From positions 62,001-126,000 of the forward strand of contig FMBT01000339.1 of NCBI GenBank assembly GCA_900095095.1: 64,000 bases of DNA, given 5' to 3'. The notes under the pieces are model-generated. The model was given only the letters and a program-made list of their open reading frames with translations. It did not search any database and was not told the origin of the DNA. The stretch comes from Fragilariopsis cylindrus CCMP1102 (taxonomy: Eukaryota; Bacillariophyta; Bacillariophyceae; Bacillariales; Bacillariaceae). Shown in pieces: positions 1-64,000 of the stretch (position 1 is the stretch's first letter; each line of letters starts with the position of its first letter). A program made the position numbers and the translations under genes.

Positions 1-2969
1 AAACTGGGCATTGCACTTGGTTCCGTGCTCGGAATGAAACTGGGTGTGCTACTTGGATCACCACTAGGAGCAGAACTAGGACTACTACTAGGCTTGGTAC
101 TTGGAGCTGCGCTTGGGTCATGACTGGGCTGAGAACTTGGAATAGTACTCGGGGTATAACTTGGTGTGTTGCTTGGATCAAGACTAGGAACAGAGCTGGG
201 TAGAGCACTTGGCAAAAGACTTGGCTTGAGACTTGGTATGAAACTGGGCATTGCACTTGGTTCCGTGCTCGGAATGAAACTGGGTGTGCTACTTGGATCA
301 CCACTAGGAGCAGAACTAGGACTACTACTAGGCTTGGTACTTGGAGCTGCGCTTGGGTCATGACTGGGCTGAGAACTTGGAATAGTACTCGGGGTATAAC
401 TTGGTGTGTTGCTTGGATCAAGACTAGGAACAGAGCTGGGTAGAGCACTTGGCAAAAGACTTGGCTTGAGACTTGGTATGAAACTGGGCATTGCACTTGG
501 TTCCGTGCTCGGAATGAAACTGGGTGTGCTACTTGGATCACCACTAGGAGCAGAACTAGGACTACTACTAGGCTTGGTACTTGGAGCTGCGCTTGGGTCA
601 TGACTGGGCTGAGAACTTGGAATAGTACTCGGGGTATAACTTGGTGTGTTGCTTGGATCAAGACTAGGAACAGAGCTGGGTAGAGCACTTGGCAAAAGAC
701 TTGGCTTGAGACTTGGTATGAAACTGGGCATTGCACTTGGTTCCGTGCTCGGAATGAAACTGGGTGTGCTACTTGGATCACCACTAGGAGCAGAACTAGG
801 ACTACTACTAGGCTTGGTACTTGGAGCTGCGCTTGGGTCATGACTGGGCTGAGAACTTGGAATAGTACTCGGGGTATAACTTGGTGTGTTGCTTGGATCA
901 AGACTAGGAACAGAGCTGGGTAGAGCACTTGGCAAAAGACTTGGCTTGAGACTTGGTATGAAACTGGGCATTGCACTTGGTTCCGTGCTCGGAATGAAAC
1001 TGGGTGTGCTACTTGGATCACCACTAGGAGCAGAACTAGGACTACTACTAGGCTTGGTACTTGGAGCTGCGCTTGGGTCATGACTGGGCTGAGAACTTGG
1101 AATAGTACTCGGGGTATAACTTGGTGTGTTGCTTGGATCAAGACTAGGAACAGAGCTGGGTAGAGCACTTGGCAAAAGACTTGGCTTGAGACTTGGTATG
1201 AAACTGGGCATTGCACTTGGTTCCGTGCTCGGAATGAAACTGGGTGTGCTACTTGGATCACCACTAGGAGCAGAACTAGGACTACTACTAGGCTTGGTAC
1301 TTGGAGCTGCGCTTGGGTCATGACTGGGCTGAGAACTTGGAATAGTACTCGGGGTATAACTTGGTGTGTTGCTTGGATCAAGACTAGGAACAGAGCTGGG
1401 TAGAGCACTTGGCAAAAGACTTGGCTTGAGACTTGGTATGAAACTGGGCATTGCACTTGGTTCCGTGCTGGAATGAAACTGGGTGTGCTACTTGGATCAC
1501 CACTAGGAGCAGAACTAGGACTACTACTAGGCTTGGTACTTGGAGCTGCGCTTGGGTCATGACTGGGCTGAGAACTTGGAATAGTACTCGGGGTATAACT
1601 TGGTGTGTTGCTTGGATCAAGACTAGGAACAGAGCTGGGTAGAGCACTTGGCAAAAGACTTGGCTTGAGACTTGGTATGAAACTGGGCATTGCACTTGGT
1701 TCCGTGCTCGGAATGAAACTGGGTGTGCTACTTGGATCACCACTAGGAGCAGAACTAGGACTACTACTAGGCTTGGTACTTGGAGCTGCGCTTGGGTCAT
1801 GACTGGGCTGAGAACTTGGAATAGTACTCGGGGTATAACTTGGTGTGTTGCTTGGATCAAGACTAGGAACAGAGCTGGGTAGAGCACTTGGCAAAAGACT
1901 TGGCTTGAGACTTGGTATGAAACTGGGCATTGCACTTGGTTCCGTGCTCGGAATGAAACTGGGTGTGCTACTTGGATCACCACTAGGAGCAGAACTAGGA
2001 CTACTACTAGGCTTGGTACTTGGAGCTGCGCTTGGGTCATGACTGGGCTGAGAACTTGGAATAGTACTCGGGGTATAACTTGGTGTGTTGCTTGGATCAA
2101 GACTAGGAACAGAGCTGGGTAGAGCACTTGGCAAAAGACTTGGCTTGAGACTTGGTATGAAACTGGGCATTGCACTTGGTTCCGTGCTCGGAATGAAACT
2201 GGGTGTGCTACTTGGATCACCACTAGGAGCAGAACTAGGACTACTACTAGGCTTGGTACTTGGAGCTGCGCTTGGGTCATGACTGGGCTGAGAACTTGGA
2301 ATAGTACTCGGGGTATAACTTGGTGTGTTGCTTGGATCAAGACTAGGAACAGAGCTGGGTAGAGCACTTGGCAAAAGACTTGGCTTGAGACTTGGTATGA
2401 AACTGGGCATTGCACTTGGTTCCGTGCTCGGAATGAAACTGGGTGTGCTACTTGGATCACCACTAGGAGCAGAACTAGGACTACTACTAGGCTTGGTACT
2501 TGGAGCTGCGCTTGGGTCATGACTGGGCTGAGAACTTGGAATAGTACTCGGGGTATAACTTGGTGTGTTGCTTGGATCAAGACTAGGAACAGAGCTGGGT
2601 AGAGCACTTGGCAAAAGACTTGGCTTGAGACTTGGTATGAAACTGGGCATTGCACTTGGTTCCGTGCTCGGAATGAAACTGGGTGTACTACTTGGATCAC
2701 CACTAGGAGCAGAACTAGGACTACTACTAGGCTTGGTACTTGGAGCTGCGCTTGGGTCATGACTGGGCTGAGAACTTGGAATAGTACTCGGGGTATAACT
2801 TGGTGTGTTGCTTGGATCAAGACTAGGAACAGAGCTGGGTAGAGCACTTGGCAAAAGACTTGGCTTGAGACTTGGTATGAAACTGGGCATTGCACTTGGT
2901 TCCGTGCTCGGAATGAAACTGGGTGTGCTACTTGGATCACCACTAGGAGCAGAACTAGGACTACTACTG
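1..2969 (-). repeat. 240-bp tandem repeat array, about 12.4 copies, coding PSxx quartets on the minus strand
   Basis: A 240-bp unit is repeated head to tail from the window edge to about 2969. Inside each unit there is a 12-bp sub-period. On the minus strand this reads as twenty Pro-Ser-x-x quartets per unit (for example DPSAAPSTKPSSSPSS), so 240 bp equals exactly 80 residues. The copies look almost identical. I saw only one substitution (about 2687, silent in the PSxx frame) and one missing base (about 1470). Such homogeneity implies recent expansion or gene conversion. The true copy number may differ, because arrays like this collapse or expand in assemblies. The array is truncated by the left edge. 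Confidence 0.95.
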
Positions 2970-4710
2970 GCTGGTACTGAGCTGCGCTTGGGTCATGACT
3001 GGGATGAAAACTCGTTGAAAACTGGCCTTGAACTAGGAATACACTCGGGATTGAACTCGGTGTGTTACTCGGGCCAAACTCGGGACAGTACTTGGCGGAG
3101 CACTTGGATTAACACTCGGTGCTTTCCTGGATCCACCTTAGGAACTTCAGTAGTTGGTCTAGGTGTTCGAGGCGTTGCTGTCGGTTTTCTTGGTACAATT
3201 GTTTCAGCGCTTGGTAAAGAAGATGTTGGTGATAAAGATAGTGGAACAGATGGCAACACAGTAGGCGTTTCAGTTGTTGGTTTAGGTGTTCTGGCATTCT
3301 TGATGGTGTACGTGATTCTTCTGTTTCTGTGATAGGACTATCAGAAGGTGCAGAAGATGAAGAAGATGACGATGAAAAACCAGATGGAAAGGCTGTAGGG
3401 GTAAATGTTCCACCTTTGCCTTTCCCTCTACCTGATTTTCCTCCCTTGCCTTTGCCATTTGACTTTCCACCTTTAGTAGTAGGTTCAGTTGTTGGTTTAG
3501 GTGTTCGTGGCTTCTTGATGGTGTACGTGATTCGTCTGTTTCTGTGATAGGACTAGTGGAAGGTGCAGTAGATGAAGAAGATGACGATGAAAAACCAGAT
3601 GGAAAGGCTGTAGGGGTAAATGTTCCACCTTTGCCTTTCCCTTTACCCTTTTTTCTCCTTTGTTTGACTTTCCACCTTTGTACTAGTACCAGTACTCTTG
3701 CCTTGTTTCGCACTTTTGGTGGTTCCATTCGACTTCCCACCTTTAGTACTAGTACCAGTACTCTTGCCTTGTTTCGCACTTTTGGTTGTTCCATTCGACT
3801 TTTCACCTTTAGTACTAGTACCAGTACTCTTGCCTTGTTTCGCACTTTTGGTGGTTCCATTCGACTTTTCTCCTTTAGTATTAGTACCAGTACTCTTGTC
3901 TTGTTTCGCACTTTTGGTGGTTCCATTCGACTTTCCACCTTTAGTACTAGTACCAGTACCCTTCCTTTGTTTCGCACTTTTGGTGGTTGAAGATCTACTC
4001 CCTTCTCCTCCTTTCATTTTCTCTTTGCCATTCGACTTTCTAGCTTTAGGACTAGTATCGGTACTCTTGCCTTGTTCCGCAATTTTTGTGGTTGACGATG
4101 ATCTTACTGTTTCTGAGTTACTCGAGTATGTTACGTCTGATCCATTCGAAGCTTTTGTAGCTGGTCTGAGCTCACGTTCTTTTCTTGAATTTTCCTTCTT
4201 GACCTTCTTCCGTTTGTTCTTGCATTTGTTCTTGTTCTTCTTCCACGAACAGTTCTTCATTTTGCGGCAGTTTTTGCGTTTCATGGTTTCACCGCAGGTT
4301 TTTCCAAGAACACACTTCTCGTCCTTCGACCACTTACACTTCACACCCTTAATACCGTTCACCGTCTTCTTACAGGCATTATCACTGTTGTTGGTGGTAA
4401 CGGCACACGGATCCAGTGCTTTCGTAACACACTTCTCGGTCTTCTTCGACCACTTACAGTCGTAGTCATAACCCTGGGCTATCCAGAGGCACGCATCCTT
4501 TTCAAAGTCGAACACGACGTTATACTTCGTACTCTCAATACTGGACGTCGTCCGACTACAGGCATCATAAATATTGTTGGAGAGAACGGTACACGGATCG
4601 TCTTCCAAGGCACGGCTTTCGTTGTTCGACGATGCGGCACCACGGGATGCAGCATCGGTCGAGGACAACGAGAAGAGAGCAAGGGTAACAATCGTAGCAA
4701 AAATCTTCAT
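1..4710 (-). CDS. Secreted PSxx-repeat / Lys-rich (silaffin-like) cell-surface protein, 3' end outside the window
   Basis: The start at 4710 opens a signal peptide (MKIFATIVTLALFSLSSTDA). Residues 35-165 are Cys-rich with repeats of the type DPC..N.DAC..CKWSK..KC. A KR-rich stretch follows, then about five 22-residue repeats of the kind SNGTTKSAKQGKSTGTSTKG (66 bp each, 3674-4005), then Gly/Lys, Ser-run and Pro/Thr segments, and finally the PSxx array. Lys/Ser-rich secreted proteins and PSxx proteins are typical of diatom walls and surfaces, so a wall or adhesive role is inferred. The first continuous frame stops at 3643, and the later segments lie in changing frames. Two 94-nt GT-AG introns (3553-3646 and 3338-3431) are possible. 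However, the frames with sensible composition are linked by steps that each look like one missing base, which fits the error pattern of the whole window. The single-gene model is therefore an inference; the signal peptide and Cys-rich head are solid. Confidence 0.7.
3338..3646 (-). repeat. About 215-bp direct duplication inside the secreted-protein gene
   Basis: Two near-identical modules lie about 215 bp apart (the string cagatggaaaggctgt occurs at 3381 and 3596). Each encodes Gly/Lys repeats, a TFTPTAFPSGF motif, a run of seven serines and ESRTPSR. Because 215 is not a multiple of three, the two copies read in different frames. An ancestral 216-bp duplication with one lost base would explain this. 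Confidence 0.75.
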
Positions 4711-5711
4711 GGTGATGGTTTGTTTTTTATTTGGTTTGGTTTGTAAATTCGGAAAGAAAAAGAAAGTGAGAAGAAAAAAACAGGGGTTGTAAAAAGCCTT
4801 TGATTTTAACGTGGTGAAAAAATTGCGTTGGGTTGATATCTTTTGCTTTTTCGGGAACCGTTCGTACGATCCCGTCCCGGATTTCGTAATCGTAAAAAGG
4901 AGAAAACGGTATTGCGACCATAAGTCATATACCAGGTAATTGCATCATACGTGGGTTTGTTTGCGTACAGTGATCGTGATTTTTTTTAAATCTCGCCAGT
5001 TCTTCACACGATCGCTATTTCCAGTCCCTTTTTTGTTCGCGTCTCGAACGAACGAACGAACGAAAGAACGAAAGAAAGCCTGAGAAAGAAAGAAAGAAAG
5101 CCTGGGAAAGAAAGAAAGAAAGCCTAGGAAAGAAACGAGTTAAATCTTTGCTTTACGAGAGGAACACTGGATTAATAAATATTGTGCACGAATGCTGAGC
5201 AATTTACGCGAGGTTTCGATCGAAAAACGGTAGTAGTTTAACTACCTAGCTAGCTACTAGTAGGTATAGCTACTAGTAGTGTCGGGTTGCGTGATGTGTT
5301 TGATGTGGTACTTACAGTCGTGATCTTTTTGGTACGATCGATTACGCTAACTATCATTTTTTCTGAGAGTTTAAAAAAAAAAACTCGCCTGATTTTGTAA
5401 TCGTAAAAAGGAGAAAACGGTATTAAAAGAATTAGAATGCGACTACTTGAAGTAATAATAAGTTACTTATGGTAATCGCTCAAGCGAAACTTGGAAGTCA
5501 TACGTGTATCAATCCCATCAGAAATCACGCACGATTATCGCTGATCGTTGTATGTAAAATATATTTGCACCGTATTATTTGCATCACGCAATGTCTCGCT
5601 TTAAAAAAAGGTCTTCCGTTGTAGCTTTGAAGAAGAAAAAAGAAAAAAGGTAACTCATAGCATCATTATTTAGAAACTATCACCTAGAAATCATTGTAAT
5701 AGTAATAGATC
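4711..5711. other. Intergenic region with microsatellite and duplicated 33-bp segment
   Basis: This is the upstream region of the secreted-protein gene; no supported gene is present. It holds (AACG)n followed by three GAAA-rich units separated by gcctg at about 5047-5137. A 33-bp segment at 4881-4913 is repeated at 5392-5424 with one mismatch in the same orientation. It also has palindromic ctag-rich sequence near 5240-5280. Confidence 0.7.
5047..5137 (+). repeat. AACG / GAAA microsatellite
   Basis: Four-base repeats (aacg, then gaaa) form blocks split by the spacers gcctgag, gcctggg and gcctagg, giving roughly 22-bp higher-order units. Confidence 0.85.
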
Positions 5712-6266
5712 ATGAATAAGAAGACTATTGAGACTAATGCAAGAAATAATGTTTTCAATGATAACGTAGCAATTGTTTGTCAAGTGAGCAGCCAGAAAAA
5801 TATATTCTCAACAACAAGAATACTAAAAATTGCATCCAAAGATTTGCCATCATCGCCGTCACAACAGCAAGACATAAAGAATAAGATGAATGAAGTAAAA
5901 TGTCAATACACCTTGAGTCGCGACGAAGTTACGATGGTTCTGAATGATATTTGCGAAATCGCGTCGTCGGTGCAGTCTTCTCTCTCTTCTTCTTTGATCG
6001 GTATTCTACACGGAAAGCCTAGTCTTCGTTGTCGTTATAGTGGCTCAACGAGTCTATGTAGTGATGTTATTAATAAAACATCCGATTATTCTACAAAATT
6101 GTGCGGTTCTTCTGTAATATTCCTTAATAATTGTGATGATCCATCAATACGGAGTGCTATGGAAACCAGCGAAAAATTTTCAGCAACAACTACAATACTA
6201 TGTTTTAAAGTCCCTTCCGACCTACAAACTGATAAACAGCAGTGCAATTTAAAAATTTTGATTTGA
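5712..6266 (+). CDS. Hypothetical protein, 184 residues
   Basis: This is an uninterrupted ORF from an ATG in a gene-poor stretch. The product is polar, Asn/Ser/Lys-rich and carries no signal peptide, membrane segment or motif that I recognise. It lies directly upstream of a retroelement fossil, so it may be element-derived or a spurious ORF. The codon composition is not clearly different from the flanks. The call rests only on ORF length. Confidence 0.3.
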   Translation: MNKKTIETNARNNVFNDNVAIVCQVSSQKNIFSTTRILKIASKDLPSSPSQQQDIKNKMNEVKCQYTLSRDEVTMVLNDICEIASSVQSSLSSSLIGILHGKPSLRCRYSGSTSLCSDVINKTSDYSTKLCGSSVIFLNNCDDPSIRSAMETSEKFSATTTILCFKVPSDLQTDKQQCNLKILI

Positions 6267-6519
6267 TCTTTCAACAATGAATCTGATTTGGCCAATACTT
6301 CTTTTTTGATTGCACAAGACCACGATAATTCCTTGAATAACAATGTGGCGGTCGCGGTTGTGGAGGAAGCTGGTGCTGACGAGGCCGGCGACAAAGACCC
6401 GGCTTTGAAAAGCAATGTCGCAAGCAACGAAGACTCAGCTTTGAAAAGTTGTGTTGCTGTTGTTGAAGAAGCCGTTGTTGACGAGGCCAATGAAGACGAC
6501 CTTCCCTTTGTACCGGTCT

Positions 6520-6705
6520 TACATACAATCATGGAAGCAGACGGTTGGTGCTATGTCGAAATCCAAAAGGCAATGTATGGCTTTTAAAAGAGTCAGGCTT
6601 TATAGCCAACCAAGAACTCAAGATAATTTTAGGCAAACAAGGTTACATTCCATCAAAATTCACACCTGGCCTATTCACCCACAAGACAATAACTGTCTAC
6701 TGATT
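6520..6705 (+). mobile_element. Fossil fragment of an LTR-retroelement Pol (reverse-transcriptase region, copia-like)
   Basis: Conceptual reading of this short segment shows the pattern of the RT connection region of Ty1/copia-type Pol proteins (EIQKAMYGFK near 6555-6590, then a G-Y-I-P-like block and a GLFTHK-like block). Only a small internal piece of Pol is recognisable. No LTRs, gag, protease or integrase could be paired with it. It is a broken, old fragment. An acidic Val/Glu/Ala repeat ORF just upstream (6288-6530) may or may not belong to it. Confidence 0.5.
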
Positions 6706-6710
6706 TCTCT

Positions 6711-8048
6711 TCTTGCTTTAGTAATACTAATTAGAGTTGGTTGACTGTCGTTATGGGTGATGTCCGTTAGGTTGATTGCTTCATCTATTTCTTTTGTCAT
6801 CTTCCTTGTTGTTGTGGTATACGTCTGTTTGTTTCTTTTCTTATCTTTCTACTGTATGTTGTGAACTTACGGTATGTGTCTTTGTCTTGTTTAGTGTCTC
6901 TTGTTGTTGCTTTAAGCGACAATATAACTTTAAAATAGACTGTTGAGCTACGATATATAGCATGCTTTGGTTATTAACTAATGTCTAAAGTTATTATGAG
7001 CTATCTTATCTTAGCGTCCAACTGGGTTGCTATTTCCTATTGCAACTGGCTAACTCACTGGATACGCAATCCACGCTAGCAAGTGGTTTAAATGGGGTAT
7101 GTTTGAATGGATATGGCTTGCCTGGTGGCAAGTGGCTCGCTGGGCTGTAGTATTTGAATGCTTACTTACTAGTAACGGAGTAACGGTCTTAGTCCTGGAA
7201 GCTAGTGATTTGAGTATCTCATCACCTGTGTTCACTCTTTGATGACTTACTTGTTCCTTCTTCACTGCTGATCCAAATTCTTTGTTATGATTATCATTCC
7301 TGTTTGCTCCCCATTGTCTTTGGTTTGAAATTGATGTTGCTGTTTTAGTTGTCTTTATTATGATTGCAACTACTGTATCTATCTTCAATGTTATTGTTAC
7401 TCTCATTCTCCCTTTGTTTTTGTTTGGTTAATGTATGGGATGCTTACTTTTTGTTGATTATTTAACTTGAATCGGTAATCAAAAACTCATGTGAAAGATC
7501 CTATATAATACTAATGCGACCAAACACCAATCAATACACAATAATAGGAGGCAATTCGTCACCATTTGTTTAGCTGTTGTTGTCTGATTAATTCATCTAT
7601 GTTTCTTCTCTTTTTTTCACCTCCCATGATGTGTCAAAATTTGAATGAATAAGAGAAGAATCATTGATGATGAACAACTAACTTTAACGACTAGCTCGAC
7701 TCAAATGCCGACCTGTTCTTCCTATACAAAATAATAAATCATAAATAAAATTCAAAATCCATCAACGGTGAGTTAACTGTTTCTTCACGCAGACCGACCC
7801 ACGCAGCCAACGTATCAACGACGGATAAAAAATTTAGCATACGTATTGGCATTCTGAAACGCCCCACTGTGAATTTTTTTCGCAATTTATAGCATTTTTT
7901 CTTACATTTGCATCAGTCCTCCTCATTTGTCATATTGCTGCACCAGACATCTTATCTAACTTACGAGAAGTAGACGCCTACTACTTACTGCTGTCTCTTC
8001 AAATACACTCTTGCGTTAAATAGTAATACTATATAAAGAAACATCATC
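6711..8048. other. Gene-free stretch
   Basis: AT-rich sequence with T-rich tracts on the plus strand and only short, compositionally poor ORFs. A TATA-like string (cctatataata) lies near 7500, followed by a short A-rich leader-like segment. I could not tie it to a gene or a complete LTR. Confidence 0.5.
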
Positions 8049-9381
8049 ATGTCATGGTATCCACTTGACGAGAGTCGAAGATGTATCAGAAAAAATAATG
8101 GAGGAGTTGAATACGAGAGTTTTACGTGTCTTTACGAAGGCAGTATGCTATCGGTAGATCGAACCCTCACGAGGTAAGAAATTGGAAAGAAGAAGAAACG
8201 ATCTCGTCGTATATATTGTACTGGATGCGTTGTAACCATGTCTGCCCTATCTTTCACACCGAAAAAGAATCAATAATTTCCCCACTAACTTGATACTCAA
8301 TATCATACTGCTTTTTCTCACACTAACAAATGCACACGCAAACATCAAAAATATATACACCAACTAACCAACCACACGAAAATCATTTATTGAAATCAAA
8401 AAAGCTACGAGAGAAACAACGACCCGACAATTATTCGTGATTGGATGGTAAAGAATCCATGGTTACCAGTTGCTGCAATTCTTTTATATGGAATTTTTAT
8501 TAAGGTCGGACGGGCCTATTTTCATAATCGACAACCATTGAGTTGGCGAACAACATTAGCGATGTGGAATCTAAGTCTATCCGTATTTTCATTTATTGGG
8601 TTTACTCGGGTTGCTCCACACTTGATTCATACTTTGTATCATTATTCTATCTCCGAATTTTTTTGTTTCGATCCTGAACAATCATATGGTTCTGAACCAT
8701 CTACTGGATTATGGTTGGTTCTTTTTGTACTCAGTAAATTCCCGTACGTTTTCCGTTGCGTTGCATCGCATCGCGTCGTTGCTTTGAACAACCGATTGGT
8801 TTGATTCATTCAATACAAATTTTTTACATTGTTGGCACACACAAATTAGATGAGCTATTTTTTCTGACTTTTTTTCTTCTCCTTCCTATTATATTCCATT
8901 TTCTTCTTCTATGCATTGATTGAACAGTGAACTCTTGGACACATTCTTCATTGTTATTCATAAAAAACCACTTATTCTTTTACATTGGTATCATCATATT
9001 TCTGTTTTAGCATATTGTTGGGTCTCATACGTAAATAATACTCCGCCAGGAATTATCTTTTGTGCTATGAATTATGCAGTCCATGCTATTATGTACTTTT
9101 ATTATTTCCTTATGGCTGTTAAACTCAAACCTAAATGGTTTAACAGTTATTACATAACAGTTGCACAAATTTCACAAATGGTCGTTGGTGTTATAGTAAC
9201 AGTCCTTGGATTTATTATCCCACCCATGTACGGGAAAGAATGTGCTCTGAAGAAAGAAAATAATATAGCAGCATTGATCATGTATGGGAGTTACTTACTA
9301 CTATTTCTACAATTCTTTTTCAAACGGTACACAACAAAGAAAGGAGGGGTCAGTAATAAAAAATCTACCAAAGAGGAATAA
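8049..9381 (+). CDS. ELO-family fatty acid elongase (3-ketoacyl-CoA synthase), copy 1
   Basis: Three exons: 8049-8173, 8405-8743 and 8928-9381. The GT-AG introns join in frame to give about 305 residues, the usual ELO length. The HxxHH box is visible (HWYHH, about residues 174-178), preceded by [11 protein letters not shown] and followed by MNYAVHAIMYFYY and QISQMVVG, all hallmarks of the family. Several hydrophobic spans and a Lys-rich C-terminus (ER retention type) place it in the ER membrane. There it condenses malonyl-CoA with acyl-CoA, probably polyunsaturated. Substrate length cannot be read from the sequence. It is intact, unlike its paralogue at 27052-28451, and the intron after SKFP is shared by both copies. 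Confidence 0.93.
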
Positions 9382-9553
9382 ATATGTCTAAAAAGCAAGA
9401 ATATAAGAAGACGAAAATAAGAAAGAAAGAAAAAAAACTCTGTCATCTGCTATGTGGTAATTAGAATAACAATTATTTCAATGTTATAAAGAAAAAAAGA
9501 TACAATTAACTTTAAGATATCCTATATATCGAATACATAATATAGCTAAATTA

Positions 9554-9809
9554 TCATAAATCCCTTCTTCCCTTATCACCTCTTCTTTTACCAAATACCA
9601 TCACGATAAGTCCAATTGAGAATGCGAAAAATGCACAGGCAATCATGTGTCTAGATATATCAAATTCCTTTTTGAAGTTATTCTTCATCTTGGAATTTAC
9701 CGGTAGAATATTCCTATCTTTTTGTTGTTGGCGGTCCTTATCGTTATTTCGTCATCGTCACCGCCACCAATATCATCGTCCTTTCCATCGGCATCCTTGG
9801 GCATATTTT

Positions 9810-9846
<37 letters not shown>

Positions 9847-10916
9847 GTCTAACTTTTTCTCTTTCTTTTCTATTATCAAGTTGGGTTAGGCCAGCATGCT
9901 TGTCTTTGATTTTTTGTTTATATTTCTATTATCTCCTGATAATGATGCGACCCTATCCTTGTTGTTTCGTATGATTTCCTGTTTGAAATCTTTACTACCA
10001 TCTCCGTGAACTCCTTTTTTATCCATTATATCTTCCAACCCTTTCGGCATATATTCAAAAACTTATCCAATACATTCTTCTTTTTCTGTTTGTGCTTTTT
10101 CTTTTCTGGTCTGTCTACTAGCTGTTCAGTTCTGGCTGATCTTCCTCTGCACGGATAGTATTGTCGCCCTCCCTTATTTTTCTCCTCCTTCTTTGGATTT
10201 TTATTCGGGGTTTTCTTCTTTCTCTACCACCTCCTCCTTCTTCATCTTTATTTTTTCTTCGTCGTTCGTAGTAGTAGTAGTAGTAGTAGTAGTAGAGGAA
10301 ATAATAACTCCCGGTTCTAGGATTAGATCGGGTATTAATCGGACACTACTATGTCCAGTAGCCCAACCACCCCACACCTTTAACTTGGCGGTCGGATCAT
10401 TCACTTTCAGTACCACAGCATCGTTGTTGTAACCGATATACGAATATTTCCTTCACATCCTATTGCTCCACCCTCTATAAATTCTGCTGGTCCTTCTACC
10501 TCCATGACAAATTGTAAATCATCTCGAAATTCTTTTATTGAATACGGATTCACGAATGCGATAGTAATAGTTATACTTCCCGACGACGATAACGATGATG
10601 ATGGATCGTAATGATAGGGTGTTTCCATATGATTTTCATTCGCATCTAGAACAACTAAATGCATTTTAGGAAAATCTGATTCTTCTGGACTTTTCACTTC
10701 ATTATTCATAATAACTTCTTCGATCGACAAATCTGTCATACATCCCATTTTAGTCTCAACGAGAAAACTTGCGAACCCGTCTACCGACGTCGTCGAAGTT
10801 ACAAGAAAGAATAATAGAATGACGACGACTTTGACGACGACGACCACGCAGGTAGTAGCGCCAGTCGCAGTCGTCGCACATATTCGACGACGAAAGAAGA
10901 TTCCATTACGACGCAT
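9554..10916 (-). CDS. Secreted single-pass membrane protein with Thr- and Lys-rich stalk, family unknown
   Basis: The start at 10916 gives a basic leader and a long hydrophobic signal segment (VVVVVKVVVILLFFLVTSTT) ending near VDGFASF. A lumenal domain follows, with GCMTDLS, FVNPYSIKEFRDDLQFVMEV, GAIGCEGN and WGGWATGHSSVRL motifs. I have no family name for it. Next come a Thr-run (GTA repeat at 10266-10294), a Lys/Glu-rich stalk and a second Thr/Asn-run (GTT repeat at 9810-9846). The gene ends with a membrane helix and basic tail (MIACAFFAFSIGLIVMVFGK, stop at 9554). The frame is broken near 10437 and in the low-complexity stalk; the breaks I traced look like missing bases. It is probably a type I surface or endomembrane protein. 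The function is unknown. Confidence 0.6.
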
Positions 10917-11492
10917 AGTATTATTTTTCCCCCCCGTTGTTGCGACCGTTGCTGTTGCTACTACTGATAGTACTATATTATACTATAGTCATCCAGATTG
11001 TTTCACTTTGAGCCTCTACACTATTTTTCTTATTGATATATGATTTATTTATTGGTTTGTTATCTACGATTTACGGTAAATAAATTTATTGCTTGTCTGA
11101 GATTTTCAAATTTACAGTATTGGGAATTGTTGTTGTTCACGTCTGACTTTTTCCAACTACTCATCATACTATACAAGTCGTATCTTTTGTACCTATGAAG
11201 TGAAGTTAAAGGCGCTGACGTGTTAAATTAACCAATAATGAAAAGACGCACAATTTGCTGTGTATTTTGTGACTGGGTAAATTCTCGTCATCTTTCTTGC
11301 CATGATCAATCAATGATGTCAGCGAATGAAACGACGGAAGATGAAAATTGATTTGCTTGCTTCCGTATCCGATGGAACAAGCAACTACAACGTACTGTAC
11401 ATGCATATTATGTTTTCATAAAAAATATTTGCTCCGACTAACTTACAGTACCTACTCGAAACTAAATTAAACAATTAAAAACCACCGCCATC

Positions 11493-12008
11493 ATGAAGTA
11501 CATCTGTTCTCTTTTCCTTATCGTCCAAGCCTTGAGTATGTCATACGGTTTCGGTAAGTGACCCCCCCACGAGATTTAAGAATAGATATATGTTGTTTGG
11601 AATTGTTCTGTTCGTCGCATTATTGATCGCATACGGTATGTACTTAAAAAAAAAATGACCAGTTCATTTCTCACAATCCATCCTTCCCTTTTTCCCCATA
11701 AAAACGAATATACTTATTATACAACTATAACAGCACCAGCACAACAACGATCAGCAACATTATCAACGCCATCATCATCATCCTCAATTGTACTGAATGC
11801 AGAAAAAGAAACATCCACGGAACGTGGTGTCTCTGTCGATCAAGATGGAAAATCAAATGTCTGGGCCATTGAACCAAAAATGGAAGTATCCACAAAGAGT
11901 GGAGAAGAAAAGACAAAATCAGCATTAATTGCCGGTGCTGGTCTTATTGTGTTTGCTGGTATTGCTGGAGTGGCATTAACAAATTTACCGGATCCAAATT
12001 TACTTTAA
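11493..12008 (+). CDS. Small plastid-targeted single-helix membrane protein
   Basis: Exon 1 (11493-11553) encodes a signal peptide ending SYGF. Exon 2 (11734-12008) begins APAQQRS, so splicing builds the diatom plastid-import motif GF-AP with Phe at the cleavage site. The 111-residue precursor has a Ser/Thr-rich transit part, a short conserved-looking segment (NVWAIEPKMEV), one membrane helix (ALIAGAGLIVFAGIAGVAL) and the C-terminal tail TNLPDPNLL. It has no chlorophyll-binding ExxH or ENGR motif, so it is not an LHC or one-helix stress protein. A small accessory subunit of a thylakoid complex is the most natural guess, but that is inference. Confidence 0.8.
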
Positions 12009-12667
12009 AACAAACACATTTAACTAACGTACAGCCAAAACAAAATCCAATCTTGTAAATTAGTATAACCTTATTTATACTACACTATACTTTTTTTCTA
12101 AATATAAAACTATCTGCTATTATTAATTTAATCTATTCATGAAATCAATTTATACTTACCCCAACTTTCGAAGTAGTATCACGTTGTTTTACATAACAAT
12201 ATTCCTTCCTACGAAACTTGATAATAGCCATCTACCATAAAATCTGCACTATATTAATTTAATCGCCTGCAAGTTGAAAGTACATATTTATATCTACTCT
12301 TTCTAAAGTATCAGTATTAATTTATTTCACAGTATTCATACAACAAAATACACTTCATAAAATACACACGCTACCGTATAGTAGGAGGCAGAACAACAGT
12401 AACAGTCTTGCTTCTCGGACCGTAGTTTGTTACACTATGGTTGTGGCATTCTATCAAAAAAAAGATACGACAAAACGAATGAAAATATTACAGGTGCACC
12501 GTAAAAAAAGACCAGCACACATCAGCGAAATCTTTCAAACTAAACAAAATTAAATGTATCATAATATTCTTATGGTGCATTAATTACTAATTATAATACG
12601 AGCTGATTGAGTTGATTATTATTGGTTTGCTTTCACTTCTAACAACTAATTATTAGTAATTAGCTCT

Positions 12668-14327
12668 CTACTCGGGAGCCTTAGCAAACATTGTTGTATA
12701 AGGATCATACTCTTGACCTTCTACAGCAATACGATCATAATGTTCCTGTAATGTAATCGTTCCAAATTTCTCTTCAGGTTTTGTTGTTAACATATCTTCA
12801 ACTGCATAATATTTCCCTGTGGGTGTTTGTATGTATAATATACGTACGATGATTAAAAAGTTTGATGGAAAAAGGTTTTGGTTTTTTGGTCAGTCCAGTC
12901 AGTCAGCATTATTTGAGTGAGCACACAAATACAAAGACGATCTATTCATTCATTGATTCATTCATTCTTCACTTCACACACTTGATTTCACTTCAACGTA
13001 CCTATACGTCCCAGCTCAGCAGCGTTCTCGAACTTTTCACTTTCGAATTTATCGGCTACCCATTGTAGACTATCAATAATAGCATCAAACAACCAAAGGG
13101 GAGCAAAAACAAAAAATGGTTTCTTCCCAACTGCACTAAACAACATCTAACAAAAGAGCAGAAAAATAGTAGTATTATGACAACAGGTAATGTGAGACAA
13201 ACTATGAACACTCATATTATATATCATATCATATCATAACAGACAGGACAAAACAAAAAACCCAGCAAAACATTACCACAAGACTTACTTCTCCTTGTTT
13301 CAACATCGTTAATGGTTCATCGGGTCCACCAAGATCAATGGCTGCATTCTCTCTTGATTTATCGGTAATACTATCTACTAAGTACGTTGCTAAATCACCC
13401 TCTGCAATTGGGTTACATCGAGTAACCTTACCGTCACCAAACATAACAAATGGTGCACCCTGTTGAACAACTTCGAGTTGACCTGACACTGATTTAAAGA
13501 ATGCCGTTGGTCGTACAATTGTATGTGACATAGTATTTTGACCCTGTAAATCAGCTTCAAATTTTAACTTAGCCTGTTGGAATTGTAACCATGGATTCTT
13601 AACACAAAATGCTGACAATAAAACAAAATGACGTGCCCCAACACTAATACCAGAATCTAAACAATTCTTTGATGCCTGATAATCAATTGCGTATGCATCC
13701 TTTTTAATGCCAGACCGTGATGCAAGACACGAAACAACCGCATCAATACCATCACATCCTTCTTCTGATTTAATCTTTTCTAAAGTCTATATTATAAAAT
13801 TCAGATCGATCGTGAAGGGAAAGTATAGAAAAGAAAAAAGATTCATTTTGTTTTTTGAGGATTTCGAACTGTAAAGAAATACGTAGCTGATGAAGTAAAA
13901 GAGTAACTACTATAGGAATATTTCTTCTACTACTTCTTTTATAAAATCGTTCTTCTGTATTAGCTTTATTTTGTGTACGCACCTTCGTTAATTGGTCTGG
14001 ATTGGTAACATCGCATTCAACAACGTCAGCTCCTTCAAAGAATTGACCATACATAGCCTCACCTTGTTTGGAAGTGATTTTTTCTTTATCACGAACAAGT
14101 GCTATGGTTTTAAATCCTTGTCGGACACTCTCTCGTACGACAGATTTACCAATATATCCACTTGCTCCAGCAATAACAGCAGTTTTCCCGGTCCCAGGCA
14201 TGGTTGTCGTCGTTGACGACGATGACATCATCCGTAACGAGAAAGAATCGACTTCATGGACGGTCGAGCAAATAAACAACATACCGACTACTAGACAACA
14301 TAATTCATATGTATATTGACGAGTCAT
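12668..14327 (-). CDS. DVR: Divinyl chlorophyllide a 8-vinyl-reductase, plastid
   Basis: Four exons on the minus strand (14327-13983, 13786-13289, 13146-13002, 12816-12668) join in frame to 378 residues. The chosen ATG at 14327 gives a signal peptide with VDS-FSLR at the cleavage point, the diatom plastid type; an upstream ATG at 14429 would bury it. The Rossmann motif GASGYIG lies at residues 54-60. Family signatures follow: [67 protein letters not shown]. The enzyme reduces the 8-vinyl group of divinyl (proto)chlorophyllide with NADPH in chlorophyll synthesis. A 12-kb mobile element ends 179 bp upstream of the start codon. Confidence 0.94.
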
Positions 14328-14501
14328 TTTATAACTCCACTTTTTGGTACTTCTACTTCTTCTACTTCTTCCTTCTTCTTCTTGATATCGATACAATTCT
14401 TCGTTTACTTTTACAATAATCATTGGCAAAGATACAATTATGAATTCTTTTGTGAGAAAAGAGTAGTTTGCCGAGAAAAATCTGTTTTGACTTCAACCAA
14501 C

Positions 14502-14505
14502 AACT
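14502..14505 (+). repeat. Left target-site duplication AACT
   Basis: The four bases AACT directly abut the left inverted repeat, and the same four bases follow the right inverted repeat at 26714-26717. This fixes the outer ends at TCCAC.../...GTGGA. A 4-bp match can arise by chance, but it falls exactly at the inverted-repeat ends. Confidence 0.7.
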
Positions 14506-14721
14506 TCCACAAAAATGCGCGGCTTAGAGCTCCAGTTAGTCTTCTAACTGGAGCTCTAAGCTCCAGTTATAACTGGAAGTGCGCATCACAGTTATCAGAC
14601 TAACTGGAGCTCTAAGCTCCAGTTAGGCAATATTTTTAGTCGGTCTAGTCAAACCCCATGAAAAAAGTCGTTAACACGTGCTTAGCAGCACTCAAACCCT
14701 CATTGTATCTTAGAATGAGGG
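14506..14721 (+). repeat. Left terminal inverted repeat, 216 bp
   Basis: Reading from the outer end (TCCACAAAAATGCGCGGC) inward to ...AGAATGAGGG, this segment equals the reverse complement of 26498-26713, with no difference that I could find. It is packed with short inverted motifs. TAACTGGAGCT-CTA-AGCTCCAGTTA (11-bp arms, 3-base loop) is followed by related copies, and CTCCAGTTAG-TCTT-CTAACTGGAG forms another stem, so the outer half can fold into several hairpins. Confidence 0.95.
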
Positions 14722-15091
14722 AGCTAGCCAGCTAGCTAGAGGATAGACACATAAATTCGATTCAAATGCCAACAAAAAATTGTGAGACAGACCCACGGAG
14801 ATTCTTATTGAGGGTGGCACTCCACCACCACAACCAATTGACAATGAGGTCCAACCGAAATTTTACAATGGGATGATTCAAATGTCAATAAAAAACTAGG
14901 ATCCACGGAGAGGAATTATTCTCTATTCTTATCGTGGGCGAGGGTGCATGTTGAGTGTGGTTGTGATTGTGGTTGTGGGTTCTGCTTTTAGATTTAGGCT
15001 CAACACAACAAGATTCAAACATCCAAAGCATCTACCACAAACAAAAGTAGGATAACTGTCATAATATCCAGAAATTGTCTGCAGCAATAAG
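14722..15091. other. Subterminal non-coding region of the element
   Basis: There is no ORF. Two related segments about 115 bp apart (starting near 14760 and 14875) share gattcaaatg, a caa(c/t)aaaaaa run and ccacggaga, so this is a degenerate direct repeat. It probably contains the promoter of the gene at 15092. Confidence 0.5.
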
Positions 15092-15928
15092 ATGAAACTT
15101 GCTTTTACTGCCTACCGCACTACAGGATTGTTGGGGGAAAAGCAAACCCAACGGCTTAGTGACGAGACATACCCTCTTGAAGATGGCGTCGATATCTATG
15201 TGAAAGAACTGAGAGTATTCACGAAAAGTTCTTGCTGTCCTATGCATTTAAAGCCTTGTCACCATTGTGTTGAGTACGGAAATCTTACCATTCCAAGATC
15301 CTTCCTATTTCATTTCGAAAACAGCGAAGGAACGTTTACATGCAAGGACAGCAGTCATCCATCAATATATATCAATGGTGGCAAGAAAGAGAATAAGATT
15401 GAGCTTGACGAAGTATTTGAAATTGCAGTTGATACTATCATTTACCTACGCAAAGCTTTGGGAAGCTGTGATGATCCAATGCTAGAATTCCGTGTTGTTG
15501 CTCTCGATGAACGCGAACTCGAAATAGTAGAAGACTTCGAAGTCGAAACTGTTGTTAGTATCGAATGCATCGACGCTGATGTAGATGCCGAGGATATTCC
15601 TACCCCTGAATCATCGAAGACACCAAACGCTTCTACACCAATTCCATTAGTTTCAGTAACTTTTGCTGCCCCCATGGCCGAATCTACCCCCATCCATACT
15701 GCTCGTTTATTGGCGTTTGAAGCAACGCCTTCAACGTCACGTTCTGCACTTGATCCACCGGTATCTTCTACCAAAGGAATCGTTCTAAATGATCCTGCTG
15801 GTAAATCGCCACAGTTTAGACTTCAATCACCAGAACCAATGCGATCACCACTGCCAGTCAATAGAGATACAACACCATCGATGAAGAATCTACGAACCAA
15901 TCCAAACAAGAAGCACAAGAAGGATTAG
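15092..15928 (+). CDS. Unknown element-encoded protein, 278 residues
   Basis: An intact ORF lies 370 bp inside the left TIR. The N-terminal half is folded-looking, with a Cys/His cluster (SSCCPMHLKPCHHC, about residues 47-60) and a further Cys near residue 83. A short acidic segment follows, then a Ser/Thr/Pro-rich tail (residues about 170-265) ending in a basic KKHKKD that could be a nuclear signal. I do not recognise a family. It points convergently towards the transposase candidate across a minisatellite. Confidence 0.7.
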   Translation: MKLAFTAYRTTGLLGEKQTQRLSDETYPLEDGVDIYVKELRVFTKSSCCPMHLKPCHHCVEYGNLTIPRSFLFHFENSEGTFTCKDSSHPSIYINGGKKENKIELDEVFEIAVDTIIYLRKALGSCDDPMLEFRVVALDERELEIVEDFEVETVVSIECIDADVDAEDIPTPESSKTPNASTPIPLVSVTFAAPMAESTPIHTARLLAFEATPSTSRSALDPPVSSTKGIVLNDPAGKSPQFRLQSPEPMRSPLPVNRDTTPSMKNLRTNPNKKHKKD

Positions 15929-16825
15929 AAATGTGTTGCCACTGTCGAGAATTATATGTAATCGATCGACTCTATAGTACAAATAAAATTTGAAAGATCA
16001 TATGTGAACTTAATAATGTTCTATCTAACTTGTTATCTATTACTACAACTAACATATGCATGTAAATAAATAATAATAATAGTACTTATATTATAAACTT
16101 TATCTCTTTCTTATACTACTATTATTAGATTTACGATTCGATTACTCTAGCCCGAATGGGACCATAATCCACAATTAGGGGCGATCTTCCTAACTCAAAT
16201 GATATGCGGCACGACCCTAATCCACAATTAGGAGAGACCAGTTCTAGCTCAAAGGACAGGCGGCACGACCCTAATCCACAATTAGTGGAGACATTTCTAG
16301 CTCAAATGAAAGGTAGCACGACCCTCAGCATAGATAAGGGATTGTCCAAATGATCCACAATTAGGGGCGATCTTCCTAACCCAAATGATATGCGGCACGA
16401 CCCTAATCCACAATTAGGAGAGACCAGTTCTAGTTCAAAGGACAGGCGGCACGACCCTAATCCACAATTAGTGGAGACATTTCTAGCACAAATGAAAGGT
16501 AGCACGACCCTCAGCATAGATAAGGGATTGTCCAAATAATCCACAATTAGGGGCGATCTTCCTAACTCAAATGATATGCGGCACGACCCTAATCCACAAT
16601 TAGGAGAGACCAGTTCTAGCTCAAAGGACAGGCGGCACGACCCTAATCCACAATTAGTGGAGACATTTCTAGCTCAAATGAAAGGTAGCACGACCCTCAG
16701 CATAGATAAGGGATTGTCCAAATCTTTAAAAATTACACGTAGTGCATTCTGAAATATAGTACCGAGCAAAGCGATAATGCCCTAAAAATTGACTAGAGTA
16801 CATTACTTGTTTATTTGTTTTATTA
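15929..16825. other. Convergent intergenic region of the element
   Basis: It separates the 3' ends of the 278-residue and 1056-residue genes. It contains AT-rich sequence with AATAAA-like strings, then a 186-bp minisatellite. Confidence 0.7.
16166..16725 (+). repeat. 186-bp tandem repeat, three copies
   Basis: Copies start at about 16167, 16353 and 16539, an exact 186-bp spacing. Each copy contains three sub-repeats built around cacgaccctaatccacaatt followed by a g(g/t)(g/a)g-rich segment. Copies differ at only a few positions. Confidence 0.93.
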
Positions 16826-19800
16826 CTATAAATTCGAATGACAAATAGAATATCTTTGTCTATTAAGAAAGTCGGGATGGATAACATAATACTTTTCATT
16901 CAATTCAAGTCTACGTTCCTCTTCCGATGTTACGCTTACAGACTTCTTGATCTCTTCTTTTATTCGCAAGCGTTCACTATCCCAATCATTCCCTCGATTT
17001 GCAAACTCTTTCTTGTATTTCTTCCGTAATTCGACTAATATACTAAGGAATTCCTTCACTGAGATTCTCTGCATACGATTACTCAAGCCGTCTCTATTGA
17101 ATTTGTCCTCTGTCAAATTGATGCCAAGATTCTGGAGAAGGTCTAGTGTATTGATTATTTCAGTAAGAATCGGGAGCTTTTTATTATCGGCCATTTTTTT
17201 CAAGGATACTTTGTCAACCGATAGAGCAAGTACAGATCTCTTATCGATTTCTTTCTTGTAATCTTTCTTAGTATAACAACCTGTTGAAATAGGAACACCA
17301 CCAGCTTTATATGATTGAGTTCTATTTGTTGAATGGCGATGATTAGGATCCAAGTAGAAAACCTCGATGATTTTATCCCTACGCCGTGCACCCAACGATC
17401 TATATTTCATTGTGTCATTTGAAAGAGGGCTACCATCCGGTGCTTGCACAGCATCAGTACTTGCTGGGAACATATCATCCGCACCAACCAAAACAGGTTG
17501 ACCAAATCGCCAAAGATTTGTATTTTCGATGGCAACCCTTATTTTTGCGTATACTTCCCAATCAGTCGATTTACTCTCATTAAAAGGTCCTGTGTATGTA
17601 CGCTCAGTTCCACGCAGAATCTCATTCTCCTTCTTTTGGGCGAGAAAAGAGTTAAGATTCAATGCCGCTGTAAACATTTTCTTAGTGATACCAGCAAACG
17701 TACGGGTTCCAACAATAGCACGAAACGATTTGTTCACTTTCTCTTGAGCAAGGTCAACGTACATGCGTTTACCTCCTTCTGATTCTCTTGTAAACGCAAA
17801 CTCTTCAAACAATTTAACTTCCCAAGGAGATGCCGCCACTTTCCAAATTAATAGCTCTACACAAATCCGAACATATTTATATGCGTTTGTTGTGCAAAAT
17901 AATGGTAGCATGATTCTCACTGCGGTAAAGAAGAGATCAGCACAATCAGAGCGTTCTGCGTCTCTTAATAAGAAATAGGCCTCTAAAAGCAACAGTTCAT
18001 CGAAAGCCATCTTCGCTGGAGGATATTTTACTGCTCTCTCTCTCATTGCGCTGTATACCTCTTGTGAATCTACATCATCTCTTTCCACAAAGGCTGCATA
18101 ATGCTCTACAGCTGATCTGTAGTGAGCAGCAATAGTAGGGATGGCTTCATTTTCAAATTGTCTAGGATCATATGGGTCCATAACAAATTTTTGCGACCCC
18201 TCCGTTCCCCGAAAATCGCCGATGTAATATCGTGTAACTTCTGAAACAACAGAGCTTTTCTTTGTTACAAGTTCCTTCATCATATGAAAACCTCCCGGGA
18301 AAGCACGTATATCTTTGTATCTATTTGCTCCGCTTGCCTTATCTTCGTCGATAATTGTGTGGGAGCTAAAGATGGGGGAACCATCGCCAATAAAGAACAT
18401 CACGTTCTCTATGATGGGTCGTATATTACTCTGATCACTTGATTTTGCCATCATTTCTTGTTGCATTCTTAACATCATTTCGAGATACTGCTTGACAACT
18501 TCGGATTTTGCAAGGTCCTCTCGTAAAGGTGCATCGACAAACATGTCATTCTTTTCTAGCATGCTCTTTCCATCTTGATTCAATGTAATTCGGTCCGATT
18601 CTTCCATGTCTGACACGTACTCTCGTGTCCTAAAAGGAACTCGCTTGCTATCGGTGTCATATTTCACTTGCGGATGCACATCGATACCTAAATTGCGGGG
18701 AATGCCATTGCCATTTCCCCATACGTAACACCCACTATCAATCATTACAGAGCATTGATCAAGTCTGGGTAGTGGTAATTTTATCATTGCTTCGATATGT
18801 AGCAGCTTACGATGCGATAGTAAGCGTAGGTCACCATCGTTTTCTTTCACGGTATGTTCGGCTAGAGTGAGTCCTTTCTCTTCAGATTCAATAATTAGCT
18901 GATCAATTGTCTTCATATCCCGACTTTGATTGACTTCATATAGATTTAATTCATTTAACTCAATTTCACGTACAAGTTTAATGGTATGAATGGTCCATTG
19001 ATCAATATGGTCCTTTCTACCTTTCTTTTCCATCACCAAATTATCGGCACAGAGCACAGGGAAATCATATCCATTTGGAATCGGAATATCATCAAAATTC
19101 GTGTTCGCGAAATCCATGGCACGATTTTTAAGAGTCGTCATTCCAGGAACAATTCGAAATTGAGACAATGCTTGGATGATTTTTTGCTCTACTTGAAGAT
19201 CATAAAGTAAAGAACCAATGGCCAGTTGCGAATTAGTATTCTGCTTATTGTTAGCGTTTTGATTGACATATAATGATTGCAACAATTGAAAGGCAGAAAA
19301 TATTGCCAATAAATCTTTCTTCGGCTCGCTTATAGATCTAGTTGTCATGTTTCGAATGTGATCTCTCAGATCTTTTATCAGAGTATCTCCCGTTGCTAAT
19401 GAATAGAGAAATAGAAAGGTTGGATGTGTGCATTCAATTGCTTCGTTTGCCAGATCAGAAATAGATAGTGACAAGTTACTATCATTAGGACGGGTTGCTG
19501 GTTTTGGAAATAGAGTTGAATGAAAACGCCTCGCTAACTCTACAAGAGTGTTTCGAATTCTATCTGAGCCGAGGCCCAAATCATCACTAATTTCTATGGT
19601 TTCACAAATGAAAAACTTCCCAATTGACGCATCCTCTTCGATAGCGATATACAAAATTCCTTTTCCTTTTCTTTCTTCTTTATCGGGGTATTTTTTACAC
19701 CAGTATCGATAAGGATCTTTCCCTTCGTTCGGGTCTTTGTAAATATCTTTTACAATAGGTTCTCGATGTTTCACTGCCTTTGTGAAGCTTCCATTGATCA

Positions 19801-19996
19801 GACAGACTCTGTGTTTTGTAATCCCACGTTTACAGTTGGCACATACCATTTCACGGGTATGTTCCTTTTTTGCGAGATCTCTACAGAGACATGGTAAGCA
19901 TACTCTGTGGTTGCAAGGATGCAATTGAGCTGATTCTTTTCCAGAAAGTTCATTGCTACAGCTGCAACAGGAATCAGTCGTTTCTTCAGCACTCAT
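16826..19996 (-). CDS. Putative transposase: RING-like N-terminus plus DUF6589-like catalytic core, 1056 residues
   Basis: A single uninterrupted ORF. Residues 10-56 form a RING-like C/H array (CCSCSNEL, HPCNHRVCLPCLC, CANC). The large middle region has a pattern I associate with DUF6589-type putative transposases: an ADN motif (Asp about 318), FFIGDGSP (Asp about 538), a GGFHMMKE block (His about 571), and helices around LLLLEAYFLL (Glu about 672). Later come NAYKYVRI and AQEKVNKSFRAIVGT blocks. A D/D/E triad is therefore possible but not proven. It is the only enzyme-like protein of the element and the best candidate to act on its TIRs. The RING could instead be a generic zinc-binding DNA or protein contact module. 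Confidence 0.75.
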   Translation of the reverse strand: MSAEETTDSCCSCSNELSGKESAQLHPCNHRVCLPCLCRDLAKKEHTREMVCANCKRGITKHRVCLINGSFTKAVKHREPIVKDIYKDPNEGKDPYRYWCKKYPDKEERKGKGILYIAIEEDASIGKFFICETIEISDDLGLGSDRIRNTLVELARRFHSTLFPKPATRPNDSNLSLSISDLANEAIECTHPTFLFLYSLATGDTLIKDLRDHIRNMTTRSISEPKKDLLAIFSAFQLLQSLYVNQNANNKQNTNSQLAIGSLLYDLQVEQKIIQALSQFRIVPGMTTLKNRAMDFANTNFDDIPIPNGYDFPVLCADNLVMEKKGRKDHIDQWTIHTIKLVREIELNELNLYEVNQSRDMKTIDQLIIESEEKGLTLAEHTVKENDGDLRLLSHRKLLHIEAMIKLPLPRLDQCSVMIDSGCYVWGNGNGIPRNLGIDVHPQVKYDTDSKRVPFRTREYVSDMEESDRITLNQDGKSMLEKNDMFVDAPLREDLAKSEVVKQYLEMMLRMQQEMMAKSSDQSNIRPIIENVMFFIGDGSPIFSSHTIIDEDKASGANRYKDIRAFPGGFHMMKELVTKKSSVVSEVTRYYIGDFRGTEGSQKFVMDPYDPRQFENEAIPTIAAHYRSAVEHYAAFVERDDVDSQEVYSAMRERAVKYPPAKMAFDELLLLEAYFLLRDAERSDCADLFFTAVRIMLPLFCTTNAYKYVRICVELLIWKVAASPWEVKLFEEFAFTRESEGGKRMYVDLAQEKVNKSFRAIVGTRTFAGITKKMFTAALNLNSFLAQKKENEILRGTERTYTGPFNESKSTDWEVYAKIRVAIENTNLWRFGQPVLVGADDMFPASTDAVQAPDGSPLSNDTMKYRSLGARRRDKIIEVFYLDPNHRHSTNRTQSYKAGGVPISTGCYTKKDYKKEIDKRSVLALSVDKVSLKKMADNKKLPILTEIINTLDLLQNLGINLTEDKFNRDGLSNRMQRISVKEFLSILVELRKKYKKEFANRGNDWDSERLRIKEEIKKSVSVTSEEERRLELNEKYYVIHPDFLNRQRYSICHSNL

Positions 19997-20834
19997 TTTT
20001 CAATATTATTGTCCTCTCTACCATCTCGGGTGTGAGAGATGCAATGATACATAGGTGCAGACAAAGAGAGACAGAGCCTTTCCCTCACCGTGAGTGCGGC
20101 TTAGTCAAAAAAACAAAAAAACAAAAAGAAGAACGCACCGAGGTTTAGGTTTTTGGGCGCGAAAATGCAGGTACAGACAAAGAGAGACAGAGCCTTTCCC
20201 CCACCGTGAGTGGGGATATGTCAAAAAACAAAAAACTGAAACAAGAACTAACTGTGGTGTAGGTTTTTGCGCGCGAAAATTCAGATTTACTAAGTGAACA
20301 ATGTAGCATTATTATGATATGATGTGTATGATTAATTGTACGTGTAAAAATTACTATGCATATATTTTATTTCAATTGCGTTCACCCTCTATCACGTTGA
20401 GGCTGTTTTCGCATTACAGTATGGTCGATCGTGTCTGTAAATATCACTACCACTATTTCTTGTCGATCTGTTGGGAATATAATATGTGGCACGGGAGTCT
20501 CCTCACTTTAAACTAGTGGAGTATCCGTTAGCCATCAAGTGATTTCAAAGAATGGGGGCAATGTATAGTAAAAATTGAAGCGTCTCCGTTTAAGTGGAAC
20601 ATAGGATCGTGGGACTAAGAAATTTCGTTTATGTAAGCACTAACTGATAAAATCATGTTCGTTTGTAATTATTCATATGAGCACATTCACTACTTTGTAG
20701 TGAGGGATTATTATCTTGTGGAAGTGAAGTTCCTACTTTTTCTTTACATTCTCATAACTTTCATATCTCAATATTCGAAAAGGGAAAACAGCTTACAAAA
20801 GCTTAAAGAAAATTGTAATTAAGACAAGATAACA
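19997..20834. other. Divergent intergenic (promoter) region of the element
   Basis: This is shared upstream DNA of the 1056-residue gene (minus) and the coiled-coil/Tudor gene (plus). It begins with a 116-bp tandem duplication and is otherwise AT-rich without ORFs of note. Confidence 0.65.
20053..20284 (+). repeat. 116-bp tandem duplication
   Basis: The string acagacaaagagagacagag occurs about 116 bp apart, with shared downstream blocks (cctttccc.caccgtgagtg, tcaaaaaacaaaaaa, taggtttttg.gcgcgaaaat). There are two imperfect copies directly upstream of the transposase-like gene start. Confidence 0.85.
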
Positions 20835-20948
20835 ATGACGTCGAATAGAGGTTTACAATATCGTCGCTCAGGAAGAGCATTGGCTACTTCAACCAACGCG
20901 ATGGATCCGCCCGTCAGAATTACAAACAAACGGAAGGTAAATAGATTG

Positions 20949-20983
<35 letters not shown>

Positions 20984-22538
20984 CTTTTGTGTCTGCCTTT
21001 ATTCTTCCTTCAATTCTTCTCAGCTGTTCTTCTCCTTCTAATAGTCCATTCTAAAACTGTAGCTACATCGATAGTTGCGGCGGTTGCAACAACAACAGGT
21101 CGTCCCCGTCGACCTATCAAACGTCGTGAACATCACGATGGTACCCCCCTCCTTACTTCTGTAGCAGCAAAACGCAGTAAGACTGGTGCTGCTGCGAGAA
21201 GGCGTCCAAGAAGAAAGCCGAAGAGAAGAAGAAGGTTGATCATGCCGCAAATATACTTGCCAAGGCTACTGCACAAGCTGAAGAAGAAAGGAAAGCTGCT
21301 GCCGAGAAGGAGTCCAAGAAGAAGGCTGATCATGCCGCGAAGATAGCCAGAAAGAAGATAGCTGATGCTGTCAAGGCTGCTGCAGAAGCTGAAGAAGAAA
21401 GGAAAGCTGAAGATAGTAGGATAGCTGGAGAAGAACAGACGCGAATGGAAAAGGAAAGACTAGAACGTGATGCTGTTGAAATGATTCCTAATGGGGATAA
21501 GAAACAACCAGCACTTGAGACTCCCAGAAGAAGCAGAAGGGAAGCAAGATGCTACTGTTGATTATTCTGCATATGAGAAGAAGGTTGATAATCATTTCAA
21601 AAATGGTAATTTGAAGGTTGGTTCTAGAATTGACGTATATAAAGACGGAAACGGATGGATTGCAAGCACTTGCGTCCTCGTGGGTGTTAATCAAGAAGAA
21701 CGTACAGTCAAAGTAGTTTATGAAGATGAAGACGATGATAAGGTGGTTCGTCTTGATTTAGGGAAAACAGCTTATGATATTTCACTAATATCTAAGGATG
21801 TAGAAGTATTAGACTGGGAAATGCCTGGATCTATCACCAACACCGACAAAAGGGATTCAGATGGAGCATCGAGTCAGTCGGCACAGCTAGCCCATATCAA
21901 AAGTTTTGTTGAAGAACAATTCTCGGGGTTTTTACAGAAAATAAGCGAGCCCAAAACCAAGGAGAAGGAAGCGACAGGGCCCAAAGATCCCAAGAGACCT
22001 ATCGGTACTCGTGCAAAGTCTGTTAAGGGGATGAAGGACGAAACTGTTCGTCGGATGTATGATGTGTTAACAAAATATACCGAGCAAGTTCAATTTACTT
22101 CTCAGTTTAAAAGTCAAGTTGACCGGGATTACCATCCCCCTTTTGGACAGTGATTATGAATGTTGACAAGTTGGTACTTAAACCCAGCGCAAAAGGAATC
22201 ACTCGTTATGAAAAACTCGAGCCAGTGGTTAACATGTTTGCTCAACCAGGTATTCCAGTTCTAGAATTGGCCAAAATCTCAGGAACGCTGCTGAGAATAT
22301 GGAGAAAGGAATATCCAAAGGCTGGACCTTGGCAAGTGGTACTGAAGAATTCGTTACAAATACTTTCGGACCCAGAGAAAATGATATTCCAAACAAGAAC
22401 AAAGATCTCGTGGCAGCCATGGCGGCTGAGCGAGAGGAATTAGAACAACAAGAATTGGAGGAGGCAGAAGCAGCAGCAACAGCAGCATTATTAGGGCCGC
22501 ATCCAAACCAACAACAAGGTGAAACTGGTGAGCTTTAG
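20835..22538 (+). CDS. Coiled-coil / Tudor-like protein of the element (frame interrupted)
   Basis: The N-terminal exon (20835-20936, basic) ends at a GT followed by a (TG)n tract. Downstream coding shows a basic AT-hook-like GRPRRPIKRR, a long Ala/Glu/Lys coiled coil (about 21190-21500), a segment whose sequence resembles a Tudor/chromo-barrel fold (VGSRIDVYKDG, VKVVYEDEDDDKVVRLDLG; 21600-21770), a linker, and a C-terminal Gln/Glu/Ala helix ending GETGEL at 22538. Neighbouring segments are in different frames, so the reading is broken or the consensus is faulty in a few places. Low-complexity coding makes exact joins uncertain. A chromatin- or nucleoprotein-binding role is only inferred from composition. 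Confidence 0.5.
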
Positions 22539-23849
22539 TTTGATTTAGCCAAGTAAACAAGCCCGTAATGGCGCGGCTTCAAATCGCTGCCATCATATGA
22601 TGATCAAGGATTTCATCAACTGTCCCCATTGTCTCAATGTGAGACTCTTATTACTACTACATCGATCCTGTCCATTGGACTGTTCCCGAGGATTCCGGCA
22701 TTGTTCTATACTGCATCAACTATACTCTATTGGGCGGTTATTTCGCTCTCAGTTTATCGAATCTAATTCATTTTAAATATAATATGATATATTTACAATA
22801 CAATATCGTTGTCGAATTTACTAGCTGCATTGTAGTCTCCTACTAATTCTCCTATTATGGTACTCACAGAATGATCGCTTTTCCTAGTGTCGGCCTCAAT
22901 AAGAGATAGGATATGTCTAAGTATCAGCTATATGCCATGTAGCTACTCTCAGAACGATCGCTTTTCTTAGCGTTGGTCTCAATCTGGAATAGGGTGTGTC
23001 TAAGTATCAACTATACGACACGTAGCTGGCCTCAATAAGAGATAGGATATGTCTAAGTATCAGCTATATGTCGCGTAGCTGCTCTCTGAACGATCGTTTT
23101 TCTTAGTGTTGGTCTCAATCTGGAATAGGGTGTGTCTAAGTATCAACTATACGACACGTAGCTGGCCTCAATAGGAAGTAGGATATGTCTAAGTATCAGC
23201 TATATGCCGCGTAGCTGCTCTCTGAACGATCGTTTTTCTTAGTGTTGGTCTCAATCTGGAATAGGGTGCGTCTAAGCATCAACTATACGCCACGTAGCTG
23301 CTCCTAGAATGATCATTTTTTCTAGTGATGGCCTCAATAGGAAATAGGGTGTGTCTAAGCATCAACTATACGCCACGTAGCTGCTCCTAGAATGATCGCT
23401 TTTCTTAGTGTAGGCCTCAATAGGAAATAGGGTGTGTCTAAGTATCAACTATACGCCACGTAGCTGCTCCTAGAATGATCGCTTTTCTTAGTGTAGGCCT
23501 CAATAGGAAATAGGGTGTGTCTAAGTATCAGCTATCCTCATTGATATTATTGGTTTGGGTACAGTGTAGTGTAGATATAGTTGATTATCTATTACGGTTG
23601 TCTATAGATAAAGGTCTAATTATAGATTAGGGATGCCACTATTTATGATGAGACTGCATCTATGTATAGTAGATTGAGGACGATTCGACTCAAGTTGTAA
23701 TGAAAATATAACTATGTAAATAATGGTGTGTGTTACACAAGTATGTGGCTGAGTTGTTTTTAATTCAGGTATTTAAATATATAAACATATATATTATACA
23801 TCAACACCCGATAATCTAATAAGTAATACTATTGATCGTATGATACTTC
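22539..23849. other. Convergent intergenic region of the element
   Basis: It lies between the 3' ends of the coiled-coil gene and the zinc-finger/PDZ gene and is dominated by an ~81-bp minisatellite. The remainder is AT-rich without a supported ORF. Confidence 0.7.
22868..23534 (+). repeat. ~81-bp minisatellite, about eight imperfect units
   Basis: Units carry gaa(c/t)gatcgcttttcttagtg, then ctcaat, aatagggtgtgtctaagtat and ca(a/g)ctata(c/t)g. Spacing between gatcg motifs is 81 bp in the cleanest part and about 136 bp where two units have partly fused. The last three units are the most alike. Confidence 0.88.
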
Positions 23850-26144
23850 TCACTCGTCATCATCACTGACATCCCAGTCTTTTTCGTAGTTGCAATCTCT
23901 GCTACAGTTACCTTTACTTCTATTGTTTACATAAGGTGTTTGACTTACCATGCGATTAGTTGCTACCGGTGCTATAGCACAGTCCGGAACAAGTTTCCTT
24001 TGATTTGCGATACGAGTAACTCCCTCTTCGTGTCTGCTTGCATCATATGCCGCCATACCATTTGGGAACTGTTTAATGACAAGATCTTCTGTATCCGTTT
24101 CGCCTGATATTATCGCACCAAGAATCCGATGCGCAGCTTTGATTACATTCATATTTCGGGCAATAACATAGTATTCTGGCTTGTCCCTTAGACACTTCCT
24201 GATGTCCTTACCTCGTGGTCCTCCTTTTGCATTCGACGGCTTAAATGGGTCGCGATGGACAAGAAGATTCCACATCTTGGGCCACTCATCAGTTAGATTT
24301 TTATCTAAAACAGGCACTGGAGTTATCATCGATTCGTAACAGTCGAAAGACTCAAGCAATAATTCCTTCTTAGCCTCGGCAGATTTGCCTTTAAAGTGCT
24401 TCATTTCTGTGACATTGTTCCCAACCTTCTGATCCGGTCTTTGGCGAGCTTTCGTAGCAACTGTCATAGCTCCTATACTATGGCCGAGTTCAACCTTATC
24501 GAGGGAGATTGCACACGATTGAGGAGCTTCCTTGGCGGCCTTGTTGCCCTTTTTGGTTTTCTTCTCAGTTGCTTTCACTATCTTCTTCTTCTTGTGATAT
24601 GGTGCTTGCATAATAGGGTATCGTGAGAAGATAATAGTCTTCACTTCTTGATACAACTTAGCAAACATTTCTTTAATCTCATTCAATGTATTGCCTGCTA
24701 CGTTAGTACCATTGATCGATACTAAAGTTTCACCACCAATCAAAAAATCACAAAGTGGACAGGAAGGTTTGATTTTCTTTACATACGGAGCTTCAGTTTC
24801 TATCATACCTAAGAGTAATCCAACCGCACCGGGTGGAAAGTCAAGTTGCACAAGAACTTTTTTACGTTCTTGCATGTTGCATGTGCTGCAGTCTTCATCC
24901 AGATCAATAATTTCCACCAAAGATTGAATTGTTGACGTAGAGGAGAGAGAGAGACGCGCCTTTGACTGATCATCTGGAGACGAGTCACCTCCACCTTCTT
25001 TTGAAGCTTGTTTTTGGACATCGGCTGTATCGTCACTATCACTACCATTATTACTACCTCCGGTAATAACAGCATTATTGAATGACTCTGATAGATCCTT
25101 TATTTCGCTCGATTTATAGATACCACCAGTATGCTTATCTTTACTTTTATTTTCAGTAGCTCTTTCTTTTGGTGGTTGGCACGAAAAACAAATCATTCCA
25201 ATACCGTCATCACTTGGACCACCACCGTTTGCTGAGCAAAGAGGGCCATGGAATGGACCACTACATTTCTTGCAATGATGTTGTACCGCGCCTTTGATTG
25301 TTCCATTCATTGTGCAATAATCACGAGAACAGCATTTAGGCAAATTAGTAGCGCCGCTGCCACTTAATTGTAACAATGAGTCTGCTGCTGCTGTTTCTCC
25401 TTCCATTTGATTGTTGTTGTTTTCGTTTTCTTTGTTGGTGTCAGTTTCTTCTTTTTCATTCTGATTGTTGCTTCTTTCAGTCGTTGGAAAAGTCGATTCT
25501 ACTGCTGCTGTTTCTCCTTCCTTTTGATTGTTGTTGTTTTCGTTTTCTTTGTTGGTGTCAGTTCCTTCTTTTTCATTCTGATTGTTGTTTCTTTCAGGTG
25601 CTGATTCTATTCCTGCTGTTCCTCCTTCCTTTTGATTGCTGTTGTTCTTAGTTTCGCTTGTTGTTTCATTTTCTTTGTTGGTGTCAGTTGCTGTAACCGT
25701 CGCACTGTTTTTCATCTGATTAGCTACTTTTCCTTTGGGATTTGGAGTGAGAATTTGCATAGTCCTACGGTAGGCTTTTTGTGATGTTGATACGTCGCGA
25801 GAAGATTGCCTTCTTAGAATCTTTGACTCTGGAGAAGCTGATGCTGATGCTGATGCTGATGCTGATGCGGACGACGGGGGTCGGCTTCGTTTATTTTCGT
25901 CATTTACCTGACCAGGCAATCCAGAATGGGACTTCACTAATGCATCCTTGATTAGTTGTAAGAGTATAACGCCTCTTTGATTCGCTTTGATGGAGAAATG
26001 CTTTGCAATTTTCTGTAAGCTTCTATGTTCCAAATTTTCGCGATCAAGGTCTACTTCATCGGGTAAGACGTCTCCGTCGTCGATGACGGTAATATCAAAT
26101 TGAAGAGGAGTACCATCGGATGTTTCAAACTTTAAGACAACCAT
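23850..26144 (-). CDS. Zinc-finger and PDZ-domain protein of the element, 764 residues
   Basis: An intact ORF. Residues 1-70 look folded (MVVLKFETSDGTPLQF...). Residues 92-103 are an SA run. Residues 150-255 hold tandem Asn/Gln/Glu/Lys repeats of the type TNKENENNNNQ.EGETAA (about 100 bp each). Residues 270-323 form a Cys/His cluster (CCSRDYC, HHCKKC, FHGPLC, CFSC) like a PHD or related zinc finger. Residues 430-507 match a PDZ fold (QLDFPPGAVGLLLGMIET, IGGETLVSINGTNV). A Lys-rich linker and an unknown C-terminal domain follow. PDZ modules are unusual in DNA-transposon cargo. It might tether the element's complex to a host partner, which is speculation. The start lies about 350 bp inside the right TIR. 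Confidence 0.75.
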   Translation of the reverse strand: MVVLKFETSDGTPLQFDITVIDDGDVLPDEVDLDRENLEHRSLQKIAKHFSIKANQRGVILLQLIKDALVKSHSGLPGQVNDENKRSRPPSSASASASASASASPESKILRRQSSRDVSTSQKAYRRTMQILTPNPKGKVANQMKNSATVTATDTNKENETTSETKNNSNQKEGGTAGIESAPERNNNQNEKEGTDTNKENENNNNQKEGETAAVESTFPTTERSNNQNEKEETDTNKENENNNNQMEGETAAADSLLQLSGSGATNLPKCCSRDYCTMNGTIKGAVQHHCKKCSGPFHGPLCSANGGGPSDDGIGMICFSCQPPKERATENKSKDKHTGGIYKSSEIKDLSESFNNAVITGGSNNGSDSDDTADVQKQASKEGGGDSSPDDQSKARLSLSSTSTIQSLVEIIDLDEDCSTCNMQERKKVLVQLDFPPGAVGLLLGMIETEAPYVKKIKPSCPLCDFLIGGETLVSINGTNVAGNTLNEIKEMFAKLYQEVKTIIFSRYPIMQAPYHKKKKIVKATEKKTKKGNKAAKEAPQSCAISLDKVELGHSIGAMTVATKARQRPDQKVGNNVTEMKHFKGKSAEAKKELLLESFDCYESMITPVPVLDKNLTDEWPKMWNLLVHRDPFKPSNAKGGPRGKDIRKCLRDKPEYYVIARNMNVIKAAHRILGAIISGETDTEDLVIKQFPNGMAAYDASRHEEGVTRIANQRKLVPDCAIAPVATNRMVSQTPYVNNRSKGNCSRDCNYEKDWDVSDDDE

Positions 26145-26497
26145 CTTGAAGTAGTGAAGAGATAAGAAGGTTTGTGTTGCAGAATTGGATTCATCCTAAG
26201 CAACAATCAATCATATTGTTTCCTCGACACATCAAATTGAAAAGCAAAGCTGGGAAATTCAAATTTTTAAATTTTTTAAATTGAATGTGTTACATAAAAA
26301 CCTCAAACACCGTCATCCTGATTTTGGTCAAATCTTATCGAAGCCAATCCTATGCAACAACCATATCATGACTGGTGCTAAATGGTAGAGAGGGGTGCTT
26401 TCATTCTAGTACAATGTATGGAGTTATGTCAATGGTAAGTCCCATTGTACTCATTGTACATGTAACGGTATGTATGTGCTACTGTTGCATAAGCTAG

Positions 26498-26713
26498 CCC
26501 TCATTCTAAGATACAATGAGGGTTTGAGTGCTGCTAAGCACGTGTTAACGACTTTTTTCATGGGGTTTGACTAGACCGACTAAAAATATTGCCTAACTGG
26601 AGCTTAGAGCTCCAGTTAGTCTGATAACTGTGATGCGCACTTCCAGTTATAACTGGAGCTTAGAGCTCCAGTTAGAAGACTAACTGGAGCTCTAAGCCGC
26701 GCATTTTTGTGGA
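26498..26713 (-). repeat. Right terminal inverted repeat, 216 bp
   Basis: Reverse complement of 14506-14721 over its full length. The outer end is GTGGA at 26709-26713 and AACT follows immediately. It contains the same set of hairpin-forming CTCCAGTTA motifs. Confidence 0.95.
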
Positions 26714-26717
26714 AACT
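26714..26717 (+). repeat. Right target-site duplication AACT
   Basis: Direct copy of 14502-14505, abutting the right TIR. Confidence 0.7.
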
Positions 26718-27051
26718 TATGTGCTACGTGGAAATATAAAGCTAATGTAGTACCAAAATCTCCTCCTCACCCCCCAAATCATATTCGGAAATATAATACA
26801 GACCCTTCGGAGAGGTCGGTGAAGGTCAAGACCGATTAAGGGTCAACCCAATACAAAACTTGAATTTTTCGAGCGAGCCAAAAAAATGCATTTGGCATTT
26901 TCGCTTTTTCAAAAATCTGATCAATTAAAAAATAAATGTTGTGTCTTTTGTTGTGTTTCTCACAGTAAACTTTCAGCTACTGTCGGCTATCTTCCGAATC
27001 AGAAAAACAAGTAAAGTAATAAACAACAACAAAGCCAAGCATAAAGTGACC

Positions 27052-28451
27052 ATGAGTTCGACGGTTTCAGATCCTTGCTTTGGCATAAACGGGGCAGGTA
27101 TTGCCTATCGTGAATTCAGTTGTGAATATCCACAGCTTGAGCCTTTTTATTTCGAGTGAGTTTTTTTGGACGACGACAAAAGAAACAAAGTTTCTTTTTT
27201 CGATGCAACAATCAAAAATGTTGCAGTCACTTGGAAATCTCGCTGATCATTTTTTCTTTACTAATCATTATATCCCTGTGTCATTTGACTTGATTCGATT
27301 TTCTTTTTTGTTCGTCTTACAAGATTCGAAAAGAATTATGATCCCATACCACTTCTAGAATGGATGAGATATCATTCTATGATCCCCGTATATGCTGTTA
27401 TCTTATATGGAGTACTTATCACTGTTGGTCAATATGCTATGCGAAACAGAGAACCTTTAATTTGAGACGGCTGATGGCATTTTGGAATCTTGCATTGAGC
27501 GTATTTTCATGGATCGGTATGTTCCGAACATTACCTCAACTTTTGCACAACCTTTATCACTTGAGTATGCGGGATAATCTTTGTATGGATTGTAAGTTCA
27601 ATTTATTTATAATATATTATTTTCGGTCGGTATGTTCCATGAGACACTTATGTGTCCTTTATCTATGGTCGGCATCCTCACGATAATATTTTTTTTTTCG
27701 TTTCAATATTATAATTATAATTATTCGTCGTCGAGTACAGCAAGAGAAACAATAGCATCATACGGATCTGGATCTTCTGGACTTTGGTTCCTACTCTTTG
27801 TTCTCAGTAAATTTCCGTAAGTACATTAAACATAGATAAAGTGATGGATATCTAATTGTTTGGGACTGGCAACGATTTATTTCATTCGTCATAAAACTCT
27901 CATACTAATTTATTATCTATCTTTATCCTGACTTTCAATGCTTATTTGAAAAAATGAATTACGGTGCGGTGAATGGCAACAATGGCAATTTATTCAATTA
28001 ATATCCACATCAGTGAGCTCATTGATACATTCTTCATTGTTATTCACAAAAAGCCCCTGATCTTTTTGCATTGGTACCATCATATAACGGTTCTTTTATA
28101 TTGCTGGCATTCGTACGTGACAACGTCACCTCTCGGAATTTTTTTCTCTGTAATGAATTACAGTGTCCATGCTTCAATGTACGGGTATTACTTTCTAATG
28201 GCCATGAAGATGCGTCCCAAGTGGTTCAATCCATTATTATTACCATCTTTCAAATTTCACAAATGGTTGTTGGTGTCTCGGTGACTCTAGCTGGGTTCTA
28301 TTACTATAAAACGGATCCAACCTGTGGTATCCAAAAAGAAAACAATACTGCTGCTTTCGTTATGTATGGAAGTTATTTATTCCTGTTCCTACAATTCTTC
28401 TTTGGGCGTTACTTCAAAAAGAAGGGGGGAAAGAAACAAAAATCAGTTTGA
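27052..28451 (+). CDS. ELO-family fatty acid elongase, copy 2 (two apparent single-base frame breaks)
   Basis: Four exons are inferred: 27052-27155, 27324-27591, 27741-27816 and 28014-28451. All motifs of copy 1 recur: [29 protein letters not shown] and QISQMVVG, plus a Lys-rich tail. Two breaks, near 27457 (between REPF and NLRRLM) and near 28231 (between WFNP and IIITIF), each look like one missing base, while splice sites and flanking coding are fully preserved. A very young pseudogene is possible. Consensus error is more likely, since essential genes nearby show the same pattern. Compared with copy 1 it has one extra intron (27592-27740). It starts 338 bp from the right end of the mobile element. 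Confidence 0.85.
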
Positions 28452-29329
28452 ACAAAAAAAAAACTTGCAAGCACACATAGAAAAAAAGGAAATAAATATG
28501 ATGATGATTGATTCGCTATTCTAGTTTGTAATATAAACAGGTATTTGTGGTTTATGTATTGTGGTGGTTGTTTCTGGAAAATTGACCACAATATTCCATC
28601 TTGTGGTGATGTTCTTGGAAAATAGTTGGGACGTTATTTAATTTATCCAATCTAATAAAATAATAATTTAGAAAAAAAAACAGACACTATTGTACTGAAA
28701 ATAATGACAGGTTTTCTTCTAATACAGTAGGTTTCGTAGGTCCAGTATTCGATTGGGCTTCTGTTATTGCTATACGTAGTACAAGGTGATACAGTCTGTA
28801 CAGTAGTACAAGTACTAGTGTATGATCTAAAAAAGTTGAAGAATTCAATAAATCATAAATCTCTATGGAAGACGTAAATGTACGGTAAATGCGTAATACA
28901 TCTGTATTAGGTCATGTGAGTGACTTAACGAGTCTCGGATTGACCTGCGCGCATTTGTCTGTCAACGATATTGTTTCAAACCGTTAAAAATAAAGCCAAC
29001 AGACAACAGAATTCATTCTTGTACACACAATTTCTTTTACAATTTGTAAATACTGTTGTGTACAGTACTTGTACATCATAGTCGTACATCACAAATCTTA
29101 CAATCACTTCAGAAACCAACAACTATCTGTTACAAATCGAGTGAAGGTCGACTTGATAAACTGCAGTAGCCAGACTCGCATCTATAATATATATTCTATC
29201 TGTGGATGCTGTATGTGGTTTCTGTACGCTTTCGTCGAACAATAAATCCAACCAACGAAGAAGAAGAAGGAAAAACAAATCTTGGCGAGACCCCGAAAGA
29301 TACTTATCTGTTCAGTTGATTAATACAAT
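28452..29329. other. Intergenic region without a supported gene
   Basis: AT-rich with several gtac/tgta-rich short palindromic strings (28795-28830, 29040-29080). This is presumably the 3' region of elongase 2 and the promoter of the PH-domain gene. No RNA gene was recognised. Confidence 0.5.
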
Positions 29330-32300
29330 ATGGCAACCAAGCAGGGGCTTTCCGCTCAAATCAGTCAGGCTAGTGAGGATGCTAAACGTGGTTTCTTACA
29401 ACGAACCAGTCTCACGAATAGTCTCTGGTTCAGTAATCTTAATACGACATGTACTATCAAATCTGCTCCGCCTCGAACGCCTGATGTACTGGGGATGCTA
29501 TCCGTAAAGAGTGGTTGGCTATTTAAACGTAACGAACAGCACGTTTGGCAAGCACGGTATTGCTGTGTAGTACCACACACATTTTTATATTACTTTGACT
29601 CCCACCCCACAAATCCATGTCAATCGCCACAATTAACGTCGAAACAACAAGAAGAATTGAATAAGGTCGTTCGACAGGGATTTGGCAAACGAGGACAATC
29701 GCAGCCACGATCCTCTTTATATAACGTATTGGGTGGAAATGCTGGGGGAGGAGGGAATGCTCAAATTCCATTGCCCCCGGATGAGGCAGCCGCGGAAACC
29801 TACCAAATCGATGATAGTATCGCGGCGTCTAGCGCACCTGTACAACCAGCAGGCATCATCGATATGGAATGCTACACGTCGATTCATCGTAATAATCAAA
29901 ATGAATTAGTTATGGAACTGGCGGGAGATGAAACTGTCAATCCCGACCTGCGTAGTTTTTACTTTTGTGCGAATACCGATCATGACGGAGAAGAATGGAC
30001 TCAAGCACTTTTGGGGCAACGTCATTCTTCCTTGACTGACGAACGAGAGGCGTACAAGCAAGTTTGTGATGGATTTGCTCAACAGCTTCAAGTTTTACAT
30101 ACTGAATTAGATCAGACTCAACGACAAGCGGATAGCCAACAAGATGAACTGTATCGAGTGCGGAGTACAATGGAAGACACGCGTCGAAACACTTTGCGAT
30201 TGGTCAGTGAAATTATGACGGAGAGCACGAAAGATCAACGAGAGAATAATCGAAATAATAGCAACGTTGTTCCGGCCAAGAAGGCATACAAGACAGATCT
30301 AGAAATAATTCAAGCACAAAATTTGGGAATTTTTCCAGCCGTGCAACTTTTGTGTGATTATACCCGCGTCCTCGAAGAAACCTGTAGTGACGATAGACAA
30401 CAAGTTTCTAACCTTGAGGAGAAACTTCTATCAAAACAGCAAGTCGACACTAGTAAGGTGGAGGAGTTAGAAAAGGAAATTGAACGGTTGAAGGAAGAAT
30501 CCAGTCGACAACAATCGTCCGTGCAATCACAGCTGAACACTCTCACGCAGAAACTTCTACAGTCGAAAAAGGAATGTCAAGATGTTCAGAAGGATCTTGC
30601 ATCTCAACGGATGGAAATGACCATGTACCAGTCGTCGACACGTTCCAAAATGGGAGAATTGCAGTCCCACAAGAAAATTCTGAAGAAGGAGGTCATCGAT
30701 TTGAGGAAGAAAATGGAAGAAACCAATAGTGAGTTGGACCTGTACAGACATCGAGAATCGTCTGTCAAACTTAAAGTGGAACAAGAACGTCAAAAAAGCA
30801 AATTGTTAGAACGATACGTTGACAAGATCGAATCACAAGTTAAAGTCCAGCATAACATGATGGAAATGATGTCTCAGGCCGGAAGTGTATATGGTGGTAG
30901 TGTATACGGGGGTGCTGGCGGTAGTCAATACGGAGGTGCTGGTGGCAGTCAATTTGGGTCTCCTCCTCCAACTTCACCACCAGTTGTGGTCATGGCGAAT
31001 GGTAGTAATCATAGTCGAAGCATCGAAGAAGGATACAGTAAGTCTTCTCACGCACCACCAAAGTATGACGATATGATTGTCAATGATGGACGAGAAGCTG
31101 TCGACGACGAAGACGACGATGATGATGATGATGATAATAATAACGATGAGAACGACTACGAGGAAGAAGAGAACACTCCAGACCGTCACTTAACTCGATC
31201 TAGACGGCGTGGGCGAAGAAGTTCTGGTGATGATGATGTCAAGTCACATATGTCTGAACTTACCGAAGAGCGAACTCAAAAGCAATTTGATGCAGCAATG
31301 ATGATGTATAGCTCGAATCCTCAACTAAGAGCTGGTATTGCAGGGTCTCCACGTACTGCAGGGTCTCCACGTATGGGGCCTCCCGCCATTATTGGCATTG
31401 CCGAAGAATCGACAGGTGAACATTCAGCTGGTGCTTCCTCTAGTGGGGAAAAAATTGGACACTATCATGTCTCCCCCACGAGATTTTTCGCGTCCACCTA
31501 GTGGATCAAATTTAAGTGGAAAAGATCACCCTCGAAGTTCAATAATGCAGGTTGAATCACCGTCAAGAAGGTCGGTACGGAAAGATACTTCGACTGACCG
31601 AACTTTGAATGAAAATGATTTGCCTGCTCTACAAGTTCCATATCAAAATCAAAAAAAATGACTATAGCACAGAAAGCTAGGCTAGATGCAGATCGTCAAT
31701 CTACACCAGTGCGAATCCGACCAAATCAAACTCCTCTACGTGGAAATAACTCTGGTAGTAAAGGTTACGAAAGAAAGCCACGAGATTCGTCCTCGTAGTT
31801 CCCAACACTCTCGGGGATTTTTCTCAAATATCGGGAAACGTTTTGAAAATGTTCTCGATAATTCTGTTTTGGGTGTAGACCTTGAAGACAGTTCCGATGA
31901 TGATGATTCGAGATCTAGGTCCGATGACAGCAGTATAGAAGAGGAGAAAAAGATGCAAGATATGCCTCTGAGGCTTCAACGGTACGTTAAGAATTTCATA
32001 AATTATGTACTAATGATACTAGGACTGTACATTACTTTAATGTGAAAATGTTCCAAATAGTTTTTGATTGTTCTAACCATAACCATGTCACTGTTACTCT
32101 CTTTTATCTTCCATAGAATGTAAGCCTCAGCTAGTAGAAAGACGGGCTCTTCAAAGAGCACAGCAAGTCAAGTTCTTGAAGAACAAGGCCTGATCAATAA
32201 AGAATCTGATGTCAAAGGAGGAGCTGGTGGCGATACAAATTCGGTGTGTTCGAGATCATCTCATCAGCGACAATCTTCACCTAGAATAAAGTCTGTGTAA
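29330..32300 (+). CDS. PH-domain, coiled-coil protein
   Basis: From the ATG at 29330 a PH domain starts near residue 57 (SVKSGWLFKRNEQHVWQARYCCVVP, FLYYF) and ends with RSFYFCANTDHDGEEWTQALL near residue 229. A Gly/Pro-rich loop is inserted between its strands. Residues 235-520 are a long coiled coil, followed by GGS/YGG repeats, an Asp/Asn/Glu-rich acidic tract and an Arg/Ser tail. The continuous frame stops at 31501, but homologous-looking polar coding continues in other frames to 31981. It is then spliced (intron 31982-32134) to an exon ending at 32300, so one or two base errors near 31470 and 31655 are suspected. A role as a membrane-binding scaffold is inferred from domain content. Confidence 0.75.
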
Positions 32301-32611
32301 TTATTGTGTTCAAAAGTTTCATATCAGTTATATTGTGGTAAACTCTTAGCATTGGTATTAAACATGCTCGAACTTAATGTCTTCTCATCGTAGTATTAGA
32401 TGGGTGATACTAGGATACACTAAGTCTCCGTTCTGTCTACCTAGTACTATTTTTTCTACTAGCTGCGTCTAGTATATTTATTATTATGATTAACGAATGA
32501 TTACGTATGACAATGTCGTATATATTCTGCAGTATCGCATATTATAATATGTTTACTTAATATACTGTTTATGAGTCTATGTTGTACTCTACTATGAATT
32601 GTATATTCTTA

Positions 32612-34831
32612 TTAAATCGTTGAATTCCTTCGATAGATTCCATCACCAAAACACTTTGCAAAGGAATCGACTGTAAAGAAGATATGAGTAGCCGCGTCTA
32701 GTTGTTCGTCTGGTGCGAATGGTCCATTTGGTGAACATAAATGCTCACATAACGGTTGTTGTCGATGATGCGAACTCGTATCGTTGTTACTGTTGTCATT
32801 CGATCTGATCATCTCTCCGAACTTATTGAAAGAGCCATCACTTAGAGCGACTGGCAGCATCCACATCGAGTCGGTTAAATCAATTGCTTTTGGTAATAAT
32901 TGCGACGACGACGACAACAGCGACGACGAACAATTACTACTACTATGCCGAATCAATATTGAACGTCCCATTTGTTCGTCTGGCATCTGAATCGATTCCA
33001 GTATCCAATTCTCATTAATCTTGAACGTGTGAGCTACGGCACCATCACGAGATCTATGCAAGATTAAATACGCTCTTTCGTTCTTTTTGTCATATCGTGC
33101 CGATGATGCCGATGATGATGATGATGATGATGATGAGCCAACCACTACACGAAGATAGTATAGGTCATCAACATTGATTTTCATCCTGGCATTATTATTT
33201 CTTGGCATGGTCACATTGGACTGTGATTGTGATAGTTGACTGTACTGATTATTATCTTCTTTTTGTAATATTTGTTTCGTTTCGAACAGTACAACGATCC
33301 AACTCGACAAGACAAGCCGTCCTTCAATCGTCGCATTATCCAAAACTAGGTTCTTCCTTTGATATATTGGCGTTGTTCTATCACTATCATTCCCCGTTGG
33401 GGTCGTAGTCGTATACGTAGTCTCGGTTTTCTTTTGTCGTTTATTATCCTTATCCTGAAGGGGGAAACATTCTTGTTTTCGCCGTTGCTCTCCTTCTAGA
33501 AGTCGATCCCCTCCATGATGACGATTGACTAGACAGCGCTGTGGTTGTGATTGCTGTTGTATTAGTGTTTGTTTTGGTGTCTCTATCGCGGTTACTCCTA
33601 ACTTGCGTTTCAAGAACGCAAATGGACTACCTAAATCATCATCATTAGAGTCAAAAGATTCTTCGTTGTCTACTCCCAAAGCACTACCTTCACTATACAA
33701 ACGGTTCCTTGCTCCTCCTCCTTGTCGTCGTCGTACTTCTGATATAGTTGAACGTTGTCCTTCTACTCTTCCCGCTTCTTGATACGTAACAAACGATGGA
33801 TGTGACTGTTGTTCTTGCTGTGGTTGAGGAAGGGGGAAAGGCTTTTTTGGACCATCACCATCGTCATTATCGTTCCAGATCATTTCAGTGATACTTTGAT
33901 CGGTAAATGCTTTGTCTATTTCTTGACTACTCCGCCGATGCCGGCTAGCATTCGTCGCTGCTGAACCACGTGTAAATTCTCCAGTGTCGGTACGTTGCCG
34001 GTTACTTGTACTGTAGTTTGCTAAGGAAGCAAAGGAATAGTTACTAGCCCCGAGGACGACATTATTGATGTTGTTATTGGTGATGCTGCTGCTGCTGCTG
34101 CTGCTGCTACTACTATTACTGTAGCGAGATGATCGACCAGGCATGGAAGGCTTCATACCGATTGATTCAGAAGAATTCCATCTTGGTGGAATTGTTTGAT
34201 AATGCAATCCATCATCTACCAAAGGATGAGAGCTTTTGTTAGCGAAGTATAGTTCTACGTCGTCTCTTTCGTCGTCGTCATCGTCGTTGTCAGTTTCGTC
34301 TGAAAAGGAAAGATAGGACGAAGTTTCACTACCTGACATATCGGAAACAATAGAATAACTAGAATCAACATAATTGTTTCGAGAAAAATCCCTCTTTCCT
34401 CCTTGATGTTCCTTTGCAATCGTCATATCTAAGAAGCTAGAGTCATCATCACGAAATCTCGTCGTAATATGGAAACAGTCGCACTCGTTAGTCTTCGTAC
34501 CATCATCAATGGTACTTGTAGTATTCTGAAACACTGGAAAACAAAAGCAAGAGGAAGTAAATTTACTCCATGCTATGGTATTTCGTGGCTGGTCTAAGAA
34601 CCAAGAGTCGACAGCATTGTTACCGTGATGGTGATGGTTATGGTAGTAATCATGAGGTGGAACCGATGACGACTGTATGAATAATCCTTTTGCCATGATG
34701 ATGTCATCGTTTGAGCCGTAGTGATTTCTAGTATGAACTATGCTCTTCGTCTTGTTTGCTGTTGAAGTAACATCAACAGTTGCTGTATTATTTCGATGAT
34801 AATGACAATGATTGTGATTCGTCATCGTCAT
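32612..34831 (-). CDS. Low-complexity hypothetical protein, 739 residues
   Basis: A complete ORF, rich in Ser, Asn, Asp and His with homopolymer tracts (Ser runs, an Asp run, HHHH). The more ordered C-terminal third contains LSSWIVVLFETKQIL, VDDLYYLRVVVGS, RAYLILHRSRDG, LTDSMWMLPVALSD and DAATHIFFTVDSFAKCFGDG blocks. I do not recognise a family. No signal peptide or membrane helix is seen, so it is probably nuclear or cytosolic. The uninterrupted 2.2-kb frame supports it being real. Confidence 0.7.
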   Translation of the reverse strand: MTMTNHNHCHYHRNNTATVDVTSTANKTKSIVHTRNHYGSNDDIIMAKGLFIQSSSVPPHDYYHNHHHHGNNAVDSWFLDQPRNTIAWSKFTSSCFCFPVFQNTTSTIDDGTKTNECDCFHITTRFRDDDSSFLDMTIAKEHQGGKRDFSRNNYVDSSYSIVSDMSGSETSSYLSFSDETDNDDDDDERDDVELYFANKSSHPLVDDGLHYQTIPPRWNSSESIGMKPSMPGRSSRYSNSSSSSSSSSSITNNNINNVVLGASNYSFASLANYSTSNRQRTDTGEFTRGSAATNASRHRRSSQEIDKAFTDQSITEMIWNDNDDGDGPKKPFPLPQPQQEQQSHPSFVTYQEAGRVEGQRSTISEVRRRQGGGARNRLYSEGSALGVDNEESFDSNDDDLGSPFAFLKRKLGVTAIETPKQTLIQQQSQPQRCLVNRHHGGDRLLEGEQRRKQECFPLQDKDNKRQKKTETTYTTTTPTGNDSDRTTPIYQRKNLVLDNATIEGRLVLSSWIVVLFETKQILQKEDNNQYSQLSQSQSNVTMPRNNNARMKINVDDLYYLRVVVGSSSSSSSSSASSARYDKKNERAYLILHRSRDGAVAHTFKINENWILESIQMPDEQMGRSILIRHSSSNCSSSLLSSSSQLLPKAIDLTDSMWMLPVALSDGSFNKFGEMIRSNDNSNNDTSSHHRQQPLCEHLCSPNGPFAPDEQLDAATHIFFTVDSFAKCFGDGIYRRNSTI

Positions 34832-35324
34832 CGTCGCAGCAGTAAGTCTCTGATAAATAATGTCACTGAAAAATGATGTCTACATTCGCGATTTGTGGGG
34901 AAAAGCAAGACAAATTTATTTGATCGATGAGCATTGGATTTGAGACTTGGTATTTAGATTATAATTTGTAGAGTTTGCTTGCTTACATTTTACATTTTAC
35001 GCATCGCTCGTATGAAATTTTCTATTTGGTTCCCTTGAAACTTGAAATTTTGAACAAAATGTGAGTATTCACTACCACATTCAATTCAACTCTTGTTACA
35101 CATAATGTGAAACACGAATGAGAAAAATCTTTTTTTCACGAATGAGATTTTTTTTTTTTCTGTTTCGTATCTTTTTCTTATGGCTGGCCCTGTATTGTTT
35201 TTTTTCAGTAAGCAAAATGTTAAAATCATAATATGGTCACTTTAACACATACTGTACTCCTACTTTCGATACTACTTCTTGACACAATAATTTGCTTGCC
35301 GTAACCAACCAGGACAACTTCGGG

Positions 35325-36590
35325 ATGAGGAAGACTCTCTATTGGTTTCAAACCTTAATACTATTGTTGTCGTTCCAGTTCATCATGCGTTTTCGTCTTG
35401 GGAGCTGATGATAATAATAATAATAGTAATAATAGCATTAAGAGGAATCAAATCCGTTCAACCCACAAGCATAGGAAAGAAAATAGGCTTATACTATTAG
35501 ATGCTAGCAGTAGCAGTGGTAGTGGTATTAGTCAAACGCCAACCAGTTCATCGTCATCTTGTTCTTCCTCTGATAAAACGTCGCTAAAGTATTACTCATT
35601 TGATGGTTGGAATTTGAGCTATCGTACCATAGCGAGTCATGCTTCTGACGATGATAAAAACAAAAATAAGAATGGAAAAGCATCATCACCTGCTGCTAAT
35701 CATAAAGTACTATTAATCCATCCTGTTGGTGTTGGACTTGCTTCTTGGTTTTGGGGACCCTTTTTGAATAGTATTAATGATGATAGGGACCAGAACAATA
35801 AAAATGATGAGAATATAAAAATAATGGAAACTAAAAAAGCGTATTCTTATTATGCACCAAATCTTATTGGGTGTGGGATTTCGGAGGGTTCAGACGCATG
35901 GGATCCTAATAAGCGTGGTTTGTTTATTCCATTGGGATGGGTTCGGGGTTGTGAAGCTTTTATGAACCACATAGACGACAGTATATATGACGACGACGAC
36001 GACGACGACGATAGCAACATCAGCAAGAACAATTCATCGTGGACGGTCGTAACTCAAGGAGGATTAGCTCCAATTGGTATTTTGCTCGCGGATAGAAATC
36101 CGAAACAGATTCGTAATCTTGTTTTGACGTCTCCACCGACGTGGGAGGACATAACAACAGCCGTTCCAGAAAATGAATTAGAACGAAACTACAACTTTTT
36201 ACGATCACCAATATTGGGCAAGTTAGCATTCTTGCTTTTAGAATCTCGTAAAGCAATTGAATTCTTTTCGAATCAATTTTTATTTTCTGGTAAATGCGAT
36301 AATGTATGGTTAGACAAAACCGAACAGGAATTTGGAGTCGATGCTCGACCTCCTGTCCAAGTTTTCAATGCTGGTATGTGTATGAACCGTGGATTACAAT
36401 CAGAGCTAATGACGTTAAAACAATCTACTTTAATAATTCAAGGAGAGGATGATAAACGACAACGACAGGAATATTCACAGAACATGAAACATTGTCAACT
36501 GGTAACACTTCCCGGTCAAAATGTTGTTTCTTGGGAATACCCAAGGCAATGGCCAGTCATCTGGAGGATTGGATAGAATGCAATAATTGA
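35325..36590 (+). CDS. Alpha/beta-hydrolase-fold protein, probably plastid or secretory
   Basis: An ATG at 35325 starts a hydrophobic leader (MRKTLYWFQTLILLLSFQF) that is out of frame with the main body by one step; the body reads from about 35370. The fold shows LIHPVGVGLASWFWGPF (oxyanion region), YAPNLIGCGISEGSD, then WTVVTQGGLAPIGILLA, where the nucleophile elbow normally reads GxSxG. Here the position is Gln-Gly-Gly, so the usual Ser is absent. A lid region and STLIIQGEDDKR follow. Near 36542 one base seems missing; the alternative frame gives an ordinary C-terminus (KAMASHLEDWIECNN) ending at 36590. It resembles plant and algal chloroplast hydrolases of this fold, but the substrate is unknown. 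Confidence 0.75.
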
Positions 36591-36745
36591 TTTCAAACTA
36601 AGTACATTGAAGTATAGTAGAAGTATGTGCCAAAAATTTCAATTAGAAAGCCGATCGAGGATCATTGTCAACTGTGGTCTATTATTTTTTTTGGATTTAA
36701 TTTTTCTGTTTTGTAAGCTAATTTAGAAGCAAGTTGATAGTTTAT

Positions 36746-38940
<2,195 letters not shown>

Positions 38941-39517
38941 GATTTCCTATTTCTTTATTTATTGATTATTATATCCCTTTCTTTGGTATTCTCCTCCAAC
39001 CAACAAATGTTGTTTTGTTACAATGATTGATGAAAGACGACAAAATATGAAATAATAATCCGCGAGACTAGCACTAAGTGCTAGTACTTCTACTAGTAGT
39101 TACAGTATTAGCGAGGATGACGACTAAGTAGCGGCGATGACGAAATCCAATGGAGATAAATAACGATGTGGCTGAAGAGACGAATGACAGACGGAACGTT
39201 TCAAGCTCATATCATAATATGGAGATGGGTATAGAAGGTATGATGTTGACCGTAAGTCGACCGTCAGTGCTCAACTCGCTCGCGATCCTTCTGCTTCAAT
39301 AACTAAACAATTTCAACGTCATGTACAGCAGAAATAACACGACCGTACGCGGTAGGACGAGGAAGCAATACTGTAATGAAGTTGTAAAGAAGTACAAACA
39401 AGAAGATAGGATCAATCAACGAAAAGAACTCCCAATTGACCCTCTCCTGTTTCTACTAATCAATATTCTTCAACAACTTATTACTTGTAAATATTACATA
39501 TATAACAGCACCAAACC
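38941..39517. other. Divergent promoter region between ADSS and Lhcr
   Basis: 577 bp without a supported ORF. It contains ctag/agta-rich short palindromes at about 39065-39100 and lies between two divergent start codons, so regulatory elements for both genes are expected here. Confidence 0.5.
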
Positions 39518-40431
39518 ATGAAGTTCCTTGTATTCGCTGCTCTTTTGAGCACTTCATCTGCTTTTGTTACGCAGGTACGTTGACGATTTAGATTAAATTG
39601 AAAGAGATTTGAATCTAGGCGATTCCTTCGTTTTTTTTTAATAGGTCGTTCGTATACATAGATCGTCTCGTACACATATAATTCATGTTGAGAGGAAAGC
39701 TGAACAAAGTCACGCAAATCAATACAATATTGTCTTAATTAATACCTGAAAAATTCTCATCTTTCTTTTTACTCTCTCTCTCTCTCTGTCATGCGTGAAT
39801 AAAATAATAATGTGTCTGCTCGAATGGAATCAATCACTTGCTACGAACTTAATTTTTTTAATAACTTTTTTGTTTACTGTACTGTTAGTCAAGAACTGTT
39901 AGCAACACTCAACTTAATGCTGAGATGTCTAAATCACTTCCATTCCTAAAAGCACCTGAAAACTTAAAGGGTTATGTTGGTGATGTTGGATTTGATCCAT
40001 TTAGCTTGTCAGAATATATGGATATGAATTGGTTACGAGAAGCGGAAATCAAACACGGACGATCCTCGATGCTGGCTACTGTTGGTTTTATTATGCAACA
40101 GTGGTTAACAATTCCTGGATATGAACACACGAATGATTCGAACATGGCTCCATCCATTGTTGGTGCCTCTGCTATGTTACAAATTGTATTCTGGATGGGC
40201 GTCTTAGAATTCTGGACGAACAAGGGAAATGTGACCATGGAAACCATGTTCACCGATCCTGATCGTGAACCTGGTGCACTTGGTTTTGATCCAATGGGTT
40301 TGGCTGTTGGTAAGACAGAAGATGAAATGAATGATATGAAATTGAAAGAAATTAAGAATGGACGCCTAGCTATGTTAGCAATCGGTGGTATGATCCATCA
40401 CAATTGGATTACCGGAGAATCTCTTTTCTAG
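39518..40431 (+). CDS. Fucoxanthin chlorophyll a/c light-harvesting protein, Lhcr type
   Basis: Exon 1 (39518-39574) encodes MKFLVFAALLSTSSAFVTQ, a signal peptide with the diatom SAF-V import motif. Exon 2 (39889-40431) completes 199 residues. The LHC signatures are visible: GDVGFDPFSLSEY, first chlorophyll-binding helix LREAEIKHGRSSMLA, a middle helix, and third helix KLKEIKNGRLAMLAIGGM. The GFDPxxL, ExxHGR and EIKNGR spacing and the short length fit red-lineage (Lhcr) antennae associated with photosystem I. It sits in the thylakoid membrane. No Lhcx-type features are evident. The reading frame is intact. Confidence 0.93.
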
Positions 40432-41527
40432 ATTAATTGATTCCAGTCAAATACAAAACCAACCCAAACCATCCACAAATACATACATACTACAGTACAG
40501 TACTACTCTTTTCCCCAAGAAAGATCGAGATAATGATTTAAATAAATACCATTCTCTTTTTTTTGGTCGCTTAAATAAAGAAAACTTTCCATATTTTTAT
40601 CTTATATACTATAAACTTTGTTTTGTCTGTCGCACCAGATAGATTGAAAATGGATTAACTACATGCAGCATATTTTCGTGTCATGCTAATGCAACATACG
40701 TAGCAACTAACTGTATGGTAACTAGATAATTTCAAAAAGGAGGAATATGTGATGTGTATTTAGTTAGCCGTCGTAATAGATTGATATTCTAACTATATAC
40801 ATACCTTCCCACACAAAAAAGAAGTCGGCGTTAATGATGATATATCTTTAATTGCGAAGTGCGTTTGTTTTTGTTTGTGCTTTATTAGAGGCTGAAGCGT
40901 GACATAAATAAGGTGTAAGTCGGCAAAGAAGACAACAATAACTGTGCAAGGTATTAGTTTATTGTATCCATTATGTAACGTAATAAATAAATGCAGATAT
41001 CTCTACACATGCAGATGTGGTATATTTCTTTAGCATCATTACTATATATATTCTATATTGTTACCAACCACTGTAATTGAAAATCAGAGATGACTACAAG
41101 TAAGCTATTATAAAATTTCATTAGCATTCTCTATTTTGTGCTGCCATATATATATATATATATATATATATCTGTGTCATTGATGGGTCGGCTGCTGACT
41201 CGCTAGCCTTTTTTGGGCGGTGGGGAGCAATAGAGCAATATATATATATATATATCTGTATCTATAAATCACGATGTGATGAATCAATTACTGTCTCTTA
41301 AAATCCCTCAGGGTAATAACTGCGGAAAGTATCTTGTGTTTGTGATTATTTTCCTATCTGCGAAAATACAGTAGAAAAACTTTTTTACCCTGTTATGACC
41401 ACCATACATTATGCATCTAAAATTAACTATTTCCTGTAGAGTAGTAGACAAAGTAGAGATTGATATATAAAGGTTGAAATATTGAATTATTGCTTATCAT
41501 TATAAATTCTTTCTTTTGTGCCTATTC
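40432..41527. other. Intergenic region with TA microsatellites
   Basis: 3' region of Lhcr and UROD (convergent). It holds (TA)n tracts at about 41149-41171 and 41239-41256 and otherwise AT-rich sequence with no supported gene. Confidence 0.6.
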
Positions 41528-43036
41528 TTAGTGACGGAAGTTACGAACAGTCTCAACGAAAAAGTGAGCATTTTCCTCTGATGTGCAAGCCTCAATTCCG
41601 TGTCCCAAGTTCATAACATGTCCGGTAGGTCCTGCCTTTCTTAGGATTTCTTCAGCTCTTTCCTTGATCATATCCTGATTTCCCATCAAGATAGCAGGAT
41701 CAAGATTTCCCTGTACACCACCAGGACCTTTCAGTCCAGCTGCCGCTCTACCGTTAGAAATGCGTGCACGTCCTTCGGCCATATCAACTGTCCAATCTAA
41801 AGAAACAACATCAGCACCGGTTCCGGCCATTCGTTCGATGAGGGCTCCAGAGTGTTTGATGTAGATGACAGTAGGAATATCGGGGTAATTTTTCTTGACC
41901 TATAGTGATCCATAAATTGTGTAGCAGCCACGAGAATGCAGTAGTAAGAAAAAAATACACGAAACATTAATAACAGCAAAGACGACGACAATAAAAATAC
42001 ATGCCGAACGGCGACAACCAGTAACAAACAGAAACGAAAAAACGCACCTTGTCGAGGATCATCTTTTGGTACGGAGAAGCAAATTCTTCGTAGTCACGTG
42101 GGGATAAATGTCCCGCCCATGAGTCAAAGATTTGGATTAATTGAGCACCATTTTCGATCTGAAATAGGGCGTAGTCTCCGATGCTTTCTGCTAAATTCTT
42201 CAGGATCGCATGTAATAATTTAGGCTCGTTAAAGGCCATCTTTTTAATGTTAATATAATCTTTCGAGGTTTTCCTTCAATCATATATGTTGCTAAAGTGT
42301 ACGGACATCCAACAAATCCAAGAACTGCAGTCTCAGGACCGACTTCCTCTCTAAGAATCTTGAGAGTTTCTGCGACGAATGGAGCAGCTGTTGAAGGATC
42401 GAGCGGATGCATCTAATGATCATATTTAACAATAAAAGATGATGAGTTAGTACAGCAAAGAAAATAATTGCAATAACAGAGTTCAAGATTCCCACCGAAT
42501 GCAAATCAAATGAATAATACATAGTAACATTTTGAATCTTATTAAATATAAAATACTCACCTGTTTGAAATCATCCCAATTTTTGATAGGATCCATAACG
42601 GGTCCAAGTTTCTCGTCAATTGTAAATTCGCATCCAACTCCTGGAAGTGGAGTCAAAATATCAGAAAAAGAATACATCCATCGGTTTTGTAATTTCTCCA
42701 TGGTTGTAAGGAAACTTCGACGGCAACTTCGGGAATTTCACTACGTTGACGGAAGGTGGGATATTTTTTGCATAAATCTCTATATTCTGCAATATGTCTT
42801 CCTGCCTGTCTCATCATCCAAACAGGTGTTCGTTCAACTTTTTCTCCTTTAGCAGCTCGAATCAAAAGCGGATCCTTCGGCGTGGAAGATCCCGATTTCG
42901 AAGTACTCACGGCCTCGTCGACAGCACTTTTTACGATGGTTTTCGACGACGAAGCAGAAGAACCTGCGTTCGTCGGTGAAAAAGCTTCGCCACCACGGAA
43001 AGCTAGGGATAAAATAATTGCTGCTGAAAACTTCAT
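41528..43036 (-). CDS. hemE: Uroporphyrinogen decarboxylase, plastid-targeted
   Basis: Three exons on the minus strand (43036-42561, 42412-42048, 41899-41528). The N-terminus [21 protein letters not shown] is a signal peptide with Phe at the cleavage site, the plastid type. Family motifs: [18 protein letters not shown] (substrate-binding Arg pair), [69 protein letters not shown]. It converts uroporphyrinogen III to coproporphyrinogen III for heme and chlorophyll. Two single-base breaks, near 42666 (T-run before SDIL) and near 42241 (A-run before MAFNEPK), both look like missing bases. The rest is fully conserved, so the gene is judged functional. Confidence 0.93.
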
Positions 43037-44942
43037 TGTCTATGTTCTATTTTATTTTTCAATACGTTTTCTTGATGTACTTTCAACTTTGTTGTTCAAT
43101 TGTAATGTCGACGGCAATTGTTATGTGGAAGATTATTTGATTTTTTAAGAATCTGTTTTATCAAAGAAAAGTTGCATCGTTTCATCGATCGCGATAACAA
43201 AAGTTCAACTTACAACTTTGTTAGGTTTTCCTACACCTGGAACACAACCTGGCAAAAATTATTAGCAAAACGAGATTCCCATACCACCTTTATTTTTTAG
43301 TTGAATGAGTTGTTGCAACCTAACTACTGTACTGTACCGCATCTTTCTAAATTACATAACTAATGAGGATCAATGGAGGGAGAAAATTCCAGAAATTAGT
43401 CGAATTCAGGGAAGGAAACAGCCACACCACTGTTCCATGGAAGTATCCAGTACTTGATCGCTAGTCCAGCCAACAGAGGTGTAACTACAAACTATTGAGT
43501 GATAAATATAATAATAAATAGAGTCCCATAATGGACGAAAGAGTCCAAAAATTAGAGGAGAAGCAACCTGGGAAATCTACAGTGCAAAGATTAGATACTC
43601 TTGTCCTAGAGGTCAACCTCCAAAATTTATGGTCTGATGGAAAAATCACTGGTACATTGGATGAATCCAGTTCAACCACAAAGTGTATATTATTATGTGA
43701 TGCAATCCTACTAAAGGATACTCTACCTACACTCACTACACATCCCATTCGTGATGACAAACTGGATCCAGCCCAGAATGACGTTACAGTTGGGCTTATT
43801 TGAGCTGGATGGACATCATTTCTCTAGGCCATCTTGTTATAGCTTGGGACAGTTTGTCCATACACAAAGGGAATTGTTGATTGCTTTTCTGATGTAACTC
43901 TTGAATTGTTGGAGTCAGTTCTTGAAGCAAGCATGATCTTCAAAGCAACCTTTCCGACTAAAGAATACAAGTGGTACCAGTATACATATTTCTTCATTGC
44001 AAAGTAAACTACATAGAAAAATGAGGAAATTGGAAAAGGCGAGCTGAAAGTTGGGGATACGAAGGAAGGGATGTTGTCGATCGGTTGAACTACATATATG
44101 GCCGGTGGGCAGAAGATTTAGAGCAGCAGTCACACTACCTGGAAATATAGTGGTAATTGGGTAATCAGAGTTCTAGTAGAATCAACTATTTGATGGAAAA
44201 CTTCCAATGTGTCAGAAAAATATGGATTCAAGACATCATCAGAGGTGAAACTGGTGGTGACGGTCTGCCAGGACTCAGCAGATAGTGAACAACAAGCCTT
44301 CAATACAGTGGAATTCATGGTTGACAACAACAAATTACTCAGGTCATTAGTTGCATAAGCATGGGAGACAGGGTTTTTACATAGGGATATCTCACCATGA
44401 GAGAAGAGAATAGAGGTTTTGCTAAATTTATCTCGCAAGGAAGAAAAATTGTAGAAAACAACAATAATAGGTTGATACTGATGATTATAATAATCTGAGA
44501 GGAAAGACGATTATATAAGGGCCTACCTTAGATAGGTGTGGAACTGTAGTTATTACATTGATAGGCAGTACCACCAACTATTTCAGCAGTTAACAGCATG
44601 GGTAGTAGTAGTAGTAGTATGATATCTAGATAACAATATATAATAGTAATAGGACTAGTCATACTGATATAACAAACAGCATACCTCATCATCTCATGAC
44701 CTGTCAGAATTCATCGTTGCAGTAATCTCAATCTCTGCAACGAAGACAAAACAACAGATGTTTATTTTTTATGGAAAGTTGTGTGTTATGCTCGCTCATC
44801 ATGAGAGTATTCATCAGAAAGTTAACACCTGGATTTTTTTATAACAATATGGTTTTAAATTAAATTTATTAATTTTTAAGTGGATTCTAGCCAAACATAT
44901 TTAGGAAATACACAATTTAGGTCATACATGTACTTGATAGGC
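43037..44942. other. 1.9-kb region without a supported gene
   Basis: The region contains short ORFs on both strands (plus 43531-43803; minus 43915-44438) with mixed composition but no motif I recognise. The boundaries and frames look like decayed repetitive DNA rather than a host gene, yet I could not find terminal repeats. A tatataaggg string occurs near 44512. Confidence 0.4.
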
Positions 44943-46888
44943 CTAAGCATTATTTGAAAGTAACATCTCCTCCCAACCTCTACCTATTTCAAATAGTTGC
45001 TGCGCCAATACCCAATCGTATGTGGTTTGATCCGACGATAAAACCAATTGATCGACATCACGATTTACGTGTTTTTCCAATCGAGCTAAGGACTCATTGT
45101 ACAAAGGCATTTGTTCGCCTTTTAAGACCTCCAACGAATCTTCTTCTCCTTGTATAGATTTTGAACTCGATGATGGAATTGACCATCGTGGGATGGTTGA
45201 AGGGTACCTAGCGACATTGATGCACACACGTGCCGTCAATGTTTTGCAGGAAGAATCCGCACCGCTCTTACATTTCAACACAGCTTCGTAAACACGAATA
45301 TTATCATTATTCTTTGTGGAAGATAATAGCGGCGTTGTTGATGATGATGATACTTGATTTCCATCTACAATGGTCCAACTTGATAATTTGGTGGATTGTA
45401 AAGATTCTTTATCGTTGTTTTCGTCGTCGTCAAACCATAGCGATTTCATTGCTGAGTGTATTGGAAAAGGATGCGGCTTCCGAGAAAGACTGTGCAAAAT
45501 CCACGATATAGTGGCGGTGGCCCGAACCCTTCGAACGAGTGCCTTTATGATAACTTTCGTTGAACAATGCATCTTAGCAGCAGTTTGTTCCCTTGGAGCA
45601 ATGTGAAGTCCTCCTAGATAGTTGCACCACTGATAGGCTCGCGCGCTATCTTTGTTGCTGTAATCGTTTTGGGTATTCGTCGTCCCCGCTTCGTCGCTAC
45701 ATTCGTCGTTACTTAAATTCCTTTCACCTGTCCATTCACCTGTATCTCCGGGAAATAGTTCATCTATCACGCATTTTCCCATATCGTAATCAGATCCGCA
45801 ACGTGCTAATACCATGCCGCTGCGTGCATCGTATTCGAATGTAACACTAGCATTTTCTTGGGACGAAAATTTAGTACCCCTCCATCAGATACCGTTGGAA
45901 TAGGAATTTTCAATACCACAAAGTCGGTAGTGGAGTCTATCTCAGATGTAAGGATATCGACAATCGGTATGGTATCCGAACTAATTTCGGCAGTAAAATC
46001 ATCTGTTGTCGTCGTCGTGACGGCCGTTGCCATGACATCCAAACTAGACTGCAATTGATGGTAGACGGTGTAAAGTGCCTTCGGTAAGGTCTTGGCCAGA
46101 TCGAGACGGTTTCTACGCTTTGTTCCTAATTTAGGAGTTACATCCATCTTTACTGATGACGATGATGACGACGATCTTTGACAAAAAGTTTGTAACGAAA
46201 GACTAGCTTTTTCCATATCAGCTAATTTCGTCGGCAAATCCTTTAAAAGTTTTTGTTTTGTTGCTAATGATTCTAACTTTGATGTACGATCTTGTTGCAC
46301 TCGTCGTAGTTGCTGTTCAAGATTTTTTCGAGTAGCCACTTCCAAGTTGAGTTTAGCAACGATCATCGGACGTTGTGCAGGATCGTTCCAATTTTTTCCT
46401 AGATAATTTGTAACAAGACTGTTGAATCTTCCCCTTCGTCGCTGGCAGTTCGACGAACGAGCCGAACGATCTCAGTGGTACCAGTCTCGCCGCTGGAACG
46501 TCGTTGAGATTCCTCATTCAGTTCGTGTTGATATCGTAAATTTTCAAGTAGTAATTCCTGTTTGTCTCTTACCTCAGCCTGTTGAGCGAGGATTTTCTGA
46601 CTCCGACGTAATTTTTCTAAATTTTCCGTTGGAAGGACTTGAGACGTAACAAACTAATCGATGCTGCATCATCATCCGAAGACGTCGAAATCGATGCTGT
46701 CGTATTTTTACTATTGCCCAAATCTGATTCAAGCTGATCTATTAATGTTTTCGTCAGGACGTCCTTACACGAAATCTGTTGCTTAATAGTTGCTGTGACA
46801 GGGCTCCGTTGACGTCGTCGTCGACGATATCCATTTTGTCGTCGTCCTCGTCGGTCATTCGTTGGCGTTTCTTTTTCGGAAAGGCCAT
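44943..46888 (-). CDS. THOC5: THO complex subunit 5 (THOC5/FMIP) homologue
   Basis: The start at 46888 gives MAFPKKKRQR (nuclear signal) and an acidic head. A coiled coil follows (NLEKLRRSQKILAQQAEV...), then NLEVATRKNLEQQLRRVQQD, then LAKTLPKALYTVYHQLQSSLD, which matches the P-x-x-LY-x-x-Y-x-QL core of the Fms-interacting protein family. Next come a C-terminal VTFEYDARSG beta region and DELFPGDTGEW (the family's L-FPGD-G motif). THO couples transcription to mRNA export in the nucleus. About four frame steps interrupt the gene (near 46770, 46640, 46405 and 45846), and those I traced look like missing bases. No introns are needed. The family identity rests on motif recognition. Confidence 0.75.
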
Positions 46889-47792
46889 ATTGTACAATAT
46901 TGTTTGTCGTAAGATTTTTATCTACCTAAAGTGATTTGATTTAGTTTGCTCTCAACCACAAAAACTTCTACGTATCCAAGTTCGAAAGTCCTTCGAATAG
47001 CAACAATGCTTAATTGTAGCCTGTTTGTGTTGTTGTTGTTGTTGTTGTTTTGTTGTCGTTGATTGGTGAGCCGCGTTGTTGATTCTGATTCAATTGGGGG
47101 TTATTTCAGGGGAGAGTCATGTTTGGTTGATTTTAAAGGGGGTGATTGAATTGTGTGCTATTAGCAGTCTTTGCTACAGGTCCAGTACTAGTACTTAGTT
47201 GATGTAATAAACCTGTTAGTAAAATCATACGTTACTAGCGTAGCTAGGTCCTAATTCTTAGCTTGTGCTGTATACAAAAAATAATCAAAAATAGAATTCT
47301 AGTTTGAATATCAATCAATCAAATTCGGGAATTATAACATAAATCAAATGAAATCAACAATAATATATTTCCTACTATTTATATATAAGAAAATCTTAGA
47401 TATTCAATATTGTGCAATTCGTATAACTTCTATCTCCCAAATTCGGCAAAAACCATTCATCTGCCAAAGTCTGCTTACTACGCCCATACGTAGCTATGTG
47501 CTAAGTACCGTATGGATTGATACATCGAACTTCTCCACTCAATCATTCAGCTCGCTCAATCCAGGTAAGGTATTGTATTAAATTTCTACCAGCTATTCAA
47601 CTATGTAAGATCTCTGGTGTTATTTATCGCGGGTGTCGCTCCTTTAATACGAGCTTGCTAATATTTGCGTAAGTACTAGATCTAGAGCATGTGCATATAT
47701 AGATCGAGCTGTACGAGTGGACTATAGTTTTATTCAAAAATATGTTCTTCCCTTTCCTCTCTCTCTATCTCTTCACTCTGTTTTTTTTCTGT
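46889..47792. other. Intergenic region
   Basis: It contains a (GTT)n tract at about 47029-47050 and otherwise AT-rich sequence. No supported gene. Confidence 0.5.
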
Positions 47793-48832
47793 CTATTTCT
47801 TGTTTATTCTCATCCTGACCCTGATCATATGGTTTTCAATGGATGATACTGCTGAGAATAGACCATTCGATTTGATATATGAGAGCATAATAGACTCTAA
47901 AAGACACGCAGTATTCACTACCAAAAGCTGATGTTTTACTGGAACGTATATAAAGTTGACAAGGTCTATGGGGGTCCAAAGGCCCAACTCAAGGATCAAA
48001 GTTTGCCAATAATCTCTTCGCAATTGTTTTTTGATTTCCATGATGGATTCACCTCCTAATAGAGCCACAACCGCAAAGAAAGCAAACAATGCAATCGGAT
48101 GGAGAAATATTATTTCCAACCCAAGTTTTACAATGATGAAAAATTTCGTCCCTTCTGTGGCGAATTTCAGTGCTTGTTTGTCTAGAAAGTGATACCAATA
48201 GTGTCCAGCTACACCCCATATTGCTCCCGCGTAGAATGTTTGATCGCAGTCCGTTTCAGATCGATCCGCGGCGGTGTCTCTTCCAGTATATTGCTACTAC
48301 TACAAGTTTTTGCAACAGTTTGATTCGATCCCTTATCCTTCTTGTCCGACGACGACGACGACGACGACGGCGCCATTCCACCACCCGCCATTAGCATTTT
48401 CGTATCTTTTTCCTTTTCGCGATGCTCAAGTTTTTGTGCTAGGATATCACCCAAAAACCAAAGACTAGCAGACGTCAACAAATCTGTCTTTAACGGATGA
48501 TTTGCGAGGATACTATTATATGATTTTAATAATGCGGACATTTTTATATATTCAATCAATCGAATAATGATTTCCTTTTTTTTAGCTGGTTGCTGGTGAC
48601 TGTTGCTGTTCTGTCTAACAATAAAGTTACGAACGAAACGAAAGGGCGTACTTGTACGTGTAGGTGAGTATTGATGATTCAATGCCTCGAGACGTAGTTG
48701 TTTTGTTCTTGATGATACTAACGAATAGGGATATCGGTAGGACGGGGCGGGAATTGATGAGAATATGAATGATGATGATGACAGCGGTAGACAGGCAATA
48801 GTAATATATGCGAGTACTAGTGGTCTCCTCAT
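47793..48832 (-). CDS. Mpv17/PMP22-family membrane protein
   Basis: The start at 48832 gives a hydrophobic leader (MRRPLVLAYITIACLPLSSS). The family core follows: YNSILANHPLKTDLLTSASLW with GDILAQK; IDLKRTA; YAGAIWGVAGHYWYHFLDK; hydrophobic helices; then LWTPIDLVNFIYVPVKHQLLVVN, equivalent to the W-P-x-x-Q-x-x-NF-x-x-VP signature. The usual WP appears as WT, which is a variant. A Ser/Lys-rich insert of about 40 residues (KEKDTKMLMAGGG..., with a Ser run) lies between GDILAQK and the second helix. One base seems to be missing near 48244, after KRTA. Members sit in mitochondrial, peroxisomal or plastid membranes; the leader here suggests secretory or plastid routing, which is uncertain. Confidence 0.82.
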
Positions 48833-49250
48833 TCGAATGGGTTTGCGTTGCTATCGATGATGGTTGAATCAAAACTAATAAGTAATCTTAAATATCTTAA
48901 ATCTAAAATCTCACGAGAAGTCAAAATCAAAAATCAGCATCTTCAGAAAATCTACCATCCACGATCCAGAAATCAAAAAGTTTCGTGAATGGAATCGGCA
49001 ATTCTTCCCGGCTTATGACGTAGTATGCGGTACTGTATATGACGTCATAGTCTTGAGATCTTCTTGTTTGATGATGATGTTTTTTGAAGTCAACAATGAC
49101 AACGACACAATAATGACTACTAACGTTAGTATCAATCAAAAACAGAGTCCACAAACCTGTCCATAATCCTTACTACTTGTACTACACAATAAAAGTTTCC
49201 CCCCTTCTTGCTTCATTCCAAGGAGTTTATCTTTCAACTTTATTGATACC

Positions 49251-50488
49251 ATGTTAATCGACGATAATCCGCTCATTGCTGTGATTGTATCTATCGTGGC
49301 TCTTGTATTGGGTTCCATTTACTTACTATTATCGAAAAAGAAAACAGTTTTGCCATTGATCGAATTCAAACCATTTCCACTGATTCGTAAAAAAGTTTTA
49401 TCACATGATACAGCTTGTTTTACATTTGGGTTGCCAACACCCGAACACATCCTTGGATTGCCAACAGGTCAACACATCTCCCTCAGATACTTCGAAACGG
49501 ATAAGGACTCTGGCGACAAGAGACAAGTGATGAGATCGTACACACCCGTGAGTGATAACAGTACCCTTGGAGAAGTTTCTTTGGTGATTAAAATATACAA
49601 GGCTGGCGTACATCCAAAATTTCCAGATGGTGGTAAATTGAGTCAACATTTAGATTCATTAAAGATTGGTGATACCATCGATATTAAAGGACCAAAAGGG
49701 CACATGGAATATCTTGGTAATGGTGGAAATTTTTGGATGAAACCCATCGGCAGACCAAAAACAACCAAGCAATGCAAACAATTTATTATGATTGCTGGTA
49801 AGTCTTTTTATCTATTTATTTCGATACTATTATGGGTTGTTGTTTCGTTGCTTGTGAGGACGTTACTACTTGATTGATTGATTGATTGACTCAATCACTC
49901 ACTCACTCATATCTGTGTTTTTTTCTTCTTCTTCTTCACATTCGAAACAAAAACAAACAAAAAAGGTGGGACGGGTATTACGCCTATGTTACAAGTTTTG
50001 AATTATATGTTTCGCAATCCAGGAAATGATAATGTTAAGGTCAATTTATTGTATGCCAATCAAAGTGAGTGTTGTGAAAGAAACGAAAATGAAAAACGAG
50101 CTTTTAAAAATCTATTTATCTATTTTTATGATAGCACTTTAATCAACAAACTGCTTCCACTAACACTATTGTCCGATTACGTTCTTTTCTTTTCTACTCC
50201 ATCTTAGCCGAGGACGATATTTTAGTTCGTGAGGAACTAGAAGCGTTATTGAAAGATTTTCCAGACCAATTCAATCTACATTATACTGTAGATAAACCAC
50301 CTGCAGATGGATGGAAACATTCCACGGGATTTATCAGCAAAGATATGATTCAAGAGTTTTGTTTGTTCAGCGGATCATCGAAAGATACTCAAGTTTTTAT
50401 GTGTGGACCACCTCCTATGATCAAATTTGCATGCTTGCCTAATCTGAAAGAATTAGGATTTACAGATAAGGACTGGTTTTCCTTTTAA
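49251..50488 (+). CDS. CYB5R: NADH-cytochrome b5 reductase
   Basis: Three exons (49251-49797, 49966-50064, 50208-50488) join in frame to 308 residues, the standard length. The N-terminal anchor PLIAVIVSIVALVLGSIYLLL precedes the FAD domain with MRSYTPVSD (R-x-Y-T-P motif), a GxxS-like region and KGPKGHMEYLG. The NAD domain has IAGGTGITPMLQV and the CGPPPM motif near the C-terminus. The enzyme passes electrons from NADH to cytochrome b5 at the ER or outer mitochondrial membrane, for example for fatty-acid desaturases and elongation. It is divergent from the Mpv17 gene with a 418-bp shared upstream region. The frame is intact. Confidence 0.94.
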
Positions 50489-50798
50489 TTTTATCTTGAA
50501 AATAGAAGAAGATTTAAATTTCTTTATCTAAAATATGTTTTATTTTATATGATATTATAAGTCTATCTCTATTATTTATACAATCTAAAAGCATGAAATT
50601 TAGATAATTTCGTGAATTCCAGTAGTCTCGATGTAGTCTAGATGTCGAGCGTGCTATAAGATCTATTCTACGACGTGACAATGAAGACGATTTTGCTAAT
50701 AGCGGGTATCGTTTGTGGCCAATGGAAGTAGAAAATAGCAGTGGAAGTTTCATACCAGAATTAGCTAGTTTTCGAAATCAGTGTACATGTGTAATGTC

Positions 50799-53700
50799 TC
50801 ATTCGCCGTGCTCTACAATTGATATCATTCCATTATCACTACCAATAAATAAAAACTGAGGAAGGGGGTTAAGATTCGCTGGAGTAAAACTTACACAACG
50901 AATAGGGCCTGCCCAAAAAAAGTAAAACAAAAGTATAACAAAATATAAAAGTAAGCATAAGAGAGGTGAGCATGTTTTCTATAAAATAAAGGCGAAATAA
51001 AAATGCAATATACCGTACACTGGCACGTACCATGTTTTGAAAGATTCAATCCTGACAGTATCTTCAATGTTGCTAGATTCCGTATGTAAACATGCCCGTT
51101 TTCACCCCCGGTGACGACAACTTCTCCGGTAATCTTCATGTCGTGGATTTGTTCTTCGGCGTCAACGGAACACAAACAAGTACCATTTACTGTATAGGTA
51201 TATAGTCGACGGTCGCCTATTTGAATTACCATCCGTCCGTGCTCTTCTAAGACTATTTTTGTAACCGGTACGTCGTGATTCGCTGAAGGACTGAATGATC
51301 GAACGAATTCACCAGTTCTAAGAGTGTGAATACAAATTTTTCCTCTGATTGAGCCAGAAATCGTAACGCCAAGTTCAGAGGACATTACAACACAAGAAAT
51401 GGCAGACTCGTGGCCGAGAAGAATGTGACAGGGAGCTAGAATCTGATCTTCTCTAGAATAATTTCCCAGTACAGTCTGCGTATAACCATCGGAAATTGCC
51501 ATTGCCATTTCTTGAAAGTCTACTACCCACACTCGACAGGTGCAATCCTCCCCTCCAGTAACTAACAAACCACCATCTGCACCATAGCAAGACATCGAAT
51601 CGGTCCACGGTGCCCTCCACCGTCACTGCTCTCAAGCTTCCACCCGTCAGTGGAATGCACTTTTATCGTGTTGTCCCAATATCCACAACTGACGAGGAGA
51701 GGGCCGTATCGGTATACAGGGCATCTTTTGCTGAAGCTAAGCGAGAATGTACACAGTATTCCGTCTTCTAAGTTGCTCTTTCTCGTAGCCACCAATTGTC
51801 ACAGCAAATGAATAATTACCAACGGCGAATTGACTCGTACGTTCTCCTACGGTTTGGGGAACAGCAGATCCGCGTTTCATCACAGAACGAGAATAACTCA
51901 TGTCGCGGCTTGGTAGCGACTGAAGTTTATCCGGCTGAAGACGATTGGTAGCACTTTTGGGAGACCATCTGAAAAACCCAACCTTGAGATCAGAATAGAC
52001 GACAATCAGAGCATCCGCTTTTATATGAATGCACGCTACAGCACCACCGCCATGACCAATTTTACGTCCAAATTGCTGGGAAGGTGTGTGACAACGAAGT
52101 CTCACTGGTGTTGCAATCTAAAAAATTCAATTGACGAACATAAAGACTTTGATGAGTATTTGCCCAGTAAACACACAGCGAAAGCTCCAATTAACTACAA
52201 GTACATTGCACTTACATTAAAGATTAGGGGTCTCCACGAAATTTCTAATCCGTATCGAGATGGATGAGGATTCTTCAAAATTAATTGGCTGGGCGTCTGA
52301 CCAAAGTTCTGGATTTGAGACTCTGCTGCCTTGCGGTCGATATCATCGTTGATTTATCAAGATCAACAGATCCTTCGTATGAAAGATGATGGAAGACTGT
52401 TTATTTTTTGATTAATATAAGCGATTGTAATACAACATTTTACGTTGTGAGAAATCAGGCGATAACAAAAAATTCAAACCTGTGAGGACCCTCAAATCAG
52501 AGTCGGACAAAAAAAAAATAGCGAATATCGATAAATACTCACTGTTCCATGCTTTCTCGGCTTCAAGCCCTCTCTGCTTATATCCAAACACTAGGTCTAT
52601 CCAGTTCTGAAGGTTGCATGACACTATTCAGACTCAAGTGCAAGCCTATGTATCCTAACAAATTCATGTGCCGATCCTTTTGCCCAAGGTGGAAGATCGA
52701 CATCGTTGACGGATTTCCCTTTTGCGTTTTGCCGAAGGGAAAGTTATTTAAATTCAGCAACATTTCTGGCATAGTAAAAAATTCTGGGATCAATTCTTTA
52801 ACATCGCTCGACGATGTGTTGCAGCTTTTCCAACTCTCTTTTAGGTCAAAGAAAAGTCTGTCAGGACAGTCGAATTTTCCTGACTGTAAGTCAATGGCCA
52901 TACTTGTGAACGGTTCTTGGCGGATAAGGAAGTGCAATATCAATCCTGGGGAGAGTAATGACTGCCATACAAAAACTTTCCTCTGGAGGGAACCCAAAAC
53001 TTTCAAGTTCCTGATATCTTTCAAGGAGCATGGCCAACCGAGAAGGATTCAAAGCTCCCACAGGTTTGGAGAGATCGCGGTATGATCTGCTATCGGACAG
53101 ATCGACTTTCTCACTTTGATAATCAGCAAGTATCCACGGAAAAACTGGATACTGTGAGATATCATTAAACGTTCTCCCTGCCATTCTATTTAGTGCCATC
53201 AAATAATCAAAATTTGATATTTTCCTCTTGATCCATTGTTCGGTAACTTTTGACTTCTTGAAGACCACGCGAGGATTCAACGATTTTGGCGAGAATATCA
53301 TAGGGATTTTGCAACTATTCCTTATTTAGCATAAAATCTATTCCTCTCCTTCTGTCCACTTAGAAAATTCAGAAAATCTCATGACCATCCGCAAAGAATA
53401 GCTCTAAAGCTTGAGTCCTTAACATATATCGTCGTGCGCCAACGTCGGTCAGTCTACTCAAGAGCCAACGTCGGTCATTCTTTTGGAATGGACATGGCTC
53501 CTTAGTTATCACGTTGATACCGTCGTCGACCTGATGAAAGTAAAGGCCTTCCGTGGTTAATAGCAGATGTCCGTCAAACGTATAACGTAGCGTTACGACC
53601 ATTACTTTTTCAAACCTTGCAACAATTGATTCTCCGTCGTGCCAGATAAAAGCTCTCGCCCAATTATCTCCATCGGTATCAAATCCTTCAGATATAGATT

Positions 53701-56700
53701 CTTCTGCTGTCATCTCTGTCATTAATAACTGAATTTCTGGTAGATCTTCAGAATGCGATGGTTCTACAACTCTCTGAATTGAAGCAAGCTCGGAGTCTTC
53801 TTTTGTCTTTAACATTGCTTTCGGGTCATCCTCGTTCTCGTCTTCTAAGGTCAGACTTTCGTCATATGGTACGATTGCCTCAGAATTGCGCTTCATAAGA
53901 TCTGAAAGCTCATTTTGTAGCATACGCTCTTTTTTATGTCTTTCTTCTCGTTCTCGATCTAGTCCCAACATGAGCTCATAGCTAGCAGAGTCATGAGAGT
54001 CGAATTTTGGTTTGGAACGAGCACGACGCGTCTTCCTTTCTGATCATTGTATATTGGGAGCTTCCAATGCAATGGTGAATACCATGCGTCACCAACCTTT
54101 TTACCTATAGCTTTCCAGCGTCTCTCTGCAGCAGCGGTAAGTGCAGGAATATTTGGTAATGATCTGCCCTCATTTTTACATCTGCTTGATAATTTCTTCA
54201 GGATGGTATCACCTTCAAATTCAAGATCGCGAACTGCGCCAGTTTCCGCCCATCTTCGCTGCTTCTCCAAGTATTCTTTGATGATAGAAAGAAATGAACA
54301 AAAGGATGAGGTCAAAACAAAATCAATCTCGTCCACTAAAAACTAAAACTGACTCCTCAATAAAACGTACCTTCAAACGATCCATTAAGAGATTTCTGAA
54401 AAGAATTTTCAATTTCAGATGCATCTCTGCGTAATTCTTGGGTAAACGAATATTCATCAGCAAGCATGTCAAACCCCCTCTCTTCAACTAGTGAAATAGT
54501 ATCATTAACCCTAGAGAGACTCATCTCGAATTTTCCCACAAAATCACTAGCAAGTAACGCTCGCACAACTACTTCCTTGTGAGATTGTACTTTTGAGCCA
54601 CTTTCGCCATCTGTAATAATTGGAGACTCCATACAAGATTGAAAGGCGTTCATTGCTTCGCGAGTTAATGCATTCCGAACTAATGCATTCCGCCTTCCAT
54701 GGATGGTCATCAAAATTTCTCGTAGCTCAATCGTTACTCGAAATAGACGACGATAACACTTCTTTTGTGCTTCCTTAGTAGTAAAAAGTGCGATAGTACT
54801 ACTGGGATTTGACTCGATTTCATGTAAGAGTTTGTTACACTTTTGCAGCGCGAAGTGGGATCGAACGAAACTTGAAAGCAATAGCCGATCAAAAGGGAGG
54901 GCAATCTTGTTGAAGGTCATGGAGTATCTCTCCATTGCTTCAGACTCTCGCACTAGCTCTAAACTGTAGTGCGCAAAACATCGCAGGCGACCGCAGCATT
55001 GTAACATTTTGACACTGCAAGGCTCGAGTCGATTGAGTAGTAACAATGAAACTCGCATCAGTGAAACAAGGAATGGCCCTTGTGCAGTTCCTATTTGGGT
55101 CTCTGTTCCTCTGACTAAAGCAAGACCATGAAGTTGGGATGTTGTCGATAAATCTAAGGAAGAATCTTCAGGGAAGATAAAAACATCGAGCAAAGACAAC
55201 ATTTGCGCAGCAATGTGCACACAAATTCTTTGAACAAAATTTTCATGCACGCAGGTTGTAAATTTGCTGCCTTTTGCATCTACTTCTCCTTCCGACTGGA
55301 GATTATCTTGGCATAAATTTTCATCATTTCTTCAAACTGAAAAGATCCAATTCCACCTTCAGACAAAAGAATCCCTAAGACGCCACCGGTCACACTATCC
55401 TTCTTTGAATTGACGTGATATTCTGAACTCGATCCTAAGCTTGTCACAAAGGCTGTAGTTGATACAACTAGGTACTTAAGGAATCTCCAACATGTGGCCG
55501 CAGCTGAAAGATTCATTCCTCTGGCACCATTCGAAAGAATGGCATCCGTTACTATCTTTGCCGTGTATTTCAACACAACGCTTGGCGCACCCTCACCCTC
55601 CTCTGTATCCATTTTCTTTGGTCGTTGTTTCTGGTCTAATGACGTCACTCCATTTTCAAAAAGATTGGCAAATATATGGCTTAAAATCAAGGCAAAGACC
55701 TCGGATCCATTTATAAATACTCGTTGTAAGGCCGCCGTCTCTTCCAGCGCCACGATAGACTAGAAAGATTTAAAAAATTAGTAAAGAATAATGTATAGGT
55801 ATTGAAGGAATATTGGGTTTCATATTTTCGTTCACGTACCTTTTCACTATCATTTCGAATAATATGACCAAGCAAAATTGAGTAAAGCTCTAAGGATAGC
55901 TCAAATCCTTCATTCGAACCGTTCACAGTGTAAGCTTGACAAGAATCTCTTTCTTGCTGTGAATCAGTCTTTTCTGTTTCGATGTTTTGGGATGACAATG
56001 TACTTGCTAGATTTTCGGTAATCTCTGACACAAATTGAAATAAGCACGGCTGCCAATCTGGGCAGGAAGCAATCGTAGAAGTCGCGCCATTGCTCGTTCT
56101 GGATAAGTCAACAAGACTTCTAAGCCACCGACTAGAGTATTCAGACGGCAAAAAGCGCAAAACCCGTAGAATAGTATTCATAGAAAGAGTATCCCGAATA
56201 CGTACATTCTCATCCACAATGCTACTTTCAGCCATCGTAGATTTTGCTCGGTTGAATTCAATTTTCGTGGCAAACGGTATGGATTTGTCGGTAGTTATCA
56301 AATGACTTATCAACAAATCTTGTGAGGGTGGAACGGCATCTTTTCTTTCAAATACCAAACTCACCAATGCTGCTTGCGTGTACGCTCCCATTCTATACCG
56401 GTGGGATTTTATAAGGTGCCATAATAACTTGTAGATAACACTTGGGGTTAATTTTGAGCTTGTATTTGTTTCTCCACTTTTGTCGTTAGCTTTCAGAAAG
56501 CCTTGGCTAGCATTGGATATCAAAGAAATTGTATTCTCTTGTATATTTCCTGATCCGCCTATCATTTTCTTGCGCCTATCTAGCGGTAGTAAATTTTCTA
56601 GCGAAAATGAAAGCGGAAGATCTGGACCATGTGCAGAGGCACGCACGTAAGCACCAACGCATTTGATGCCTATCGAACGAATCAAATCGCAGTAGGAATT

Positions 56701-59700
56701 CACAAATGCGGATAATAGCCAGGCAACTCCGCCATCAATACCACCGCATATTCTGGCAACGTTCTCTATCATGCGCGGAGGACTGGCTTCCATCAAATGT
56801 AGAAAAATAGTGCTTGCTTTTTGCGTAAATAAATATACCTCTTCGCGGTGTAACGACCGTCCGTTTTGGTTTCCCTCTGATATTTCTTTTGCAGTTTCGT
56901 TCCATTCGTACTCTGTAATCAAACATATTAGAAAGAAAAAGCACCTATGAGAACAGTGTGGTCTATCTTATAGTATAAAAGAAAGAGACATGAAACGTAC
57001 CAAGGTAGTTTGAGAGAAGGCGCATAAAAGCTGACATATCATCCATACTTGAGCCTATCAAAAAGATATGGAAAATCCATGCAAGGAGAGTATCAATAAG
57101 GTATTGCCGCTCTTGACTTGTCAGCCTTGTAGGAAGATCCAATTCGATAGGGTCTCGTTTGAAGAAATCTTTAGACTTCTGCTCGTTATCAATATTCTAC
57201 AACGTTAAAGGCGAGTGGATTAATGAAAATATGAGACAATAAAATATACTTACAATTATATCACTATATACGACCGATAGGTAGACTTACCTTCGTCTCA
57301 ATAATATCTCTCATGAACCATATCATATCTTTTGCTCCTACACAGCTACGAACTTTGGTGGGATTATTTTGTACAATACTGCTGAGTATCGGCAGCAGAG
57401 ATGAATATAGGGATACGCCAGCTTCCTGAGTTAGTCCTTCAAACCACAACGGTATATTGAATAATAGTCTTGAGAAAACTTTTCTTTCCAAAGCAACATA
57501 GTGGCTACAAGAGGACTGCAAGTCCAAAAGGATTTGGACAAGAGTTTCGAAAGACTCGGGAATGTAAAAAGAGACTGACCGTTGGACTGGCTTTATTTTG
57601 AAAGAGAAGATGTTCAACAATATCGATCCCTCCGCATCTCAGAAGCTCTCGTGCGTTTTGGTTATTTCCGCGGACAAAACAAGAAAGGATGTTGAGCAGA
57701 TCTGGGACTAGGGAGTACGTCATTACTGTGTCAATATTTTTTGTTCCATTTATTTCGAGACGCCTTTCACCGAGCATAGACCATAAAATTGTGAACAAGC
57801 TCTGGATACCGCCGATACTACCGATAACTTGCTGAGAACCCTCAATACATACGGCTTGAACGCATTGATCATTAAGTAAAACATGAGCTCCAGAGTGTAG
57901 CTCCATAAGGAAATTATTTTCTCTCCGACGAGGATTCCATGTAATGTAAAGTCGCGAAATGAATGAAGATTTCGACAGTGGGTTGCTTCCTCCGTCTATT
58001 ACTTCTTTATCCTCCCCTAGATCAGCTACATCGCGTGTCACATTGTTGTCCCTATTTACTACGCATTGACCAACAGCTAGATGCTCCAAGTCGTCCCATT
58101 GAATATTTCTGCCAGGTACTCTTGATGATTCGACTTCATTTCACTCCGTGTGTGTCCTGTTTTTCCGACACTCTTCGTCTCTGAAGTCATTTCAAAGATA
58201 GCTTTGAATGTCGCGTCAGAGATGTTGTCGTGAAAAATATAAATAGAGCCTACTTGACCATCAAAGTTTTCTCCGAATGTTAATGAAAGGGTCTTCTTAA
58301 TCGACGAATCGTACCGAATTTGTGGAAATTTCATAGCTTCAGTTAACATTTTTTTCCGTCAATTAGGACTGTCAGTTGCTCTCTCGATGACAGTGAAAAT
58401 ACGCCTTTGAGTCGAGATCGTGTATGTCGAACAGCAACATGATACCATACTCGTGCGTGCAATGGACAATTATTGACCTTTATGCATGTTTGAACTCTGT
58501 GATTCTCAATCACTTTAATAGCGAGTACAGCAGCCGAATTACACTGCTTCGTTTTTTTGGGCAAGGGAATAGTATGAATTTCGAAACCACTCCCACTTTC
58601 ATTCAGAGCTTGAAGTAATACGCAATTATTCGATTCTTCCGACGAAAAATCCTCGGCACGGAAATTGAAGGCCGTTCCAAAATCATTGCGGAATGGCCAT
58701 GATGTTTGATCAAGATTTATAGTTCTTTTTATCCCAGGACCCGAAATAAATGAGAAAAAATTCATAGGGTTGGTCCTTCCCAATACAAGGAAAGATGATC
58801 TAGAAGCAGTTGAGGAGGCTGAAACAGAAAGTGCTCTTACCATCGCTAGTCTCACCTTCAAGGACACTGTAACGTCGCAAGCTAATGAAATCATTTGTCG
58901 GAGCTCATCAACAGCTACACCTCCTGCACAAAGTATTCCTGTCAGTCGCGTTATTGGTGAAAGTAAATATTCGTACTTATGATGATGTTGTTGTTTCTGA
59001 TGATGTTGATTGCAACAAAGTATCGATTTTAATGTAAGAAGCATGGATTGGACTGAATTCTTCCATACCATTCGAAGCCGAACGATAGAGTACATCAAGT
59101 TTGCATTAGTGGTAGCATCGTCGGTTGTGCCAACGAATATTTTTTCTGATGATCCTCGTCTAGGTAATTTTTTTCTTCTTTTTTGGTTTGAAACTGATGA
59201 TGGCAAAAATGCCTCCTCCTTCCACGGACTAGAGGCAAGAATAACGTAATTATACTGAAAGTCTGTATATCCTTCAAGCAAACGAAGAAAATACGGAATA
59301 TACTCGAGGCAAAAATTTGTGGCAACTTTTGCAAATAAGAAGGAGTCGTCAGTAACTTGATTAAAACTGTGGAAGGTCTTTGGATGACAACTCCCATCGG
59401 TAATACCACATCTGTTAGTAAATCATTATCGTCATCGTCGTCGCCATTGTTGTGTTGATTTCGTCTACGTTTCTCCGACTCAACAACTTCTTTGACAGAA
59501 TTAATTTCCAGAGGTGGACGACAAAAGTCACCAAATAATGCATGTAGGAGATGGATATCTTGTTCGTCCTTCTCATACTTGGAAATTTCGGTATGTTCAT
59601 GGTTAGTTCTGTTGTTCCGAATGCTGATTGTATCCATTCCACATTCTGCTAGAAGCTCCGATAATTCGAAAGTGCATAATTTGTCGTCAGGGGGTTGGGG

Positions 59701-60645
59701 CTGTACATTTTTGTCAGCGCTATCGCTATCGCCATCGCCTTCATGTTTACCCTCTCCATTGTAATTTTCCTCTTCTTGCCGTCGTTGCTCATATAAGTTT
59801 TCCGTATCATTATCCTCTTTCTCTGTGGGAGCGAGAGTGCGCATATTACGAATAGACGACATGTTGGTATGGAAAATTCTAAGGAAGAATTGCCTTCTAG
59901 TATTTCGTCTTCTCCATTATCATCGGCAGTACATTTATCTCCGCTGTTATTGTCAACAGCGCAGTTATTGCTAGTACCATCAATATTGTTACTGTTACTG
60001 TCATCATCAGCTCCGCCAACTAATACATCGACATTAATAATCCCCAGTGACGACATCCTACGCTTAGCCATCATTCCCATTCTTCCGCTTGGTTTTAGTT
60101 GCAACCGACGACACTGATCATTATCATCATTATCATCAAGCGACGAGCGTCGAGGCTCAGCCTCTATGCTCGATTCTTCCATGTACAAATTGACAAACTC
60201 CGCCCAGACAATTCCTGCGACGTGTCCCGTTACATGTCCAACCGTCGCGGAATTCATATCACTTTCTTGTCCTAGCTGACCTCCTTGTTGTAATAGCATT
60301 GTATCTTCTTCTTCTTCGTCGTCGTCGTCGAAATCGTCAGTAGATTTCGAAAGGTCACTATCAGAACGCTTCATAGCAATGGCATCTCGTATAGCTGCTG
60401 CGGATCCGAGACGAATGCATCTAGCAACGTCGCTGTCGTCATCGTCGACTGCTAATACTCCTGTTACCCCTGTCTCTTCTTCTTTTCTTCTTCTACTTCT
60501 TCTTCTTCTTCCGCTACTGAAAATCAGTAATGGCAGCGGTAGCGCTATCGATACTGGCATCGACATCGACATCGACATTATTGGAGGTAGTCGCGGTTGA
60601 CTCGTTATTGCTAGTTATCGATAGTTGTTCCATTGTGCCCTCCAT
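50799..60645 (-). CDS. Giant BEACH-domain protein (neurobeachin/LRBA/LYST-like) with ConA-like, PH-BEACH and WD40 modules
   Basis: Exons on the minus strand spread over 9.8 kb. The likely start at 60645 ([16 protein letters not shown]) opens an acidic, Ser/Asp-rich head. A ConA-like lectin module follows (about 59281-58080; [27 protein letters not shown]), then a helical repeat region with an NBEA-type block (58050-57264; [20 protein letters not shown]). Further helical segments run to about 54360. The PH-BEACH part includes [17 protein letters not shown] (about 53440). The BEACH domain starts [17 protein letters not shown]-like and holds [12 protein letters not shown] and [12 protein letters not shown]. 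It continues through [18 protein letters not shown] and [13 protein letters not shown] to [14 protein letters not shown]40 repeats finish at 50799. Such proteins organise vesicle and membrane traffic. Exact intron joins are not resolved, and several frame steps look like base errors. Confidence 0.88.
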
Positions 60646-61212
60646 CGTCCTCCATTTTCGACCCTACGCAATGACCAAAATTTCTTCCTCGTCCAAAGAT
60701 CGATCGATAGAAATGTAAGGGGGGGGGGGTCAGGGAGTAGATTGTTAACTTCTTATCTAGTAGTGATAACAGAAGTATGATAGAAAACTTCACTTCATTC
60801 ACTTGATGATAATAACGTATCTTCATTATTCATTATTCAGCATTTGTACCAGGTAGTAGCATGATCTTGATTTTTTTCATGTCAAAGAATGGCTTTATTG
60901 TTTGACTCGAGTGAGTCGAGTCGAGTCTCGTTTTATTTTTCGATTTTATGTACAGTACAGTACTGTACGTGATTAAATCAATCCCATGGTCTGACGCATT
61001 GTGACTGACATACAGTACCTTTTTTAAACTTTTCTGTTGGTTTCCTGTTCATTTTTTTGGATCTTCTAGTCTTCTGACATCAAATTTCCATTATTGACAG
61101 TCGAACAGTCCTCGTCAACATCGTGCGTAGTGAGGATGAGGATAAAAACAGTTACTTGTACTCGTATAAACCTTGAAGTAAGCATAACTTACAAAAGTTA
61201 GACAACATTAAA
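60646..61212. other. Divergent promoter region between BEACH gene and AKR-like gene
   Basis: It contains a G-run at about 60719-60728, a gactcgag-rich direct repeat near 60904-60925 and a gtacag palindrome cluster near 60951-60968. No gene is supported. Confidence 0.5.
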
Positions 61213-63060
61213 ATGATCTCCGTCAGATTCATTGCCCTTGTTTTAATATTGGCGTACTCCTCTCATCTGACGTTCTCATTGAGTCAAATACAAGACCGTC
61301 GAAAGGCAATTCAACAAGCAGGCGTTGTATTCGGAGCATCTACCGGTCTCATAGCAATACCAACTCGTTCATCGGTGGCTCTTGCTGAAAGCGTTATCGT
61401 CACTAATAAAATAAACCCCATCGCTACCTTATCCGACGGATCTAAATTCCCCTGGCATCGTTTGGACTTCAGTGAGTTGTGCCTGTAATAATATACTATC
61501 ATCTAGTACTAGACTTGACTGACTTGACTTGACTGGCTCGGCTCGGCTCGAATCTAACGGTATCTTTTCCAAATCTTGTCGTACTCACCTTTCCCTTTAT
61601 TTTCCTCTATATTCACTCGACATCCACTTTGATATATATTTCAATTCGTTTATTGCAATTTTCTCCACCACCATTATCATAATAAAAAATTATGATACAC
61701 AGAGTTTATGATGACAATACAGCCTATAAACTAACCCTAACAGCGTTAGAAGTGGGATACCGTAATTTTTTTGCTAGTGTCCTCGCTGGAAATCAAAGGG
61801 GATTCGCAAAAGCTATCAAAGAATCCAATATACCAAGAGAAGATTTGTAAGTTGAATATTTTGGACTGTTATTTGTTTTTGAACCTCGAGCTTTAGATAA
61901 CGTGGGCTCTACTTGCCAGGATGATATTTTATCCACATTATTAATCTGAAAGATTGGTTTCACTTTTACTACAGGTATATATGTGGTTCGGTCGTTTCGA
62001 ATCGTGCAAGTGGTTTTGATGATAGCAAAAGTGCAACTACAAAAGGTGTGTGTATGCGTGTGCGTATTGTGTATTGTGTGTGTGCGTGTTCTGAAGAGTT
62101 TGTTTCACGAATGACAATACTCTTGTTGTCGAAATATAACCTGAATATTTTTGTTTATGTTTTCGTTTGCTCGACGATCATTGGTTAACAAAAAGGATGG
62201 ATGAGGAATATGGAAGCATTTGGCGTCGGCGGAATAGATTACTTAGATCAAATCATGTTAGACTATCCTGGACCAAGTTGTGACTCGATCCGAGGGCAAT
62301 GGAGTTCTTTCGAGGAGATGCATGCACAGAAACTAACAAAGAGTATATCAGTTTCGAATTTTAATCTAGATCAGTTAGACTGTGTCTTAAAGACAGCGAC
62401 CGTCAAACCAGTCGTCAATCAACTTCCGTATAATGTAGCCTACCATCCTGGCAGTGTGACCGAAAATAGTAAGCGAGGGCTTTTGGTTCAAGCCTGGGCA
62501 CCACTTGGTAAGTTTGTAATTACGTTGTATTACACATCTGTATCAATGATTATATTATTTTTACATATACTCATTTGCTTGCTTGTGCTTACATTCGTTG
62601 TACCGTATTATACATCTAACGGTATTTATATTTGATTTTTGTTTCCTCGTGCTAATACTGTATACCACCAAACTTTATTAATATGACTATCATAGGTGGG
62701 TCTACCGGACGCTTTGATTCAAGAATTAAAGATGCATGTTCGCTAATTGGGAAACAATACAACAAGTCGTACGCACAGGTAGGTTTGGAATGTTACTGTG
62801 CGCTCTTTTCTCATTTTATCTTGTATTGTATTCCATTGTATTTGGTTTCTACTAACAACGTGCAATGACTGTAAAAAAAATCAAATCCAAATTCGACAAT
62901 ATTAATATTTACTTCACAGGTTGCACTTCGTTGGATAATTCAGAACGGTGGATCATTTACAACGCAGTCAAAGAATAAAGACCATTTTTCTGAGGATCTC
63001 AATGTGTTTGATTTTGAGTTGACTCAGAATGAGATGCAAACATTGAATTCTCTCGCATAA
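61213..63060 (+). CDS. Aldo/keto-reductase-like protein with altered catalytic residues, probably plastid or secreted
   Basis: Six exons (61213-61471, 61705-61846, 61975-62045, 62196-62507, 62696-62778, 62920-63060) join in frame to 335 residues. The leader MISVRFIALVLILAYSSHLTFS is a signal peptide, followed by a second Ala/Gly-rich hydrophobic stretch, so bipartite plastid import is possible. The AKR barrel is recognisable: ALEVGYRNFFASVLAGNQRG, DYLDQIMLDYPGPS, SISVSNFNLDQLD, KPVVNQLPYNVAYHP, LLVQAWAPLG and VALRWIIQNGGSF. At the catalytic positions of ordinary AKRs the usual Tyr (Y-G-x-E context) reads FFAS, the Lys strand reads GSVVSNR, and the His-Trp-Pro motif reads LDYP. NADPH oxidoreductase activity is therefore doubtful. 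The frame is intact. Confidence 0.82.
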
Positions 63061-63424
63061 AATAGGTATAATAATATGCGTTGTTGATACGACGAGTATA
63101 GTATGATATTCAAGAATAGAATATAGCAATTCTATGTAGCAAACATAATAGTACGAACTTCAATGGCATTATATATATATCTATAGACTCAAGTTGTGTA
63201 TTGTCTTGTCTTGTGTGTAGTTACAATTACTATCAATTTGCGTCGGAGAATAATGCTAGTGGTAGCCACTGTACTTTGATGTATGTAATGGTGTGTAATA
63301 TTATGTAGGTTGTGTAGTACGTTATACATTTCTAGAAGGTAGTTTGCAATATAAAGACAGAAAGAGAAGTGAAGAGAAGAAGATCTCTTCCGTTATTTCA
63401 TTCCGTATACAATATCACCCTGGA
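63061..63424. other. Convergent 3' intergenic region
   Basis: AT-rich 3' flank of the AKR-like gene and of the scramblase-like gene. A short (TA)n lies near 63170 and aga-rich sequence near 63356-63385. No gene. Confidence 0.5.
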
Positions 63425-63587
63425 TTACTCCGAATTTTCAAAATACAAAGCATTAATCAAAATCGAAGATCCGAGGAGTAGACCCTTTTGATTCGTCGTA
63501 GCATCATTTGGGAATTGGATTTTGTAATAATTGGTTTCATTGTAAGTTTCACGTAATGTCTTTTTAGGGATTTTAGCCATCCTTCCA
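63425..63587 (-). CDS. Last exon of a phospholipid-scramblase-like gene, 5' part outside or near the window edge
   Basis: Downstream of a good acceptor (tattatatag at about 63588) the exon reads GRMAKIPKKTLRETYNETNYYKIQFPND, then KGLLLGSSILINALYFENSE and a stop at 63425. The pattern Y-x-I-x-FP ... KxLLLGxxxLIxxxYFE is the C-terminal end of scramblase/Tubby-like proteins, which bind and move lipids at membranes. Upstream, 63740-63990 (minus) holds possible small exons and a GGTAAG donor near the edge, but I cannot join them safely. The identity rests on one short exon. Confidence 0.45.
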
Positions 63588-64000
63588 CTATATAATAATA
63601 ATGATATTTTTTTGTTATCAAAAGACGTAAGAGAATGCACAAGGATTAGAGAGTATATGTAGAATCGGAACGAAATAAATTCTTTTAGATTTATGATATA
63701 AAAGTCTGTTCGAATATTGGAATGGAAAAAGAGGAAAAAAGAGAAGGAAAAAAGTGGAGAAAACTTACATACGATCAGTGTCCTCATTTGAACTGGGATA
63801 AATATCACAAGGGATCATGCAACATCCTTTGTTTTAGCAGCAGATATTATGAGAGAAGTAGAGCAAAGAATAAAATAAAGGAAGCAGAAAAGTTAGAGAA
63901 ATGCACTTGATGATCCAAAATATTTTCAAGCATCAGATGTTTGATCGTCGTGATAATCTTCACAGTATGAGATTTAGTGTTAGAACTTACCGTGAGGACA

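Follow-up and report, generated by a model that had tools for sequence, protein, structure and literature searches.

The DNA analysed here (the window, 64 kb, C66:62001-126000) belongs to an assembly of 67.9 Mb in 818 contigs, which was searched as a whole; copy counts given below are lower bounds. The diatom origin proposed by a first-pass annotation was borne out by the silicon transporter family, which matched 27 genome stretches, all 27 above the cut-off (best E 1.1e-226), while the same profile gave a single match, under the cut-off, in 14 control genomes. The window contains an element of 12,208 bp (14506-26713) with terminal inverted repeats (TIRs), its ends being set by taking a flanking AACT as the target site duplication (TSD). 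It holds four open reading frames (ORFs) on alternating strands (Table 1).

Table 1. Features of the element and its borders, in window coordinates.
Feature	Position	Strand	Remarks
AACT direct repeat, left copy	14502..14505		presumed target site duplication
Left TIR, 216 bp	14506..14721	+	five AACTGGAGCT sites, alternating orientation
Gene 1, 278 aa	15092..15928	+	passenger or accessory gene
Tandem array, 186-bp unit, 3 copies	16164..16723		about 100 bp 3' of the transposase gene
Gene 2, 1056 aa, RING-like and DUF6589-related	16826..19996	-	presumed DDE transposase (D318, D538, E752)
Two 67-bp direct repeats, 88% alike	20053..20235		between divergent genes 2 and 3
Gene 3, coiled-coil and Tudor-like (label by eye)	20823..22535	+	all three frames; longest ORF 21491-22153
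Tandem array, 83- and 136-bp units	22861..23577		between genes 3 and 4
Gene 4, 764 aa, Cys/His finger about 268-329, weak PDZ-like stretch about 452-501	23850..26144	-	relatives 61-79%
Right TIR, 216 bp	26498..26713	-	100% complementary to left arm
AACT direct repeat, right copy	26714..26717		from the flanking repeat scan

On the left flank, a gene for an NmrA-like NAD(P)-binding protein lies on the reverse strand, and since its open frame starts at or below 14429, the element probably sits just upstream of it. Directly right of the element (26776-26824), a repeat of 35-49 bp was found 90-95% identical at C587, C394, C99, C196 and C278. At the left end of the window (1-3012), a 240-bp tandem repeat of 12.6 copies with 99% matches lies partly in an open frame on the reverse strand (1384-2943), and portions of an ORF at C83:190003-195009 share 84-87% identity with part of the repeated unit.

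Terminal repeats and their internal sites

The repeat search of the window returned a pair of inverted arms (14505-14721 and 26498-26714) of 217 nt with 100% complementarity, a length of perfect inverted repeat for which chance is no serious alternative. The TIRs proper are complementary at 216 of 216 positions and abut AACT on both sides, confirming the identical 216-bp repeats of the first-pass annotation. A scan of TIR starts from 14500 to 14511 and repeat lengths of 2-12 bp found no flanking direct repeat longer than AACT. The termini of the element are TC..GA. The identity of the two arms points to a recent insertion or to recent gene conversion between them.

Each arm carries five copies of the 10-bp site AACTGGAGCT in alternating orientation, and all ten copies in the window lie inside the TIRs, with none outside them within the 64 kb. 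Two such sites together form a 25-bp palindrome, of which the window holds four occurrences at up to 3 mismatches, whereas 100 shuffles averaged 0.00. From their arrangement, these arrays look like putative binding-site arrays.

Copy number and mobility

The search of the 67.9-Mb assembly found the TIR nowhere else, the four matches listed corresponding to the arms themselves and to inverted segments within them, and no solo TIR or MITE was found in the assembly. No empty site was seen in the assembly either; the flanks are single there, short repeats aside, and therefore no empty site is readable. Searching the genome with the transposase recovered the gene itself and one relative, on contig C90, and the same two places were obtained with the related protein P0006 as query. 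The multiple loci of shared gene order expected for a mobile family were thus not seen: the element was found once, and the C90 locus retains just the transposase with a coiled-coil gene beside it. No transposase relatives were found in viral contigs or GTDB genome contigs, and neither relatives of genes 1 and 4 nor the TIR palindrome were found in the viral contigs; as these collections are viral or prokaryotic, absence from them says little.

We infer from the structure of the locus that the element is mobile. The single occurrence in the assembly, the lack of an empty site and the interruption of gene 3 described below would also fit an immobile inverted duplication, or an assembly artefact, around host genes. 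Such an origin is highly improbable, because the inverted repeat stops exactly at the 4-bp direct repeat, AACTGGAGCT is confined to the arms, and the transposase also turns up on further public contigs, in one case at 89% identity, and has a relative at C90.

Gene content of the element

The alternating strands of the four ORFs given in the first-pass annotation were confirmed, and the third of these ORFs probably represents just a portion of its gene. The full extent of gene 3 is tiled by open stretches that overlap and use all three frames, and the frame changes may reflect a decaying copy, small assembly length errors or missed introns, the other three ORFs being whole. Judged by eye, a first intron would be possible from about 20937, and at the later changes the overlapping open stretches leave little room for one. 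With gene 3 interrupted, this copy of the element may not be fully autonomous and may need a partner protein from elsewhere.

The Pfam scan of the four ORFs at E<=1 gave no match to a polymerase, capsid, ATPase or integrase, in agreement with the first reading of the sequence, and no match to a helicase or nuclease. Weak Pfam matches of the four ORFs to Ntox33 (E 0.046) and CLIP_SPH_Scar (E 0.33) were taken as chance, and the NCBIfam scan of the element proteins gave a single match at E 0.99. The Tudor label attached earlier to gene 3 found no support in Pfam or NCBIfam.

The GC3 of the four ORFs is 0.34-0.36, and two host ORFs are close to it (0.36 and 0.39). At 16056-16144, the element also contains a dispersed repeat of about 85 bp with 14 further genome matches at 74-90% identity; four of these lie on C72 at intervals of about 10.4 kb, a spacing that would suit a large array of tandem units.

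Gene 2 encodes a presumed DDE transposase distantly related to DUF6589

The gene 2 protein itself has no strong Pfam match; its match to DUF6589 (Pfam PF20231) is at E 0.12 and 11.4 bits. The search of a 5.8-billion-protein database, in which the 7982 candidates sharing most words were scored, returned two matches, both from public assemblies: P0001, with 1 difference in 1056 residues, and P0002, identical at 944 of 1053 aligned residues (89%). The C90 relative is 25% identical to the gene 2 protein, and when it was read through its stop and searched, P0004 matched at 100% over the searched part and P0005-P0008 at 55-57%. The gene 2 protein, P0002 and P0004-P0008 were aligned, leaving out P0001 as a near duplicate of the gene 2 protein and P0003, to which P0004 was preferred.

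DUF6589 was matched by six of these seven proteins at E<=5, the gene 2 protein included (P0002, 0.04; P0005, 5.6e-5; P0006, 5.4e-4; P0007, 5.3e-5; P0008, 4.9e-4), the seventh being P0004 by elimination; the C90 read-through had no DUF6589 match at E<=1. The link to DUF6589 made in the first-pass annotation therefore stood, at a distance: the best match reached 22.5 bits (E 5.3e-5) and all fell short of the curated cut-off of 27 bits, indicating that the gene 2 protein is a distant relative and not a member of the family. The likeness lies in one stretch of the profile, since the six matches start at position 274-294 and end at 371, spanning roughly one fifth to one quarter of its 410 positions. 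In the gene 2 protein, this match covers residues 690-765 and holds the invariant D748, L749, E752 and K753.

D318, D538 and E752 are invariant in all seven aligned proteins, as are other acidic residues, and the three are candidates for the catalytic triad. The gene 2 protein is accordingly best read as a presumed DDE transposase, which upholds the earlier view of this 1056-aa frame as a transposase-like protein in a TIR element. The RING label fared less evenly: the cysteine pattern at the N-terminus matched at E 0.0039 in the C90 protein and at a weak E 2.7 in the gene 2 protein.

No PDB sequence match for the transposase core was found; the seven matches (E 0.12-0.45) were to five RING proteins and two glucoamylase chains. 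AlphaFold2 modelling gave no usable fold for either the gene 2 or the gene 1 protein, the gene 2 model being of low confidence (mean pLDDT 34.8, pTM 0.26). The DUF6589 profile had no match in a search of the diatom's own genome, in which the controls were silent too, so that this absence carries no information, and no mention of DUF6589 was found in the literature searched.

Comparison with known transposon groups

Like TIR DNA transposons in general, the element has TIRs bounded by a short direct repeat, here 216 bp and AACT. Academ transposons generate a 4-bp TSD and carry an XPG-type nuclease beside the transposase. The element could be a divergent Academ member with a DUF6589-related transposase, whose helicase and nuclease parts were lost or never present, and both its 4-bp TSD and the supported relation to DUF6589 fit this reading. 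We regard it as unlikely, because none of the four ORFs matches a helicase or a nuclease in Pfam at E<=1 and DUF6589 goes unmentioned in the literature searched; the Academ link suggested earlier thus found no support. A report on fungal AcademH elements describes them as low in copy number, like the element, and as linked to helicases (PMC10799480); the four ORFs of the element have no helicase or nuclease match.

Pfam holds a KDZ model, and the KDZ family was absent from the 10 Pfam families matched by the seven aligned proteins. KDZ elements (Kyakuja, Dileera and Zisupton) are DNA transposons able to carry genes besides the transposase, as the element does, and a Dileera family has a TSD of 8 bp (PMC12730594), in contrast to the 4 bp found here. 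The same source gives TSDs of 2-5 bp for the CMCT group, comprising EnSpm/CACTA, Plavaka, Transib and others (PMC12730594), a range into which the 4-bp repeat falls. CMCT transposases have C(2)C and H(3-4)H motifs between the second D and the E, and the elements mostly end in CA..TG, whereas C(2)C occurs in none of the seven aligned proteins, H(3-4)H occurs in five of the seven but not in the gene 2 protein, and the termini are TC..GA. The C/DxxH motif that a published account places between the second D and the E in hAT, MuDR, P, Kolobok and Dada (PMC10045372) is present in 0 of the 7 proteins. The element differs from Ginger and other elements with retroviral-type integrases in that no integrase Pfam match was obtained from the four ORFs at E<=1. 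Membership of the element in Academ, KDZ, CMCT or Ginger is not supported.

The C90 locus and a probable two-gene core

The transposase-like gene on C90 (773405-776422, forward strand) has one in-frame stop, and lies back to back with a gene on the reverse strand (770144-772636) for an 831-aa coiled-coil protein with IQ motifs (E 1.4e-16). The transposase and gene 3 of the element, on the reverse and forward strands, respectively, have the same arrangement. The stop is absent from P0004, indicating that intact copies exist.

The protein of the C90 neighbour was compared with the pieces of gene 3. The piece including the Tudor-like part scored 79 against the tail of the neighbour, a value reached by 0 of 500 shuffles and 1 of 1000 local shuffles. 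Nearly all of this came from 68 aa after the Tudor-like part, which scored 76 against the tail (0/1000 local shuffles as high), compared with 31 for the reversed tail and 40 for the best of 48 other ORFs. The match being concentrated in these 68 aa, the two proteins share a C-terminal stretch and not a demonstrated Tudor domain. Further along the same tail, the last piece of gene 3 scored 52, against 45 for the best of 48 other ORFs; this score was reached in 3 of 1000 local shuffles, and in shuffles of the ordinary kind 1 time in 500 on the tail and 7 times in 500 on the full neighbour. The matches of the coiled-coil piece (6/500 shuffles as high on the full protein, 88/500 on the tail) and of a 100-aa piece (111/500 and 353/500, respectively) were not convincing. 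Searches by tblastn gave nothing for the gene 3 ORF against C90 and a best E of 1.7 for the C90 neighbour against the element, and in genome searches with the gene 3 or C90 neighbour protein neither listed the other.

The surroundings of the two transposase genes were also compared. C90 has a 188-bp array (2.7 copies) 3' of the transposase, in the place corresponding to the 186-bp array of the element and of different sequence, and an 89-bp unit present twice 5' of the transposase, comparable to the duplicated 67-bp unit, the two loci being without DNA similarity there. No TIR was recognisable in 40 kb around the C90 transposase gene, and no relatives of genes 1 and 4 were found in the same 40 kb. 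The C90 locus is probably an old remnant, and as it keeps the transposase together with a neighbour matching part of gene 3, the core of the element probably comprises two genes. In a 1544-aa ORF on C221, a stretch (C221:23156-23452) shares 85% identity across 98 residues with the part of the C90 neighbour that contains the IQ motifs, a possible case of gene-part exchange with the host.

Genes 1 and 4

The gene 1 protein is 47% and 49% identical to ORFs of the same genome at C265 and C178, respectively, with a weaker and shorter match at C83:79868-80077, and has no Pfam or PDB match. No relatives of the other three element proteins were found in the 40 kb (C265) and 30 kb (C178) fetched around these ORFs. 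The simplest reading is that a member of a host gene family was taken up by the element; transfer in the reverse direction, from element to host, is possible.

Gene 4 has relatives in public assemblies (P0010, 79%; P0011, 66%; P0012, 61%) that cover 81-100% of its length, with the C-terminal half well conserved. Partial matches were P0013 (95% over 9%) and P0014 (47% over 23%), and both were left out of the gene 4 alignment because of this short coverage, as was P0009, which is the window's own sequence. P0010 is identical to the gene 4 protein (23853-26144) over the first 249 aligned residues and then at 376 of 500, so this relative is a mosaic, produced either by natural recombination or by assembly. 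The earlier PDZ label is weak, the PDZ-like stretch having a PDB sequence match at E 0.36 as its only basis.

The Cys/His finger of gene 4 recurs in an ORF of 1623 aa on C83, with 69% identity across 62 residues, and seems to be an exchanged module. This ORF (C83:203806-208674) has no Pfam match at E<=0.1 and contains what we take, by eye, to be an HxxR region like that of tyrosine recombinases; a facing ORF at about 198-202 kb is joined to it by inverted repeats of 79-92% identity, and the locus may be a Crypton-like element.

The conservation of gene 4, with relatives of 61-79% over 81-100% of its length, and the GC3 shared by the four ORFs (0.34-0.36, though two host ORFs come near) could be taken to mean that all four genes form a fixed working set, with genes 1 and 4 acting in transposition or in evasion of silencing rather than travelling as passengers. 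This seems doubtful to us, given that genes 1 and 4 have no relatives in the 40 kb around C90, that no transposase relative accompanies the gene 1 relatives in the stretches fetched at C265 and C178, and that the gene 4 relatives lie on contigs differing in length from those of P0001 and P0002.

Discussion

Taken together, the element is probably a DNA transposon of the DDE type that belongs to a little-known lineage and was inserted recently, residing in a diatom. In the mechanism that we propose, the transposase would bind the five AACTGGAGCT sites of each TIR, through its N-terminal RING-like finger or through a partner, and would cut both ends with an RNase H-like centre formed by D318, D538 and E752, and insertion with a 4-bp stagger would leave the AACT repeats. 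A conserved partner would be the coiled-coil protein encoded by gene 3, perhaps a subunit for chromatin targeting or for complex assembly. The probable source of gene 1 is a family of host genes, and gene 4 would play an accessory part, with a finger that passes from one protein to another.

A broader proposal is advanced tentatively, as one that may well claim too much: the element could represent a new diatom DDE lineage at the level of a superfamily, defined by a RING-like finger joined to a DUF6589-related core and by an obligate, divergently transcribed coiled-coil/Tudor-like partner that reads chromatin, both assembling on TIR arrays of five alternating 10-bp sites. The element is still of the cut-and-paste-like TIR type, and would thus stand for a new lineage and not for a new principle.

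DUF6589 is listed in Pfam as a family "of unknown function", and the occurrence of a DUF6589-related protein in an element with clean ends and a flanking repeat suggests a likely job for it. The element also supplies defined DNA ends on which the function of DUF6589 may be tested, and the conserved divergent neighbour of the transposase points to transposition by a system of two proteins in an algal group of major ecological importance.
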